NCBI RefSeq assembly: GCF_900104535.1
Contig: NZ_LT629710.1
Span: forward strand, 3,259,501-3,323,500
DNA from: Nakamurella panacisegetis
Lineage (GTDB): Bacteria > Actinomycetota > Actinomycetes > Mycobacteriales > Nakamurellaceae
Direction: 5' to 3'
Length of the DNA stretch: 64,000 nucleotides
Part shown: positions 1-64,000 of the stretch, piece by piece
Layout: the number at the start of each line of letters is the position of its first letter
Numbering within the stretch: the stretch's first letter is position 1
Notes under the pieces: model-generated
What the model was told of the DNA's origin: nothing
Seen by the model: only the letters and a program-made list of their open reading frames with translations
Database searches by the model: none
Translations under genes and position numbers: made by a program

Positions 1-907
1 AGGTCAGGAGGCCGTCAACATCAACGGCGAACAGGCCTTCCGCCATGTTGTCCATGACCACGGCCCGGAATTCCTCGGCTTCCTTCCGTTCGCTGATGTC
101 GACCACGACGTTGCCGACTCCGATGGTCTCTCCGTCGACCCGCACCGGGTAGTAGCTGGCTAGCCAGTGCTGCATGCGGCGCGGTTCAGTGGCGCTACGC
201 CTGCTCACATCCACGTTGCTGACCGTCTCGCCTCCAAGTGCGCGCCGATAGACGTCCTCGAGTTGCGGCCAGAGGTCGGGCACCAGCTCGGAGACCGTGA
301 GGCCGAGGCAATCTTGGATGGACCGGCCGTCGATTCCGGCCAGCGTCTGATTGATTCGAGTGACCCGCAGATCGCGGTCGACCATCTTGAAACCGATCGG
401 CGTCGCCGCGTCGATGCTCTGCAAGAGGGTGACCACCTGGGTGGCGTTCTGCTCGGCGTGACGCAGCGTGAGCTCCAGTTGCTTCTGTTCTTCGATGTCG
501 GTTGCGGTACCGATCCACAGCCGGATCTCACCGTCAGCGTCGCGCAACGGGACGGCTCGGCAGGCGTGCCATCTGAATGCCCCGTCGAAGCGGCGAATCC
601 GGTACTCCAGGGAATAGTCGGTGCCGGTCGTGGTTGCGTGGTGCCAGGCCTGGGCGGCCCTTTCGGCGTCCTCGGAATGGACGAGCGCGACCCAGTTCCA
701 CCTGTAAGTGACTTCCCTGGGGTGCCCGGTGTAGGCCGTGCCCTGCCGGTTGAAATAGGTGGTGGCGCCGTCGGGTGATGCGGTCCAGACGATATGAGGG
801 ATCGACTCGGCGATCATCTCTGCGTACTGCAGGTCCAGAACCGCGCCGTCGAACCGAACCATTGCGTCGTTGGACTCAACGGTCGCGGAGCGGAAGGAAG
901 TCGTCAT
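1..907 (-). CDS. Multi-PAS sensor protein, 5' part only (runs off left edge)
   Basis: This minus-strand reading frame opens at an ATG whose first base is 907 and stays open to the left edge, so about 302 N-terminal residues are seen and the effector part is missing. Residues about 30-145 form a PAS plus PAC unit (IPHIVWTASPDG, YFNRQGTAYTG, then WIGTATDIEEQKQLE). A second PAS follows at about 160-275 and ends in VVVDISERKEAEEF, and a third begins near 280 (VVMDNMAEGLFAVDVDG). Such arrays sense small molecules, redox or light and normally end in a histidine kinase, GGDEF/EAL or phosphatase domain; which one cannot be told here. No membrane segment is visible, so it is probably cytoplasmic. A small HTH gene lies 55 bases upstream on the same strand and may share its transcript. 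Confidence 0.85.
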   Translation of the reverse strand, partial: MTTSFRSATVESNDAMVRFDGAVLDLQYAEMIAESIPHIVWTASPDGATTYFNRQGTAYTGHPREVTYRWNWVALVHSEDAERAAQAWHHATTTGTDYSLEYRIRRFDGAFRWHACRAVPLRDADGEIRLWIGTATDIEEQKQLELTLRHAEQNATQVVTLLQSIDAATPIGFKMVDRDLRVTRINQTLAGIDGRSIQDCLGLTVSELVPDLWPQLEDVYRRALGGETVSNVDVSRRSATEPRRMQHWLASYYPVRVDGETIGVGNVVVDISERKEAEEFRAVVMDNMAEGLFAVDVDGLLT

Positions 908-962
908 GACTCCACCGTGGGTACGCACCCCCGGGGTGTGTCAATAGGCCGGTGGGGTCCGT

Positions 963-1364
963 TCAACCGGGCTTTCGCTCTTGACGGTCCTGCCCCGGTT
1001 GGTAGAGCCGAGCGGCCGCCTGCCGGGAGATCTTCATGCGCTTGGCAACGTCCGTGAGCGACAGTCCGTCTTCGTCGACCAGGGTTCGCACCACACCGGC
1101 GCGCATCGTTGCGATGGCCCGTTCGTACTCACGGAAAGCGTCCGCTGCGCTCAGGCGAATTTCCCGGCCACCAGCCGCGACCAGCTGATCGACCACATCC
1201 GCCATCGAGCGACCGGCATTGTGTGCCGCGCATCCCTCCCGCAAGGCACCGACGGCCCTATCGATCGCCCGGCGGGCATCGTCACCGGCGTCTGCTACGC
1301 GCTGGACCGCGGCCTCGAAGCCATCCTCAGTGATCGCGCACTCGCCTCTGCATCCGGTGAGCAT
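963..1364 (-). CDS. Small helix-turn-helix protein
   Basis: A 133-residue protein whose C-terminal third carries a helix-turn-helix (LSLTDVAKRMKISRQAAARLY, about residues 101-121), the rest being predicted helical. It resembles small actinobacterial DNA-binding proteins that read a stress or sensor gene next door; the exact family is not recognised. It lies 55 bases upstream of the PAS sensor gene in the same direction, so the two are probably co-transcribed. The start is uncertain: the ATG at 1364 is the longest option, and a later start near the AAVQRVADAG segment would leave the HTH intact. Confidence 0.6.
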   Translation of the reverse strand: MLTGCRGECAITEDGFEAAVQRVADAGDDARRAIDRAVGALREGCAAHNAGRSMADVVDQLVAAGGREIRLSAADAFREYERAIATMRAGVVRTLVDEDGLSLTDVAKRMKISRQAAARLYQPGQDRQERKPG

Positions 1365-1748
1365 GGCACGGTCAGGCGCACCCTGCTGAGCTCGCGGCGA
1401 CTGATGACGATTCGCTTCTTGGACTGGCAGCGGGTGCTCGGTGACCGGTGCCGAAGTGATGTGCGGCGACGATTACATCTGTGCGCAAGACCGGAGGTGA
1501 TAAGGATCAGGGTCCTCGAGCGGAACGCACTGCTCGCGTACCAGATGCTGGTCGAGGCCCCGGCTATCCCGACACGACAAGCGCTGTCTCTGGCGACTGG
1601 CCGGACCCGCGGGGATCCGACGGTTTGGTGGCGGGCGGCAGCGGAGGTGAACTCCCGCTGCGGCACGATGAGACATGGGCCCGGTGATTCGGGTACCGAA
1701 AGTACGACCGGACAACCAGGCCGGTCGAGGAGAGAGAAGGAGTGGCTG
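1365..1748. other. Intergenic stretch without a recognisable gene
   Basis: About 380 bases lie between the start of the HTH gene (minus) and the start of the OsmC gene (plus), so promoters for both must be here. Frames open on both strands are long but have no family resemblance or matching neighbours, and they read as high-GC noise. No clear -35/-10 pair or hairpin was found. Confidence 0.4.
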
Positions 1749-2186
1749 ATGCCATCACGCAAGGCACGTACCGAATGGAGCGGCGGACTGCAGGACGGGT
1801 CCGGCCGGGTCAGCCTGGTCAGTTCCGGCGTCGGGACCTACGACGTCTCGTTCCCGCGACGAGCGGCCGACGAAGCCGGGGGTGTCACCTCCCCTGAAGA
1901 GCTCATCGCCGCGGCCCATACGGCCTGCTACGCAATGCAGCTGTCGGCCGTGATCGGTGAGGCGGGCGGCACCGTCAAGAGCTTGATCGCCGACGCCGAG
2001 GTCGGCCTCGGTCCGGATCCGGCGGGCGGATTTCGTCTCACCGGCATCAAACTGACCGTTCGCGGCCAGGTCGACGGGCTGGACGCCGACGGATTCGCCA
2101 CCGCGGCAGAGAACGCGAAGCAGAGCTGCCCGGTTTCCAAGGCCCTCACCGGCGTCACGATCACCCTGGACGCCGCCCTCGCGTGA
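1749..2186 (+). CDS. OsmC family peroxiredoxin-like protein
   Basis: A 145-residue protein of the OsmC/Ohr superfamily, which reduces organic hydroperoxides through a two-cysteine mechanism in the cytoplasm. The early segment TEWSGGLQDGSGRV, the SPEELIAAAHTACYAMQLS block with the first cysteine, and the ENAKQSCPVSKAL block with the second are all present. The length matches OsmC (about 140). The frame is open far upstream, but the ATG at 1749 is preceded by a GAGAGAAGGAG Shine-Dalgarno stretch and starts at the usual N-terminus (MPSRKARTEWSGG). It appears monocistronic. Whether it is OsmC or another subfamily member cannot be settled from sequence alone. Confidence 0.88.
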   Translation: MPSRKARTEWSGGLQDGSGRVSLVSSGVGTYDVSFPRRAADEAGGVTSPEELIAAAHTACYAMQLSAVIGEAGGTVKSLIADAEVGLGPDPAGGFRLTGIKLTVRGQVDGLDADGFATAAENAKQSCPVSKALTGVTITLDAALA

Positions 2187-2201
2187 TCCTTGCCCCCGGC
2201 A

Positions 2202-2275
2202 TGGATCAACTTCGCCGGTTTGGGACGGGAGTGACAGAAGTGGTCACTTTCATCCCTGCCTGCGAAGTTGATCCA
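2202..2275. repeat. 74-bp palindromic dispersed element, copy 1
   Basis: Two perfect 14-base arms (TGGATCAACTTCGC and its complement) enclose about 46 bases that contain an inner inverted repeat GTGAC...GTCAC. The same element, reverse-complemented and slightly diverged, lies at 17738-17812. It sits between the convergent ends of the OsmC gene and ald, where a hairpin could also stop transcription from both sides. It has no coding capacity. Confidence 0.85.
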
Positions 2276-2342
2276 CGCCGAGCCGGGGCCCACGCCGGGC
2301 CCGGGTCCACGCCGAGCCCCGGCGAACGCCGGGCGCCGTGCG

Positions 2343-3455
2343 TCAGGCCAGGAGCGAGGCGGGGAAGATGTGGTCGATGCCGTGGGCGGTGCCGACGGGG
2401 GCGTTGGTCAGAACGCCGGCGTGGGTGGTCAGGCCCGGGACCAGCGCGGCGTCGGCCCGCAATGCCGCCTGCCAGCCGTGCGAGGCCAGCGCCGTGATGT
2501 ACGGCAGGGTCGCGTTGGTCAGCGCGAAGGTCGAGCTGCGCGGGACCGCTCCGGGCATGTTGGCCACGCAGTAGAAGACCGACCCGTGCACGGTGAACGT
2601 CGGGTCGTCGTGGGTGGTGGCGTGGGTGTCCTCGAAGCAGCCGCCCTGGTCGACCGCGATGTCCACCAGCACCGAACCCTCACGCATCTGGGACACGAGT
2701 TCGTTCGTCACCAACTTGGGCGCCTTGGCCCCGGGGATCAGCACCGATCCGATCACCAGGTCGGCGTCGCGCACCGCCTCGGCGATGTTGTAGGCGTTGG
2801 ACGCGATGGTCTTCACCCCACCGTGGAACTGGGTGTCCAGCCGCCGCAGGGTCGGCAGCGAGAGGTCGATGACGGTGACGTCGGCCCGCATGCCCTGGGC
2901 GATGGTGGCCGCGTGCATGCCGGCCACACCGCCGCCGAGCACCACCACCTTCCCGTTGGTCACGCCCGGCACGCCGCCCAGGAGAACCCCGCGGCCGCCT
3001 TCGTTGCGCATCAGGTGATAGCCGCCGACGAGCGGCGCCATTCGTCCGGCGATCTCGCTCATCGGGGCCAGCAGCGGGAGCGATCGGTCGGCCAGCTGCA
3101 CGGTCTCGTAGGCCACGGACGTGGTGCCGGCGGCCAGCAGGCGATCGGTCAGCGGTCGGTCGGCGGCCAGGTGCAGGTAGGTGAACAGCAACTGGTCGGC
3201 GCGGAGGTGGCAGTACTCGGAGGCCACCGGCTCCTTGACCTTGACCACCATCTCGGCCGCCCAGGCGTCAGCGGCCGAGGTCACGATGGTCGCACCGGCC
3301 TCGGTGAACTCCTCGTCGCTGATCCGCGAGCCCTCGCCCGCGCCGGACTGCACCAGTACGCGGTGGCCGGCGCCGACCAGGTGATGGGCGCCGGCGGGCG
3401 TCAGGGCGACCCGGTATTCGCGGTTCTTGACCTCTGCGGGTACGCCGATGAGCAT
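2343..3455 (-). CDS. ald: Alanine dehydrogenase
   Basis: A 370-residue NAD-dependent L-alanine dehydrogenase, interconverting alanine with pyruvate and ammonia in the cytoplasm. Full length for the family (M. tuberculosis Ald is 371). Visible residues: substrate-binding R15 in [11 protein letters not shown]74 in VVKVKEP, catalytic H95 in YLHLAAD, the Rossmann glycine motif GGGVAG at 174-179 with acidic D197 beta-strand end, and catalytic D269 in [10 protein letters not shown]. It is divergently transcribed from an Lrp/AsnC-type gene across a 104-base gap, the same pairing as M. tuberculosis ald with aldR, so regulation by that neighbour with an amino acid as effector is likely. Confidence 0.96.
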
Positions 3456-3559
3456 GTCTGGCCTCTCAGTGCCTGGTTCGGGAGGGGATCACGGACAATT
3501 CTGAACTTCTCGCCCTCAGGACGGAAGATCACTGACTGAAGATTCGGTAGATTGCTGTC
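3456..3559. promoter_or_regulatory. Divergent ald / Lrp-type control region
   Basis: This 104-base gap holds both promoters. It is AT-richer than its surroundings, and the half-site-like strings GAAGATCAC and GAAGATTCG lie about 14 bases apart at roughly 3526-3548, close to the regulator's own start. Lrp-type proteins bind arrays of weak A/T-rich repeats, which fits, but no exact operator can be named. Confidence 0.4.
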
Positions 3560-4120
3560 ATGAGCAGCATTCATTCAGGACGCGGCCGTTCGGGGGCGGG
3601 CCCGTCGCAGAATGTTCGGGGCGCCGCCGGACCGCCGATCCGCCCGTCCTCGCCGGCGGCGGCCGGGCCCCCGCTCGACGCCATCGACCGGGCCATTCTC
3701 GAGGTCCTCGCGGCTGACGCTCGCACGCCAAACAACGCCCTCGCGGCCGCCGTCGGGGTGGCCCCGTCCACCGCCTTGGCCCGGGTGAGGGCCCTGCGGG
3801 CCGGCGGGGCCATCCGCGGGTTCCACGCCGACATCGACCCGGCCGTGCTGGGCCGCCCGCTCCAGGCGATGATCGCGGTGCGGCTCCAGGCCGGCGCCCG
3901 CAGCCGGATGATGGCCTTCACCCAACGCATCCGGCAGCTCCCGGAGGTGCTGGACATCTACTTCCTGGCCGGGGCCGACGACTTCCTGCTCCACGTGGCG
4001 GCGGCCGACGCGGTCGGTCTGCGCGACTTCGTGGTCGATCAGCTGTCCGCGTATCCGGAGGTGGCCCTCACCGAGACCAACCTGATCTTCGAGCACGTGC
4101 GAGGTACCGGCCCGTCCTGA
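3560..4120 (+). CDS. Lrp/AsnC family transcriptional regulator, AldR-like
   Basis: A 186-residue regulator. Residues about 39-90 form the Lrp-type winged helix (LDAIDRAILEVLAADARTPN, then VGVAPSTALARVRALRAGG) and about 95-180 form the RAM effector-binding domain (FLAGADDFLLHVAAAD). The first 38 residues are a Gly/Pro/Ser-rich extension not found in typical Lrp proteins of about 150 residues; the ATG at 3560 has no obvious Shine-Dalgarno, so a shorter form starting nearer LDAIDRA is possible if a non-ATG codon is used. It is divergent from ald and by analogy with AldR should control ald in response to an amino acid. Confidence 0.88.
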   Translation: MSSIHSGRGRSGAGPSQNVRGAAGPPIRPSSPAAAGPPLDAIDRAILEVLAADARTPNNALAAAVGVAPSTALARVRALRAGGAIRGFHADIDPAVLGRPLQAMIAVRLQAGARSRMMAFTQRIRQLPEVLDIYFLAGADDFLLHVAAADAVGLRDFVVDQLSAYPEVALTETNLIFEHVRGTGPS

Positions 4121-4273
4121 ACGGTCGGCTCGGCCGGTCCTGGGTGCCGCTTGACGCGGACGGTTTCGGTGCACGACCCGGTCGCCGGAGTAGGCATCCA
4201 CCATCCCCCTTTCCCGCGCCGATCCGGGCGTCAGCACAGCCGGCGCCAAGCGACCGTGACCTACCATTCGCCC

Positions 4274-5668
4274 ATGCCGACCTCCGACGGACTCGCCCAG
4301 GCTGAGAAACTCATGCAGCACGGGGGAGTGCATCCGACCGCCATCGCGGTGTTCGCGCATTCCTACGAGGTGCTCGCCTCGGGCGACACCGGCCTCATCT
4401 CCGAGGACGACCTGGAGCCGATCGAATCCCTGCCCGCGCTGGCCGACCTGACGATCGACGAGGAAGCGGCGCGAACGGCGATGCGCCAGACCGCGGTGGT
4501 CAAGCTGAACGGGGGCCTGGGCACCTCCATGGGCATGGACCGGGCGAAGTCGCTGGTCGAGGTGCGACCCGGCCGCAGCTTCCTGGACATCATCGTGGCG
4601 CAGATCATGGCCCTGCGTGCCCAGTACGGGGTCGAGCTGCCGCTGTTGTTCATGGACAGCTTCCGTACCCAACGCGACACCCTCGCCGCCCTGGCGATCC
4701 ATTCCGATCTGGCCATCGACGACCTCCCGCTGGACTTCCGACAGAACCAGGAACCCAAGCTGCGGTCCGACGATCTGACGCCGGTCAGCTGGCCGGCCGA
4801 CCCGGAGCTGGAATGGTGCCCGCCCGGCCACGGTGACCTCTACACCGCGCTGGATACCTCGGGCGTGCTGGACCTGCTGCTGGACAAGGGCTTCCGCTAC
4901 CTGTTCGTCTCCAATTCCGACAACCTGGGGGCCCGCCCGGACCCGCGGCTGGCCGCCTGGTTCGCGGCCTCCGGCGCTCCGATCGGCGGTGAGTACTGCC
5001 GGCGCACCGAGGCCGACCGCAAGGGCGGTCACCTGGCCCGGCGGGCCGGGACCGGCCGGCTGGTGCTCCGGGAGTCGGCCCAGACCCGGCCGGAGGACCA
5101 GGCCGCATTCGGCGACGTCAATCGTCATCGCTTCTTCAACAGCAACAACCTGTGGCTCGACCTGCGCGCGCTCCGGACCGCCCTGGACGCCAAGGGCGGG
5201 GTCCTCGGGCTCCCGATCATCCGCAACGTCAAGACGGTCGACCCGTCGGACCCGACGTCACCCGAGGTGATCCAGATCGAGACGGCCATGGGCGCGGCCA
5301 TCGGCGTGTTCGACGGGGCCGCCGCGATCGAGGTCGACCGGACGCGCTTCCTGCCGGTGAAGAGCACCAGCGACCTGCTGGTGCTGCGGTCGGACGCCTA
5401 CGAGTTGACCGACCGGGGAGAGGTGCGGCTGGTCGCGCCCCGCACCGAGGCCCCGCTGGTCGACCTGGACGAGCCGTACAGGTTGCTGCCCGACTTCGAC
5501 GCGAGGTTCCCGCACGGGCCGCCATCGCTGATCGAGGCGACCAGGTTCACCGTCCGGGGCGACTGGACCTTCGGCCGGGAGGTGACCGTCCGTGGCGCGG
5601 TCGAGCTGTCCGCCGACGGGTCGCCCGGCTCGGTCCCGGACGGCGCCGTGCTGGCCGGCCGCGGATGA
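4274..5668 (+). CDS. UTP--glucose-1-phosphate uridylyltransferase (UDPGP family)
   Basis: A 464-residue nucleotidyltransferase of the eukaryote-type UDPGP family, making UDP-glucose from UTP and glucose 1-phosphate for envelope glycans. The glycine-rich nucleotide site VVKLNGGLGTSMGMDRAKSL lies near residues 75-95; LFVSNSDNLGA, the FNSNNLWLDL motif and the NVKTVDP lysine follow in family order. The frame is open 41 codons further upstream, but the ATG at 4274 gives the expected N-terminus (MPTSDGLAQAEKLM). The last bases overlap the start of the Nudix gene (ATGA), so the two are translationally coupled. The uridylyl specificity is inferred from family, since related enzymes use N-acetyl sugars. 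Confidence 0.88.
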   Translation: MPTSDGLAQAEKLMQHGGVHPTAIAVFAHSYEVLASGDTGLISEDDLEPIESLPALADLTIDEEAARTAMRQTAVVKLNGGLGTSMGMDRAKSLVEVRPGRSFLDIIVAQIMALRAQYGVELPLLFMDSFRTQRDTLAALAIHSDLAIDDLPLDFRQNQEPKLRSDDLTPVSWPADPELEWCPPGHGDLYTALDTSGVLDLLLDKGFRYLFVSNSDNLGARPDPRLAAWFAASGAPIGGEYCRRTEADRKGGHLARRAGTGRLVLRESAQTRPEDQAAFGDVNRHRFFNSNNLWLDLRALRTALDAKGGVLGLPIIRNVKTVDPSDPTSPEVIQIETAMGAAIGVFDGAAAIEVDRTRFLPVKSTSDLLVLRSDAYELTDRGEVRLVAPRTEAPLVDLDEPYRLLPDFDARFPHGPPSLIEATRFTVRGDWTFGREVTVRGAVELSADGSPGSVPDGAVLAGRG

Positions 5669-6219
5669 CCGACCAGCCGCCGCTGATGTGGCGCACCGGG
5701 TCGAAAGTGGTCTATGCCAACGACTGGATGCAGGTCCGCGAGGACGAGTTCGAGCGGACCGACGGAAGCACGGGCATCTACGGGGTGGTGGACAAGCCGG
5801 ACTTCGCGATCGTGGTGGCCGAACAGGACGGCATCTTCCACCTGGTCGAGCAGTTCCGATACCCGATCGGCCGACGTTCCTGGGAGTTCCCGATGGGCGG
5901 CTGGCCGCCGGGCAAGAGCGGATCGAGCCTGGAGCTGGCCCAGGCCGAACTACGCGAGGAGACCGGGTTCACCGCCGGCCGGTGGCAGGCCATCGCTCAT
6001 CTGTACGAGGCGGCCGGGTTCTGTTCCCAGGGGTTCGACGTCTTCCACGCCACCGACCTGACCGCGGGGGATCACGCGCGGGAGGATTCCGAGATCGACA
6101 TGGTGCAGGGCGCATTCACCGCGGCGCAGCTGCTCGCCATGATCCTCGACGGCACCATCATCGATTCGACCACCATCGCCGCCTACGGGATGTGGCAGAT
6201 GCTGCGGACGGCCCCCTGA
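5665..6219 (+). CDS. Nudix hydrolase
   Basis: A 184-residue Nudix hydrolase. The Nudix box spans roughly residues 79-103, starting at GGWPPGK and ending in AQAELREETGF, with the metal-binding REExxE-type core intact. The VEQFRYPIGRRSWEFPMGG strand before the box and the YEAAGFCSQ stretch after it are typical of ADP-ribose/NDP-sugar pyrophosphatases. It starts inside the stop codon of the UDP-glucose pyrophosphorylase gene (ATGA), which suggests stoichiometric translation and a linked role in nucleotide-sugar turnover; the true substrate is unknown. Confidence 0.88.
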   Translation: MTDQPPLMWRTGSKVVYANDWMQVREDEFERTDGSTGIYGVVDKPDFAIVVAEQDGIFHLVEQFRYPIGRRSWEFPMGGWPPGKSGSSLELAQAELREETGFTAGRWQAIAHLYEAAGFCSQGFDVFHATDLTAGDHAREDSEIDMVQGAFTAAQLLAMILDGTIIDSTTIAAYGMWQMLRTAP

Positions 6220-6324
6220 CCCATCGCCTGACCCACCGCCCAGCCGCCGGGGGATGGCGGTCACCGTCGTGGCCGGTCGATCGGTACCGGCCGGGCGAAT
6301 CTAGAATCATCGGGAGAGCTCTTC

Positions 6325-7026
6325 GTGGCCGCGCGGCCACGACGATCGGGAGGCCAGGTGGCGGGACAGCGGGACCGGGCCGCTCGGGTATCGCCGGTGT
6401 CGGACGGGGCGGGGCACAGCGTGGCCGATGCGTCGAATCGGATCTGGACCATCCCCAACCTGCTGTCGTTCCTGCGGCTGCTCGGGGTACCGCTGTTCCT
6501 GTGGCTCCTGCTGACCCACCCGCCGCACGACGGTTGGGCACTGGTGGTGCTCGCGGTCAGCGCCGTCACCGACTGGGCGGACGGCAAACTGGCCCGGTTA
6601 CTCGGCCAGTACAGCAAACTCGGTGAGTTGCTCGACCCGGCCGCGGACCGCCTGTACATCTTCGCGACCCTGGTCGCCTTCGTGATCCGTGGCTTCATCC
6701 CGTGGTGGGTGGCCGCACTGATCATCGGCCGCGACCTGGTGCTCGCCGTCGGTCTGCGCGTCGTGCGACGCCACGGCTACCAGGCCCTACCCGTGCACTA
6801 CCTGGGCAAGGCCGCGACATTCTGCCTGCTGTACGCCTTCCCGCTGCTGTTGCTGGCCCAGGGCGGATCGTGGATCGCCCGGATCGCACTGCCCTTCGGG
6901 ATCGCCTTCACCATCTGGGGCATGCTGTTGTATCTGTGGGCCGGCGCGCTCTACGTGGGACAGGTGGTCTGGGTGGTTCGGTCGACGCCCATCGCCCCTC
7001 CCGGCCGAACGGTCGCCCGTGGCTGA
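6325..7026 (+). CDS. CDP-alcohol phosphatidyltransferase (PgsA2-like)
   Basis: A 233-residue integral membrane enzyme with about five hydrophobic segments that joins a CDP-activated lipid to an alcohol. The signature D-x2-DG-x2-AR-x8-G-x3-D-x3-D is complete as DWADGKLAR, then GELLDPAADR. It occupies the position of M. tuberculosis pgsA2 (Rv1822) at the head of the DUF881/Sbp/gcvH/garA block; the alcohol acceptor is not known. The GTG at 6325 has GGGAGAG six bases upstream; a second GTG at 6358 after GGGAGG is equally good and would give 222 residues. A TAGAAT hexamer at 6302-6307 could be the -10 box. It overlaps the next gene by 8 bases. Confidence 0.9.
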   Translation: MAARPRRSGGQVAGQRDRAARVSPVSDGAGHSVADASNRIWTIPNLLSFLRLLGVPLFLWLLLTHPPHDGWALVVLAVSAVTDWADGKLARLLGQYSKLGELLDPAADRLYIFATLVAFVIRGFIPWWVAALIIGRDLVLAVGLRVVRRHGYQALPVHYLGKAATFCLLYAFPLLLLAQGGSWIARIALPFGIAFTIWGMLLYLWAGALYVGQVVWVVRSTPIAPPGRTVARG

Positions 7027-7942
7027 CCGGTCGGGCCCGGCCGACACCCGCGAGCCGACCACGTGGGTGGACGGCAAACGCGTGGTGGCCGAGGACGGCG
7101 GCCGTCCGGCGCCGTCCCTGCGCCACGCCCTGCCGTTGCTCGAGTCGCTGGTCAGCGATCACCTGGACCCGGGCTACCAAGCGGCCGCTGATCGACGCGC
7201 GGCCCGGCCGCCGAGCCCGGGCCGGAGCCGGCGACGGTCGGCCCTGGCCTACCTGTCCGGCGGCCTGGTGCTGGTCGGGCTGGTGCTCGGCATCGCCGCC
7301 GCGAGCACGCAGGATCAGGCCGCTGGCACCGACCAGGCCAGGGCTGGACTCCTCCGCGACATCGACGCGGCTCAGGCCAAGCAGTCGTTGTTGGGCGCCC
7401 AGGAAACCACCCTGGGCGCCCAGATCCGCGCCGCGCAGTCCTCCCTCGGAGCCGGTGGTCCGTTGCAGGCGGTGCGCAGCCTCGAGGTCGAGGGTGGTCA
7501 GAGCGCCGTCACCGGGCCCGGTCTGACCGTCGTCATCGACGGTTCGACGGCCAGTTCGGGCGCCGGGAACATCCTCGACAGCGACATCCAGCTCCTGGTC
7601 AACGGGCTGTGGTCCTCCGGAGCGGAGGCGGTGTCGGTTGGGGGCGTGCGGCTGGGCACCACCAGTTCCATCCGGCAGGCGGGCAGCGCGATCCTGGTCG
7701 ACAACCGCCCGGTGTTCTGGCCGATCAGCATCGAGGCGATCGGGAACCCGGCGACCTTGCACGTCAAGTTCGTCGACACCGTCGGGTTCGGGCGATTCCA
7801 GACCTTCGTCTCGCTGTACGGCATCCGCTTCGACGTCTCGGCCCAGACCGCCCTGACGCTCCCGGCCGGTGGCGTCCCCGACCTGCGGTTCGCCTCGGCC
7901 GCGCCGACCAGCACCACGCCCGTGGTCACGTCCTCACACTGA
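7019..7942 (+). CDS. DUF881 membrane protein (Rv1823-like)
   Basis: A 307-residue protein with a cytoplasmic N-terminus of about 80 residues, one membrane segment (about 80-98, YLSGGLVLVGLVLGIAAAS) and an extracytoplasmic DUF881 domain. A short helical stretch precedes the domain, whose core reads GPGLTVVIDGS, LLVNGLWSSGAEAVSVGGVRL and PVFWPISIEAIG. DUF881 proteins occur in pairs flanking Sbp in actinobacteria and related genes occur near division genes in Firmicutes, but no biochemical role is established. It overlaps the upstream gene by 8 bases (GTG start at 7019), showing operon organisation. Confidence 0.88.
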   Translation: MADRSGPADTREPTTWVDGKRVVAEDGGRPAPSLRHALPLLESLVSDHLDPGYQAAADRRAARPPSPGRSRRRSALAYLSGGLVLVGLVLGIAAASTQDQAAGTDQARAGLLRDIDAAQAKQSLLGAQETTLGAQIRAAQSSLGAGGPLQAVRSLEVEGGQSAVTGPGLTVVIDGSTASSGAGNILDSDIQLLVNGLWSSGAEAVSVGGVRLGTTSSIRQAGSAILVDNRPVFWPISIEAIGNPATLHVKFVDTVGFGRFQTFVSLYGIRFDVSAQTALTLPAGGVPDLRFASAAPTSTTPVVTSSH

Positions 7943-8060
7943 CCGAGCGCCGTCCGCCCGTAGAGTTCGCCACGCCCGCCACGCCCATCGGAGTGCACCT
8001 GGCCCGCACCATCGGGCCGGCGGGGCACATCGGATCGAAACGCCGAAGGAGGTTCGCGCC

Positions 8061-8393
8061 ATGTACGCCGCCGTAGCCCTGGTGATCGGAGTGGCGATCG
8101 GGCTGTTCCTGCACCCGACCGTGCCCGACTGGATGGCCCCCTACCTGCCGATCGCGGTGATCGCCGCCCTCGACGCGGTGTTCGGTGCGGTCCGAGCCAC
8201 TCTGGCCAAGATCTTCGACGCCAAGGTGTTCGTCATCTCGTTCGTCGCCAACGTGCTGGTGGCCGCCTTCATCGTGTTCCTGGGCGATCAACTCGGCGTC
8301 GGCTCGCAGCTGTCGACGGCGGTGGTGGTGGTGCTCGGTATCCGCATCTTCGGCAACGCCGCGGCGATCCGCCGGCACATCTTCAAGGCATGA
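8061..8393 (+). CDS. sbp: Small basic protein Sbp (DUF1290)
   Basis: A 110-residue integral membrane protein with three hydrophobic segments (MYAAVALVIGVAIGLFL, YLPIAVIAALDAVFGAV, VFVISFVANVLVAAFIVFLG). The motif LPIAVIAALDAVFGAVRA and the ending GIRIFGNAAAIRRHIF are hallmarks of the family described first in Bacillus. A longer frame exists, but an AAGGAGG Shine-Dalgarno at 8046-8052 fixes the ATG at 8061. Its stop overlaps the next start (ATGA). It lies between two DUF881 genes, as in M. tuberculosis Rv1823-Rv1825, so the three probably form one membrane complex; function unknown. Confidence 0.9.
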   Translation: MYAAVALVIGVAIGLFLHPTVPDWMAPYLPIAVIAALDAVFGAVRATLAKIFDAKVFVISFVANVLVAAFIVFLGDQLGVGSQLSTAVVVVLGIRIFGNAAAIRRHIFKA

Positions 8394-9148
8394 CCGAGAC
8401 CGATGGTCCGGCGGCCCCGGAGACCCCGGCGTCCGGTCGGCACGAGCAGGCCCGGCCCGATCCGCACCGCCACCGGCGGCTGGCCCGGGTGCTGGTCGCC
8501 GTCCTGTGCGCTGCGCTGGGCTTCGCCGTCGTCGTCCAGGTCCGGCGCACCGCAGCCGGCGACACCCTGGTCTCGGCTCGGCCCGACGACCTGGTGCAGA
8601 TCCTGGACGGCCTGCAGCGCCGCGAAGACGACCTGAACAAGGAGATCGCCGACCTGCAGGCGACCCTGACCCGGTTGCGCAGCAGCGGCGCCTCATCGGC
8701 CGAGGCGTTGGCCGAGGCCGATCGGCAGGCGCAGGCGCTGGGCATCCTGACCGGCACCGTCGCCGCCGCCGGCCCCGGGGTGCGCATCACCATGAACGAT
8801 CCGGAGCATCAAATCCCGCCCGAGTTGCTGCTGGACGCCGTCGAAGAGCTGCGCAACGCGGGGGCCGAGGCGTACCAGGTCGGTCCGGTGCGGATCGGTG
8901 TGGATTCGTCGTTCGGCGGTTCGGCGGGTGCGGTCACCCTCGACGGCACAAAACTGACCGCCCCGTACACCCTGCTGGCCATCGGTGATCCGCCCACGCT
9001 GGCCGCGGCGCTGGCCATTCCCGGCGGTGTCCTGGACACCGTGCGCCGGGCCGGCGGGACCATGACGACCAGCCAGGCCCCGCAGATCACGATCAGCGCC
9101 TTGCGACCCGCCCGTACGCCCCTTTACGCTCGGGCCGCCGGAGGCTGA
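8390..9148 (+). CDS. DUF881 membrane protein (Rv1825-like)
   Basis: A 252-residue protein with one membrane segment at about residues 31-50 (LARVLVAVLCAALGFAVVVQ), a short coiled coil at about 67-100 (ILDGLQRREDDLNKEIADLQ) and an extracytoplasmic DUF881 domain (GPGVRITMNDPE, LLDAVEELRNAGAEAYQVG, YTLLAIGDPPTL). It is a paralogue of the DUF881 protein encoded at 7019-7942 but has a more regular coiled coil. The ATGA overlap with sbp implies coupled translation. Confidence 0.9.
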   Translation: MTETDGPAAPETPASGRHEQARPDPHRHRRLARVLVAVLCAALGFAVVVQVRRTAAGDTLVSARPDDLVQILDGLQRREDDLNKEIADLQATLTRLRSSGASSAEALAEADRQAQALGILTGTVAAAGPGVRITMNDPEHQIPPELLLDAVEELRNAGAEAYQVGPVRIGVDSSFGGSAGAVTLDGTKLTAPYTLLAIGDPPTLAAALAIPGGVLDTVRRAGGTMTTSQAPQITISALRPARTPLYARAAGG

Positions 9149-9213
9149 GGTATCGCTCCGCTGCGCCGGGCGCAACCCGTCGCTCCGCTCGCCCCAGTAC
9201 CCAACGAGAGGCC

Positions 9214-9606
9214 ATGACGCCAGTGATCCCGCAGGACTTGCACTACAGCTCGGACCATGAGTGGATCCGGAGCTCCGGAGAGGACACCGTCCGCATCGGC
9301 ATCACCGATTACGCGCAGAACTCTTTGGGCGACATCGTCTTCGTGCAGATGCCCGAGGCCGGGACGACGGTCAGCCCCGGGGATTCGGTCGGGGAGGTGG
9401 AATCCACCAAGTCGGTGTCCGACATCTTCGCGCCGGTCTCCGGAACCGTCATCGCCCGCAACGACGCGCTCGACTCGACGCCCGAACTGGTCAACGCCGA
9501 TCCGTACGGCGACGGCTGGATGATCGAGGTTCAGCTGTCCGATCCGGGTGAGATCTCCGAGTTGCTCGACGCATCGGCCTACGCCGACCTGATCGGCGAG
9601 GTCTGA
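9214..9606 (+). CDS. gcvH: Glycine cleavage system H protein
   Basis: A 130-residue lipoyl carrier of the glycine cleavage complex that shuttles the aminomethyl group between GcvP, GcvT and the dihydrolipoyl dehydrogenase. The lipoyl-lysine is K66 in VGEVESTKSVSDIF; LHYSSDHEWI at the start and GDGWMIEVQLSDP near the end are family landmarks. Length is normal. Its partner gcvP lies 5 kb downstream under a glycine riboswitch, while gcvT is not in the window. Here gcvH sits just before garA, the FHA protein that controls 2-oxoglutarate and glutamate metabolism, as in mycobacteria. Confidence 0.96.
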   Translation: MTPVIPQDLHYSSDHEWIRSSGEDTVRIGITDYAQNSLGDIVFVQMPEAGTTVSPGDSVGEVESTKSVSDIFAPVSGTVIARNDALDSTPELVNADPYGDGWMIEVQLSDPGEISELLDASAYADLIGEV

Positions 9607-9739
9607 CGGACCACCTGCGGGTAGGCCGTGATGTCGCGGCACGGTACGGTCGTGGTCAACTGGACATCGTGAGGCGGGGCACATCACCAACCGTTGCGGT
9701 GGAACAGCATCAACAAGCTTGCTGACGAAGGAGTGCCGA

Positions 9740-10195
9740 GTGACAAGCAGTGAGTCAGGTTTTCCCAGGCCTGCAGAACCCGCCGCTGACTCGACGACGA
9801 TCTTCTCCACGGGGTTGTTCGGCGGCGAGGCCGAGGTCAACGAAGAAGGTCTTGGCGGTCTCGAGGCGCTCTCGGCCGGATCGGCTCTGCTGGTTGTCAA
9901 GCGCGGCCCCAACGCCGGCTCCCGCTTCCAGCTGGACAAGGACGTGGTCAGCGCCGGGCGTCATCCGCAGAGCGACATCTTCCTGGACGACGTGACCGTG
10001 TCGCGTCGTCACGCGGAGTTCCGCCGCACCAGCCGTGGCTACGAGGTCTCCGACGTCGGCTCGCTCAACGGCACCTACGTGAACCGTGAACCGATCGAGT
10101 CCTCCACGCTCTCCAACGGCGACGAGGTGCAGATCGGCAAGTTCCGGTTGGTCTTCCTGACCGGGAACCAGCCGGTGGGCGAAGCCGGGTCATGA
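9740..10195 (+). CDS. garA: FHA-domain metabolic regulator GarA/OdhI
   Basis: A 151-residue cytoplasmic regulator. In mycobacteria and corynebacteria this protein, when unphosphorylated, binds and inhibits 2-oxoglutarate dehydrogenase and NAD-glutamate dehydrogenase; Ser/Thr kinases phosphorylate a Thr-Thr motif near the N-terminus, and the FHA domain then folds back on it. Here the motif is ADSTTIF with T19 and T20. The FHA domain covers about residues 60-130 (SAGRHPQSDIFLDD, VSRRHAEF, DVGSLNGTYVN). A TTG at 9719 is in frame, but the GTG at 9740 has AAGGAG six bases before it and is preferred. It overlaps the MerR gene (ATGA). Confidence 0.93.
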   Translation: MTSSESGFPRPAEPAADSTTIFSTGLFGGEAEVNEEGLGGLEALSAGSALLVVKRGPNAGSRFQLDKDVVSAGRHPQSDIFLDDVTVSRRHAEFRRTSRGYEVSDVGSLNGTYVNREPIESSTLSNGDEVQIGKFRLVFLTGNQPVGEAGS

Positions 10196-10917
10196 CGGCT
10201 GCCGGCCAACCCTGGACCGGCGTCGCCAGCATCGGTTCCGTGCTCGGTCGGCTGAAGGCCGAGTTTCCGGATGTGTCGATCTCCAAGATCCGGTTCCTGG
10301 AATCGGAAGGCCTGGTCACTCCGCACCGGACGCCGTCGGGCTACCGCCAGTTCTCGGCGGCCGATGTCGAACGGCTCCGTTACGTGCTGGCCGCCCAGCG
10401 GGATCACTACCTGCCGCTGAAGGTGATCAAGGAACATCTCGACGCGATCGACCGCGGGCTCGAGCCCGCCACCCCGAGCCCGCGGCTGCCCCGAGCGCTG
10501 GTCTCCACCCCCGGGCCGAGCGCGAACGATTTCGCGCCGGCGGCCGAGGTGCGGATGACCAGGGCCGAGTTGCTGGCCGAGTCGGGTCTGGAACCGGCCG
10601 ATCTCACCGAGCTCGAGCAGTTCGGGCTGCTGTCCGCCGGCACGGGCGGCTACTTCGATGCCGACGCCGCCCTGATCGCGACCACCGTGGGCGAGTTGCT
10701 GGCGGCCGGTCTGGAGCCTCGCCACCTGCGGCCGTTCCGGACCGCGGCCGAGCGTGAGTCGGCTCTGGTGGCGCAGCTGGTGTCGGCCCAGGCCCGGCAG
10801 AAGGACCCGGACGCGCGCGAGCGAGCGGGCGCCGCCGCGGCGTCGGTCGCGGCCACCGTGCTGCGGCTGCACGCTCTGCTGGTGAAGGCCGGCCTGCGCC
10901 GTGAACTGGGAATCTGA
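10192..10917 (+). CDS. MerR-type regulator next to garA (FtsR/Rv1828 type)
   Basis: A 241-residue MerR-like regulator. The N-terminal winged helix covers about residues 12-85 (SIGSVLGRLKAEFPDVSISK, FLESEGLVTPHRTPSGYRQF) and lacks the usual metal-binding cysteines; the C-terminal half is helical and acts as a dimer/effector region. The gene immediately after garA/odhI is FtsR in Corynebacterium (an activator of ftsZ) and Rv1828 in M. tuberculosis, so orthology by position is likely. Translationally coupled to garA by ATGA. Confidence 0.88.
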   Translation: MTAAGQPWTGVASIGSVLGRLKAEFPDVSISKIRFLESEGLVTPHRTPSGYRQFSAADVERLRYVLAAQRDHYLPLKVIKEHLDAIDRGLEPATPSPRLPRALVSTPGPSANDFAPAAEVRMTRAELLAESGLEPADLTELEQFGLLSAGTGGYFDADAALIATTVGELLAAGLEPRHLRPFRTAAERESALVAQLVSAQARQKDPDARERAGAAAASVAATVLRLHALLVKAGLRRELGI

Positions 10918-11045
10918 CTTCCTCGGTCAGGTACATCTGCCCGGCCCAGCGGTGTCCGTGTAGCGTTCAAGCTGAAGGTTTTCCAGCGCTGTCGGGCGCT
11001 GGCCGAGGAACGCTCGGCGAATGGGCAATAGGAAGGCACACCGAG

Positions 11046-11567
11046 ATGATCGAGATGCGCATCGTCGGCGTCCACGTCGAGATGCCGAATTCGCAGCCGA
11101 TTCTGATGCTGACCGAAGTGGGCGGTCCCCGGTCCCTGCCCATCATGATCGGGAGCGTGGAGGCGACCGCGATCGCGATGCACCTGCAGGGTGTGCGGCC
11201 GGCCCGTCCGTTGACCCATGATCTGCTCGGCAACGTGATCACCGCCCTCGGCCGCAAGGTGGAGCAGGTGCGCGTGGTCGATTTCCGTGAAGGCACCTAC
11301 TTCGGTGAACTGGCCTTCGACGACGGGACCACCGTCTCGGCCCGCCCGTCCGACGCGGTGGCTCTGGCCGTTCGGGCCGGCATACCGGTGTTCGTCGACG
11401 ACGCGGTGCTGGCCGAGGCCGGGATCGTCATCCCCGAGGAGTCGGAGGACGACGTGGACGAAGCATTGCTGGCCGACGAGGCCGAACCCGAGAACGCGGA
11501 GGACGAGGTCGAGCGGTTCCGGGAGTTCCTCGACTCGGTCTCCCCGGAGGATTTCGACAAGTCCTGA
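11046..11567 (+). CDS. Bifunctional nuclease (BFN, DUF151) family protein
   Basis: A 173-residue protein of the BFN/DUF151 family, corresponding to Rv1829. The domain runs over about residues 1-130 with EMRIVGVHVEMPNSQPILML, the GSVEATAIAMHLQGVRPARPLTHDLL motif region and a SARPSDAVALAVRAGIPVFV stretch. The tail (about 130-173) is very acidic. Plant members show DNase and RNase activity, but activity of bacterial members is little tested. It lies between the two MerR-type genes, in the same direction. Confidence 0.88.
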   Translation: MIEMRIVGVHVEMPNSQPILMLTEVGGPRSLPIMIGSVEATAIAMHLQGVRPARPLTHDLLGNVITALGRKVEQVRVVDFREGTYFGELAFDDGTTVSARPSDAVALAVRAGIPVFVDDAVLAEAGIVIPEESEDDVDEALLADEAEPENAEDEVERFREFLDSVSPEDFDKS

Positions 11568-11578
11568 GTCGGCCGTTG

Positions 11579-11603
11579 CTCTAACCCTGAAGTTAAGGTT
11601 GAG
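11579..11603. promoter_or_regulatory. Imperfect palindrome before the second MerR gene
   Basis: An inverted repeat with arms CTCTAACC and GGTT-GAG separated by about 10 A/T-rich bases (CTGAAGTTAA), in the gap between the BFN gene and the second MerR-type gene. MerR proteins bind such 19-25 base dyads, often upstream of their own gene, so autoregulation is plausible. It is the only A/T-rich dyad in this 225-base gap. Confidence 0.45.
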
Positions 11604-11792
11604 GACACGCCGGGACGAACGTTGACCATCGTGTCCCTCGGGCCTACGGTCAGGACAAGTCACGCGCATGTGATTCGGGCCCGCCAGATGCGGCCCGGAA
11701 CGGACGGGTCCAGGTCAAGCTGGGTGCCGGCAGGCGCGGTGCGGTGTCATCACCTAGATTTCAGGGTCGACAAGACCAGTAAGGGCGGCGTT

Positions 11793-12335
11793 ATGCGCGA
11801 GAGCGAACAAGGCGCGCTCTTCCCCGACGAGTCGGTCCCCGACGAGTACGTCGGCTATCGGGGCACCACGGCGTGCCAGGCCGCCGGGATCACCTATCGG
11901 CAGCTCGACTACTGGGCCCGGACCGGCCTGGTCGTGCCGACCGTGCGCGACGCCATCGGCTCGGGCACGCAGCGCCTCTACTCGTTCACCGACATCCTGG
12001 TGCTCAAGGTGGTCAAGCGACTCCTGGACACCGGGGTCTCGCTGCAGAACATCCGGGTCGCGGTGGAGCACCTGCGGAATCGCGGCATCGAGGATCTGGC
12101 CGGGATCACCCTGTTCTCCGATGGTGCCACCGTCTACGAGTGCACGTCGCCCGAAGAGATCGTCGACCTGCTCCAGGGTGGCCAGGGCGTCTTCGGCATC
12201 GCCGTCGGGGGCGCCATGCGTGACGTCACCGGCACCCTGGCCGAGTTCCCGGCCGAGCGGGTCGACGGCGATCGGGTGGTACCGGTCGCGCACGACGAGC
12301 TCTCCCGCCGGCGTCGGGCCCGCACCGCCGGCTGA
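11793..12335 (+). CDS. MerR-type regulator (Rv1830/ResR-like)
   Basis: A 180-residue MerR-type protein. The winged helix begins at about residue 24 (YRGTTACQAAGITYRQLDYW, RTGLVVPTVRDAIGSGTQRL) and is followed by LVLKVVKRLLDTGVSLQNIR; the C-terminal part contains ITLFSDGATVYECTSPEEIV and a glycine-rich patch. The layout and position after the BFN gene match M. tuberculosis Rv1830 (ResR/McdR), linked to growth and division control. The frame is open further upstream, but ATG 11793 gives the standard N-terminus with the conserved acidic start (RESEQGALFPDES). A strong terminator closes the unit. Confidence 0.88.
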   Translation: MRESEQGALFPDESVPDEYVGYRGTTACQAAGITYRQLDYWARTGLVVPTVRDAIGSGTQRLYSFTDILVLKVVKRLLDTGVSLQNIRVAVEHLRNRGIEDLAGITLFSDGATVYECTSPEEIVDLLQGGQGVFGIAVGGAMRDVTGTLAEFPAERVDGDRVVPVAHDELSRRRRARTAG

Positions 12336-12368
12336 CCTGGTCGCCGTCCCCCTCGTTGTTCTTCCCCA

Positions 12369-12401
12369 CCCCCCGGTGCCATCGGCGCCGGGGGGTTTCT
12401 T
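12369..12401 (+). terminator. Rho-independent terminator after the MerR gene
   Basis: A 12-base stem (CCCCCCGGTGCC with its complement, one G-T pair) closes on an ATC loop and is followed by TTTCTT. It ends the transcript from the garA-MerR block before the MarR unit. Confidence 0.85.
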
Positions 12402-12434
12402 GTCGTGACCAGATTGTCGGGTGATGGTGAGGAA

Positions 12435-12461
12435 GCCTAATGAGGCTGCCTAGTAATGAGG
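12435..12461. promoter_or_regulatory. Likely MarR operator
   Basis: Two direct copies of GCCTA..ATGAGG (12435-12445 and 12448-12461), each also a partial palindrome, end 12 bases before the GTG start of the MarR-type gene. The second copy overlaps the only A/T-rich segment where a -10 box can lie (TAGTAAT, TAGACT). This is the expected place for autorepression. Confidence 0.6.
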
Positions 12462-12473
12462 TAGACTAACGAC

Positions 12474-12935
12474 GTGACCACGATCGAACAGCCGGAGACC
12501 GGAGTGCCCCCGGAAATCTCGATGGATGCGATCTCCGCGTTGCGCGGGGCGATCCTGATCCTGTCCCGACGCCTGCGTCACCAGCAGGCGGGTGACGAGC
12601 TGTCTCCGTCCGAATCCGCCGTGTTGGCCCGGATCGGCCGGTCCGGTCCGATGACGCCGGGCCAGCTGGCCCGCTGCGAACACGTCCAACCCCCTTCCAT
12701 GACCAGGATCATCGAGCGGCTGGAGACCCGCGGGTACCTGCGTCGCGAGCCGGACCCGGCCGATCGCCGCCAGATCCTGGTCTCGCGGACGCCGGCCGGC
12801 GACGAGTTCGCCGCCCAGTCCCGCGCGGTCCGCACCGCCTGGCTCAGTCGTCAGGTCGGCAAGCTCGACCTCGACCAGCAGCGCGCCCTGGCCGCCGCCG
12901 CCTCCGCCCTGACCGCTCTGGCGGACCAGGAATGA
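12474..12935 (+). CDS. MarR family transcriptional regulator
   Basis: A 153-residue winged-helix regulator of the MarR family, normally a dimer that leaves DNA on binding a phenolic or drug-like ligand. The recognition region is LSPSESAVLARIGRSGPMTP, then LARCEHVQPPSMTRIIERLE and the wing GYLRREPDPADRRQILVS, about residues 42-105. The GTG at 12474 sits just after a repeated operator-like sequence. Its stop overlaps the start of an MFS gene (ATGA), so it most likely represses its own operon, including the transporter. Confidence 0.92.
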   Translation: MTTIEQPETGVPPEISMDAISALRGAILILSRRLRHQQAGDELSPSESAVLARIGRSGPMTPGQLARCEHVQPPSMTRIIERLETRGYLRREPDPADRRQILVSRTPAGDEFAAQSRAVRTAWLSRQVGKLDLDQQRALAAAASALTALADQE

Positions 12936-14242
12936 GCGACCGGGCGGACAGCACCAACACATCGGTCGCAACTCCGGTGAGGGTCGCGACGTTCGCCGCC
13001 CTGCGTGTCCGGAACTACCGGCTCTTCTTCTCCGGTCAGGTCGTCTCCAACACCGGGACCTGGATGCAACGCATCGCCCAGGACTGGCTGGTGCTGCAGA
13101 TCACCGACTCGCCGCTCGCGGTCGGCGTCACCACCGCGCTGCAGTTCCTTCCGATGCTGCTGCTCGGGCTGTGGGGCGGACTGATCGCGGACCGCTACCC
13201 GAAGCGCCGGCTGCTGCTGATCACCCAGACCAGCATGGGGCTACTCGCCGCCGTGCTGGCCATCCTGACGCTGACCGGCCACGTCCACGTCTGGCACGTC
13301 TACCTGATCGCGCTCGGCCTCGGGCTGGCCACCGTCGTCGACAACCCGGCCCGCCAGACGTTCGTCAACGAGATGGTGCCGCACGACCTGGTCCGCAACG
13401 CGGTCAGCCTGAACTCCGGCAACTTCCAGCTGGCCCGGATGCTGGGCCCGGCCGTCGCCGGTGTGGTGATCAGCCTGGTCGGGTCCGGCTGGGCCTTCGC
13501 GATCAACGCCGTCACCTACCTGGCCGTCCTGGCCGGGTTGATGCTGATGCGCACCTCGGAGCTGCAGAAGATGCCCCGCCCGAAGCGTGGTCCGGGCCAG
13601 ATCCGGGAGGGCCTGCGCTACGTCCGCCACCAGCCCCAGCTGCTGTGGACCATCGTGCTGGTCTTCTTCGTCGGCACGTTCGGCTACAACTTCGCCATCA
13701 TCCTGTCGGCCTACACCAAGGACATCTTCCGGTCCGGTGCCGATCTCTACGGCCTGCTCAACACGGCCATGGCGGCCGGTTCGGTGGTCGGCGCCCTGCT
13801 GGCCGCGCGCCGGACAACGGGGCGGATGAGCCTGCTGTTCTTCATGTCCGGTGCATTCAGCCTGATGCTGGTGGTGCTGGGCGTCACGCCCTGGTTGTGG
13901 ATCTTCGTCGGCCTCCTGGTGCTCACCGGCCTGTTCTCGGTCAGCTTCAACACGCTGGCCAACTCCACCGTGCAGCTGCGCACCGATCCGGCCCTCCGAG
14001 GCCGGGTGATGAGTCTGTACATGCTGGTGTTCATGGGTGGGACACCCCTCGGTTCGTTGATCGTCGGGTGGATCACCGAACGGTGGGGTGCTCCGCTGGC
14101 CCTGGTGTTGTCCGGAGCGATCTGCATACTCGCGTCTGTGGGATGCGCGGTGATCGCGGCCCGAAGCACCGGCGTCAGCCTCAAGGTCGACCTGCACAAG
14201 GGTGCCGATCATCACGTCACCCTCGTCTCCGGCGCGGCCTGA
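12932..14242 (+). CDS. MFS transporter (DHA3/EntS-like efflux)
   Basis: A 436-residue major facilitator protein with about 12 hydrophobic segments. The opening FAALRVRNYRLFFSGQVVSN and the loop GLIADRYPKRRLLL (the conserved G-x3-DR-x-G/P-R-R motif between helices 2 and 3) are typical of the DHA3 group that exports drugs or siderophores. It is translationally coupled to the MarR-type regulator (ATGA), so export of the regulator's ligand is the simplest reading. The substrate is unknown. Confidence 0.92.
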   Translation: MSDRADSTNTSVATPVRVATFAALRVRNYRLFFSGQVVSNTGTWMQRIAQDWLVLQITDSPLAVGVTTALQFLPMLLLGLWGGLIADRYPKRRLLLITQTSMGLLAAVLAILTLTGHVHVWHVYLIALGLGLATVVDNPARQTFVNEMVPHDLVRNAVSLNSGNFQLARMLGPAVAGVVISLVGSGWAFAINAVTYLAVLAGLMLMRTSELQKMPRPKRGPGQIREGLRYVRHQPQLLWTIVLVFFVGTFGYNFAIILSAYTKDIFRSGADLYGLLNTAMAAGSVVGALLAARRTTGRMSLLFFMSGAFSLMLVVLGVTPWLWIFVGLLVLTGLFSVSFNTLANSTVQLRTDPALRGRVMSLYMLVFMGGTPLGSLIVGWITERWGAPLALVLSGAICILASVGCAVIAARSTGVSLKVDLHKGADHHVTLVSGAA

Positions 14243-14295
14243 GGCCATCTTCGCGCGGTGCGCTCGCTGGTAGCGTGGAGGCGTCGACGACCCCC

Positions 14296-14490
14296 CGCGG
14301 GAGAGTCCGGACCAGCACCGACCCGGACGCCGAAGGAGCAAATCTCCCCGCCAAACTCTCAGGCCGCACGAACCGCGAGGGAAAGACACCTCTGGAAAGA
14401 GGGACGCCGGTTCGGTGTCCCCGCCGAAGGGGCAAGCTCGCGGTGACGCGCAGTGGAAGCTCTCAGGTACCGATGACAGAGGGGGAGAGC
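14296..14490 (+). ncRNA. Tandem glycine riboswitch (gcvT motif)
   Basis: Two glycine aptamers lie in series before gcvP. Aptamer 1 (about 14296-14386) has GGGAGAG, the core GCCGAAGGAGCAA and AAACTCTCAGG. Aptamer 2 (about 14387-14490) begins CACCTCTGGAAAGAGGG, then GCCGAAGGGGCAA, GCTCTCAGG and the closing GATGACAGAGGGGGAG. These are the diagnostic elements of the family. Tandem glycine switches of glycine cleavage genes usually turn expression on when glycine is abundant. The 100 bases after aptamer 2 hold no clear U-tract terminator, so control of translation or Rho-dependent termination is possible. Confidence 0.95.
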
Positions 14491-14590
14491 AGCGGTCGCC
14501 TACGCTCGTCACGGGCCATGGCACCGGCGCTTGTCCCCGTAGTCCCGTCAACGGCACGCTCGGCTCCGCCGGCGCAGAAACAGGTCATCC

Positions 14591-17485
14591 ATGAGCCCGA
14601 TCGATCATTCCCGCCCGGCGCACTCCAACTTCGCTGATCCCTCGCCGTTGGACCCGGAGAATTTCGCCGATCGCCACATCGGGATCGACGTGCCCGGCCT
14701 GGCCGCGATCCTGCACGCCCTCGACCAGCCCAGTCTGGACGCGCTGGAACACGCCGTGGTGCCCAAGGCCATCCGGTTCGGCCGCGCCCTCGACCTCCCG
14801 GCTCCGGCCACCGAGACCCAGACGCTGGCCGAGCTGCGGGGGTTCGCGGCCCGGAACAACCCGCTGGTCCAGATGATCGGCATGGGCTACCACGACACCA
14901 TCACCCCGGGGGTGATCAAGCGGAACGTGCTGGAGAACCCGGCCTGGTACACGGCCTACACGCCCTATCAGCCGGAGATCTCCCAGGGCCGGCTCGAGGC
15001 GTTGCTCAACTTCCAGACGGCCGTCTCCGACCTCACTGGTCTGGACATCGCCAACGCCTCCATGCTCGACGAGGCGACCGCGGCGGCCGAGGCCATGACG
15101 CTGATGCGGCGGACGGCCAAGTCCAAGTCCAACCGGTTCGTCGTCGACGCCGACACGCTGCCCCAGACGATCGCCGTCATCCGGACCCGGGCCGAACCGC
15201 TGGGCATCGAGGTGCTGGTGACGGATCTGTACGGCGCCGACGCCGGACTGCCGATCGGTGACTTCTTCGGCCTGCTCCTGTCCTACCCGGGGTCCTCGGG
15301 CGCCGTCCGCGACCAGGAGTCGCTGATCGCCGAGGCGCACAGCCGCGAGGCCAAGGTGACGGTCGCGGCCGACCTGCTGGCCCTGACCCTGCTGCGCGCA
15401 CCGGGAGAGATCGGGGCCGACGTCGCGGTCGGTTCGACCCAGCGATTCGGTGTCCCGCTCGGTTTCGGCGGGCCGCACGCCGGATACATGGCCGTCCGCA
15501 CCGATGTGCAGCGCCAGCTTCCCGGCCGGTTGGTCGGCGTCTCCCACGACGCCGCCGGGAACCCCGCCTACCGGTTGGCCCTGCAGACCCGGGAGCAGCA
15601 CATCCGCCGGGAGAAGGCCACGTCCAACATCTGCACCGCCCAGGTGCTGCTGGCCGTGATGGCCTCGATGTACACCGTGTACCACGGTCCCGAGGGGCTG
15701 CGCCGGATCGCGCAGAAGATCCACACCCAGGCCCGGACGCTGGCCAAGGCGCTGGTCGACGGCGGGATCACGGTCGAGCACGCCGTCTTCTTCGACACCG
15801 TCCGGGCGCTGGTGCCCGGCCGCGCGGCGCGGGTCGTGGCGGCCGCTCGGGAGGCCGGCATCAACCTCTGGGCCGACGGCGACGACGCCGTCCAGGTGAG
15901 CGTCTCGGAGAAGACCAGCGCCGCACACCTGGATGCCGTCGCCGCCGCCTTCGGTGTGCGGCACGATCCGTCGCCGGTGGTCGTCGGCATCAGTGCGCCG
16001 CTGGCCCGGACCACGCCGTTCCTGCTGCACCCGGTGTTCCACGAGCACCGTAGCGAAACCGCGATGCTGCGCTACCTGCGGCGGCTCTCGGACATGGACC
16101 TGGCGCTGGATCGCAGCATGATCCCGCTCGGTTCCTGCACGATGAAGCTCAACGCCACGACCGAGATGGAGGCGGTGACCTGGCCGGAATTCGCCGGGCT
16201 GCACCCGTTCGCGCCGGTGGAGGACGCGGCCGGGCTGTTGGAGCTGATCGATCAGCTGGAGCGCTGGCTGGTCGAGATCACCGGTTACGCCGCGATCTCC
16301 TTGCAGCCCAACGCCGGTTCGCAGGGCGAGCTGGCCGGACTGCTGGCGATCCGGGCCTACCACCGCTCCCGCGGTGACGACCACCGCACCGTGTGCCTGA
16401 TCCCGGCGTCCGCCCACGGCACCAACGCCGCGTCGGCCGTCATGGCTGGCATGAAGGTGGTGGTGGTCGGCACCGACACCGGCGGCAACATCGACATGGC
16501 CGACCTGTCGGCGAAGGTGGAGCTGCACGGGAAGGACCTGGCCGCGATCATGGTCACCTACCCGTCGACCCACGGCGTCTTCGAGGACACGATCACCGAG
16601 CTGGCGGCTCTGGTGCATGCGGCCGGCGGCCAGGTCTACGTGGACGGAGCCAACCTCAACGCCCTGGTCGGACTGGCCCGCCCCGGCGAGTTCGGCGGCG
16701 ACGTCTCACACCTGAACCTGCACAAGACGTTCTGTATCCCCCACGGTGGCGGCGGCCCCGGGGTCGGTCCGGTCGCGGTGGCCGCGCACCTGGCGCCGTT
16801 CCTGCCGTCCCACTCGCTGGGTCTGGACGGCCCGGGCACCTTCGGGTCCGTCGGTGCCATCTCGGCCGCGCCCTGGGGGTCGGCGTCGATCCTGCCGATC
16901 TCGTGGGCCTACATCCGGATGATGGGCGCGACGGGGCTGCGGCGGGCCACCCTGACCGCGATCGCCTCGGCGAACTACATCGCCCGTCGGCTGGACGAGC
17001 ACTTCCCGGTCCTGTACACCGACGCCGGCGGGTTCGTCGCCCACGAGTGCATCCTGGACCTTCGGCCGATGACCGCGGCGACCGGTGTCACGGTTGACGA
17101 CGTGGCGAAGCGCCTGGCGGACTACGGGTTTCACGCGCCGACGATGTCGTTCCCGGTGGCCGGCACGCTGATGGTGGAGCCGACCGAGAGCGAGGACCTG
17201 GCCGAGATCAACCGGTTCTGCGAAGCGATGATCGCCATCAAGGGCGAGATCGACCAGGTCGGGGCGGGCGTCTGGCCGGTCACCGACAATCCGCTCCGTG
17301 GTGCCCCGCACACCGCCGAGTCCCTGGTGGGGGAGTGGACCCACCCGTACTCCCGCGCCGAGGCGGTCTTCCCGCCCGGGGTGGTCGCCGCGCGTAAGTA
17401 CTTCCCGGCCGTGGCCCGGATCGACGGTGCGTTCGGTGACCGGAACTTGGTCTGCTCCTGCCCGCCGGTGGAGGCGTACGCGTAG
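14591..17485 (+). CDS. gcvP: Glycine dehydrogenase (decarboxylating), P protein
   Basis: A 964-residue single-chain P protein of the glycine cleavage system. PLP-dependent, it decarboxylates glycine and passes the aminomethyl group to lipoyl-GcvH. The pyridoxal lysine is K712 in [17 protein letters not shown]; the N-terminal FADRHIGID and the [17 protein letters not shown] motif are family landmarks. Length is standard. It is preceded by a tandem glycine riboswitch and stands alone, with gcvH 5 kb upstream. Its last five codons (EAYA and the TAG stop) are the first bases of a 63-base tandem repeat that continues downstream. Confidence 0.97.
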
Positions 17486-17717
17486 TAAGGCCGTCCGCGG
17501 CCGCACGGAGCAGTAGCGCCGACCAAAACACAGGAGGCGTACGCGTAGTAAGGCCGCCCGCGGCCGCACGGAGCAGTGGCGCCGACCAAAACACAGGAGG
17601 CGTACGCGTAGTAAGGCCGCCCGCGGCCGCACGGAGCAGTGGCGCCGACCAGAACACAGGAGGCGTACGCGTAGTAAGGCCGTCCGCGGCCGCACGGAGC
17701 AGTGGCGTACGCGTAGC
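17471..17717. repeat. 63-bp tandem repeat starting in the gcvP stop region
   Basis: Units start at 17471, 17534, 17597 and 17660, each opening with GAGGCGTACGCGTAG, which is the end of gcvP including its stop. Three units are complete and nearly identical; the fourth is cut at about 17704, followed by one more GCGTACGCGTAG. Each unit carries the palindrome TACGCGTA and an inverted repeat GGCCGC..GCGGCC. There are no variable spacers, so it is not CRISPR. The period is a multiple of three, which leaves the minus strand open and creates a spurious repetitive frame there. Confidence 0.95.
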
Positions 17718-17737
17718 GGGGAACTCGTGATTCCGCG

Positions 17738-17812
17738 TGGATCAACTTCGCAGGCAGGGACCAAGATGACCACTCCTGCCACATCCGTCCCACGCCGGGC
17801 AAGTTGATCCAT
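17738..17812. repeat. 74-bp palindromic dispersed element, copy 2
   Basis: Reverse-complement copy of the element at 2202-2275. The arms TGGATCAACTTCGC and GCAAGTTGATCCA are conserved with one deletion, and the interior also matches (AGGCAGGGA, GACCACT, CGTCCCA). It lies 20 bases past the gcvP tandem repeats and 65 bases before the next gene. Confidence 0.85.
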
Positions 17813-17877
17813 GCGGCGGGCAGCAGACGGCCAGCAGCGACGGTGACGTAGGTCACGTCCAGGGTTACCATCGGCCC

Positions 17878-18744
17878 ATGAGGGCTCGGTTCGTGGGCTT
17901 CCTGTTGATGGTCGCGGCACTGATCGGCGTGCTGGCCGGCCATAGCCTCATTCGCACCGATCTCGCCGGCCACGCGGTCGGTCTCGACGTCCCGGGCGCG
18001 CCGAAGGTCGGCGACTGCGTGTTGTCGGTGGCACCGCCGGATTTCGACACCCCGATCACCACGGCTGTCTTCGGATCCTGTCGCGGCGTGGTCGCCGGTG
18101 AGGTCGCCTCGGTGCGGGCCGGTGCCGCTCCGGAGATCGACGACTCGGTGGGCAGTCTGATGGGGACCGCCGGCTCCTGCTGGGCCGATGCGTCCCGATA
18201 CATCGGGTTGCCCGTCGTCGACGGTTCGGCCGCCTTGCCGGCCGGCTTCCTTCCCACCTCGGTGGTGGCCTGGGAGCCGGAGTTGCAGGTGCGGGGACAA
18301 CGGATCCGGGCCGACGCGCTGCAGCGAGCCACAGGCCGGGACTGGACGGCCTGCCTGGTCCGCCCACAGGACCTGCACGTGTACCTCGGCACCGTGCGGG
18401 CGGCCCTGGAACGGGGCGCCGCTCCGGCCGAGTACGCCGACTGCGCAACCGTTCTCGGGCAGGGTTGGTCGGCATCCGTGCCGTGCTCCCAACCGCATCT
18501 GACCGAACACCTCGGCTCGGCCATGGTGGCGACCGGGTCGGTCAGTCATTCGGCGCTGCAGAATTCGTGCTCGGCGTTCGCGGCGCGCCTGCTGCAGGTG
18601 CCGGATCCGACCTACGGCGGCCAGTTGCAGGTCACGGCGGTGACCGGGAACGTGACGACCTGCGACATCAACAGCATCGGAGACGCGCGGTTGGTCGGCT
18701 CCCTGATCGGCCTGGCCGGACGGCCGATCCCGTACGTCAACTGA
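17878..18744 (+). CDS. Secreted or membrane-anchored cysteine-rich protein
   Basis: A 288-residue protein with an uncleaved or cleavable N-terminal hydrophobic segment (about residues 5-23, FVGFLLMVAALIGVLAGHS) and an extracytoplasmic remainder. About eight cysteines are spread through it in contexts such as VGDCVLSV, FGSCRGVV, DWTACLV and SVPCSQPHLTEHLGS. The last, a Cys-x3-His pattern, recalls the septum-formation-like repeat found in many actinobacterial exported proteins (xPHxxEx). Disulfides are likely. No enzymatic motif is seen and the function is unknown. It ends convergently with the VWA gene, 10 bases apart. Confidence 0.75.
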   Translation: MRARFVGFLLMVAALIGVLAGHSLIRTDLAGHAVGLDVPGAPKVGDCVLSVAPPDFDTPITTAVFGSCRGVVAGEVASVRAGAAPEIDDSVGSLMGTAGSCWADASRYIGLPVVDGSAALPAGFLPTSVVAWEPELQVRGQRIRADALQRATGRDWTACLVRPQDLHVYLGTVRAALERGAAPAEYADCATVLGQGWSASVPCSQPHLTEHLGSAMVATGSVSHSALQNSCSAFAARLLQVPDPTYGGQLQVTAVTGNVTTCDINSIGDARLVGSLIGLAGRPIPYVN

Positions 18745-18754
18745 CCAGGGACGA

Positions 18755-20638
18755 TCAGGGTGCAGTCAGCCCGCTCAGGGTGGATTTCAGGGTCGACAGG
18801 TCGGTCAGCTGGGTGTACTTGCCGCCTCCGGCCGCGGCGACCTGCGACATGGCATCGGCGCTGACGTCGGCCGACAGTCCGACGATGTCCAGGACCACGT
18901 TCTTGTTCTGGGCGGCCAGCGCCGAGACGTCGGCGATCAGGGCCGCTCGGGACAGGCCAGGGGTGGTGTCCTGGCCGTCGGTGACGACCACCACGCGGTT
19001 CGGCCGCCCCGCGACGGCGGAGTCGACGGCGTCGGCGTAGGCCGCCTTGATCGCCCCGTACGTCCAGCTGTCTCCGCCCGGAGTCAGGGCGTTGACCGCA
19101 CTGGTGATGGCCGCTGCGCGGGTGCCGCCCGCGATGGAGTCGGTCAACGGGCCGAGCGGGACCCGTTTCGTGTAGCCGGAGGATCCGTCATCGGTCGAGA
19201 ACGACCACAGGCCGAATTGATCCGACGGGCTCGCACCGATGACGGCGTTGACGGCCGACTGCATCCAGGTGATGCGCTGCTGGTTGCCCTGGACCGTGTC
19301 CATCGAACCGGACGTGTCCAGCACGAGCGTGACCGCCGGACCGGCGGCCGCCGGTGTCGTCTTGACGGTGGGGGTTGGCTTGGTGGTTGGTGCCGTCTTC
19401 GTCGGCGTTGTCCGCGTGGTGGCCGGCGCGGTGGTGTTCGGCGTCTTGGTCGGGGTGCTCGTCTGAGCCGGCGTCGGGGTCGTCGTCACGGTCGGCGCGG
19501 TGGCGGGAGCAGAGGAAACCGGCAAAGTAGCGGACGACGGGCTCGGATCGGCGGAGGGCGACGTGGACCCCGACGCGGCCGCCCACGCGCTCTGCAACGC
19601 GGTACGGGTCTGGGCCGGGGCGTCGGGCAGGGCAATGACCTTCGTCGTCAGGTCCACTCCCGGGACAGTGGTGGAGGCGGCCGATGTCCGCAGATGGTCG
19701 GCGGCCAATACGGCCAGTCCTTTCGCGTCGCTCAGGAATCCGTCGAAGGCGGCCGCGGCGTCGGACATGGCGTTGGTGACCCAGGTGGCGGTCAGTGGAA
19801 TCGGGATGATCTCGTCTCCGGCGGTCGGCCCGGTCGGGTACACGGCGGTGAGCGGGGTCGAACTGGTGGCGTTGTAGGACCCGAGCTGGGACTCGAGCAC
19901 CGGGACCGCGGTGTAGCCACCCGTCCCGGCGGCCAGACCGGCGAGGGCGGCCGCTGTGGTGTCGGGTGCCCCGGTCGAGGCGCCGGCGAGCCGTTGCAGC
20001 GTCGATGACGCTCCCGTCACGGCGGCGTCATCGATCGCGGTGGTCCGTCCATTCGAAGCCGCGACCAGCGACTCCAGTGCATCGACCGACGCCCGGTTCG
20101 CCTTCGGGTCGGGGACGGCCAGCACCAGCGACGACGTGCCGTCGGCCAGCGAGGACCAGCTGACCGCGGTGGACGGAGCGGCACGGACCGCCAGGACCAC
20201 CGGCGAGGTACCCAGCGGCGTGTTGGTGTGCCCGGCCGTCATGGCCGAGCGACTGGCATCAACCAGCTTGACGTCGCTCGTCGTGTCGACCACCCAGAGA
20301 CCGGGCGCCGGCGTCGACTGACCCGTCCATCCACTGGCCAGGGCGGCGGCCGCTTCGGCGCCGTCCGTGGTGGTGACCGACACCGACACGCAGGTCGACC
20401 GAGCGACCGGCGCGGTCGCGTTGAAGGCGGCGGCGGCATCGGTGACGGCCTTCGCCGCGCCCGGGGAGGCCGTGACCGGAAGGACGGTGCTACCGGTGCA
20501 GGCGGCGGTCTTCTTGCCCGGATCGATGATGACGAAGTAGGCCGTGGTGAGGCCGGCGACGAGCAGGACGGCGACCGCCACCACGATCGGCCAGGCCGCC
20601 ACGCGGCGACGGCTTTCCGCGTTCGCGTGGCGGCCCAT
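18755..20638 (-). CDS. Membrane-anchored binding-protein-like / VWA domain protein
   Basis: A 627-residue protein. A short basic N-terminus leads into one membrane segment (about 16-37, WPIVVAVAVLLVAGLTTAYF). Residues about 45-350 resemble an extracellular solute-binding fold (VLPVTASPGAAKAVTDAAAAF, LWVVDTTSDVKLVD). A linker of about 75 residues rich in Thr, Pro, Ala and Ser follows (about 360-435), then a von Willebrand A domain (about 436-627) with an intact metal site DTSGS at 441-445, the conserved threonine in LTPGGDSWTYGAI and VVVTDGQDTTPG. VWA domains bind protein partners through a metal ion. A second gene of this layout lies at 50211-52037. It is divergent from pspA across 383 bases. 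Confidence 0.85.
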   Translation of the reverse strand: MGRHANAESRRRVAAWPIVVAVAVLLVAGLTTAYFVIIDPGKKTAACTGSTVLPVTASPGAAKAVTDAAAAFNATAPVARSTCVSVSVTTTDGAEAAAALASGWTGQSTPAPGLWVVDTTSDVKLVDASRSAMTAGHTNTPLGTSPVVLAVRAAPSTAVSWSSLADGTSSLVLAVPDPKANRASVDALESLVAASNGRTTAIDDAAVTGASSTLQRLAGASTGAPDTTAAALAGLAAGTGGYTAVPVLESQLGSYNATSSTPLTAVYPTGPTAGDEIIPIPLTATWVTNAMSDAAAAFDGFLSDAKGLAVLAADHLRTSAASTTVPGVDLTTKVIALPDAPAQTRTALQSAWAAASGSTSPSADPSPSSATLPVSSAPATAPTVTTTPTPAQTSTPTKTPNTTAPATTRTTPTKTAPTTKPTPTVKTTPAAAGPAVTLVLDTSGSMDTVQGNQQRITWMQSAVNAVIGASPSDQFGLWSFSTDDGSSGYTKRVPLGPLTDSIAGGTRAAAITSAVNALTPGGDSWTYGAIKAAYADAVDSAVAGRPNRVVVVTDGQDTTPGLSRAALIADVSALAAQNKNVVLDIVGLSADVSADAMSQVAAAGGGKYTQLTDLSTLKSTLSGLTAP

Positions 20639-21021
20639 CGAAACCTCTTCTCTGTGCGCCGGGGCGGCGCGGGACGGCCTGGGGTGGTCAGCGGGGGTGT
20701 GCCCATGATCGGCGTGGACCCCAACTGTAGCCAGACGTCAACGGGCCGGCGTGTCCCGGCGTTCCTGACGCCCGGACATTTGACGGTTGCCGGCCGATCC
20801 CGATCGCTGCTCCGACAGCGCGCGTCAGCCGCTCGGATCCCGCCCCGGGGCTCAGGGTCGGGGTAGGGGCGGTGCCTGGTTTCGGCTGGGGATGATCCGG
20901 AAAATCCACGCTGACCGGGGCCGAAGGTGCAAGCTGGTTCCATCACCTGACACGATGGTGCCCAGTAGGCCGCGGCGTGCCGTCCGGCCAGTAATGCGAA
21001 AGATGCGAGAGGACTCCAGCG
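20639..21021. promoter_or_regulatory. Divergent region between the VWA gene and pspA
   Basis: A 383-base gap between divergent genes, with promoters for both. An inverted repeat CCATC-N9-GATGG lies at about 20940-20958 and a TTGACG hexamer at about 20780; neither can be assigned with confidence. No gene was recognised. GAGAGGA just before 21022 is the pspA ribosome-binding site. Confidence 0.35.
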
Positions 21022-21831
21022 ATGGCCAACCCATTCGTCAAGGGATGGAAGTACTTGATGGCGCTGTTCTCGTCGAAGGTGGACGAGTACGCCGATCCGA
21101 AGGTGCAGATCCAGCAGGCGATCGAGGATGCGCAGCGTCAGCACGCCGCCCTCTCCCAGCAGGCGGCCGCGGTGATCGGCAACCAGCGTCAGCTGGAGAT
21201 GAAGCTGACCCGCCAGATGGGCGACGTGGAGCGGTTCCAGGCCTCGGCGCGTCAGGCGCTCGTGCTGGCCGACGAGGCGCGGGCCAAGGGCGACGCGGCC
21301 AAGGCGGCCCAGTACGAGCAGACCGCCCAGACGTTCGCCACTCAGCTGGTGGCCGCCGAGCAGCAGATGGAAGACCTGAAGACCATGCACGACCAGGCCC
21401 TCCAGTCGGCCGAGCAGGCCAAGAAGGCCGTCGAGAACAATGCGATGGCCCTGCAGACCAAGCTGGCCGAGCGCACCAAGCTGCTCTCCCAGCTGGAGCA
21501 GGCCAAGATGCAGGAGCAGGTGTCGGCGTCGCTGAGCTCGATGTCGCAGCTGTCCGCGCCGGGCAACACCCCCTCGCTGGACGAGGTCCGCGACAAGATC
21601 GAACGTCGCTATGCCAACGCCCTGGGATCCGCCGAGCTCAGTCAGAACTCGGTCGAGGGCCGCATGCTCGAGGTGCAGAAGTCGACTCTCGACATGGCCG
21701 GCGCGTCCCGCCTTGACCAGCTGCGCGCGCAGCTGCACCCTGAGCTGTCCGGCCAGCAGGCGCGGGCCATCGATCAGTCAGCGACCGCCGCGCCGGCGAG
21801 CCCGGGGATCGACATCAACAAACAAGGCTGA
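21022..21831 (+). CDS. pspA: Phage shock protein A (PspA/IM30 family)
   Basis: A 269-residue ESCRT-III-like membrane-remodelling protein that coats and stabilises a damaged cytoplasmic membrane. After an amphipathic start ([20 protein letters not shown]) it is almost entirely coiled coil, with many Gln, Ala and Glu residues ([20 protein letters not shown] onward) to about residue 230, then a flexible tail. The length and the [13 protein letters not shown] motif are typical of the family. In mycobacteria PspA works with PspM and PspN under ClgR; here the next gene, overlapping by one base (TGATG), is PspM-like. Confidence 0.93.
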
Positions 21832-22673
21832 TGGGGATCAAGCCCACCGCCCGCGCCCTTCGGAACTCGGTTCTCAAGGGCGCTGCCGGGCCGACCGTGG
21901 CCAGTGCGCTGTCCCGTGGCGTGGAGACGGCCGGGCAGGTCGGCGCCAGTGCGGCCGAGTTTTTGCGAGTCCGCCGCGATCCGGCCGAGGTGGCGCGCCG
22001 CCGACACCGGGCCGCGGTGCGCCGGGCCAACATCTGGGGCGCCGGGACGGCGATCGGGGTGGCCGGGGGAGCGGCCGTGACCGTGGGGCTGGTCCGGGAC
22101 GGTGTGACCGTGTCGGCAGTGTTCGCCCTGATCCTGTTGCTGGCGTTGACCGTCTGGTGTGCCCTCGGCCTCGTCCGGGCGCTCCGCACCGTGCGGGCCA
22201 AGGCCCGCATCGTCCGGGAGCTTCCGCCACCGGCGCCCGCTCGGCGTCCGGTGGCCTCGGCCATCCGGGCCGAGATCGCCCGGCTCGACTCCTATTCGGA
22301 CGGCCTGCGCGAACTGATCCTGCTGATGCCGGACGACCGGAGCGTCGCCGACCTGCGCGGCGACGTCCTCGGCGCGGCCGATGAGGCGGAACGGCTGCTC
22401 CGCCGTCAGGCCAACGAGTTCACTCTGCTGCGCAAGACCGCGGCCGGTCGTGACGTCCCGGCTTCGGTCCAGGCGACTTCGGAGAACCTGGTGGCCCATA
22501 TCCGGTACGGGGTCGAGCACTACGGCCGTCTGGTGTCGGCGGCGACCGACACCGTGGTCGCCTCGGCCCAGCTCAACCGTGCAGTGGCCGATCTGCAGCC
22601 GACCACCGATCGACTGCGCGCCCTGTCGATGGGTATGAAAGAAATCGCTGCCCACGCCCGACCGCCGATGTGA
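21831..22673 (+). CDS. PspM-like membrane protein
   Basis: A 280-residue protein. A basic N-terminus of about 60 residues precedes two hydrophobic segments (about 66-86, NIWGAGTAIGVAGGAAVTVG, and about 93-115, VSAVFALILLLALTVWCALG). The rest is helical and soluble, with the stretch RAEIARLDSYSDGLRELI and a C-terminal helix of repeated hydrophobic residues. Layout and position directly after pspA match the phage-shock envelope-stress protein PspM (Rv2743c) of mycobacteria. Its likely role is to hold PspA at the membrane. It starts within the pspA stop codon. Confidence 0.72.
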   Translation: MGIKPTARALRNSVLKGAAGPTVASALSRGVETAGQVGASAAEFLRVRRDPAEVARRRHRAAVRRANIWGAGTAIGVAGGAAVTVGLVRDGVTVSAVFALILLLALTVWCALGLVRALRTVRAKARIVRELPPPAPARRPVASAIRAEIARLDSYSDGLRELILLMPDDRSVADLRGDVLGAADEAERLLRRQANEFTLLRKTAAGRDVPASVQATSENLVAHIRYGVEHYGRLVSAATDTVVASAQLNRAVADLQPTTDRLRALSMGMKEIAAHARPPM

Positions 22674-22836
22674 CCGGTCCGGCGTTCTCGGCCGGTCGGA
22701 CGCCCCGCGCATTCGAAGGTGTCGGGTCGGGTGAAAGCGGTGCGGTTGAATCGACCGTCATGGCAGACTGCCGATCAGGCGCGCATCCGCGCGCGGACCC
22801 TTCCGATGGGCGTGGACGGACAGGTGAGGGCGGCCG

Positions 22837-24804
22837 GTGGACGTACTGGGCATCGACTTCGGGACGTCCAACACGGTCGCCGTTCTCGCCGGCGACGGAC
22901 GGCCGCCGCGAGTTCTGGCGATCGACGGGATCGGCTGGCTTCCGTCCTGCATCTACGTCGACGACGACGGCACACTGACCGTCGGTCGTGACGCCGAGCG
23001 GAAGGCCCGGCTCGCCCCGGAACGCTTCGAGTCCAACCCGAAGCGCCGGATCGACGACGGGGAGATCCTGCTGGGGGTGCGCGTCGTCCCGGTGGTCGAC
23101 GCGATCGCCGCCATTCTGCGCCGGGTGATCGACGAGGCCCGCCGCCAGTTGAACGGTCGCTCGCCCGACCAGATCAACCTGACCCATCCCGCGCAGTGGG
23201 GAGCGGCGAGGCAGAACATCCTGCTGGCCGCGGCACGGTCGGCCGGCCTCGGTCCGGCGCTGGCCCTGATCCCGGAACCGGTGGCCGCCGCGGCCCATTT
23301 CTCGTCCCTGCCCGGCAAGAGCATGGTGCCCGGGTCGAGTCTGGCCGTGTACGACCTCGGCGGTGGCACCTTCGACTGCGCCGTCGTCGGGTCGACCTCG
23401 TCCGGCTTCACCGTTCTCGCCGAGGCGGGCCTGGCCGACGTGGGGGGCGTCGACTTCGACCAGGCTGTCGTCGACCACCTGGGCCGGACCGTCTCGGCGC
23501 AGGATCCGGCCAAGTGGCAGGCCCTGTCCCGGCCACGCAACTCGGCCGACCGGCGGGGGGCGCGATCGCTGCGGGAAGACGTCAGGGCGGCCAAGGAGAC
23601 GCTGTCCCGATACGCCCAGACCGATCTGCCGCTACCGGACCCGTTCGACGACACCCTGCTGACCCGCAAGGAATTCGAGGGACTGGTGCGGCCGGTGATC
23701 GCGCGGACCGTCGAGGTGCTGGCCGAGACCATCGGCCGGGCCGGGCTGTCCCCGGATCGGCTCGGAGGTATCTACCTCGTCGGCGGGTCCAGCCGCATCC
23801 CGCTGGTGGCCGGGATGATCACCGAACGGCTCGGCGTGGTGCCGACCACCCTGGACCAACCGGAGACCGCGGTGGCGATGGGGGCGGCCCTGATCCCGGC
23901 GACGGGCCGGTCGGGTCAGGGACGCACCGAGTTCCTCGGTGGCCCGGGCGGGGCGGGGCCGACGCCGGGTCCCTCGGCCGCCGGGCCGCAGTGGAGCCGA
24001 CCCGGCCCGCCGCAGCCGGCCGGCGCGCAGCATCCGCCGCCCGGGCCGGCCTTCACCGGCTCTCCGGGGGCCTATGGCCCGGCCGGCGCGCAGTATCGGT
24101 CCGGTCCGCAACCGGCGGTACCGTCCGGAACCTCCGATCGCAAGAAGCGGAACCGCATGATCCTCATCGCGGTTGCGGTGGTCGCGATCCTGGGCGCCGG
24201 GGCCGGCATCGTGATCGCCACCCAGTCGAACTCCAGCGCGGACGGGCCGACCTCCAGCCCGGCCTCCAGTCCGGCCGTCTCGGCCGGCACCTCGACTTCT
24301 CCGGGGACCACCAGGACCTCGCCGAACTCCAGCCGTACGACTCCGTCGGGTTCCTGCGCCACGACCACGGACGCGACCGGGGTCACCGACTGCATGAAAC
24401 CGATGCTCGGCAAGCTGACCGAGTTGAAGTGCTCGAAGAACACCCAGGCACTCGGCCTGACCGAGGACACCATCAAGTACATCGAGACCGTCACGACCGC
24501 CTGGACCGCCTGCATCGACGAATCGGCCGGCTACGCCGCGGTCATCTTCCAGGGCACCAACGCGACCGGCCGGGACACCCTTTGGTCGTACGTGCTCAAG
24601 CAGTTCACCGAATCGCGCAAGGGCAACTGGACGGCCGCCGACGGGTCGGGCCGGTACTCCGCCGGAACGACTTCGAGCGACGTCTCGCTGGTGGCCTGGG
24701 AGGATGCCAACCTGCCGGTGGTGGCGTTCATGGGTGCCTCCGGCGGCGTCGACGCGCTGATCTCGTACTGGAAGGGCGAACTCGGCGCCACCGTCACCAG
24801 CTGA
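22837..24804 (+). CDS. Membrane-anchored Hsp70-like protein
   Basis: A 655-residue protein with an actin/Hsp70 nucleotide-binding domain at about 1-365 (phosphate-1 GIDFGTSNTVAVL, phosphate-2 VYDLGGGTFDCAVVG, adenosine LVGGSSRIPLVAGMI). The canonical substrate-binding domain and lid are absent. Instead a Gly/Pro-rich linker (about 370-435) leads to one membrane segment (about 441-462, MILIAVAVVAILGAGAGIVIA), a Ser/Thr-rich stalk and an extracytoplasmic domain of about 150 residues with four cysteines (SGSCATTTD, VTDCMKPM, LKCSKNT, WTACIDES). Starts at GTG 22837. Placed after pspA and the PspM-like gene it suggests a cytoplasmic ATPase coupled to an outside sensor or ligand. Chaperone activity is not shown. 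Confidence 0.88.
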   Translation: MDVLGIDFGTSNTVAVLAGDGRPPRVLAIDGIGWLPSCIYVDDDGTLTVGRDAERKARLAPERFESNPKRRIDDGEILLGVRVVPVVDAIAAILRRVIDEARRQLNGRSPDQINLTHPAQWGAARQNILLAAARSAGLGPALALIPEPVAAAAHFSSLPGKSMVPGSSLAVYDLGGGTFDCAVVGSTSSGFTVLAEAGLADVGGVDFDQAVVDHLGRTVSAQDPAKWQALSRPRNSADRRGARSLREDVRAAKETLSRYAQTDLPLPDPFDDTLLTRKEFEGLVRPVIARTVEVLAETIGRAGLSPDRLGGIYLVGGSSRIPLVAGMITERLGVVPTTLDQPETAVAMGAALIPATGRSGQGRTEFLGGPGGAGPTPGPSAAGPQWSRPGPPQPAGAQHPPPGPAFTGSPGAYGPAGAQYRSGPQPAVPSGTSDRKKRNRMILIAVAVVAILGAGAGIVIATQSNSSADGPTSSPASSPAVSAGTSTSPGTTRTSPNSSRTTPSGSCATTTDATGVTDCMKPMLGKLTELKCSKNTQALGLTEDTIKYIETVTTAWTACIDESAGYAAVIFQGTNATGRDTLWSYVLKQFTESRKGNWTAADGSGRYSAGTTSSDVSLVAWEDANLPVVAFMGASGGVDALISYWKGELGATVTS

Positions 24805-24868
24805 GGCCCGCCCCGACGGTGACCGGGAGCGGCCGGCGGTTCGGATGCGGCCGGTAGCATCGGTTGAT

Positions 24869-25078
24869 ATGCGCCTCACCGAGTTCCGTGCCCTGATGAC
24901 GGCCCATTTCGGGACGCACAGAGCCGCGTCGGTGGCGGCCGACCACGTGTTCGGCTCGCTGGGTGGACGGACCGCCGACGAGGCGTTGAACGCCGGCGAG
25001 AACCCGAAACGGGTGTGGCGGATCGTCTGCGAGACGTTCGACGTCCCGGCGGAATTGCACCACGGTCTGCCGGACTGA
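24869..25078 (+). CDS. DUF3046 small protein
   Basis: A 69-residue protein of the actinobacterial DUF3046 family, almost always encoded just upstream of recA (Rv2738c in M. tuberculosis). Landmarks are MRLTEFRALMTAHFG, LGGRTADEALNAGENPKRVW and the end DVPAELHHGLPD. An in-frame ATG 24 bases upstream exists, but the ATG at 24869 gives the family N-terminus. Function unknown. Confidence 0.9.
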   Translation: MRLTEFRALMTAHFGTHRAASVAADHVFGSLGGRTADEALNAGENPKRVWRIVCETFDVPAELHHGLPD

Positions 25079-25159
25079 AACGGGGGCGGAGCACCGCCGC
25101 TCGGCCGTGCCGGTGTCGGCGGCTCCGGTCCGCGACACGCCGCGCCGATGACTGGCACC

Positions 25160-25175
25160 TCGAACATCTGTACGT
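25160..25175. promoter_or_regulatory. LexA (SOS) box before recA
   Basis: TCGAACATCTGTACGT matches the actinobacterial SOS box TCGAAC-N4-GTTCGA at 13 of 16 positions, counting the spacer, with a perfect left half. It lies 156 bases before the recA start, in the usual place for LexA control of recA. Confidence 0.85.
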
Positions 25176-25200
25176 CTACAGTTGTCCCCATACCTGTTGG

Positions 25201-25209
25201 TTGTCCACA
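25201..25209 (+). promoter_or_regulatory. DnaA box before recA
   Basis: TTGTCCACA is a perfect match to the actinobacterial DnaA box. It lies 26 bases after the SOS box and 122 bases before the recA start; TTGTCCCCA about 20 bases upstream (25182-25190) is a one-mismatch copy. Confidence 0.6.
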
Positions 25210-25330
25210 AATCGCGGCGGCCAGGGGCGACTGTCGGTGCTCGGTTCTACCGTCGGTCAGGACAGCACAACAGACATCACGCCAGGCCCATCAGCCGGCG
25301 AGTAGAAAACGAAAGGTACGGGGTTGGGCC

Positions 25331-26368
25331 ATGTCGGCACCGGATCGTGAGAAAGCACTCGGCATCGCGCTAGCGCAGATCGAGAAGCAGTTCGGCAAGG
25401 GATCGGTGATGCGCCTCGGTGACGAGGGTCGCGCACCGGTGGAGGTGATTCCGACCGGCTCGATCGCGCTGGACGTGGCGCTCGGCATCGGTGGTCTGCC
25501 CCGTGGGCGTGTGGTGGAGATCTACGGCCCGGAATCCTCGGGCAAGACGACGGTCACCCTGCACGCGGTGGCCAGTGTGCAGGCGGCCGGCGGTATCGCA
25601 GCCTTCATCGACGCGGAGCACGCCCTGGATCCGGAATACGCCAAGGCGCTCGGGGTCGACACCGACTCGCTGCTGGTGTCTCAGCCGGACACCGGCGAGC
25701 AGGCGCTGGAGATCGCCGACATGCTGATCCGGTCCGGCGCCATCGACCTGGTCGTGGTCGACTCGGTCGCCGCACTGGTGCCCCGGGCCGAGATCGAGGG
25801 GGAGATGGGCGACAGCCACGTCGGTCTCCAGGCCCGCCTGATGTCGCAGGCGCTCCGCAAGATCGCCGGTGCCCTCAACAACACCAACACGACGATGATC
25901 TTCATCAACCAGCTGCGCGAGAAGATCGGCGTCATGTTCGGCTCGCCCGAGACCACGACCGGTGGTAAGGCGCTGAAGTTCTACGCTTCGGTCCGTCTGG
26001 ACATCCGCCGCATCGAGGCTCTGAAGGACGGCACCGACGTGGTCGGTAACCGGACCAGGGTCAAGGTGGTCAAGAACAAGATGGCCCCGCCGTTCAAGCA
26101 GGCCGAGTTCGACATCATCTACGGCCAGGGCATCTCCCGCGAGGGTTCGCTGATCGATGTGGGTGTCGAGCAGGGGCTCGTTCGCAAGGCCGGCGCCTGG
26201 TACACGTACGACGGCGAGCAACTCGGCCAGGGCAAGGAGAACGCGCGGAACTTCCTGCGCGAGAACCCGGATGTGGGAGAAGAGATCGAGAAGCGGATCA
26301 AGGAGAAGCTCGGCGTCGGCGCTCGTATCGACGACGACACCGTTGCCCCCGCTCCGGTCGACTTCTGA
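25331..26368 (+). CDS. recA: Recombinase RecA
   Basis: A 345-residue RecA that forms filaments on single-stranded DNA, drives strand exchange and triggers LexA self-cleavage. Walker A is GPESSGKT at 66-73, Walker [11 protein letters not shown] follows, and [16 protein letters not shown] covers loop L2 entry. The protein is full length and uninterrupted: no intein is inserted, in contrast to M. tuberculosis RecA. The frame continues upstream, but ATG 25331 gives the family start [14 protein letters not shown]. An SOS box and a DnaA box lie in the leader. recX follows after 69 bases. Confidence 0.98.
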
Positions 26369-26437
26369 TCGGTCGGCTTCGGAACGACGGATGGGCTGGG
26401 TCGAGTACGTGGTCGACCCAGCCGTCAAGGGTGAGAG

Positions 26438-27070
26438 ATGAACGACGACGACCGAGAAGAGCGACTTCGAGTCCTGGCCGCGCAGATCGCAGAGGTCGAG
26501 CGGTCTTCGACGGCGGAAGCCCCGGCCCCCGATCGCCCCGTCGGTGGTTCGGCCGCGGTTGGTGAGCAGGTCACCGCGGCGCGCGCGATCTGCCTCCGGC
26601 TGCTGGCCGTGGCCCCTCGTCCGCGGGCCGGGCTCGCACAGGCGATGAAACGCAAGGAAGTACCCGAAGATGTGGCGCAGGACGTTCTCGACTGGCTCAC
26701 CCAGGTCGGTCTGGTCGATGACGTCGCCTACGCGCACAGCTTCGTCCGTACCAAGCACCGCGACCGGGCGCTGAGCAGCGCGGCCCTGCGGACCGAGCTT
26801 CGGCGGCTCGGCGTCGACGACGAATCGATGGCCGACGCGGTCGAGACCGTTGACCAGCAGGCGGAGCGCACCCGGGCGGCGGAACTGATCGCCAAGCGGG
26901 TCGACGCCGCGATGGCGGTCGGTCCGTTGGCGGCCAAACGGCGTCTGCTGGGTCTGCTCGCCCGGCGGGGCTATCCCGCCGACATCGCGATCCCGGTGGT
27001 CGACCAGGCCATCGCCGGCTATCTGGACGGCGGCGATCGGTTCTCGTTGGCATCCTCGGACGCCGTCTGA
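26438..27070 (+). CDS. recX: Regulatory protein RecX
   Basis: A 210-residue RecX, which binds RecA filaments and limits their activity. The three-helix repeats are visible (ARAICLRLLAVAPRPRAGLA, VAQDVLDWLTQVGLVDDVAY, SSAALRTELRRLGVDDESMA, KRRLLGLLARRGYPADIAI). An N-terminal extension of about 45 charged residues precedes the first repeat. It lies 69 bases behind recA in the same direction, as in most actinobacteria, and is probably co-induced. Confidence 0.95.
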   Translation: MNDDDREERLRVLAAQIAEVERSSTAEAPAPDRPVGGSAAVGEQVTAARAICLRLLAVAPRPRAGLAQAMKRKEVPEDVAQDVLDWLTQVGLVDDVAYAHSFVRTKHRDRALSSAALRTELRRLGVDDESMADAVETVDQQAERTRAAELIAKRVDAAMAVGPLAAKRRLLGLLARRGYPADIAIPVVDQAIAGYLDGGDRFSLASSDAV

Positions 27071-27106
27071 ACGACGAACCACCGAGCCCACTTCACCTGT
27101 GCGCAG

Positions 27107-27268
27107 CGGGTCAGCTTGACCCGTCATGAGGACGTCCTTAACCTCAAAGTCACAGGAGAATCACGAAGCGCGCGCCGCGAGTCAGTGCGTGATCGATAGC
27201 GGTGCACCTTCGCCGCATTTGCCCACTTCATAGGGCCAAGCGGGGCAGACCTCCATAGGGCTGCCCCG
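27107..27268. terminator. Two hairpins between recX and rny
   Basis: CGGGTCA-GCT-TGACCCG at 27107-27123 is a perfect stem of seven bases, and CGGGGCAG...CTGCCCCG at 27241-27268 is a stem of eight with a 12-base loop. Neither has a U-tract. One of them may end the recA-recX transcript, and the remaining bases should hold the rny promoter. Confidence 0.4.
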
Positions 27269-27343
27269 AGATGGTCGACGCCCAGACGGCGTGCGCCCGC
27301 GATCCTCCCTCCGTCCACGGACGGCGACAACAAGGGAGGTGTC

Positions 27344-29224
27344 ATGCCGAACGCCTTGATAGTCGTTCTTGCCGTGGCGCTGGTGGTGGCTCTGGCCGCC
27401 TTGATAGTGATCCTCAAACGGCAAACTTCAGCGCCGACGCTCGACGAGAACGCAATCCGCAGGCTTTTGACCGAAACGATGGACGCATCCGGCTCACGGG
27501 AGTCGGCCGGACAACACGCGGCCACACCGACCGCCGAGCCGACGCCTGGAGGCCCACCCGCTCCGGTGGTCCTCAGTCCCGAGGATCGGGAAGCATTGAA
27601 TCTGCTCCGCCAGGAGGCCTCGGCCGCTGCGGCCGAGATCCGTCGCGTGGCGGCCGACGCTGCCGACTCGACGCGGGAACGATCGATCGCCGACGCGGCC
27701 CGGCTCCGAGCCGAAGCCCGGGCCGAGGCCGAGAAGACCATCGAGGCGGCCCGGTCAGAGGCCGCCGCGCTGCGCGCCGGCCTCCAGGCGGAACGCCACC
27801 GCCTCGCACAGGAGGCGATGGATGGGCTGGCCGTCGAGCGCCAGGAACTGCAGGACGCGCAGCAACGCCTGCGGGCGACGGCCGCGTTGCTCAACGACGA
27901 ACAGAAGGCACTGACGGCCGAACAGGAGCGCCTGCGCGCCGAACGACAGGAACTCAGTCAGTCGCGTTCCGCGGTCGAGTCCCGGGAGGGCGACCTCCGT
28001 CAGCAAGCCGCTGATCTGGCCGCCCGAGCGGCCGATCTGGACGCCCGCAGCGAGGAGTTGCAGCAGCAACTTCAGGCCGGTGCGGCCGAACTGACCCGGA
28101 TCTCCGGTCTCACCATCCCGGCCGCCCGGGCCGAGTTGCTGGCCTCGCAGGAGGACGCGGTCCGCCGCGACGCGGCGTTCATGATCCGCCGCGTGGAGAG
28201 CGAGGCCGAGGCCACGGCCAAGGTCCGGGCCAGGGCGATCGTGTCCGAGGCGGTGCAACGCGTCGCGTCCGACCAGACCGCGCAGACCGTCGTCTCGGTC
28301 GTGCATCTGCCGGCCGACGAGGTGAAGGGTCGGATCATCGGCCGTGAGGGCCGCAACATCCGGACGTTCGAGACGATCACCGGCGTCAACGTGATCATCG
28401 ACGACACCCCCGAGGCGGTGCTGCTGTCCTGTTTCGACCCGGTGCGCCGCGAGGTCGGACGCATCACCCTGCAGATGCTGATCGACGACGGCCGGATCCA
28501 CCCGCACCGGATCGAGGAGGCCTTCGAACGGGCCGGGGACGAGGTCGACGCGCTCTGTCGACGGGCCGCCGAGGACGCGATGCTCGATGTGGGAATCTCC
28601 GACCTGCATCCGGAACTGGTGAACCTGATCGGCCGGCTGAAGTACCGGACCTCCTACGGGCAGAACGTGTTGGGGCATCTGGTCGAGACCTCGCACATCG
28701 CGCGGATCATGGCGTCCGAGATGGGCATCGACCCGAAGATCGTGGCTCGCGGTGCCTTCCTGCACGACATCGGAAAGGCGTTGACCCACGAGGCCCAGGG
28801 ATCGCACGCCATTGTCGGAGCCGAGCTGGCCCGCAAGTACGGCGAATCCGAGGCGGTGGCCCACTGCATCGAGGCCCACCACGACGAGGTGCCTCCGAGC
28901 ACCGTCGAGGCCGTCCTGACCCAGGCTGCGGACTCCTGCTCCGGCGGCCGGCCGGGGGCACGCCGCGAGTCACTGGAGTCGTACGTCCAGCGGCTCGAGC
29001 GGATCGAGGCAATCGCCGGGGCGAAGAAGGGCGTGGAGAAGGTCTTCGCCATGCAGGCCGGTCGAGAACTGCGCGTGATGGTCAAGCCGGAGGTGGTCGA
29101 CGACCTCGAGGCCCATGTGTTGGCCCGCGAGGTGGCCAAGCAGATTGAAGAGGAGCTGACCTATCCCGGTCAGGTCCGGGTGACCGTCATCAGGGAGTCG
29201 CGGGCGACCGAAATCGCTCGCTGA
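27344..29224 (+). CDS. rny: Ribonuclease Y
   Basis: A 626-residue membrane-anchored endoribonuclease that initiates mRNA decay. One membrane segment at about 4-23 (ALIVVLAVALVVALAALIVI) is followed by a long coiled coil (about 85-300, rich in Ala, Arg and Glu), a KH domain (GRIIGREGRNIRTFETITGV), and an HD domain with the metal pair H474-D475 in FLHDIGKAL and AHCIEAHHDEVPP. Length is slightly above the usual 520 because the N-terminal linker is Pro/Ala-rich. The recX-rny order matches many actinobacteria. Confidence 0.95.
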   Translation: MPNALIVVLAVALVVALAALIVILKRQTSAPTLDENAIRRLLTETMDASGSRESAGQHAATPTAEPTPGGPPAPVVLSPEDREALNLLRQEASAAAAEIRRVAADAADSTRERSIADAARLRAEARAEAEKTIEAARSEAAALRAGLQAERHRLAQEAMDGLAVERQELQDAQQRLRATAALLNDEQKALTAEQERLRAERQELSQSRSAVESREGDLRQQAADLAARAADLDARSEELQQQLQAGAAELTRISGLTIPAARAELLASQEDAVRRDAAFMIRRVESEAEATAKVRARAIVSEAVQRVASDQTAQTVVSVVHLPADEVKGRIIGREGRNIRTFETITGVNVIIDDTPEAVLLSCFDPVRREVGRITLQMLIDDGRIHPHRIEEAFERAGDEVDALCRRAAEDAMLDVGISDLHPELVNLIGRLKYRTSYGQNVLGHLVETSHIARIMASEMGIDPKIVARGAFLHDIGKALTHEAQGSHAIVGAELARKYGESEAVAHCIEAHHDEVPPSTVEAVLTQAADSCSGGRPGARRESLESYVQRLERIEAIAGAKKGVEKVFAMQAGRELRVMVKPEVVDDLEAHVLAREVAKQIEEELTYPGQVRVTVIRESRATEIAR

Positions 29225-29295
29225 ATCGAATCGCAGGTCCGGCGCCCCGATCGCATCAGCGGCCGGGGCGCAGGGCGTCTCAGGGGCGGTTCGGA

Positions 29296-30093
29296 TCAGG
29301 CGGCCTGCGGGCCGCGGCCGCTGCCGACCGGCCCGGCGAAGACCTGCGCGATGTCCAGCCACTGGTCGGCCGGCCCATCGGTCGCGACGAGCGCGAGGTC
29401 GTCACGGTGGCGCCGCTGGGTGACCAGGAGACAGAAGTCCAGAGCCGGTCCGCTGATCCGGTCGCGGGCCTTCGCCGGTCCCCACGTCCAGGAAGCGCCG
29501 TCCGGAGCGATCAGTTCGACGCGGAATACGGACGGCGGATTGCGCAGTCCGCGGAGGGAGAACGCGAAGTCGCGGGTTTGTAGCCCCAACTCCGCCACAT
29601 GCTTCAGGCGAGGAGTGGCCACCGGGCCCAGCCCGAGCGCATCGGTGACGTCAAGGCCGTGGGCCCAGGTCTCCATGAGCCGGGACGAGGCCAGCTCGGC
29701 GGCGCCAAGGGGGGGACCGAACCAGGGGATCCGGGCGTCGGGCGGCAGTTCGTACAGCGCGTTGAGCAGGTCGGACCGGCCCTTGCGCCAGGTCTCCAGC
29801 AACTCCGCCGCCTCGCGGCCGGACTCCGAGGTCGCTGCGGCGTCGATCGCGGCGTGCGGATCGGGGCCGAGCGCTTCGGTCTGCCGGGTGAATCCGGCCG
29901 GATCCCGGCAGGCGGAGGTAGTGATCCGGTCGGTCCACAGCAGGTGGCCGATCTGATGCGCGATGGTCCAGCCCGGGGAGGGGGTCGGGGTGGACAGGTC
30001 CACGCCGTCGCCGCTCACCAGGTCGTCCAACTGGTTGCCTTCGGCCTCGAGGTCTATGAGTGCGAGCGTGAGTTCTTCCGTTGTCGCCGCCAT
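29296..30093 (-). CDS. TIGR03084-family (DinB/maleylpyruvate-isomerase-like) protein
   Basis: A 265-residue protein. The N-terminal half is the metal-binding DinB-like four-helix fold: the histidines in WTIAHQIGHLLWTD and in RLMETWAHGLDVTDALG sit where the metal ligands lie. The C-terminal half (FRVELIAPDGASWTWGP, LDFCLLVTQRRHRDDL) is the SCP2-like part of the actinobacterial TIGR03084 group. Members may act with mycothiol as thiol-dependent isomerases or transferases; substrate unknown. It is transcribed on its own and is convergent with rny. Confidence 0.85.
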   Translation of the reverse strand: MAATTEELTLALIDLEAEGNQLDDLVSGDGVDLSTPTPSPGWTIAHQIGHLLWTDRITTSACRDPAGFTRQTEALGPDPHAAIDAAATSESGREAAELLETWRKGRSDLLNALYELPPDARIPWFGPPLGAAELASSRLMETWAHGLDVTDALGLGPVATPRLKHVAELGLQTRDFAFSLRGLRNPPSVFRVELIAPDGASWTWGPAKARDRISGPALDFCLLVTQRRHRDDLALVATDGPADQWLDIAQVFAGPVGSGRGPQAA

Positions 30094-30256
30094 GTTCGCT
30101 CCTTCGCCATCCGTGAGTCTCGGACCGGCCGCGCCGACGCCATCGAGAGCGGCCGGGACACAGCTCTACCCCTGTGGTTCGCAGGCAGCAGCCCTCAGGG
30201 TTTGGTGGTTGGCGTGACTTTTCTGCGCCGTCGCGGACCAGCCCGGCAGCTCGGGC

Positions 30257-31141
30257 CTATGGAACGGCACCGCCGATGACGAGGCCGGCCGATCCGGCAC
30301 CCGGGGTGTCCTGCGGGCCGCCCGGTCGTTGTCCGCCGCGGGTCCGCAGACGACGTTCCAGATACGACGCGGCCAGGCCGAGTGCCAGGTTCAACGCAAT
30401 GTAGATCGCGGCGATCACGACGTAGGTGGGCAACAGGTTCTTGTAGAAGCTGGCCGCCGTGCCGCCGGCCCGTCGCAACTCGACGTATCCGACCAGGATT
30501 CCACCCAGGGCCGTGTCCTTCAGGATCACCACCATCTGGCTGACCACCGACGGCAGCATGACGGTGACGGCCTGCGGCAGCAGGATGGCCGTCATGGTCT
30601 GGGACTTCGTCAGGCCGATCGCGGCCGCGGCTTCGGATTGACCTCGGGGCAGCGAACGAAGACCGGCCCTGACGATCTCGGCCAGCACCGAGCCGTTGTA
30701 GAGCACCAGTCCGATCACCACGCCGGCCAATGGGCTGGAGGCGGAGAACAGCGTGAACCACAGGGTGAAGGCGAACAGCATCAGGATCAGCACTGGGATG
30801 GCCCGGAAGAACTCCACCACCACCCCGGCCGGCCAGCGGATCCAGGCGTGGTCGGACATCCGCGCGATACCGAGCAGGGCACTGATCGGCAGCGCGATGA
30901 CGACACTGAGCAGCGCCGCCTTGACGGTGTTCCACAGGCCGGGGAGCAGGTAGGTCGTCCAGGTCGAGCCCTGGGTGAACGGCTTCCATTTCGCCCAGTC
31001 CAACTGACCCTTGCTGCCGAGCACCGACAGCATCCACCACAGGGCCGCGAGCAGCAGCGCGGCGAACAGCACGGACAGCACCAGGTTCAACCGCCGCGCC
31101 CGCGGGCCGGGAGCGTCGTAGAGGACGGTCGGTTCGGTCAT
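30257..31141 (-). CDS. gluD: Glutamate ABC transporter permease GluD
   Basis: A 294-residue permease of the polar amino acid uptake family with about five membrane segments. The ATPase-contact loop reads EIVRAGLRSLPRGQSEAAAAIGLTKSQTM, the EAA motif. The C-terminal 25 residues are a hydrophilic Gly/Pro tail. A much longer frame exists, but the ATG at 31141 overlaps the gluC stop (ATGA), which fixes the start. It is the last gene of the gluA-gluB-gluC-gluD unit and probably pairs with GluC as the membrane channel. Confidence 0.93.
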   Translation of the reverse strand: MTEPTVLYDAPGPRARRLNLVLSVLFAALLLAALWWMLSVLGSKGQLDWAKWKPFTQGSTWTTYLLPGLWNTVKAALLSVVIALPISALLGIARMSDHAWIRWPAGVVVEFFRAIPVLILMLFAFTLWFTLFSASSPLAGVVIGLVLYNGSVLAEIVRAGLRSLPRGQSEAAAAIGLTKSQTMTAILLPQAVTVMLPSVVSQMVVILKDTALGGILVGYVELRRAGGTAASFYKNLLPTYVVIAAIYIALNLALGLAASYLERRLRTRGGQRPGGPQDTPGAGSAGLVIGGAVP

Positions 31142-31839
31142 CGGTGCACCGCCACTCGTTTGGCCACCCAGCCGAGCAGCAGCCCGATCGGCAGCGTCAG
31201 GGCGATGAAGCCGAAGGCGATCACCAGGAACACCGCGGTGAACTTGTCCGACTCGTTCTCGACGAGGGTGTTCATCAGCAGGGCAGCCTCGGCCACGCCG
31301 ATGGCCGAGGCCACCGTGGTGTTCTTGGTCAGCGCGATCAGCACGCTGGCCAGGGGGGCGATCACCGCTCGGAAGGCCTGTGGCAGCACGATGATGCCCA
31401 GGACCTGGGTGAACTTCATCCCGATGGCCCGGGCGGCCTCGGCCTGCCCGGGCGGCACCGTGTTGATGCCGGACCGGATCGCATCCGAGACGAAAGTCGA
31501 GGTGTAGAGCACAAGGCCGAGGACGGCGAGCCGGAAGTTCTGGGTGTCCAGGAAGCCCTGCGGGTTCACCCTGGGCTGCCGGGACGCGAGCTTCAGGCCG
31601 AGTTGGGAGTACAGCACCTGCGACATCATGATGATGATCACCGTGAGCGGGATGTTCCGGACGATGTTCACGTAACCGGCGGCGAAGCCCCTCATCAGGG
31701 GCACCGGGCAGACGCGCATGGTGGCCAGCACGGTGCCGAGGACCAGCGACCCGATGGCCGCCCAGAAGGTGAGCTGGACCGTCACCCAGAACGCGGCCCA
31801 GATGTCGTACTTCGGATTCGACAGGAAGTCGAAATTCAC
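31138..31839 (-). CDS. gluC: Glutamate ABC transporter permease GluC
   Basis: A 233-residue permease with about five membrane segments and the EAA loop SGINTVPPGQAEAARAIGMKFTQ. The N-terminal segment AAFWVTVQLTFWAAIGSLVLG is the usual first helix of the HisM/GlnP group. It lies 100 bases after gluB and is translationally coupled to gluD. Confidence 0.93.
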   Translation of the reverse strand: MNFDFLSNPKYDIWAAFWVTVQLTFWAAIGSLVLGTVLATMRVCPVPLMRGFAAGYVNIVRNIPLTVIIIMMSQVLYSQLGLKLASRQPRVNPQGFLDTQNFRLAVLGLVLYTSTFVSDAIRSGINTVPPGQAEAARAIGMKFTQVLGIIVLPQAFRAVIAPLASVLIALTKNTTVASAIGVAEAALLMNTLVENESDKFTAVFLVIAFGFIALTLPIGLLLGWVAKRVAVHR

Positions 31840-31939
31840 GCCTCAGCCATCCTTTCGCGGACAGTACCAACGACTCTCGATGCACGACACGGGAGCGCGG
31901 CGCCGCCGGGCGATCGGCGTCCGGCGGCGCCGAACGCGG

Positions 31940-32905
31940 TCAACCGACGGTGGGAGCGGCGGGAATCTTGTAACCGGACGGGCCGACGGTGGATTCCAGG
32001 GCCTTCTTCCAGGAGCCGTCGGCAATCATCTTCTTGATTGCGCTGTTGATGGCGGCGGTTCCGGCGGTGTCACCCTTCTTCAGTCCGATGCCGTAGTTCT
32101 CGTCCGAGAATCCGCTGCCGACCACCTTGAACTCGCCCGGTGACTGCGCAGCGAACCCGGCCAGGATCACGTCGTCGGTGGTCACGGCGTCGACCACCCC
32201 GGTCTTGAGTGCCTCGACGCACTCGGCGTAGGTGCCGTACTCCTGCAGCGCCACGTCGGCGGCGTACTTGTCCTTCACCTTCTGGGCCGAGGTCGACCCG
32301 GTGACCGAGCAGAGGATCTTGCCCTTCATGGCCTCCGGGCCGGTGATGTCGGTGTTGTCCGCCTTGACCAGCAGATCCTGATGGGCCACGAAGTAGGGGC
32401 CGGCGAAGTCGACCTTCTGCTTGCGGGTATCGGTGATCGAGTAGGTGGCCACGATGAAGTCGACCTCACCGCGCTCGATCAGCCCTTCACGCTCGGCCGA
32501 CTTCGACTCCTTGAAGGTGATGCCCGACGCCTCGACGCCGAGTTGCTTGGCCACGTACTTGGCCACTTCGACGTCGAAGCCGCCGAACGATCCGTCCGGG
32601 TTCTTCAGGGCCAGACCGGGTTGGTCGAACTTGATGCCGATCACCAGCTTGGCGGTCTTGGCGTCGGCCAGGACCTTCGACGCCGTCCCGGTCCCGGCCG
32701 ATGCGCTGGACTGCGGGGCACCGGCCGAGCTCGATGATGCGGCCGGAGCGCTCGACGAAGCGGCCGGTGCACTCGAGGAGCCGGCGGTCGCGGAGGAGGT
32801 GCTGGAACTGCCGCAGGCGCTCGCGACCAGGGCGACGACGGTCGCGCCGGCGGCGAGCAGACCGGCGCGCAGCCGACGGCGGTGAGCTGGGGGTGGCGTC
32901 TTCAT
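31940..32905 (-). CDS. gluB: Glutamate-binding lipoprotein GluB
   Basis: A 321-residue extracytoplasmic binding protein of the glutamate/aspartate/glutamine type. The lipoprotein signal ends in the lipobox VASAC with the acylated cysteine at residue 31. A Ser/Ala-rich tether (about 32-73) leads to the binding domain, with LVIGIKFDQPGLALKNPDG, GFDVEVAKYVA, RGEVDFIVATYSITDTRK and YFVAHQDLLVK. It hands substrate to GluC/GluD. Confidence 0.95.
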   Translation of the reverse strand: MKTPPPAHRRRLRAGLLAAGATVVALVASACGSSSTSSATAGSSSAPAASSSAPAASSSSAGAPQSSASAGTGTASKVLADAKTAKLVIGIKFDQPGLALKNPDGSFGGFDVEVAKYVAKQLGVEASGITFKESKSAEREGLIERGEVDFIVATYSITDTRKQKVDFAGPYFVAHQDLLVKADNTDITGPEAMKGKILCSVTGSTSAQKVKDKYAADVALQEYGTYAECVEALKTGVVDAVTTDDVILAGFAAQSPGEFKVVGSGFSDENYGIGLKKGDTAGTAAINSAIKKMIADGSWKKALESTVGPSGYKIPAAPTVG

Positions 32906-33004
32906 GAGGGTTCCTTCCGGTGTGACGTGCCGGTCGATCCAGCACGGTGGAACGGATGCGAGTGCGACCCCGGGGCCGGGAGCCGACGGCCGAGCCCCGG
33001 GTGG

Positions 33005-33805
33005 TCAGTGGGGGAGGATCTTGGACAGAAAGTCCTTGGCGCGGGCCGACTTCGGGGCCGAGAAGAACTCGTCCGGACCGGCATCCTCGACGATCTCGCC
33101 GTCGGACATGAACACCACGCGGTCGGCCGCCCTGCGGGCGAAGCCCATCTCGTGGGTGACGACCAGCATGGTCATCCCGTCACGGGCCAGGGACGTCATC
33201 ACGTCCAGGACCTCGCCGACCATCTCCGGATCGAGGGCACTGGTCGGCTCGTCGAACAGCATGACCTTGGGCTTCATGGCCAGGGCCCGGGCGATGGCCA
33301 CCCGCTGTTGCTGGCCGCCGGAGAGCTGAGCGGGCAGCTTCGAGCGCTGCGAGGCGATCCCTACGCGTTCCAGCAGGGACATGCCGAGCTCCTCGGCGGC
33401 CGTCTTGCTCATCCCGTGGACCTTGACCGGCCCCAGGGTGACGTTCTCCAGGATGGTCTTGTGCGCGAACAGATTGAACGACTGGAACACCATCCCGACG
33501 TCGGCCCGGAGTCGGGCCAGCGCCCTTCCCTCGGCCGGAAGGGCCGTCCCGTCGATCCGAATCGTGCCGGAATCGACCGGTTCGAGACGATTGATGGTGC
33601 GGCACAGAGTCGATTTCCCGGATCCGGACGGCCCGAGAACCACCATCACCTGACCGGACGGCACGTCCAGTCGGATCCCCTTGAGCACGTGGAGATCGCC
33701 GAAATGCTTCTCCACGTCGATGATCTCGATCATCGGTCGGACGGGTTCGTCCCCGGCTCGCTCCGGCGGAGCGGCCGGGCCGGCTCTTTCCGAATTGCTC
33801 GTCAC
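33005..33805 (-). CDS. gluA: Glutamate ABC transporter ATPase GluA
   Basis: A 266-residue ABC ATPase. Walker A is GPSGSGKST (about 58-66), the Q-loop [14 protein letters not shown], signature [15 protein letters not shown], Walker [15 protein letters not shown] and the H-loop VVTHEMGFA are all complete. The first 24 residues (to [12 protein letters not shown]) are an extension; the GTG at 33805 follows GGAGACACT, while the internal ATG at 33733 would give the standard length of 242. It heads the gluABCD unit and is divergent from miaB. Confidence 0.95.
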
Positions 33806-34043
33806 AGTGTCTCCATGGGTCTCATCGCTGGAGGTTCCGTTCGCCGAAATCGAATACGGCGTTCTTTCGACCTTGGCAGAGGAAATGACTTCGAGAGCGA
33901 ATACGCCTCACATGGTAATCAAACCTTTACTCAGCGATCGCGGCCGGGTGGAATACGCGGCCGGGCCGCGCCGCGTCCCCGCTCGCGCCGGCCGACCGCC
34001 GGATGGCCCGGACACGGCCCGACGCGGACGTACCCTGATCTGC

Positions 34044-35579
34044 GTGAGTGTTGCCACGACCACCCCGACCACGACCGTTGACGTCGCCCCCGACGTGCCG
34101 CGCAGCTACCAGGTGCGCACCTACGGCTGCCAGATGAACGTCCACGACTCCGAACGTCTCTCCGGGCTGCTCGAGCAGGCCGGCTATCGTGCGGCCGCCG
34201 ACGGTGAGGACGCCGACGTCGTCGTGTTCAACACCTGCGCCGTCCGGGAGAACGCCGACAACAAGCTCTACGGCAACCTGGGCATGCTCGCCCCGAAGAA
34301 GACCAGCAAGCCCGGCATGCAGATCGCCGTCGGCGGTTGTCTGGCCCAGAAGGACCGCAGCGAGATCATCCGCCGCGCGCCGTGGGTCGATGTGGTGTTC
34401 GGGACCCACAACGTCGGCTCGTTGCCGACCCTGCTGGAGCGGGCCCGTCACAACAACGAGGCGCAGCTCGAGATCCTGGACTCGCTGGAGGTCTTCCCCT
34501 CGTCGCTACCGGCCAAACGGGACTCGGCCTCGTCGGCCTGGGTGTCGATCTCGGTGGGCTGCAACAACACCTGCACCTTCTGCATCGTCCCGGCACTGCG
34601 CGGCAAGGAAACCGATCGGCGGCCGGGAGACATCCTGGCCGAGGTCGGCATGTTGGCCGCCGAGGGTGTGCTGGAGGTGACTCTGCTCGGTCAGAACGTG
34701 AACTCCTACGGTGCCGAGTTCGGCGATCGCGGCGCGTTCGCGGACCTGCTGCGGGCCTGCGGGCGGATCGAGGGCATCGAGCGGGTTCGATTCACCTCCC
34801 CGCACCCACGCGACTTCACCACCGACGTGATCACCGCGATGGCCCAGACGCCCAACGTCTGCCACCAGTTGCACATGCCGCTGCAATCGGGGTCCGACCG
34901 GATCCTGAAGGCGATGCGCCGTTCCTACCGCAGCGAGCGGTACCTGAAGATCCTGGACGAGGTCCGCGGGGCCATGCCGGACGCCGCGATCAGCACCGAC
35001 ATCATCGTCGGCTTCCCGGGGGAGACCGAGGAGGACTTCCAACGGACGCTGGACGTCGCCGAGCAGTCACGGTTCGCGACCGCGTTCACCTTCCAGTACT
35101 CGCCCCGCCCGGGTACGCCAGCCGCCACGATGCCCGATCAGGTTCCTCCGGAGGTCGTCACCGAGCGCTATCAGCGCCTCAAGGCGGTCATCGACGCCTC
35201 TGCGCTGGCCGGCAACCGCGACCAGATCGGACGAACGGTGGAGGTGCTGGTCGCGGCCGGGGAGGGGCGCAAGGACAGCGCCACCCACCGGCTGTCCGGA
35301 CGGGCCAGGGACGGCCGCCTGGTGCACTTCGCTGCGGTCGGCGACGCCGTCGACCGCGCGGTCCGGCCGGGTGACGTGGTGACCACCGCGATCACCCAGG
35401 CCGCCCCCTACCACCTGGTGGCCGACGGCCCGGTGCTGACCCATCGCCGCACCTTGGCCGGCGACCGGTTCGCCGACGGCATGACGCCGCGCACCCCGGG
35501 CGTCGGTCTCGGTCTGCCCACGTTCGGTCGGACGGCCACGCCGGCTCCAGCGCCCGAGACCGGCTGCTCGACCTGCTGA
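34044..35579 (+). CDS. miaB: tRNA-2-methylthio-N6-dimethylallyladenosine synthase
   Basis: A 511-residue radical-SAM methylthiotransferase that adds a methylthio group to i6A37 of tRNA, the step after MiaA. The N-terminal UPF0004 domain has its three cysteines ([20 protein letters not shown]), the SAM cluster is C173-x3-C177-x2-C180 in [13 protein letters not shown], and a TRAM domain starts near residue 390. The tail is Pro/Thr-rich and ends in CSTC. The frame is open much further upstream; GTG 34044 is chosen because a TACCCT -10-like element lies eight bases before it, as for a leaderless message. Its final bases belong to a 20-base tandem repeat. Confidence 0.94.
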
Positions 35580-35690
35580 GACGAAGAATGACCTGCTGAG
35601 ACGAAGAATGACCAGCTGAGAAGACGGATGACCAGCTGAGACGACGGATGCCCGGCTGAGACGGCGGATGTCCGTTTGAGACGGCAGTGC
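35571..35690. repeat. 20-bp tandem repeat starting in the miaB stop region
   Basis: Six consecutive units of exactly 20 bases. The first unit, ACCTGCTGAG-ACGAAGAATG, includes the last codons and stop of miaB; the second is identical; units 3 to 6 decay stepwise (ACCAGCTGAG-AAGACGGATG to TCCGTTTGAG-ACGGCAGTGC). The gradient suggests growth at the gene-proximal end. No spacer, so not CRISPR. Confidence 0.93.
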
Positions 35691-35737
35691 CCCGCTCGAG
35701 ATCGAGCGGTGCACCGTCATGGTTGAGGTGGAGTCGG

Positions 35738-37471
35738 TCAGCCGTCGACGGCACTCTGGGCCGCGCTCAGCCACTCTTCCCACTGAACCGCCTGGGCCTC
35801 GGCCTCTTTCGCCTTGCGTTCGTTGCCGGCCGCCCTGGCCTTCGCGGCCTGCGCTCGGAACGATTCCACTCGTGAACGGAACTGCTCGACCCGGGCCGTG
35901 GTCTCCGGGTCGGTCCGCCGCCAGTGCGAGTCCTCGGCCGAGCGGATCCGATCCTCCACCGCGCGCAAACGCGAGTCGAACTCCTTGATCCGTTCGCGGG
36001 GGACCTTTCCGGCGGCCTCCCACCGCTCCTGGATGGAGCGCAGCGCCGCCTTCGCGGCGTCCAGACCGTTGGCCGGGTTGATCTTCTCCGCCTCGGCGAG
36101 CAGGCCGTCCTTGATCGCGGCGTTGGTCTCGAATTCGTGGTCCCGCTCGGAGAAGGTCTGGTTCCGGTGCGAGAAGAACTTCTCCTGCGCGGCCCGGAAC
36201 CGATCCCACAGGGCGTCCTCGACGTCCCTGGGGGCTCGCCCGGACGCCTTCCACTCCTCCATCAGGGTGCGGTACTCGCCGGCCGTCTTGCCCCACTCGG
36301 TGGAGTCGGACAAAGCCTCGGCCTTCGCGATGAGCGCCTCCTTGGCCTCGCGAGCGGCACTGCGCTGCTTGTCCAGATCAGCGAAGTGGGTGCCCCGGCG
36401 GCGGGTGAACGCATCCCGCGCCTTGGCGAACCGCTTCCAGAGCGCGTCGTCGGTCTTGCGGTCGATGCCCTTGATGGTCCGCCACTCGTCGACGATCTCC
36501 TTGAGGCGGTCGCCGGTGGCCTTCCACTGCTCGGACTCGGCCAGGGTCTCGGCCTCGACGCAGAGTGTCTCCTTGGCCGCCACCGCGGCCGCGCGAGCCG
36601 CGGCCCGAGCGGTCGACGCTCCGGCGATGGCGGCGTCGGCTGCTCCGATGACGATCTCCAGCCGCGCCGCGGCCGAGTCCAGGTCCCCGATCCCGGCCAG
36701 GGTGTCGACGGATTCGCGGAGTTCGATGGCGTGGGTCTTGGTCGCCTTCGGATCGCCGGTTCCGGTGGCCAGGCGCGTCTCCAGCAGGGCGATCTCGGTG
36801 GCGAAGTCGTCGAAGCGGCGCGCGAAGTGGGCCAGCCCGGCCTCGGCGTCGCCGGCCTGCCAATTGCCGACGGCGCGCTCGCCCGTCGGTCCGTAGACGT
36901 AGACGACGCCGTTCTCGTCGATCCGGCCCCACTTGTGCGGATCGGTCGGCTCGACGGTGGGCTCGACGGTGACGGTGGGAGCGGCTCCGGGTCGGGCCGG
37001 CCGGCTGCCCGGCACACCGCCCGGCCGTCCGCCGGACGGGCGCGGGCCGGAGGGGCGCTGGCCGGCCGGGCGAGCCGGCTTGGGGGCCGGGGTTGACGAC
37101 GGGGTGACGGACGAGTCCGATTCCCCGGACGGCGTCGGCGTCGGCGTCGGCGCCGGTTCCTCCTCAGCGGTGGGAGTCGGGCTCTCGGGCGCGGCTTCCG
37201 GAGCCGCCGTGGTGTCCGCCGCACTCGGGGCGTCGGACACGTCCGCGTCGGCCGGTACCGCCGGGGTCGCGTCGGCGGCGACGTTCTCGTTCGGTTCGTC
37301 GGCAGCCGGCTCGTCCGCCGCGGCGGAGGGAACCGACGGCTCGGTGACCTCGGCCGTGTCCGATGCGTCCGTCGCCGGCGTGGCGGTCGGAGCCACCGCA
37401 CTTTCGTCCGGACCGGGCGTGCTCTCCTGGATCGGGGCCTCGTCGTGCTCGGCGCGCATGTCCTCGGTCAT
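35738..37471 (-). CDS. DUF349 coiled-coil protein
   Basis: A 577-residue protein. Residues about 1-170 are disordered and rich in Ala, Pro, Glu and Thr; residues about 175-210 hold PHKWGRIDENGVVYVYGPTG, a short conserved beta motif; from about 220 to the end come helical DUF349 repeats, each with a W-(K/R) and a basic end (EQWKATGDRLKEIVDEWRTI, TEWGKTAGEYRTLMEEWKAS). Rv2731 has the same layout and position near miaB. Function is not established; RNA or ribosome association has been suggested for the family. The ATG at 37471 is chosen as the first start before the acidic N-terminus. Confidence 0.9.
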   Translation of the reverse strand: MTEDMRAEHDEAPIQESTPGPDESAVAPTATPATDASDTAEVTEPSVPSAAADEPAADEPNENVAADATPAVPADADVSDAPSAADTTAAPEAAPESPTPTAEEEPAPTPTPTPSGESDSSVTPSSTPAPKPARPAGQRPSGPRPSGGRPGGVPGSRPARPGAAPTVTVEPTVEPTDPHKWGRIDENGVVYVYGPTGERAVGNWQAGDAEAGLAHFARRFDDFATEIALLETRLATGTGDPKATKTHAIELRESVDTLAGIGDLDSAAARLEIVIGAADAAIAGASTARAAARAAAVAAKETLCVEAETLAESEQWKATGDRLKEIVDEWRTIKGIDRKTDDALWKRFAKARDAFTRRRGTHFADLDKQRSAAREAKEALIAKAEALSDSTEWGKTAGEYRTLMEEWKASGRAPRDVEDALWDRFRAAQEKFFSHRNQTFSERDHEFETNAAIKDGLLAEAEKINPANGLDAAKAALRSIQERWEAAGKVPRERIKEFDSRLRAVEDRIRSAEDSHWRRTDPETTARVEQFRSRVESFRAQAAKARAAGNERKAKEAEAQAVQWEEWLSAAQSAVDG

Positions 37472-37725
37472 CTTCAAGTGGCCTTTCTGCTGCTCGACTG
37501 GGGAGCGGAAGGCTCCCGGCACCGACAAGGTGCCCGTGTTACTCGGCTGAAGGATCAGGTACCGATCCGCAGGTACCAGTGTGCCTGCTGGCCCCGACCC
37601 TCCACTAGTCGTCCTCGAGGATGCCGGGACGGCCGAGAGCGGCGAAACGGGCCAGATCAGCGCACCGGAACGGCACGGACCTGCGGAGTGCGTCTTCCTT
37701 CTGGCGCGAAGGTTAGCCTGCAGCG

Positions 37726-38466
37726 GTGATCGTCGGAGCGGCTGTATGCCCTGGAGCACCCTTGCTGGTGCCCGGGCTGGCCCCTGGCCTGCTCGCCGCC
37801 GTCCCCGAACTGGCCTCGGCCTGCGCCCGAGCCGTGGCCACCCTGGCCGACGCGGACCACGTCCTGCTGCTCACATCCGGCCCCCGGCACCGGGACGGTG
37901 ACGGAAACAGCGGACGTTCCACCGTGGTGTTTCCCCCGGGTTCGCCGGTGACCAGCGCGCCGCTGGGCGACAGCCAGGGCCGCCCGCACTTCGACGGGCA
38001 CCTGAACGGACCGGTTCTGGCCGCCGGCCCGCTGCCCGGGGTGGGTGTCATCGTCGGCGCCGCCCTGCTGGCCGCGGCCGGTGTGGATGTCCCGACGACG
38101 GCGGTCCAGGTCGGGACCGATCCGCTCGCGGTGTACCCCTGGCCGGGCGGACCCGTCGGCCGGGTCGGGGTGCTGCTGGTCGCCGATGGTTCGACCAGCC
38201 GCGGTGCCGGCTCGCCGGGCGGTGGCCATCCGGACGCGGCCTCGTTCGACCACGACCTGGCGGCAGCCCTGGCGCTGGGCGACCCGGACCGGCTGGGTCA
38301 GGTCGCCGGCTCTGGACGCGGATCAGCCGTCGGATTCGATTCCGGGCCGGCCATCGCGGCCTTCACCCGGCTGACCGCCGGTTCCGGACCGGCGTCGGCC
38401 GACCTGCTGTACGACGGCGCGCCGTTCGGCGTCGGCTACTTCTGTGCGACCTGGTCATGGCGCTGA
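37726..38466 (+). CDS. Class III extradiol dioxygenase-like protein (Rv2728c type)
   Basis: A 246-residue protein of the LigB-like family (MIVGAAVCPGAPLLVPGLAP), conserved next to miaA in actinobacteria. The family normally has metal-binding histidines, but the typical strings are degenerate here: only GPRHRD and SFDHDLAAAL are candidate positions, so catalysis is doubtful. The C-terminus (LYDGAPFGVGYFCATW) is conserved. It overlaps miaA by 10 bases, pointing to coupled translation and perhaps a role linked to tRNA modification, which is inference. Confidence 0.78.
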   Translation: MIVGAAVCPGAPLLVPGLAPGLLAAVPELASACARAVATLADADHVLLLTSGPRHRDGDGNSGRSTVVFPPGSPVTSAPLGDSQGRPHFDGHLNGPVLAAGPLPGVGVIVGAALLAAAGVDVPTTAVQVGTDPLAVYPWPGGPVGRVGVLLVADGSTSRGAGSPGGGHPDAASFDHDLAAALALGDPDRLGQVAGSGRGSAVGFDSGPAIAAFTRLTAGSGPASADLLYDGAPFGVGYFCATWSWR

Positions 38467-39374
38467 ACCGGCTGGTCGTCGTGGCCGGTCCGACCGGCAC
38501 CGGGAAGTCGGATCTCGGGCTCGACCTGGCCGAACGTTTCGACGGCGAGATCATCAACTCCGACTCCATGCAGCTCTACCGCGGTATGGACATCGGCACC
38601 GCGAAGATGCCGCCGTCGCGGCGCCGAGGCGTGCCGCACCATCTGCTCGACGTGCTCGACATCGGGGAGCGGGCCAGTGTGGCCGCCTACCAGGCGCAGG
38701 CCCGCGCTGTGATCACGGGCATCCTCGACTCGGGTCGCACGCCCATCCTGGTCGGCGGATCCGGCCTCTACATCAGCGCCGTCATCGACGAGATCGACTT
38801 CCCCGGGACCGACCCGGCCGTGCGGGCCGCTCTGGAGGCCGACCTGGCCGAATTCGGGACGGCCGCCCTGCAGGAGCGGCTGGCGAGGTTGGACCCGGTG
38901 GCCGCCGCGGCCATCGAGCCGGGCAACGGGCGGCGCCTGGTGCGTGCGCTCGAGGTGATCGCGGTGACCGGCCGGCCGTTCAGCGCGACGATGCCCAGAC
39001 CCGGACCGCCGCGCTACGACGCGGCGATGATCTGCCTGGACCGGGACACCGCGGAGCTGGACGCGCGACTGGAACTCCGGGTCGCCGCGATGGTCGCCGG
39101 CGGGTTCCTGGACGAAGTGCGGGCGTTGGACCGGATCGGGCTCCGGGACGGCGTCACAGCCTCGCGCGCCCTGGGCTACCCGCAGATGCTGGCCGTCCTG
39201 GACGGCGTGGCCACGTTGCCCGACGCGATGGCCGAGACGGCGCGTCTGACCCGCCGTTTCGTGCGCCGGCAGCGGTCGTGGTTCGGCCGCGACCAGCGAT
39301 TCGTCCGGTTGGACGCCGCCGATCCGGCCATCACCCACCGGGCGGCCCGGGCGGCGTCCAAGACCGTAGGGTGA
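38457..39374 (+). CDS. miaA: tRNA dimethylallyltransferase
   Basis: A 305-residue MiaA, which transfers dimethylallyl to A37 of tRNAs reading codons that start with U. The P-loop GPTGTGKS is at residues 11-18, then INSDSMQLYRGMDIGTAK and LVGGSGLYISAVIDEIDFPG. Length is normal. Its product is the substrate of MiaB, encoded 3 kb upstream. The ATG overlaps the end of the preceding gene. Confidence 0.97.
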   Translation: MALNRLVVVAGPTGTGKSDLGLDLAERFDGEIINSDSMQLYRGMDIGTAKMPPSRRRGVPHHLLDVLDIGERASVAAYQAQARAVITGILDSGRTPILVGGSGLYISAVIDEIDFPGTDPAVRAALEADLAEFGTAALQERLARLDPVAAAAIEPGNGRRLVRALEVIAVTGRPFSATMPRPGPPRYDAAMICLDRDTAELDARLELRVAAMVAGGFLDEVRALDRIGLRDGVTASRALGYPQMLAVLDGVATLPDAMAETARLTRRFVRRQRSWFGRDQRFVRLDAADPAITHRAARAASKTVG

Positions 39375-39379
39375 CCGTC

Positions 39380-40195
39380 ATGGGTGTTCCATTCGTCAAG
39401 GGCCACGGGACCGAGAACGACTTCGTCCTGATCCCGGATCCGGACGGCCGTCTGGTCATCACCGATGCGCAGGTCAGGGCGCTGTGCGACCGCCGGGCGG
39501 GGATCGGCGCCGACGGGGTCATCGTGGTCCGTCCGGCCGCGTCGGGTGGCTACTTCATGGACTACCGCAATGCCGACGGGTCACTGGCCGAGATGTGCGG
39601 CAACGGGGCCCGCGTCTTCGCGCGGTACCTGGTCGACCTGGGCTGGGAGCGGGCCGGGTCGTTCCCCTTCCTGACCCGGGGCGGCGTCCGCACCGCGGAA
39701 CTGGGGCCCGGGGGCGACGTCAGCATCGACATGGGGCCGGTCCGTGTCGGCCCGGCCGAGAAGGCCGAACTGCAGGGTGAGGTGTTCGCCGGGACGGCGG
39801 TGGACGTCGGCAACCCGCACCTGGTCTGCCTGCTGGACGACGAATCCCGACTGGCCGCCCTCGACCTCACCCGCGCTCCCGCGTTCGACGCCGAGTCGTT
39901 CCCGCACGGCGTCAATGTCGAATTCGTGGTGCCGGTGGGCCCTGACCACGTCCGGATGCGGGTGTTCGAGCGGGGGTCGGGCGAGACGCGTTCATGCGGC
40001 ACCGGGACGGTCGCCGCGGCCGCCGCCTTCCTCCGGGCGACCGGGGGGTCGGGGAGCCGAGTCACGGTCGACGTGCCGGGCGGAACGGTGGTGGTGACGT
40101 TCGGCGACCAGGGCGCCACGCTGACCGGACCGGCCGTCCTGGTTGCCTCGGGCCAGATCGACCAGGCGTTCTGGATCGCGGCCGGTCAACCCTGA
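39380..40195 (+). CDS. dapF: Diaminopimelate epimerase
   Basis: A 271-residue cofactor-independent epimerase that makes meso-diaminopimelate for peptidoglycan and lysine. The two catalytic cysteines are C73 in AEMCGNGARVFARYL and C206 in TRSCGTGTVAAAAAF. The ATG at 39380 follows AGGGTG seven bases upstream; a GTG at 39371 overlapping the miaA stop (GTGA) would add three residues. Its end overlaps the convergent MFS gene by 10 bases. Confidence 0.96.
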   Translation: MGVPFVKGHGTENDFVLIPDPDGRLVITDAQVRALCDRRAGIGADGVIVVRPAASGGYFMDYRNADGSLAEMCGNGARVFARYLVDLGWERAGSFPFLTRGGVRTAELGPGGDVSIDMGPVRVGPAEKAELQGEVFAGTAVDVGNPHLVCLLDDESRLAALDLTRAPAFDAESFPHGVNVEFVVPVGPDHVRMRVFERGSGETRSCGTGTVAAAAAFLRATGGSGSRVTVDVPGGTVVVTFGDQGATLTGPAVLVASGQIDQAFWIAAGQP

Positions 40196-41586
40196 CCGGG
40201 ATCGTCGTGGTCGGGGAGCCGCTTGAGCCGCCAGAGCGTCCCGGATGCCACCGGCAGAATCGAGAGCAGACCGAGCCCGGCGAACAGCCACAGGGTGGGC
40301 AGCACGCCGATGTGGGTGCCGAGCAGGCCGCCGGCCATCGCCCCCAGCGGGATGGTGCCCCACACCAGGAAGCGGGCCGAAGCGTTCATGCGACCGAGTA
40401 GATCCGGCGGGCACAGACGCTGCCGGAAGCTCACCGTGGCGATGTTGTAGGCGACCATCGCCGCCGTCAGCAGAACGCCGCCGATGATCAACGTCGGTAC
40501 GGGTGCGAGCACCGCGGACAGCGGATTGCAGAACGCGAACAGCACCGTGGCGACAGCGGTCAGCACGATCGACGGGCCCTCGCCGACGCGCCGGGCGAGT
40601 GCGGTGGCCAGCAGCGCCCCGACCAGTCCGCCGACCGCCGCCGACGAGTCGATGATGCCGATGATCAGCGGCGAGAGATGCAGGTCGCGGAGCATGAACA
40701 ACACCAGCAAGGCACCGCCGCCGCTGGACGCGAAATTGCCCAGACCGGTGCAGGCGATCAGCCGGCGCAGGATCTTGTGGCGGATGACGAATCTCAGGCC
40801 TTCGCCGATCTCGGTGAACAGGGGCGGCCGGGCCGCCGTCGGGGCCGGGGTCTCTCGATGACGGATCCGATGCAGGAACACCGCGGACAGCAGGTAACCC
40901 CCGGCATTGGCCAGCACCACCACCGGGGGGCCGATCACCTTGAGCAGCAACCCACCCAGGGCCGGCCCCGCCGATTGCGAGACCGATTGACTGGCCTGGA
41001 GTTTGGCGTTGCCCTCGACGACCTGCTGGTCGGGTACCAGGAACGGCAGATAGGACTGGTAGGACACGTCGAAGAAGACGGTCAACATGCCCACCAAGGT
41101 TGCCACCGCCAGTAGCTGGGCCAGGCTGAGCACCCCGAGCCACCAGGCCGCCGGGAGGGTGGCCAGTAGCGCCGCCCGGGCCAGGTCGGCCGAGATCATG
41201 ACGCGTCGCTTGCTCCGGCGGTCGACGATCGCGCCGGCCGGCAGACCGATGACGAGGAAGCCGAGGCCGGACAGGGTCGACAGGAGTCCCATCTGGAACG
41301 GGGTGGCCTTCAGGGCCGTCACCGCCAGGTACGGGACGGCGAGCGAGCCAAGAGCGGCCCCGAGTTGACTTCCGGTGTCGCCGATCCAGAGCTGCCGGAA
41401 GTCGTGGTGGTGCATCAGGCTGCGGCGTCGCAGACCGCCGGTCTCCGAGTCGGTGACGGTGGTGAGCGGTGACGGAGGCGCGTGGGTGGTGGCGGCCGAC
41501 ACCGGATCGATCAGACGCGGCGGATCCTCGGGGATCGACGGGGGCACGGTTGGCCCGGCAGTAGACACCCTTCGAGTGTTGGCCAC
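40186..41586 (-). CDS. MFS transporter (EntS/DHA3-like)
   Basis: A 466-residue major facilitator protein with about 12 membrane segments after an N-terminal tail of about 55 polar residues. LIDPVSAATTH lies before HDFRQLWIGDTGSQLG, the usual start of the fold; GAIVDRRSKRRVMI is the helix 2-3 motif. The first GTG at 41586 is used here, and a second in-frame GTG at 41568 is possible. It is divergent from an ArsR-like regulator over 58 bases, so export under ligand control is likely. Substrate unknown. Confidence 0.9.
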   Translation of the reverse strand: MANTRRVSTAGPTVPPSIPEDPPRLIDPVSAATTHAPPSPLTTVTDSETGGLRRRSLMHHHDFRQLWIGDTGSQLGAALGSLAVPYLAVTALKATPFQMGLLSTLSGLGFLVIGLPAGAIVDRRSKRRVMISADLARAALLATLPAAWWLGVLSLAQLLAVATLVGMLTVFFDVSYQSYLPFLVPDQQVVEGNAKLQASQSVSQSAGPALGGLLLKVIGPPVVVLANAGGYLLSAVFLHRIRHRETPAPTAARPPLFTEIGEGLRFVIRHKILRRLIACTGLGNFASSGGGALLVLFMLRDLHLSPLIIGIIDSSAAVGGLVGALLATALARRVGEGPSIVLTAVATVLFAFCNPLSAVLAPVPTLIIGGVLLTAAMVAYNIATVSFRQRLCPPDLLGRMNASARFLVWGTIPLGAMAGGLLGTHIGVLPTLWLFAGLGLLSILPVASGTLWRLKRLPDHDDPGQG

Positions 41587-41587
41587 T

Positions 41588-41605
41588 GATTGGGAGTTGT
41601 CAATC
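41588..41605. promoter_or_regulatory. Inverted repeat in the MFS / ArsR-like divergent gap
   Basis: GATTG-N8-CAATC is the only A/T-rich dyad in the 58-base gap between the divergent genes, so it is the best candidate operator for the regulator. Confidence 0.5.
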
Positions 41606-41644
41606 GGTTACCGCCGACCGTCCCGAGATGGCTACGGTGGAGGG

Positions 41645-42223
41645 GTGACGGCCCAAGCCATGCCCACCCCGCGGACGCAGGACCCGGCCCCGGGCGCGAC
41701 CTCCGGGCGCCGCCTGGCCACCGACGCCGAACGCCGGGCGCTGGCCAGCGTGGTGCGGCTGCGGATCCTGCGGCTGTGTCTGTACGAGGCACTGACCAAC
41801 AAGGAGATCGCCGATCGGCTGGGACGCGATCCGGCCAGCGTGCTGCACCACGTCCGGACGCTGTTGCACCTGGAGTTCCTCCGGGCCGAGACGCCGCGAC
41901 CGGGGCCCCGCGGTTCCACCGAGGTGCCGTACCGGGCAACCGGCAAGTCGTGGGAACTCGACTTCGGCACCCCGGACGACGACGGATCGGACCCCGCGAC
42001 GACGGACACGCTGCTGCGCACATTTCTCGAAGAGGTCGCCGAGGTGCCGCGGTCGCAGCTGCAGACCACCCGGATGGGACTGCGGCTGAACGCGGCACAC
42101 CTGGAGGAGTTCGACCAGAGGATGCGGCAGCTGATGCAGGAATTCCTCGATCGCGGCCCGGACGACGACGGGCAGCCGGTGTCGGTCTTCGTGGCGGTCC
42201 ATCCCGAGCCTTTGGCGCGGTGA
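41645..42223 (+). CDS. ArsR-like winged-helix regulator
   Basis: A 192-residue regulator with a winged helix at about residues 28-95 (VRLRILRLCLYEALTNKEIA, RDPASVLHHVRTLLHLEFLR) and a helical C-terminal region. There are no metal-binding cysteines, so a small organic ligand is more likely than a metal. The frame runs far upstream, but GTG 41645 follows GGTGGAGGG and fits the divergent layout. It probably represses the neighbouring MFS gene. Confidence 0.85.
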   Translation: MTAQAMPTPRTQDPAPGATSGRRLATDAERRALASVVRLRILRLCLYEALTNKEIADRLGRDPASVLHHVRTLLHLEFLRAETPRPGPRGSTEVPYRATGKSWELDFGTPDDDGSDPATTDTLLRTFLEEVAEVPRSQLQTTRMGLRLNAAHLEEFDQRMRQLMQEFLDRGPDDDGQPVSVFVAVHPEPLAR

Positions 42224-42294
42224 CCTGCGCGGACGGGTGACCAGAGGCAATTCGGTGGCACGATCGCGCCCTCATGGGGCACCCTGGAGTACAT

Positions 42295-43737
42295 ATGACG
42301 AAACATGACGACTTCCTCGCTCGGATCGCCGCCCAGAGCGAGCGCGAGAACGGCACTGACACCGGTGGCGAACGGGATCTGGCTGACCGGGCGGCGCTCC
42401 GCCGGGTCGGCAGCCTTTCCACCCAGCTCACCGACATCACCGAGGTCGAATACCGCGACCTGCAGTTGGAGCGCGTGGTTCTGGTCGGCGTCTGGTCGAC
42501 CGGAACGGCCGAGGACGCCGAAGCCTCGATGACCGAGCTGGCCCGGCTGGCCGAGACCGCCGGATCGGTGGTGCTCGAATCGCTGTCCCAGCGTCGACGC
42601 AACCCCGACGCCGGCACCTACATCGGTTCGGGCAAGGTCCGCGAGCTGGGCGAAGTGGTCGAGATGACCGGCGCCGACACGGTGATCTGCGACGGCGAGC
42701 TCTCACCGGGCCAGCTGCGCAACCTGGAGGAGCAGCTCAAGGTCAAGGTGGTCGACCGGACCGCCCTGATCCTGGACATCTTCGCCCAGCACGCCAAGTC
42801 CAAGGAGGGCAAGGCCCAGGTCGAACTGGCCCAGCTCAACTACTTCCTGCCGCGTCTGCGCGGCTGGGGCGTCGCGCTGTCCCGGCAGCGTGGTGGCCGG
42901 GTCGCTTCCGGTGCCGGGATCGGCTCCCGTGGCCCTGGTGAGACCAAGCTCGAGATCGATCGTCGCCGGATCCACCGTCGTATCGCCCAGCTCAAGACCG
43001 AGCTCGCGGCCATGCGCCAGGTCCGCGACACCAAACGGTCGCAGCGCCGGGCCAACGCCGTGCCGGCCGTCGCCATCGCCGGTTACACCAACGCCGGGAA
43101 GTCCTCGCTGTTGAACTGCCTGACCGAGGCCGGCGTGCTGGTCGAGGACTCGCTGTTCGCCACGCTCGATCCGACCACCCGGAAGACCACGACGACCGAC
43201 GGCCGGCTCTACACCCTGACCGACACCGTCGGCTTCGTCCGGCACCTGCCGCATCAGCTGGTCGAGTCCTTCCGGTCCACCCTGGAGGAGATCGCCGACG
43301 CCGACCTGGTGGTGCACGTCATCGACGGTTCCGACGCCCATCCCGAGGATCAGGTGGTCGCCGTCCGTGAGGTGCTCAAGGAGATCGACGCCGCCCAGGT
43401 CCCGGAGATCATGGTGGTGAACAAGATCGACGCGGCCGACGAGATCACTCTCGGTCGGCTCCGGCACCTGCTCCCGCAGGCCGTGTTCGTCTCGGCCCGC
43501 ACCGGAGAGGGCATCGCGGAGCTGCGCGGCGTCATCGCGGGCGCGCTGCCCGACCCGGCGCTGCGCATCGACGTGCTGGTGCCGTTCCATCAGGGCGCCC
43601 TCGTCTCCCGCGTGCACGCCGAGGGCACCGTGCTCACCGAGGAGCACACTGCGGAGGGGACGTTGCTGCAGGCGAAGGTGTACCCGGCCCTGGCCGGCGC
43701 GCTGCACGACTATCGGGTCCTCGCCGTCAACGAGTGA
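42295..43737 (+). CDS. hflX: GTPase HflX
   Basis: A 480-residue translation GTPase that splits ribosomes, in heat and antibiotic stress in other bacteria. The N-terminal HflX domain ([29 protein letters not shown]) is followed by a Gly-rich linker ([15 protein letters not shown]) and a G domain (G1 GYTNAGKS at 263-270, G3 [11 protein letters not shown]4 NKID). ATG 42295 after GGAG is preferred to an ATG seven codons upstream. Confidence 0.96.
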
Positions 43738-43926
43738 CGCGCACGCGTCGGTGGGCGACCGGCCGGGTGAGGCCGGGAGAATTCTTGGCGCGGGTCGGGG
43801 GTCCCGGCAGCCGGACCGGGTATCGTTGAAAGTCGATGTGGTACCGGACGTTCCCATCATGGTCTGGATCGGTGACGAACCAGAACCGAGCAAGGCCTAG
43901 TTCGTACTTTTCCTGGAGGTTCCAAA
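43738..43926. other. hflX-tatA intergenic region
   Basis: 189 bases without a recognisable gene; the tatA ribosome-binding site (CTGGAGG) is at its end. No convincing promoter pair was found. Confidence 0.3.
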
Positions 43927-44292
43927 ATGGGTGGTCTACAACCGTGGCACATCATCTTGATCGTCGTGGTCTTCCTGCTGCTGTTCGGCGGAAAGAAGCT
44001 TCCTGACGCAGCTCGCGGTCTGGGTCGCTCCTTGCGCATCCTCAAGTCCGAGGTGGGCGCCATGCACGAGGACGACGGCACCAAGGCCAAGACCCCGACG
44101 GAAACCGACGCCACGTCGGCCGTCCCGACCCCGCCGTCGCAGATCGCCCCGGTGCCGCTGGCTCAGCCAGTGGTGACGAACCCGGTCGCGCAGCCGACTC
44201 CCGCTCCGGTGGTCCAGCAGGTGCCGGTGGTTCCGACCACCGTCGCGCCCCCGGTCATCAACGTTCCGGCCAACGGGCCGCACGCCGGCTGA
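43927..44292 (+). CDS. tatA: Sec-independent translocase TatA
   Basis: A 121-residue TatA-family protein that forms the twin-arginine export pore. A single membrane segment (about 7-22, [16 protein letters not shown]) is followed by the [20 protein letters not shown] amphipathic helix and a Pro/Val/Thr-rich tail. TatB and TatC are not in the window. RBS GGAGG lies just before the ATG. A large hairpin separates it from lexA. Confidence 0.93.
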
Positions 44293-44310
44293 GCGGTCGG
44301 CGCCAAAAGA

Positions 44311-44374
44311 ACCTCCCGGGTATGACCATGGGCCCCTCCGCTGGCGGAGGGGCCCATCGTCATACCCGGGAGGT
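44311..44374. terminator. Bidirectional hairpin terminator between tatA and lexA
   Basis: A long inverted repeat: ACCTCCCGGGTATGA...ATGGGCCCCTCCGC pairs with its complement almost without mismatch around a TGGC loop. It lies between convergent genes and serves both strands. T-rich tails are short (TCTCTAGATTTT on the plus side). Confidence 0.88.
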
Positions 44375-44376
44375 CT

Positions 44377-45093
44377 CTAGATTTTGCGAAGGACGGCGAC
44401 CACGCGCCCGAGAATGACCGCGTCATCGCCCGCGATCGGTGAATACGCCTCGTTGTGCGGCATCAGCCAGAGATGGCCGTCCTTGCGCTTGTACGTCTTC
44501 ACCGTGGCCTCGCCGTCGATCATGGCCGCGACGATGTCGCCGTTCTCGGCGACCGGCTGCTGGCGGACCACGACCCAGTCGCCATCGGTGATCGCCGCGT
44601 CGACCATCGAATCGCCGACCACTCGCAGCAGGAACAGCGTGCCCTCGCCGACCAGATCACGGGGGAGCGGGAAGATGTCCTCGATCGCCTGCTCGGCCAG
44701 GATCGGACCACCGGCGGCGATCCGGCCGACCACCGGCACGTACGCCGGCGTCGGGTGCCCGGCATTGTCGTCGGTGATCTCCTCGGCGGAGCGGATGTCG
44801 ACGGCGCGGGGCCGGTTCGGGTCCTTGCGCAGGAAGCCCTTGCGCTGCAGCACCCCGAGCTGGTGGGCCACCGACGACGGCGACTTGAGCCCGACCGCCT
44901 CGCCGATCTCTCGGACACTGGGCGGGTAGCCGCGCCGCTGGACCGAGTCCCGGATCACTTCGAGGACCTTCCGCTGACGCATCGTCAGGACGTGCCCGTC
45001 ATCGGTCTCCGGGAACTCGGAGACGGTGCCGTGCTCGGGAAGCGGTTCCGGCGTCTCCCCGCTCGTGCCTGCTGGTGTTCTTCGCGTTGCCAC
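44377..45093 (-). CDS. lexA: SOS repressor LexA
   Basis: A 238-residue LexA. The N-terminal winged helix ([33 protein letters not shown]) binds SOS boxes; the C-terminal S24 peptidase has nucleophile S162 in [10 protein letters not shown] and lysine K199 in EATVKTYK, and cuts itself at A127-G128 in GRIAAGGPI when RecA filaments are present. The frame is open to 45243, but the GTG at 45093 follows AGGAAGG and gives a family-length protein. Two SOS boxes lie upstream, so autoregulation is expected. Confidence 0.95.
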
Positions 45094-45224
45094 GTCCGTG
45101 CCTTCCTGTCGATGCCGTCGGCCTGCTGATTCACACCGACCGTGGCCGATCGGTGCCGGACTGCCTGGATGAGCCTTGGTGAGCTGCTCGCCTGGCCCAA
45201 CCGTACGACCGCACGGGTAACAAT

Positions 45225-45240
45225 TCAAACAGGCGTTCGA
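45225..45240 (-). promoter_or_regulatory. LexA (SOS) box before lexA
   Basis: Read on the minus strand, TCGAACGCCTGTTTGA has the left half perfect and one mismatch on the right (GTTTGA for GTTCGA). It is 132 bases before the lexA start. Confidence 0.85.
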
Positions 45241-45303
45241 CAAACACGCCGAGGAATCTTCCCACTGTCGGTGGTGCCATGTACAACTAGGTCAGGCGTT
45301 CGA

Positions 45304-45319
45304 TAGAACGCCCGTTCGA
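45304..45319 (+). promoter_or_regulatory. LexA (SOS) box before the LysM gene
   Basis: TAGAACGCCCGTTCGA differs from the consensus only at position 2. It overlaps a second dyad GGCGTTC-N4-GAACGCC (about 45296-45313). It stands 59 bases before the preferred LysM-gene start. Confidence 0.85.
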
Positions 45320-45377
45320 GATCATGACGAACGAGGGTGCGGCCGGACCGGTCGCCGATGGGACGGCAGGGCAGAAC

Positions 45378-45863
45378 ATGACCATCACGACTTCAATGGC
45401 GACCGCGGGGCCCCGTGACGTGCGCATTCCTGCCGGGCCGGCCCCCCGTACGGCGGCCGGCCAGCGAGCCGTATCGCGGCGACGGGCGCGCACGGTCGGG
45501 GTGCGGCGTCCGCCGTCGGGACTGCTGCCCTCCAGTCACCGCACCTCTGCCGTGGTCACGGCCGATCGCGGCGACCAGGTGGTAGAGCGCGAGTTCGCGA
45601 TGGGCCGCTGGGCCCGCTTGACCACCACTGTGTCGCTGGCGGCGGCGGCCGTCATCGTCGCGGTGGCCATGCTGTCCTCGGCTCAGGCGGCGGCGGTCGT
45701 CGACGTCACCGTGCATCCGGGCGACACGTTGTGGTCGATTGCGCAGCAGGCGGATCCCGACGCCGATCCGAGCTCGGTCATCGACCAGATCCGCCGGCTG
45801 AACGGGCTCGACGGTGATGTGGTGGCCGCGGGCGCGGTGCTCAAGGTGCCAACGGCCGGATAG
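45378..45863 (+). CDS. LysM-domain membrane protein (ChiZ/Rv2719c-like)
   Basis: A 161-residue protein: a cytoplasmic region of about 80 residues rich in Arg and Ala, one membrane segment (about 81-103, TVSLAAAAVIVAVAMLSSAQ) and a LysM domain (VTVHPGDTLWSIAQQADPDA, LKVPTAG). LysM binds peptidoglycan. In M. tuberculosis the gene between lexA and nrdR is chiZ, a damage-induced cell-wall hydrolase that halts division; position, layout and SOS box all agree. The start is uncertain: ATG 45324 would add 18 residues but lies 4 bases after the SOS box. No catalytic motif was seen outside LysM. Confidence 0.85.
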   Translation: MTITTSMATAGPRDVRIPAGPAPRTAAGQRAVSRRRARTVGVRRPPSGLLPSSHRTSAVVTADRGDQVVEREFAMGRWARLTTTVSLAAAAVIVAVAMLSSAQAAAVVDVTVHPGDTLWSIAQQADPDADPSSVIDQIRRLNGLDGDVVAAGAVLKVPTAG

Positions 45864-45939
45864 TCCGAAGCGAGAACTTCCCCGCGACACGCCGCTCAGG
45901 CTTGCGTCGCGGTGGTGGCTGGATCTACGGTCAACCCCA

Positions 45940-45948
45940 ACATCTAGT
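45940..45948. promoter_or_regulatory. Possible NrdR box
   Basis: ACATCTAGT matches the core of NrdR boxes seen before mycobacterial nrd genes. NrdR normally binds two boxes about 31 bases apart; a convincing second one was not found. Confidence 0.4.
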
Positions 45949-45965
45949 AGTTACACGGATGTAAG

Positions 45966-45974
45966 CTGTCCACA
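45966..45974 (+). promoter_or_regulatory. DnaA box (one mismatch)
   Basis: CTGTCCACA differs from the actinobacterial box TTGTCCACA at the first base. Confidence 0.5.
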
Positions 45975-45998
45975 GGTTGGGTTACCTTCCAGGCACTG

Positions 45999-46007
45999 TT
46001 ATCCACA
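45999..46007 (+). promoter_or_regulatory. DnaA box
   Basis: TTATCCACA is the classical high-affinity DnaA box. A weaker copy TTGTGCACA follows at 46043-46051. Confidence 0.65.
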
Positions 46008-46116
46008 GGAACTGGGTAGTTACCCACTGACGATCCACGGCTTTGTGCACATTCGGCGCGTGAATCGTCGGTAGAGGGGCCGGTACGGACCTCCGAGCCC
46101 GACGTCGGGTGCGGGA

Positions 46117-46125
46117 TGTGGACAA
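46117..46125 (-). promoter_or_regulatory. DnaA box (minus strand)
   Basis: TGTGGACAA is the complement of TTGTCCACA, a perfect actinobacterial DnaA box, 110 bases before the nrdR start. Confidence 0.65.
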
Positions 46126-46234
46126 CTCGCCGGAACGTTGTACCGAATGCGTTGCGGTGATCGAGCGCAGCAGTGAGTGGGAGTCGGGCCGATCCGGTGC
46201 GACCCCCGAGAGCCGAAGGGGAGGTGTGTCCGTC

Positions 46235-46747
46235 GTGCGTTGCCCGTTCTGTCGTCATCCCGATTCCAGGGTGATCGATTCGAGAGAGGTCGAGGACGGC
46301 CAGGCCATCCGTCGGCGTCGGGCCTGCCCCGAGTGCTCCCGTCGGTTCACCACGGTCGAGGAAGCCGTTCTCGCGGTCGTGAAGCGCAGCGGGGTCACGG
46401 AGCCGTTCAGCCGGGCCAAGGTGGTCGTCGGTGTTCGGCGGGCGTGCCAGGGCCGTCCGGTCGACGAGGACGCCCTCGCGCTGCTCGCGCAGCAAGTCGA
46501 GGAGACCATCCGGGCCACCGGAGCGGCCGAGGTGCCGAGCCAGGAGGTCGGGCTGGCCATTCTCGGTCCGCTCATGCAGCTCGACGAGGTCGCCTACCTC
46601 CGGTTCGCCTCCGTCTACCGTTCGTTCGAGTCGGCCGCCGACTTCGCGGCCGAGATCGACCGCCTCAGATCCGAGCGCGAGGCCAAGCCGAGCCCGGGTC
46701 GCGCCGGAACGTCACCCCCCGACAAGGTCGCCGTCTCCACCGGCTGA
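46235..46747 (+). CDS. nrdR: Transcriptional repressor NrdR
   Basis: A 170-residue zinc/ATP-cone repressor of ribonucleotide reductase genes that senses dATP against ATP. The zinc ribbon has C3, C6, C31 and C34 ([25 protein letters not shown]) and the ATP-cone begins near residue 49 ([15 protein letters not shown]). The frame is open upstream, but GTG 46235 follows GGGGAGG and gives the family start MRCPFC. It precedes nrdJ, its expected target. Confidence 0.95.
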
Positions 46748-46907
46748 TCTGCCTGATCCATCCCCGGTGACCGTCGACGCTCGCCACCATCGCTCCTCCT
46801 GCCATCGCATTGCCCGTTGTCGTGACCGGATCATCTGATCCTCGCTCCGCCTGTCCCCGTGACAGCGCCACCGCTCCACCAACACCCGTCAGGGAAGGAA
46901 ACGCTCC

Positions 46908-49808
<2,901 letters not shown>

Positions 49809-49832
49809 CCGTGGACTGAGCAGTCCGACATC

Positions 49833-49871
49833 CGGGACGGGCCCGACCGCATTGCGGTCGGGCCCGTCCCG
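49833..49871 (+). terminator. Hairpin terminator after nrdJ
   Basis: A perfect 18-base stem (CGGGACGGGCCCGACCGC with its complement) on a three-base ATT loop begins 24 bases after the nrdJ stop. It is followed by TTGTCTT rather than a clean U-tract. Confidence 0.85.
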
Positions 49872-49906
49872 TTGTCTTCGGTGGCTACGGCCCCGGGCCG
49901 AACGGA

Positions 49907-49966
49907 GCCGAACCGGGTCGGGCCGAACCGGGTCGGGCCGAACCGGGTCGGGCCGAACCGGGCCGG
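49907..49966. repeat. 15-bp tandem repeat downstream of nrdJ
   Basis: Four consecutive units of GCCGAACCGGGTCGG, the last with one change. They follow the nrdJ terminator by about 35 bases. The next 100 bases contain looser repeats of CCGACGAACC and ACCGCCGA. Confidence 0.9.
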
Positions 49967-50210
49967 GCTGGACCAGGCCTGCGGTGCGCCACGCCTTGCC
50001 GAGGTGCCCACGTATCAGGCCGCCGATCTGCCGACGAACCGACCGCCGATTCGCTGACGAACCAACCGCCGATCGGCCGACGGACCGCCGACAGACCGCC
50101 GGCGGCCCCGGCCCCGTGTCGATGAGCATCACCGAGTGGCCACGGGAAGTCGGTGCCGATTGATAGGTTCCGATCATCGTTCCCGCGTCAGCGGGCGGAG
50201 GGAGAACGTC
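49967..50210. other. Non-coding stretch before the second VWA gene
   Basis: Low-complexity, repeat-like sequence (variants of CCGCCGAT and GACGAACC) followed by the promoter and the ribosome-binding site GGAGGGAG of the next gene. No conserved frame is seen. Confidence 0.4.
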
Positions 50211-52037
50211 GTGGCTGGTCGGAGTAAGGCGCCGTACATTGCGGCGGCTGTGGCGGGGGTACTGCTGATCGTCGGGATCAAGATCTTTACCGGGACGACC
50301 TCCAGCAGCGGGACGGCCGCGTCGACCACCGGGGCCGCGAGCACCACCGCACCGGTGGTCCGGGAGGGATGCACCACGGTGAACGTCAGCGCGTCGAGCG
50401 AGAAGGCGGCGCTGATGGCCACGATCGCTAAGAGCTATGCCGCGTCCGGCCGAACCGTCGCCGGCGCCTGCTACGACATCGTGGTCACCTCTCTCGCCTC
50501 CGGGACCGGAGAGGCGAACCTGGCCGCTGGATGGAACGAATCGGTCGACGGCCCGGCCCCGGACGTCTGGACTCCGGCCGCGTCGAGCTGGGTGACCCTG
50601 CTGCGCAGCGACCTGGTCGCCAAGGACAAGACGAACATCTTGCCCGACCAGTCGAAATCGATCGTGTCGACGCCACTGGTACTGGCCATGCCGCAGCCGA
50701 TGGCGCAGGCCCTCGGATGGCCGAAGGCCCGGATCGGCTGGTCCGACATCCTGGGGCTGGTGCAGGCGAAGGGTGGCTGGGCGTCCAAGGGCCACAAGGA
50801 GTGGGGCGCCTTCACGCTCGGCAAGACCAATCCGACCATCTCCACGTCCGGCCTCAACGCCACCGTCGGCGCGCTGGTGGCCGCCACCGGTAAGTCGTCC
50901 GATCTGACCCAGGCCGACCTGAAGAACCCGAAGGTCCGCAGCTACGTCCAGGCCGTCGAACATTCGGTCGTCCACTACGGCGACACCACCCTGACCTACC
51001 TGTCCAACCTGCAGCGAGCCGACGACTCGGGAGGGGCGCTGAACTATCTGTCGGCGGTCGCGGTCGAGGAGAAGTCCGTGCTCGACTACAACGCCGGGAA
51101 TCCGAGCGGCGACCCGGCCACCCTGGGTCGGCACGCGCCGCCCAAGGTGCCGCTGGTCGCGGTCTACCCGAAGGAAGGCACGCTATACAGCGACAGCCCG
51201 TATGTGGTGTTGAAGGCCTCCTGGTCGACCCCGGCCAAACAGGCCGGCGCCAACGACTTCCTGGCCTACCTGCTTGCCCCGGAGCAGCAGAAGGTGTTCA
51301 CCGACGCGAATTTCCGCACCTTCGACCACCAGGCCGGCGCCCCGATCAAGGCCAGTTCGTCGGTGATCGCGGACGGGGTCAAGGTGACGCTGAATCCGCC
51401 GGGATCAGCAGTGCTGGCCGGTGTTCGCTCCCTGTGGTCGGACCTGCGGAAGCGGGCCAGAGTCCTGCTGCTGCTGGATGTGTCCGGCTCGATGGGTGAC
51501 GACGCCGGCTCCAGCGGGCTGAGCAAGCTCGACCTCGCCAAACGGGCCGCGGCCTCGGCGCTCGGCCAGTTGTCGGACACCGACGAGGTCGGGTTGTGGA
51601 CCTTCACCACCGGCCTGAGCACCCCGTCGAAGATCTACAGCGAGGATGTGCCGATCGCGCCCCTGGCCAAGGATCGGACCCAGCTGACCACCACCCTGAG
51701 CGGGCTGATCCCGAAGAACGGCACGCCGCTGTACGCGGCGACGCGTCAGGCCAGCCAGTACATGAACTCTTCGGTCGACCCGGACCTGATCAACGCGGTG
51801 GTGGTGCTGACCGACGGCAAGAACGAGTACACCGACGACGATCTTGATTCGTTGGTGAGCGACCTCTCGTCCAGTGCGGCGGAGAACGGAGTCCGGGTCT
51901 TCTCGATCGCCTACGGCGCCGACGCCGATCTGGACACCTTGCAGAAGATCTCCGGTGCCTCCCGTGCCGCCGCCTACGATGCCAGGAAGCCCGAGAGCAT
52001 CACGAAGGTCTTCGGTGACGTCCTGTCCAACTTCTGA
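50211..52037 (+). CDS. Membrane-anchored substrate-binding / VWA domain protein
   Basis: A 608-residue protein. A membrane segment (about 8-26, YIAAAVAGVLLIVGIKIF) and a Ser/Thr spacer precede an extracellular-binding-protein-like domain (about 48-400, VNVSASSEKAALMATIAKSY, GEANLAAGWN, PLVLAMPQPMAQALGWP). A VWA domain (about 417-608) has an intact metal site DVSGS at 423-427, the threonine in KNGTPLYAAT and VVLTDGKNEYTDD. It shares layout with the gene at 18755-20638 but lacks the long linker. GTG 50211 after GGAGGGAG is the chosen start. A small membrane-protein gene follows after 63 bases, same direction. Confidence 0.88.
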   Translation: MAGRSKAPYIAAAVAGVLLIVGIKIFTGTTSSSGTAASTTGAASTTAPVVREGCTTVNVSASSEKAALMATIAKSYAASGRTVAGACYDIVVTSLASGTGEANLAAGWNESVDGPAPDVWTPAASSWVTLLRSDLVAKDKTNILPDQSKSIVSTPLVLAMPQPMAQALGWPKARIGWSDILGLVQAKGGWASKGHKEWGAFTLGKTNPTISTSGLNATVGALVAATGKSSDLTQADLKNPKVRSYVQAVEHSVVHYGDTTLTYLSNLQRADDSGGALNYLSAVAVEEKSVLDYNAGNPSGDPATLGRHAPPKVPLVAVYPKEGTLYSDSPYVVLKASWSTPAKQAGANDFLAYLLAPEQQKVFTDANFRTFDHQAGAPIKASSSVIADGVKVTLNPPGSAVLAGVRSLWSDLRKRARVLLLLDVSGSMGDDAGSSGLSKLDLAKRAAASALGQLSDTDEVGLWTFTTGLSTPSKIYSEDVPIAPLAKDRTQLTTTLSGLIPKNGTPLYAATRQASQYMNSSVDPDLINAVVVLTDGKNEYTDDDLDSLVSDLSSSAAENGVRVFSIAYGADADLDTLQKISGASRAAAYDARKPESITKVFGDVLSNF

Positions 52038-52100
52038 CCGACCGGCCACCGTTTCGATTGACCCGACCACCCTTCGTTCGAGCGACCCAGGAGGCCGCGC

Positions 52101-52784
52101 ATGGCCGAGTCCCGGATGCGCCGCGCTGCCCAGGCGATGCGTGACCCGTGGAGCTTGTTGGCGACGGCGGTCGGAGTCGGCGCGGCCTGGGCTCTGGCCT
52201 TTCCGGTCGTGGGGATCGGGGCGGTCGGCGTCGGCATGCTCGGGGTGGCGGCCGTGGTCGGCGCCGGCGGTGCGGGTCGCGACGACCAGCCGGATCCCAA
52301 GGACGGCACCGATCAGCGCCGAATGGTGGCCACCCTGGATTCCTACCGCGCCGACCTGGTCCGGTTCCGTGACGGCCAGGTGCCGCCGCTGCTGGTCGAC
52401 CGGGCAGCCGAGGCGGTCCAGGCCGCCGACGCAGCCCGGGCCGTGGCGCTGGGAGTCGCCGCCTCGCTCGATCGGCTGGATTCGGCCCTGCTGAGTTCAC
52501 GTCAGGTCGCCACCACGATGTCGACGGCGGCCCGCGTGGCTGGCCCAGTCGGTCGGATGACGGCCCGCCGCACCGAGATGCTGGGCAAACTGGGGGCCGC
52601 CGTCGACGGGGTGGGAGAGCTGTACGCGAAGTTGCTGGAGCTCTCGACCGCTCCCGAAGTCACGGGCGGCCTGGAGTTGAGCACCGGGATGGATCCGGTG
52701 GCGGACGTCAGCGAGGCCCTCGATTCGATCCGCGGGGCCTTCGCCGAACTCGACGCGGTTGCGAAATCCACCACGGACGGCTGA
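52101..52784 (+). CDS. Small membrane protein paired with the VWA gene
   Basis: A 227-residue protein. Two closely spaced hydrophobic segments (about 18-55, SLLATAVGVGAAWALAF and VVGIGAVGVGMLGVAAVVGA) follow a basic N-terminus; the rest is helical (TLDSYRADLVRFRDG, DAARAVALGVAASLDRL, LGKLGAAVDGVGELYAKLLE). The family was not recognised. Its order of parts (basic start, two membrane segments, LDSY segment, soluble helices) is like the PspM-like protein at 21831-22673, without clear identity overall. Likely co-transcribed with the VWA gene. Confidence 0.8.
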   Translation: MAESRMRRAAQAMRDPWSLLATAVGVGAAWALAFPVVGIGAVGVGMLGVAAVVGAGGAGRDDQPDPKDGTDQRRMVATLDSYRADLVRFRDGQVPPLLVDRAAEAVQAADAARAVALGVAASLDRLDSALLSSRQVATTMSTAARVAGPVGRMTARRTEMLGKLGAAVDGVGELYAKLLELSTAPEVTGGLELSTGMDPVADVSEALDSIRGAFAELDAVAKSTTDG

Positions 52785-52843
52785 TCAGCCCGCGGCCGTG
52801 GCACTGTGGTGCACAGGAACCCGACATCGAAAGGGCGTACGTC

Positions 52844-52936
52844 GTGAAGGCAGTCATGAGGTTGGTCGACCGCATCGTGTCCGCGTTGGCCCGGCGCAAG
52901 GTCAAGCGCGACGAGGGTGGCCCGCCCCGCCGCTGA
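52844..52936 (+). CDS. Possible small basic peptide gene
   Basis: A frame of 30 residues starting at GTG 52844, with AAAGGGC upstream. The peptide is amphipathic and basic (MRLVDRIVSALARRKVKRDE then GGPPRR). It fills the gap between two real genes, but no family was recognised and the frame could be chance. Confidence 0.3.
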   Translation: MKAVMRLVDRIVSALARRKVKRDEGGPPRR

Positions 52937-52996
52937 CCCCGGACCGGCCGGGAGCGCCCCGGGTCGGCACCGGAGGGGGACGTAGGCTCGTCGGTC

Positions 52997-54685
52997 ATGA
53001 CCGACAACACAGCCGAAGCCACCGATCCAGCCGATTCGACCCAGATCGATCAGATCTCGGACCAGTTCGTGCGCGATCTGGTCGCGATCAGCCCGATGAC
53101 GGCGACCCAGCTGGGCGTCTCCGACTTCGACGATCAGCTCGACGACTTCTCGCCGGCCGGTCTCGCCCGGGTTCAGGAACTGGTGGTCCGGACCTTGGCC
53201 GCGCTGGCTGACACCGAATCGACCGGCCCCTCCGACGACGTGGCCCGCAGCGTCATCGTGGAACGGCTGGAGGTCGAGCGCGATCGGTACGAATCCGGTT
53301 GGGGCCACGCCGCTCTGAACGTCATCGCCTCACCGGTGCAGCACACCCGGATGATCTTCGACATGACGCCGTCGGAGACGCCGGAGCAGCTCGCGGTCTT
53401 CGCCCGACGGATGCGGGCCGTGCCGGCGGCCCTGGACGGCTACCGGGAGAGCCTGCGGCTGGGGGCCTCCCGGGGGCAGGTGGCTGCCGTCCGGCAGGTC
53501 CGCAAGTGTGCCGGGCAGTGCGACGCGTTCTCGTCGTTCTTCGGCTCGACGGTCTCCCGGTTCGTGGCGGACGGCCCGCTGCGGGACGAGCTCGCGGAGG
53601 CCGCGGCGATCGCGGACCGGGCGTACGCCGATCTCGCGACCTTCCTGCGCGACGAGCTGGCTGCGGCGGCCCCCGTCGAGGACGCCGTCGGTCGAGAACG
53701 CTATGTCCTGGCCTCCCGCGAGTTCCTCGGCGCCACCGTCGATCTGGAGCAGACGTATGCATGGGGCTGGGCCGAGATCGCGGCGATCGAAGCCGAGATG
53801 AAGACCCTGGCCGAGCGCATCGCGCCCGGGGAAGGCGTCAAGGGCGCGGCGGCGCGGCTGGATGCCGACCCCTCCTACACGGTCCACGGCCAGGACAAGC
53901 TGAAGGCCTGGATGCAGGCGTTGTCCGACCGCGCGGTCGACGAGCTCGGCCGCACCCACTTCGACATCCCCGAGCCGTTGCGTTCCCTGGAGTGCCTCAT
54001 CGCGCCGCCCGGCAGCGGGGTGGGCGCCTACTACACGCCGCCGAGCGACGACTTCAGTCGCCCCGGACGGATGTGGTGGTCGGTGGAGGCGGATCGGATC
54101 GACTTCAGCACCTGGCGGGAGACCACGGTCGTCTATCACGAAGGGGTGCCCGGACATCACCTTCAGATCGGTACCTCGGTCTATCGGTCCGATCGGCTCA
54201 ACGACTTCCAACGGGTGCTGGCCGGAACGTCGGGCCACGCCGAAGGGTGGGCCCTGTACGCCGAGCGGCTGGTCCGGGAGGTCGGCTACCTGCGCAACGA
54301 CGGCGATCTGCTCGGCATGCTCGACTCGCAGATGTTCCGCGCCGCACGGGTGGTGCTCGACATCGGGATGCACCTGCAGCTGCCGATCCCGGAGGGCGCC
54401 GGATTCCACGACGGTGCGACCTGGACCCCGGAGCTCGGCCTGGAGTTCCTGCTGAGTCACACGTTGATGGATGCCACTCAGTGCCGGGACGAGATCGACC
54501 GCTACCTGGGCTGGCCCGGCCAGGCCCCGGCGTACAAGGTGGGGGAGCGGGTCTGGATCGCCGGGCGGGACGCCGCCCGGGCCCGACACGGAAAGTCCTT
54601 CGACGAGAAGGCTTTCCACACGTCGGCCCTCAACCTGGGTGGGATGGGTCTGGAGCCACTGGAGGCGGAGCTCGCGAAGCTCTGA
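52997..54685 (+). CDS. DUF885 family protein (metallopeptidase-like)
   Basis: A 562-residue protein of the DUF885 family, helical zinc-peptidase-like proteins related to M3/M32 oligopeptidases. The metal site is HEGVPGHH at 381-388 (VVYHEGVPGHHLQIGTSVY) with a likely third ligand glutamate in AEGWALYAERLVRE. No signal peptide is seen, so it is probably cytoplasmic. It ends convergently with the acetyltransferase gene (18-base gap). A peptide-processing role is inferred only from the family. Confidence 0.9.
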   Translation: MTDNTAEATDPADSTQIDQISDQFVRDLVAISPMTATQLGVSDFDDQLDDFSPAGLARVQELVVRTLAALADTESTGPSDDVARSVIVERLEVERDRYESGWGHAALNVIASPVQHTRMIFDMTPSETPEQLAVFARRMRAVPAALDGYRESLRLGASRGQVAAVRQVRKCAGQCDAFSSFFGSTVSRFVADGPLRDELAEAAAIADRAYADLATFLRDELAAAAPVEDAVGRERYVLASREFLGATVDLEQTYAWGWAEIAAIEAEMKTLAERIAPGEGVKGAAARLDADPSYTVHGQDKLKAWMQALSDRAVDELGRTHFDIPEPLRSLECLIAPPGSGVGAYYTPPSDDFSRPGRMWWSVEADRIDFSTWRETTVVYHEGVPGHHLQIGTSVYRSDRLNDFQRVLAGTSGHAEGWALYAERLVREVGYLRNDGDLLGMLDSQMFRAARVVLDIGMHLQLPIPEGAGFHDGATWTPELGLEFLLSHTLMDATQCRDEIDRYLGWPGQAPAYKVGERVWIAGRDAARARHGKSFDEKAFHTSALNLGGMGLEPLEAELAKL

Positions 54686-54703
54686 CCGGTGTCGTGCGCC
54701 GGG

Positions 54704-55294
54704 TCAGGCACTCGTGCCGGCCGCGTCCAGCGGGAGCGTTCGGCCCAGCACCCCGAACGGGCGGGGATCGCCGGTGAACCGGTAGTTCCGCAACACGTCG
54801 ACGAATCCCATCCGGCGGTAGAGCCGCCACGCCCGGTTGGTCCCTTCCGGCGTGGACAGCAGCACCGCCCGTTCGGGCCGGTCGGTCAGCAGCCTGGTCA
54901 GCAGGGCCTGACCGAGTCCGGCACCCTGGGTGTCGGGTCGTACATGTAGCTCGGTCAGCTCGAGGTAGTCGGCCAGCCAAGGGGAGTCCGACCGGCCCAG
55001 GCCGCGTTGTACCTCGGCGTACCACCACTGCCCGGGCTGTCCGGTGTAGGCGTAGGCCAGCCCACGGATGTGGTCGTCCTGGTCGACGGCGACGGTGCAG
55101 GCGAAGCCGGGGCGACGGCTGTGCTCCTGCCACAGGGCGGCCCGCGCGCCGACGATGCCGTCGGGGTACTGCATGGCCGCGACGTAGACCCCGACCAGCT
55201 CCGGGAGCCGCTCGGTGAATGCGGGCGCGTCCAGATTCCGCAGGGTCAACGGGCCGGGGGAGACCGTGTCCGGCCGGGAGGCGTGCGAGGTCAT
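54704..55294 (-). CDS. GNAT family N-acetyltransferase
   Basis: A 196-residue acetyl-CoA-dependent acyltransferase. The CoA-binding loop is VRPDTQGAGLGQALLTRLL (the R/Q-x2-G-x-G/A motif) at about residues 117-135, with LTELHVRPDTQ as beta-4 and AWRLYRRMGF near the end. The substrate cannot be predicted. Convergent with the DUF885 gene. Confidence 0.9.
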   Translation of the reverse strand: MTSHASRPDTVSPGPLTLRNLDAPAFTERLPELVGVYVAAMQYPDGIVGARAALWQEHSRRPGFACTVAVDQDDHIRGLAYAYTGQPGQWWYAEVQRGLGRSDSPWLADYLELTELHVRPDTQGAGLGQALLTRLLTDRPERAVLLSTPEGTNRAWRLYRRMGFVDVLRNYRFTGDPRPFGVLGRTLPLDAAGTSA

Positions 55295-55581
55295 CCTCGA
55301 CGGCGCCGGTGAGTCGCGTCAGTCATCCCGCTATCCCACCACGACGGACGGTGGAGGGACCGATGGCGGGGCGAATCCGCGCCCGGAGCGGAGCCATCGG
55401 GCCGTCCCCGGCAGGCCGGTCGGCGATGGGTGCGTGCACTCTGGCGGGTTGTCGGTGGTCGGGGATATACTCGAACAGTCGTTCGATCGCGATGTTCGGC
55501 CGGGAGGAACGCCTCGGCCGGAGCGATCGGGGCCGACATCGAAACGGATTCTCGATGCGTAACCAGCGAAGGTGAGTGGAC
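55295..55581. promoter_or_regulatory. Divergent control region with SOS box
   Basis: The 287-base gap between the acetyltransferase gene (minus) and the HEPN gene (plus) contains the perfect SOS box described separately and a TATACT -10-like hexamer at 55466-55471 overlapping its first base. Confidence 0.5.
55471..55486. promoter_or_regulatory. Perfect LexA (SOS) box before the HEPN gene
   Basis: TCGAACAGTCGTTCGA fits TCGAAC-N4-GTTCGA with no mismatch, the best SOS box in the window. It overlaps a TATACT -10 element and is 96 bases before the HEPN gene. Confidence 0.9.
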
Positions 55582-56076
55582 ATGTCAGTCAGCATCAGTA
55601 CCCGGCCGATCGCCGGCCATCCCGCGGCCGTCAGCGGAAGGCGGGTGTCGCGCGGTGCCGGTCGATCCGGCGTCGCCCGCGACGGCCAGGGTTCGCTGCC
55701 CCTGCCGGTTCCGCCTCGCCCGGTGTCGCAGGCCGCGCGTGATCTGCTGGCCGACGCCGGTCGCGGCCTCGGCCGAGCGATTCGTGCCGACCAACCGACC
55801 GATCGCTACGCTGCGGCGCATCTGGCCGCCTTGCGCGGAGCCGCGGCGGTGCTCGCGACGAAGGCGCGGCCCGGGCGATCCCGTCAGGCCAGCGCGTGGG
55901 ATCTGCTGGCCAAGGTCGCACCGGAGTTCTCCGAGTGGTCGGCCTTCTTCGCGGCCGGTTCGGCGAAGCGGCAGGCGGCCGAGGCGGGCATCGCACGCTT
56001 CATCAGCCCGCGCGAGGCGGACGACATGGTGCGCCAGTGTGCGGTGTTCCTCGATCTGGTCGAGGCTGCGTTGTGA
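55582..56076 (+). CDS. SAV_6107-type HEPN domain protein
   Basis: A 164-residue protein. The first 55 residues are Arg/Gly/Pro-rich and probably disordered; the rest is a helical HEPN-like domain (AARDLLADAGRGLGRAIRAD, YAAAHLAALRGAAAVLATK, SAWDLLAKVAPEFSEWSAFF). HEPN proteins are often RNases with an R-x4-6-H site; RYAAAH is an R-x4-H string, but it is near the N-terminal helix and may not be catalytic. ATG 55582 after GAAGGTGAG is chosen over a GTG six bases upstream. A perfect SOS box precedes it. It is convergent with the ParA gene. Confidence 0.75.
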   Translation: MSVSISTRPIAGHPAAVSGRRVSRGAGRSGVARDGQGSLPLPVPPRPVSQAARDLLADAGRGLGRAIRADQPTDRYAAAHLAALRGAAAVLATKARPGRSRQASAWDLLAKVAPEFSEWSAFFAAGSAKRQAAEAGIARFISPREADDMVRQCAVFLDLVEAAL

Positions 56077-56091
56077 GCGGATCCGGACGGG

Positions 56092-56871
56092 TCACGCCCG
56101 TGACTTGTGCTTCGCCGATCGCATCAGACGGTCGAGCAGAGCGTCGAACATGACGGCCATTTCCCGGGCACCGGCGGTTGGCCACTGATGGATCGGAACG
56201 GCGGCGCCTTGCGCCTGCTGGATCGCCGCTCGGTCGGGGAGTTGCGGATTCAACACCAGCGGGCCGAACAGGTCCTTCAGTTCGGCCAGGCGGTAGTCGT
56301 GTTCGGTCATCCGGGGGCGGACCCGGTTCACCACCACACCGAGCGGCTGCAGGTGCCGGTGGGTGAGGCGTTCCTTCTGCACGGCCTCGAGGGCCCGCTG
56401 CACACCGGTCACGGCGTACAACGAAGGCTCGGTGACCAGCACGGCTCGATCGGAGGCGACCAGTGCCGAGCGGGTCAGCTGACCGAGCGACGGCGGGCAG
56501 TCGATGAGGATCAGGTCGGGCACCGGATCGACCTTCGACAGGGCAGTCGTCAGCCGGGCCAGCTGCTTCGCCGTCGGATCCGGGTTGTTGTGCGCCTCGG
56601 TGTCCTCACTGCCGGCCAGCACCCGCAGGTGTGGACTCCACGGCGACACGCGGACGGTCTCGTTGACGATGGCCCGACGCGGGTTGGCCAGCACGTCGGC
56701 GATGTTGGTCCCCCCGTCATCGATCTCGACGGTGGTGGTGGCGTTCATCTGTGGGTCGAGATCGACCAGCAGGGTGTTCAACCCGGCGTGTATGGCGGCA
56801 GACGCGAGACCGAGGGTGACGGTCGTCTTGCCGACGCCGCCCTTCAAACTGAGGACACTGGCCACCAACAT
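56092..56871 (-). CDS. ParA/Soj-like ATPase
   Basis: A 259-residue ParA-type ATPase. The deviant Walker A is KGGVGKTT (residues 10-17), then LLVDLDPQMNATT and LILIDCPPSLG. The frame continues upstream, but ATG 56871 gives the standard MLVASVLSLKGG start; a GTG two codons earlier is possible. No ParB lies next to it, so it is an orphan ParA rather than the chromosome-origin ParA, perhaps placing a protein complex on the nucleoid. Its stop faces the HEPN gene. Confidence 0.9.
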   Translation of the reverse strand: MLVASVLSLKGGVGKTTVTLGLASAAIHAGLNTLLVDLDPQMNATTTVEIDDGGTNIADVLANPRRAIVNETVRVSPWSPHLRVLAGSEDTEAHNNPDPTAKQLARLTTALSKVDPVPDLILIDCPPSLGQLTRSALVASDRAVLVTEPSLYAVTGVQRALEAVQKERLTHRHLQPLGVVVNRVRPRMTEHDYRLAELKDLFGPLVLNPQLPDRAAIQQAQGAAVPIHQWPTAGAREMAVMFDALLDRLMRSAKHKSRA

Positions 56872-57158
56872 CGCCACACCGTACAGGTCGCAATCGGCGA
56901 GCCGATGGCGCGCGGGTGCGCGTCGTCCCGCGGGTCGTTGCCGCGGGCGTCGGGGGCAGTTCCGAGCATCCCCCGGCCGCCGAGCCGACGGCGGTCCGGT
57001 CCGCGGTGCCCGGTCGACGGATACGCTGCCCGCACCAGATTGATTCGCCGCCGATTGCTCCTCGGGCCGACGGGGATGAGCAGGTGCCGGTCGGTCGGCA
57101 CCGGGTGCGGCCGCGGCCGGTCGATCCGGTCCGACCACGAGCAGCAGGAGAGTCGAAC

Positions 57159-57890
57159 ATGAACGCGGCATCGCGCACCATCACGCCCGACCCGGTGGGA
57201 GAGGCTGTCGCTGCACTCGCCGGCCCGGCGGGTGGCGCCGTGGTGATCGATGTCGGCGGCGGCAGTGGCACCAGGGCAGTCCCGTTGGCCCGTCTGGGAT
57301 GCACCGTGCTGGTCGTCGACGCGTCGATCGACGCCCTCGCCATCCTGCGACGCCGAGCGGCGGACGCCGGGGTGGCCGACCGCATCACGGCCGTGCAGGC
57401 CGACGCCGTAGCCCTGGCCGGAGCGGTGTCGCCCGCGACCGCCGATCTGGTCCTGTGTCATCACCTCCTGGAGACGGTGGACGACCCGGCCGCCACCCTG
57501 GCCGGGATCGCCTCCGCGATGAAACCGGACGGCCGGGCGTCGGTACTCGTGGCCGGTCGATTCGCGGCGGTGCTGGCCCAGGCGGTGGCCGGGCGGTACG
57601 CCGACGCGGCGGCCATCCTCGACAGCGCGGACGGCAACTTCGGCCCGCACGACCCGGTGCGCCGGCGGTTCGACGTCGACGGATTGACCGCTCTGCTGGC
57701 CGAGGCCAGCCTGGAGATCGTCTCCCTCGACGGGGTCGGTGTGGTGTCCGGGCTCGTGCCCGGTGGGATCCGCCCGACCGGCCTCGGCACCGAGCAGCTC
57801 AGCGGGCTCGAGCACCGACTCGCCGGGCACCGGCAACTCCGTGAGATCGCCACCGATCTGCACGCCGTGGTCCGGCTGCGGGCCGGTTGA
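57159..57890 (+). CDS. Class I SAM-dependent methyltransferase
   Basis: A 243-residue methyltransferase with motif I VVIDVGGGSGTRAVPLA (about 27-43), the acidic post-I residue in VLVVDAS, and DLVLCHHLLETVDDP as motif II region. ATG 57159 follows GCAGGAGAG. dinB starts 16 bases after its stop, so the two probably share a transcript. Substrate unknown. Confidence 0.9.
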   Translation: MNAASRTITPDPVGEAVAALAGPAGGAVVIDVGGGSGTRAVPLARLGCTVLVVDASIDALAILRRRAADAGVADRITAVQADAVALAGAVSPATADLVLCHHLLETVDDPAATLAGIASAMKPDGRASVLVAGRFAAVLAQAVAGRYADAAAILDSADGNFGPHDPVRRRFDVDGLTALLAEASLEIVSLDGVGVVSGLVPGGIRPTGLGTEQLSGLEHRLAGHRQLREIATDLHAVVRLRAG

Positions 57891-57906
57891 TCGGCGGGAC
57901 GACCCA

Positions 57907-59223
57907 GTGGGCCAGAGTGCGAACGGCCGCCGCTACATCACCGACGACCTCGAGGCGATCGACGATCGGCTCTGCACAATCCTGCATGTCGACATGGATG
58001 CCTTCTTCGCGTCCGTGGAGCTTCGGCGACGACCGGAACTCCGTGGGCGACCGATGATGGTCGCTGGCGACAGCGGGCGGGGTGTCGTCCTGTCGGCGAC
58101 CTACGAGGCCCGCACGAGCGGCGTCCGCTCGGCCATGCCCACCGGACGGGCCAAGGCATTGTGTCCCGGCATCATCGTCATCGAGCCCGATCAGGCCGCC
58201 TACCGGGAGGCCTCACAAGCGGTCATGGCGATTTTCGGCGACGTGACGCCGCTGGTCGAGCCGCTCTCGGTGGACGAGGCCTTCCTCGACATCTCCGGTG
58301 CGCGGCGGCTCGCCGGTCGGCCGGGGCAGATCGCCGCCCGCCTCCGGACCCGGATCCGGGACGAACTCGGCTTGACGGCGACCGTCGGTGGCGCGGCGAC
58401 GAAGTTCATCGCCAAATTGGCGTCCGGTCTGGCCAAGCCGGACGGGTTGTTGCTGGTGCCACCGGATCACGTGCTCGACCTGCTGCACCCCTTGCCGGTA
58501 CGCGCACTGTGGGGTGTCGGGCCAAAGACTGCGCAGACGCTCGAGGCGCTCGGACTGTCCACCGTCGGGGAGATGGCGGCGATGGACCGGGCGTCCCTGA
58601 TGCGTCACGTTGGTCGGGCCACCGGCGCGAAACTGCACGACCTGGCCAACGGACTGGACGACCGCTCGGTCGAGACCGTATCGACCGAAGGTTCGATCGG
58701 AGCCGAGACGACGTTCAGTTCCGACACCTCCGACCGGGCGTTCCTCAACCGGGAGCTCCTGGCCCTGGCCGAGAAAACCGCACGGCGCGCGCGGGAGGCC
58801 GGGTTGCGGGGACGGACGGTGGCGCTGAAGGTCAGATTCGAGGACTTCTCCACCGTGAGCCGCTCGGTGACCCTGTCGACACCGACCGACCTGTCCGGGG
58901 TCATCCACCGGACAGCCGCTGAGCTGTTGGCCAAGTTGGGCTACGGCCGGCTGGTCCGCCTGGTCGGGATCCGGCTCGAGCAGTTGGTCACGGCGGATCA
59001 GGTGAGCGAGCAGCTGGAACTCGGGGTGGACGACGATCGGCCGGGTTGGCGTGAGGCCGAGGGCGCCCTGGATCGGGTAACGGCGCGTTTCGGGTCCCTG
59101 GCGGTGCGTCGTGCATCACTGTTCGACCGCCCGAATCCCCCGTTAGAGGGAGAAAACCGGTCCAGCGGGCATCCGAATATCACAAAGGAGTCCGATTCTG
59201 GGGCAGATTTGCCCGGTCGCTAG
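57907..59223 (+). CDS. dinB: DNA polymerase IV
   Basis: A 438-residue Y-family translesion polymerase. Catalytic acids are D29 (HVDMDAFFASVE) and D123-E124 (LSVDEAFLD); the little-finger domain has STEGSIGAETTFSSDTSD and ALKVRFEDFSTVSRSVTL. The clamp-binding site is a degenerate QLELG at 369-373 followed by the conserved DRPGWREAE stretch. The tail from about 400 is polar and unusual. GTG 57907 gives a slight N-terminal extension of about 22 residues. No SOS box was found directly before it; a shared transcript starts upstream. Confidence 0.95.
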   Translation: MGQSANGRRYITDDLEAIDDRLCTILHVDMDAFFASVELRRRPELRGRPMMVAGDSGRGVVLSATYEARTSGVRSAMPTGRAKALCPGIIVIEPDQAAYREASQAVMAIFGDVTPLVEPLSVDEAFLDISGARRLAGRPGQIAARLRTRIRDELGLTATVGGAATKFIAKLASGLAKPDGLLLVPPDHVLDLLHPLPVRALWGVGPKTAQTLEALGLSTVGEMAAMDRASLMRHVGRATGAKLHDLANGLDDRSVETVSTEGSIGAETTFSSDTSDRAFLNRELLALAEKTARRAREAGLRGRTVALKVRFEDFSTVSRSVTLSTPTDLSGVIHRTAAELLAKLGYGRLVRLVGIRLEQLVTADQVSEQLELGVDDDRPGWREAEGALDRVTARFGSLAVRRASLFDRPNPPLEGENRSSGHPNITKESDSGADLPGR

Positions 59224-59336
59224 AAGTAGCAGCCGAGTGCTCGTATCCTTGCGGAAGGACGTCGTTCGACGTCCGTTACCACAGTGATCACTTGACGAAG
59301 ACTGGCCAACGTTGGTCGGGTGCCGGAGGAGGACCC
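59224..59336. promoter_or_regulatory. DUF3040 promoter region with a palindrome
   Basis: GGACGTC-GTTC-GACGTCC at 59257-59274 is a perfect 7-base inverted repeat. It lies where transcription would start from a TATCCT -10-like hexamer at 59244-59249, and could be an operator or a 5' RNA hairpin. Confidence 0.4.
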
Positions 59337-59714
59337 ATGCCGCTCTCCGAGCACGAGCAGCGCATGCTCGACGAGATTGAACGCGCTCTGTATCACGACG
59401 ACCCGAAGTTCGCCACCAGTGTGAACGTCAGCCGTATTCGCCGCCGCCGACCGATTCTGGCCGCCGGTGCCTTCCTGATCGGCCTCGTGCTACTGGTGGT
59501 CGGCGTGATCGCGACGCAGAGTGTCCTCACTCTGGGAGTGATCGTCAGCGTGGTCGGATTCCTGGTGATGGTCGCCTCCGTCGGTCTGTTCGTCTTCGGC
59601 CAGCCCGGCGCCCGCGCGGCCGGCAAACCGACCGCCAGCGCTCCGGGAGCCGGCAACTCGCTGTCCGATCGGATGGAAGAGCGTTTCCGCCGTCGCTTCG
59701 ACGAGCAGGGCTGA
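59337..59714 (+). CDS. DUF3040 membrane protein
   Basis: A 125-residue protein. The motif MPLSEHEQRMLDEIERALYH is the DUF3040 signature, followed by RIRRRRPILAAGAFLIGLVLL and a second membrane segment (about 68-90, LGVIVSVVGFLVMVASVGLF), then a polar tail. In actinobacteria the gene lies close to mraZ and the division cluster. GGAGGAGG precedes the ATG. Function unknown. Confidence 0.9.
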   Translation: MPLSEHEQRMLDEIERALYHDDPKFATSVNVSRIRRRRPILAAGAFLIGLVLLVVGVIATQSVLTLGVIVSVVGFLVMVASVGLFVFGQPGARAAGKPTASAPGAGNSLSDRMEERFRRRFDEQG

Positions 59715-59767
59715 GAACACCCGCCTCGATCCTGGGCATCACAACTTCAGTCGCCATCTCCACCGGA

Positions 59768-59806
59768 GACCTGCTCCACCGCATTTCGCGGCGGGGCAGG
59801 TCTTCT
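59768..59806. terminator. Hairpin terminator between DUF3040 and the transglutaminase gene
   Basis: GACCTGCtccaCCGC pairs with GCGGcggggCAGGTC around an ATTTC loop, followed by TTCT. It serves the converging transcripts of both neighbours. Confidence 0.75.
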
Positions 59807-59849
59807 GGCGTATCCGGACCGGGCGCGGGGCGGGCCGGGTGATGGACCC

Positions 59850-59881
59850 GGGCGCCGACGGACCGGGGCGCCGACGGACCG
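59850..59881. repeat. 16-bp direct repeat (two full units)
   Basis: Two identical copies of GGGCGCCGACGGACCG, with a degenerate third unit, in the gap between the DUF3040 terminator and the transglutaminase stop. Confidence 0.8.
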
Positions 59882-59940
59882 GGCCCCGACCAGCCGGGGC
59901 GAATAGGGGGTGAACCAGAGCGGCGCCGGCGATCCGATGT

Positions 59941-62304
59941 CTAACGCAAGCGGCGCAACGAGCGCGGAATCAACCGCTCGGTCAGTGGGACCGTGGCGTG
60001 CTCCTTCAGGCCGTCGACGATGCTGTTCACACCGGCCACCAGCTCGCGGCCGTTGATCTCCGGCTCCGCCCGGTCGAGCACCAACGTCTGGCCGTCAGGC
60101 CCTTCCGTCCGTCCGTTCGCGGTCGCCGATGCCGTCGAGACCGAGGACACCGGGCCCGCGGGTGCGCCGTACCAGGCGCTCTCGGCGGCGATGACGACCG
60201 TCCGCAAGCGGTGCCGGCCGACATCGTCCAGGTGCGCACGACGAGCGAGCCGGTTCGCCGTGATCCGCGCCGACTCCGAGGAATGGGGCAGGATGCCGTG
60301 ATCGATCGCGGTGTCCTCGATCTCGTTCCACGCTGCGACGGCCCCCGCCGGACCGCCGGAGCGAGCCAGCCGGATCCGGGCCGACCGCCGGCGCAGACGG
60401 AACACGGTCGGCAGGAACAGCAGTCCGATCAGCACCGCCAGGCCGGCCAGGACGACCAGCGCCGTGCGGATCCAGCCGGTGGACGAGTGGCCGGCGCCCC
60501 CGACGACCGACACCTGCGTGGCGACCGCACTCGACTTGGTGGCCTTGGTGGTGGTGTCGAGGTGATTGTTGGTCGTCGGTGCGGCCTTGGTGTTGGTGGC
60601 AGTGGCCGCCGAGGTCGCCGTCGTGGGGTTGGCCGTCGGCTGGGTGAAACCCTGGAGGCCTCCCTGCCCGGCGACCGGCGGCGTCGGGTCGAACCGGACC
60701 CAGCCGTGATTCTCGAAGTCCACCTCGACCCAGGCGTGGGCGTCGTGGCTGGTGACCAGCCAGCTGCCGTTGGACTGCTTCACGCCCTGGGTGAATCCGA
60801 CGACCACCCGGCTGGGGATGTTCAGGGACCTGAGCATGATCGCCATGGCCGAGGCGTACTGCTCGCAGTAGCCCTGCTTGTTGGTCAGGAAGTCGACCAG
60901 TGCGTCACCGCTGTTGCCCGGCAGTACGTCCAGCGAATAGACGAAGCCGTTGGCCGGATCGGTGAACCACTGCTGCAGGGCCAGCGCCTTGTCGTACGCG
61001 GTCGGGGCGTCCGCCGTGACCTGGGCGGCCTCGTCGCGCACCATGGCCGGGAGGGAACCCGTCTCGGTCAGGTTGCCACCGGAGACGACGGCGTCCTGCT
61101 CGAGGGACTCGGCCGATGGCTGAGTCTGGTCGACCGAGAGCCGGTACGGCGTCGGCTTGATCTTGTCGGTGCGGAAGATCGTGGTCAGCGCCGAGTCGAA
61201 GTCCCAACCGTCGGACAGACCGCTGACCGCGGCGGTGCCGGTGAGGATGGGCAGGAAGCGGTCCTGGTAGCCGGTCGGGGTGACGGTGACGGTGGCGTTC
61301 GTCGGCAGTGCCGTGGCACCCGGCAGCTCTCCGTCGACCTGGTTGACGTCGGCCGACAGCGTCCCCAGGGACCAGCCCTTGTTCGGCGTCCAGGTGGTCA
61401 GGCTGACCGTCCGGAAGTAGTCGGGGTGCTTGAGTCCGGTGACGGTCAGCACGTTGACCGGGTCGGACTTCTTCAGGCTGCCCAGCAGGGACGCGAACGG
61501 GGAGAGCCCGACCGTGCCGTTGTTCGATCCGCTGGTGTGGGGGAGGCGGCCGGTGGTGCCGATGCCGGTCACCGACCCGGCCACGACGAGCGCGACCGCG
61601 GCCGACAGGATCGTGATGGCTCCGCCGTTGATGGCCAGCCCCACCCCCGCTCTGACCCCGCTGCGACGGTCCTTGTGGCCGGTCACCGCGAGAAGGGCCG
61701 CGTAGAGCACTGCGGGGCCGGCAAAGCTGTACCACGGCAGCATGGTGCTCGCGATCGAGGCGGGCACCGAATACAGGCAGAGGAGAGGTAGAGCCACCAG
61801 GGCTGGGGCCTTGGCCTCGGCGACCAGGAAATCGGCCAGGAACGCCGCCAGGCCGATCGAGAGGGAGATCAGGAAACTCAGTTCCGGGGTCGACTGGGCT
61901 GGAGGGGATGTCTCGACGATCTGTTTCCACGCGCCGGAGAGCAGGGTGCCGGCCTCGCCGACGGCGGCGCTGTTGGGCAGCACCCCGCCGATCCCACTCG
62001 AGGTGAACAGCGACGTCAGCGCGATCACGAACCCGGCGAGTTGGAGACCCGCCGTGGCCACGGTCGGCAGGCGGATCAACCGCCCTCCCACGCCGACCAG
62101 CCAGATCACCGCCACCACCTCGATCAGCGGCAGGACCCAGGAGTGACCGATGATCGGCGCGCTGAGCGCGCTGGACCCGGTGAGCACGGCCGCCGCGGCC
62201 AGGAACGTCGCACCGATCCCGACGGGCGGAGTGGGCGGGGGGGTCGGAAGGGGCGGGACCGGGGCGTATCCGGGACGGGGAACGGACGCGGTCGCCGTGC
62301 TCAC
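59941..62304 (-). CDS. Transglutaminase-like membrane protein (TgpA type)
   Basis: A 787-residue protein with about seven membrane segments in the first 270 residues, an extracytoplasmic transglutaminase domain, one more membrane segment near 650 and a cytoplasmic C-terminal DUF4129-like tail (WNEIEDTAIDHGILPHSSES). The catalytic triad is C480 (QGYCEQYASAM), H523 (HDAHAWVEV) and D539 (RFDPTPP). The frame opens further upstream, but GTG 62304 overlaps the stop of the DUF58 gene (GTGA). Together with DUF58 and MoxR it forms a conserved unit of unknown chemistry. Confidence 0.92.
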   Translation of the reverse strand: MSTATASVPRPGYAPVPPLPTPPPTPPVGIGATFLAAAAVLTGSSALSAPIIGHSWVLPLIEVVAVIWLVGVGGRLIRLPTVATAGLQLAGFVIALTSLFTSSGIGGVLPNSAAVGEAGTLLSGAWKQIVETSPPAQSTPELSFLISLSIGLAAFLADFLVAEAKAPALVALPLLCLYSVPASIASTMLPWYSFAGPAVLYAALLAVTGHKDRRSGVRAGVGLAINGGAITILSAAVALVVAGSVTGIGTTGRLPHTSGSNNGTVGLSPFASLLGSLKKSDPVNVLTVTGLKHPDYFRTVSLTTWTPNKGWSLGTLSADVNQVDGELPGATALPTNATVTVTPTGYQDRFLPILTGTAAVSGLSDGWDFDSALTTIFRTDKIKPTPYRLSVDQTQPSAESLEQDAVVSGGNLTETGSLPAMVRDEAAQVTADAPTAYDKALALQQWFTDPANGFVYSLDVLPGNSGDALVDFLTNKQGYCEQYASAMAIMLRSLNIPSRVVVGFTQGVKQSNGSWLVTSHDAHAWVEVDFENHGWVRFDPTPPVAGQGGLQGFTQPTANPTTATSAATATNTKAAPTTNNHLDTTTKATKSSAVATQVSVVGGAGHSSTGWIRTALVVLAGLAVLIGLLFLPTVFRLRRRSARIRLARSGGPAGAVAAWNEIEDTAIDHGILPHSSESARITANRLARRAHLDDVGRHRLRTVVIAAESAWYGAPAGPVSSVSTASATANGRTEGPDGQTLVLDRAEPEINGRELVAGVNSIVDGLKEHATVPLTERLIPRSLRRLR

Positions 62305-63602
62305 ACCGGCCTCCGGTCGAACGCGGGCCGGCCGTTGACCGGGACGGCACTGAGTGAGTACCCGTCGCCGGCGTGACAGGCACGACGCCATGCGCCGGCC
62401 AGATCGTCGCCCGGCCTCACCACCACGACCCGCCAGTCGGCCGCCCGCAACGCGTCGACGGTGACCTGGGAACCGACCGAGCCGCTCTCCGGATCCCAGT
62501 CCTGCGTGGCCATCACCAGGGCCACCGCGTTCACCCCGCGGCGACGGGTGGCGGCGAACAGCTGCGCGTCCGGGGCGCTCATCTCGCCCAGCACAGCGAT
62601 GACCAGCCCGGCCCGGCCCAGGAGCAGCGGTTTGAGCTTGACGTGCTCGTCCGGTTCGAGCACGGCCAGACCGGCCAGCACGTCATCGGAGATGTCGTGG
62701 CCCTGGGCGATGACGGTTCCCCGATGGGACACCAGCTTCACCTGGTGGTCGGAGTCGAGCAGATGTAGCGAGATCGAGGCGGCCAGCACCACGGCGGTCT
62801 CGAGGCTGGAGGCGGCACCGCTGCCGCGATGAGCGGACGCCCGATGGTCGAGGACGATGGTGGCCCCGCCGTGCGAGACCGGCTCTTCCAATCGCACCAT
62901 CAGGTCGTCGTGGCGGGCCGATGCGCGCCAGTGAATGGTGCGGATGTCGTCACCGCTGCGGTACTCCCGAACACCGATGTCCGGGTCGCCGCCGACGGTG
63001 CCGACCGTGGCTCGTCCGGATGCCGCGGACCGGGCCCCCGAGCTGTTCGGCATCCCGGTCAGCGCCACCACGGTCGGGACCACCAGCACCTCGGCGCGGG
63101 CGTCCAGCATCCGGTTGTCCTCCCAGAGATCGAACGGGTCGCCGATGCGGATGTGCGGGGGACCGATGGTGAACCGGCCCCGCCGGGAGGCGTAGATCGG
63201 GTAGATGATCCGGGAGACCTCGCCGCGCCGGATCGGGGCGATCAGGTAGCGCATCCCGGCGGACAGGCCGGGTACGGCCGGTTCGGAGATCTCGATCGAC
63301 GGGGTCCTGGTCTGCCCGGCGTTGGTGATGAGCAGGACGGCCTGCCCCCGGGTCCCCGGCCGGAGACGCTCGGGCGTCACCTGGTGCACACCGGCCAGCT
63401 GCGTCCGGCGGAGAGCGGTGACGGCCACCGCGAACAGGGGCAGGGCCGCGGCCATCAACCCGACCCGGAGCAGATCCCGCTCGTCCAGGACGAAGGCGCA
63501 GATGATGGCGGCGATCCCGCCGGCCACCAGGCAGCGGCCACGGGTGGTCAGCCCCCGCCCGACGCTGCGATCGCGACGAGCGGACCGATCAGACACGACC
63601 AC
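62301..63602 (-). CDS. DUF58 domain protein
   Basis: A 433-residue membrane-associated protein. Two hydrophobic segments (about 22-64, CLVAGGIAAIICAFVL and VGLMAAALPLFAVAVTAL) precede a long soluble region with the DUF58 signature VREYRSGDDIRTIHWRASAR and a VWA-like fold (ATIVLDHRASA). It is usually encoded with MoxR and a transglutaminase. The GTG at 63602 overlaps the MoxR stop; GTG 63596 is an alternative. Confidence 0.93.
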   Translation of the reverse strand: MVVSDRSARRDRSVGRGLTTRGRCLVAGGIAAIICAFVLDERDLLRVGLMAAALPLFAVAVTALRRTQLAGVHQVTPERLRPGTRGQAVLLITNAGQTRTPSIEISEPAVPGLSAGMRYLIAPIRRGEVSRIIYPIYASRRGRFTIGPPHIRIGDPFDLWEDNRMLDARAEVLVVPTVVALTGMPNSSGARSAASGRATVGTVGGDPDIGVREYRSGDDIRTIHWRASARHDDLMVRLEEPVSHGGATIVLDHRASAHRGSGAASSLETAVVLAASISLHLLDSDHQVKLVSHRGTVIAQGHDISDDVLAGLAVLEPDEHVKLKPLLLGRAGLVIAVLGEMSAPDAQLFAATRRRGVNAVALVMATQDWDPESGSVGSQVTVDALRAADWRVVVVRPGDDLAGAWRRACHAGDGYSLSAVPVNGRPAFDRRPV

Positions 63603-64000
63603 CCCGCGGCACCCGGAGGCGTCCGAGCAGCACTCTGATGATCTCCTCGGCCGACCGGTGCGCCGCGTGGGCCTCGACGGTCAGCAACAAGCGGTGGGCC
63701 AGGACCGGGGCGGCGAGACGCTGGATGTCGTCCGGTACGACGTAGCCTCGCCCGTCCAGTGCGGCCGCGGCCTTGGCCGCGCGGGCCAGATGGAGCACGG
63801 CGCGCGGTGATCCGCCAAGGCGGACCTCGGGGATGGCCCGGGTCGCTCCGACCACCTCGACGATGTACTGCCGGAGTTCCGGGGCCAGGTGGATGGTGCT
63901 GACCGCGTCGATCAGCGCGGCCACGGTCGGGCCATCGGTGACCGGCACCAGGTCGTCCAGTGGGTCGCTGTGGTCCCGTCCGGCCAGCATGGCCACCTCG
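63589..64000 (-). CDS. MoxR AAA ATPase, C-terminal part (runs off right edge)
   Basis: The last 137 residues of a MoxR-type AAA+ ATPase, open to the right edge. The helical lid reads VAMLAGRDHSDPLDDLVPV, then ARAAKAAAALDGRGYVVPDD and APVLAHRLLLTVEAHA, which is diagnostic. The Walker motifs lie outside the window. MoxR ATPases act with VWA-fold partners such as the DUF58 protein encoded next. It overlaps that gene by 14 bases. Confidence 0.92.
   Translation of the reverse strand, partial: EVAMLAGRDHSDPLDDLVPVTDGPTVAALIDAVSTIHLAPELRQYIVEVVGATRAIPEVRLGGSPRAVLHLARAAKAAAALDGRGYVVPDDIQRLAAPVLAHRLLLTVEAHAAHRSAEEIIRVLLGRLRVPRGGRV

Follow-up and report, generated by a model that had tools for sequence, protein, structure and literature searches.

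The window, by which we mean the whole stretch of 64,000 nucleotides analysed here (G000:C1:3259501-3323500), lies in the 5.01-Mb, single-contig genome of Nakamurella panacisegetis and contains a gene block that runs from pspA to recX (Table 1). By Pfam profile search, the first gene of the block belongs to the PspA/IM30 family (PF04012, 142.6 bits against a cut-off of 33.9), and the second is a pspM of the Rv2743c family by both NF047839 (116.7 against 80 bits) and PF25587 (131.9 against 27.7 bits). An earlier note on this DNA had reported a one-base overlap between these two genes, followed by an Hsp70 gene. This is confirmed, as the last base of the pspA stop codon TGA (21829-21831) is also the first base of the pspM ATG (21831), and the Hsp70 gene follows pspM without overlap, 163 bp further on. 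The note had missed that the block extends past Hsp70 into DUF3046, recA, and recX.

Table 1. Coordinates of the features from the VWA gene to recX, in positions of the window.
Feature	Position	Strand	Evidence or remark
VWA-domain protein	18755..20638	-	PF13519/PF00092; divergent from pspA
pspA	21022..21831	+	PF04012, E 1.8e-41
pspM (Rv2743c family)	21831..22673	+	PF25587, E 3.7e-38; NF047839 above cut-off
Gap pspM-Hsp70, 163 bp	22674..22836	+	promoter-like TGGCAGACT at 22761-22769
Hsp70 NBD, residues 1-356	22837..23904	+	PF00012, E 1.9e-37
Gly/Pro-rich linker, residues 357-440	23905..24156	+	lacks the DnaK interdomain linker and a substrate domain
Membrane segment, residues 441-460	24157..24216	+	hydropathy; RKKRNR just before
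Four-cysteine extracytoplasmic domain (predicted), residues 502-655	24340..24801	+	invariant Cys; model pLDDT 90
DUF3046 gene	24869..25078	+	PF11248, E 6.2e-28; begins 64 bp past Hsp70
recA	25331..26368	+	PF00154, E 2.9e-144
recX	26438..27070	+	PF21982/PF02631

The pspA-pspM pair is shared with the mycobacterial clgR-pspA-pspM(-pspN) system as the main text of a Psp survey presents it, a text in which the terms 'DnaK' and 'Hsp' do not appear (PMC11237479). In the window, however, no clgR precedes pspA, and Hsp70 stands between pspM and DUF3046-recA. The next gene upstream is the divergent VWA gene, and the three ORFs in the gap between it and pspA gave no Pfam match at E ≤ 0.1; thus, there is no clgR at that position. 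ClgR/SigE-type boxes upstream of pspA were discarded as candidates, since their patterns gave isolated matches in G012 and G005, one match in the Hsp70 gap of G013, and none in the window. A block of the form GGTGGAAGCTGG..CACCTGACACGATGG at 20926-20958, recurring by eye upstream of pspA in many genomes of the genus, may be the pspA promoter. PspM is given for mycobacteria and corynebacteria in the main text of the survey (PMC11237479), and the distribution of PF25587 in the order is wider, with 42 of 61 genomes over the cut-off, this genus included. Elsewhere in the window, a tandem glycine riboswitch (14288-14489) directly precedes the glycine dehydrogenase gene at 14591; the Rfam scan of the window returned two glycine riboswitches and nothing else, and the tRNA search returned none.

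Hsp70 is known as a soluble folding machine whose output runs through its substrate domain. The protein of the window has the whole fold and the active-site residues of the DnaK/Hsc70 nucleotide-binding domain (NBD), including the motifs DFGTSNT (residues 7-13), DLGGGTFD (173-180), and LVGGSSRIP (314-322), and it probably hydrolyses ATP. Unlike DnaK/Hsc70, it lacks the interdomain linker and the substrate-binding domain (SBD) by alignment and by the PF00012 match, which stops at residue 355, and carries a membrane segment and an outer domain instead. It reaches 131.9 bits against NCBIfam prok_dnaK, well under the cut-off of 822.55. Nor does the alignment place an arginine opposite R167 of DnaK, which we take to be a J-domain contact. 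The earlier note was thus right both that the nucleotide-binding motifs are kept and that a membrane segment and a four-cysteine outer domain replace the substrate domain. Residues 441-460 are the strongest hydrophobic stretch of the protein; a looser hydropathy cut also flags residues 75-95, which lie within the confidently modelled NBD. By the positive-inside rule, the protein would have its N-terminus inside and its C-terminus outside. TIGR03931 (T7SS_Rv3446c) matches weakly, and at residues 442-499 alone (E 0.023, 15.1 bits against a cut-off of 47.6). Two other readings of the NBD were dropped: an MreB-type actin (E 3.6e-9, weaker than the Hsp70 match), and a shortened subdomain IB as a special feature, as the DnaK-type row L033 has the same gap. 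NBD identity to other members of the genus is 80, 84, and 89% in three genomes; two others reach 65 and 67% and another 58%, and because of this conservation the observation is not a chance one. The family is a real, conserved Hsp70 variant for which our literature searches (membrane Hsp70; Psp or dynamin with Hsp70; DUF3046/recA) yielded no description, the architecture being absent from the best-ranked matches, judged partly by title.

The four cysteines of the outer domain (C507, C519, C532, and C559 in the window protein; C6, C18, C31, and C58 in domain numbering) are invariant across 18 aligned domains and probably form disulfides. The model of the domain resembles the sensor domain of a PknH-type receptor kinase (4esq) at a borderline score. 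PknH-type receptor Ser/Thr kinases differ in having a cytoplasmic kinase where this protein has an Hsp70 NBD, and no Pfam family matched the outer domain at E ≤ 10, those of known sensors included. The PDB held no sequence match to the domain at E ≤ 10, and the outer-domain profile (A4) retrieved from it caspase-7 chains alone, at E 0.73 or worse. A protein search with the window's domain returned one protein besides its own, and a search with an Amycolatopsis outer domain at least 94, the query's own included, among the matches listed. At the class level, the four-cysteine domain was found in 2 of 296 genomes (G000 and G029), both of which had been used to build the search profile. Within the genus, the domain is present twice in G014 and G016 and has been lost from the Hsp70 of G004.

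All 17 Nakamurella genomes have pspA upstream of recA-recX and, between the two, a DUF3046 match, which is on the minus strand in G003. On the other side of pspA, every one of the 17 has a divergent VWA gene, a steadier neighbour of pspA than either Hsp70 or pspM. The slot before DUF3046 holds Hsp70 on the same strand in seven genomes, together with pspM in four (G000, G005, G007, and G013) and directly after pspA, without pspM, in three (G004, G014, and G016; loci L073, L057, and L058). The remaining ten have pspA-pspM and no Hsp70; in G001 the slot is filled by an MFS transporter (PF07690, E 3.8e-57), and in G008 it is a stretch of about 3.2 kb, downstream of pspM, without an assigned match. 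On the genus tree (RecA, Rny, PspA), the presence pattern of Hsp70 amounts to two changes and the loss of pspM in the clade G004/G014/G016 to one. The earlier note had treated PspA, PspM, and Hsp70 as a single envelope-stress unit, in which Hsp70 would sense on the outer side of the membrane and act on PspA on the inner side. The adjacency in 7 of 17 genomes and the three loci in which Hsp70 follows pspA as if replacing PspM agree with such a unit, but the ten genomes without Hsp70 argue against it, and we regard it as rather unlikely.

The leader before Hsp70 also speaks against one unit. Across the seven genomes its length is 97-384 bp, counted outside the window up to where the NBD match begins instead of to a proven start codon. 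The motif TGRCASACT occurs in five of the seven leaders against 0.008 expected (order-1 resampling, 0 of 5000 as high) and in none of the ten pspM-DUF3046 gaps that lack Hsp70, and a related box, TG[GA][CG]AGCAT, lies upstream of 12 of the 14 Pseudonocardiaceae-type copies described below and not of that in G109, both motifs having been picked after looking. These boxes suggest, at the sequence level, that Hsp70 has a promoter of its own. A sigma-70 scan of 20500-25600 gave no promoter-like site, and a terminator scan of the same region gave three sites against 1.4 expected in shuffles, none at the same-strand ends of these genes.

Among 150 genomes sampled from the order, the family NBD (E ≤ 1e-60) was found in 55, eight within the genus and 47 outside it; of these 47, all had a recA match and 45 a PspA match. 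NBD and recA share a contig in 24 of the 47 (separate in 23), and NBD and PspA in 19 of the 45. Among the matches listed (NBD and recA at 1e-60), 15 of the 47 genomes have an NBD no more than 10 kb from recA, and none of the 45 has one that close to PspA, 26 of the 45 having the two on separate contigs and not being measurable. Where NBD and PspA share a contig, they are at least 54 kb apart, and this too counts against a single unit. Fourteen of the 15 recA-near loci belong to one family (f14), presumably Pseudonocardiaceae, and have the order Lhr helicase (divergent), Hsp70, DUF3046, recA, recX, with no PspA match; L085 and L090 carry a second Hsp70 copy in tandem. Hsp70 lies 46-611 bp from DUF3046 in 11 of these loci and 1.6-2.6 kb from it in L086, L087, and L089; Lhr lies 2.4-4.0 kb away in L089, L090, and L096 and less than 0.8 kb away in the rest. 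The fifteenth genome, G109, has a distant copy (46%) 1.4 kb before DUF3046. All 14 Pseudonocardiaceae-type proteins have a strong hydrophobic segment past the NBD and then exactly four cysteines, which align in register with those of the window protein. In a tree built from 53 NBDs, the recA-linked copies of Nakamurella cluster with a single dispersed copy (92/87), and those of the Pseudonocardiaceae type group with three Labedaea copies (100/100); Crossiella (L024), whose locus has Lhr and no recA, was counted with the recA-linked rows.

The conserved neighbour of Hsp70 is recA, by a link wider than the genus, and the link to pspA is seen in Nakamurella alone. The earlier note had asked whether the gene order recurs in other genomes and had counted an order found only here against its unit; this is half the case, the pspA link having been seen in this genus only and the recA link reaching beyond it. 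In G022, G047, and G055, from another family of the order, pspA and pspM are likewise found no more than 6 kb from recA. That Hsp70 stands next to pspA reflects how two recA-linked loci are arranged in this genus and is not evidence of one complex. The place upstream of DUF3046-recA in 14 Pseudonocardiaceae-type and 7 Nakamurella loci could instead mean that Hsp70 acts with recA, recX, or DUF3046, for example in membrane-associated DNA repair or SOS signalling. We consider this very unlikely, given that recA anchors many unrelated neighbours, as the transporter in the G001 slot illustrates, and that most Nakamurella genomes do without the gene.

An Hsp70 partner of a PspA-family protein does have a precedent, by a different route. 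HSP70B of chloroplasts works with a substrate domain, which the Nakamurella protein lacks. HSP70B acts with CDJ2 and CGE1 to assemble and disassemble VIPP1 in Chlamydomonas chloroplasts, likewise a PspA-family protein with an Hsp70, and this lends some weight to the proposed unit; however, HSP70B is stromal and needs the J-protein CDJ2, whereas the Nakamurella Hsp70 is predicted to be membrane-anchored (PMC10602608).

The genome of the window encodes a second member of the family, with 66% NBD identity and two cysteines past the hydrophobic segment. Its conserved cluster (L075:7834-17000; G000:C1:2224833-2233999) comprises the Hsp70 paralogue, a dynamin-like, a GrpE-like, a desaturase, a second dynamin-like, and a DUF6802-like gene. 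Both dynamin-like proteins match PF00350 and the GrpE-like protein matches PF01025 (E 2.8e-9), and the DUF6802-like neighbour falls below that family's cut-off in this genome. A dynamin-like gene is found near the paralogue in all seven Hsp70-bearing genomes of the genus and a GrpE-like gene in six; in G007 the dynamin alone, about 6.5 kb away, appears in the stretch examined. Both genes are also near the paralogue in G045. An anchored Hsp70 motor might loosen polymers of dynamin-like GTPases in the case of the paralogue, or of PspA in that of the recA-linked copy. All seven genomes with a recA-linked Hsp70, and none of the ten others, encode a close orthologue of the dynamin (identity of at least 72%). 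This co-occurrence amounts to about two changes on the genus tree, however, and distant dynamins (best 36-37%) are present in G009, G011, and G015, which lack a recA-linked Hsp70. The recA-linked loci examined show no match to these dynamins or to the GrpE-like protein, and the Hsp70 has no substrate domain. We judge the polymer-loosening motor improbable; the paralogue cluster and the dynamin co-occurrence keep a membrane-remodelling role open.

The best overall explanation, to which we give about even credence, is that the Hsp70 is receptor-like and spans the membrane, coupling an inner ATPase to an outer sensor-like domain. What survives of the earlier note's interpretation is this SBD-less membrane Hsp70 with an outer domain whose model is sensor-like at a borderline score; what does not is the single PspA/PspM/Hsp70 unit. 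In the receptor-like protein, a flexible linker and a single membrane segment would connect the inner Hsp70 ATPase with an outer domain stabilised by disulfides; this outer domain would most likely bind an envelope ligand or partner. Binding outside would bias the ATP/ADP state or the clustering of the NBD, which would then take up or let go a cytosolic partner, the signal passing inward. A GrpE-type exchange factor would perhaps be involved, and a J-protein would not.

A broader and doubtful proposal is that anchored, SBD-less actinobacterial Hsp70s are, as a class, transmembrane ATPase switches driving polymers that remodel membranes: the two-cysteine form, with a GrpE-like protein, would act on dynamins and the four-cysteine form on neighbouring PspA. 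If so, an envelope sensor would be coupled to the bacterial equivalent of ESCRT-III or dynamin. The paralogue cluster, with its Hsp70, GrpE-like protein, and two dynamins, is directly testable at the bench. The corrected neighbour, recA and not pspA, cautions against inferring function from the gene order of a single genome. For the Hsp70 family, an SBD-less lineage with a sensor-like domain across the membrane would turn the Hsp70 ATPase into a signalling or tethering module.
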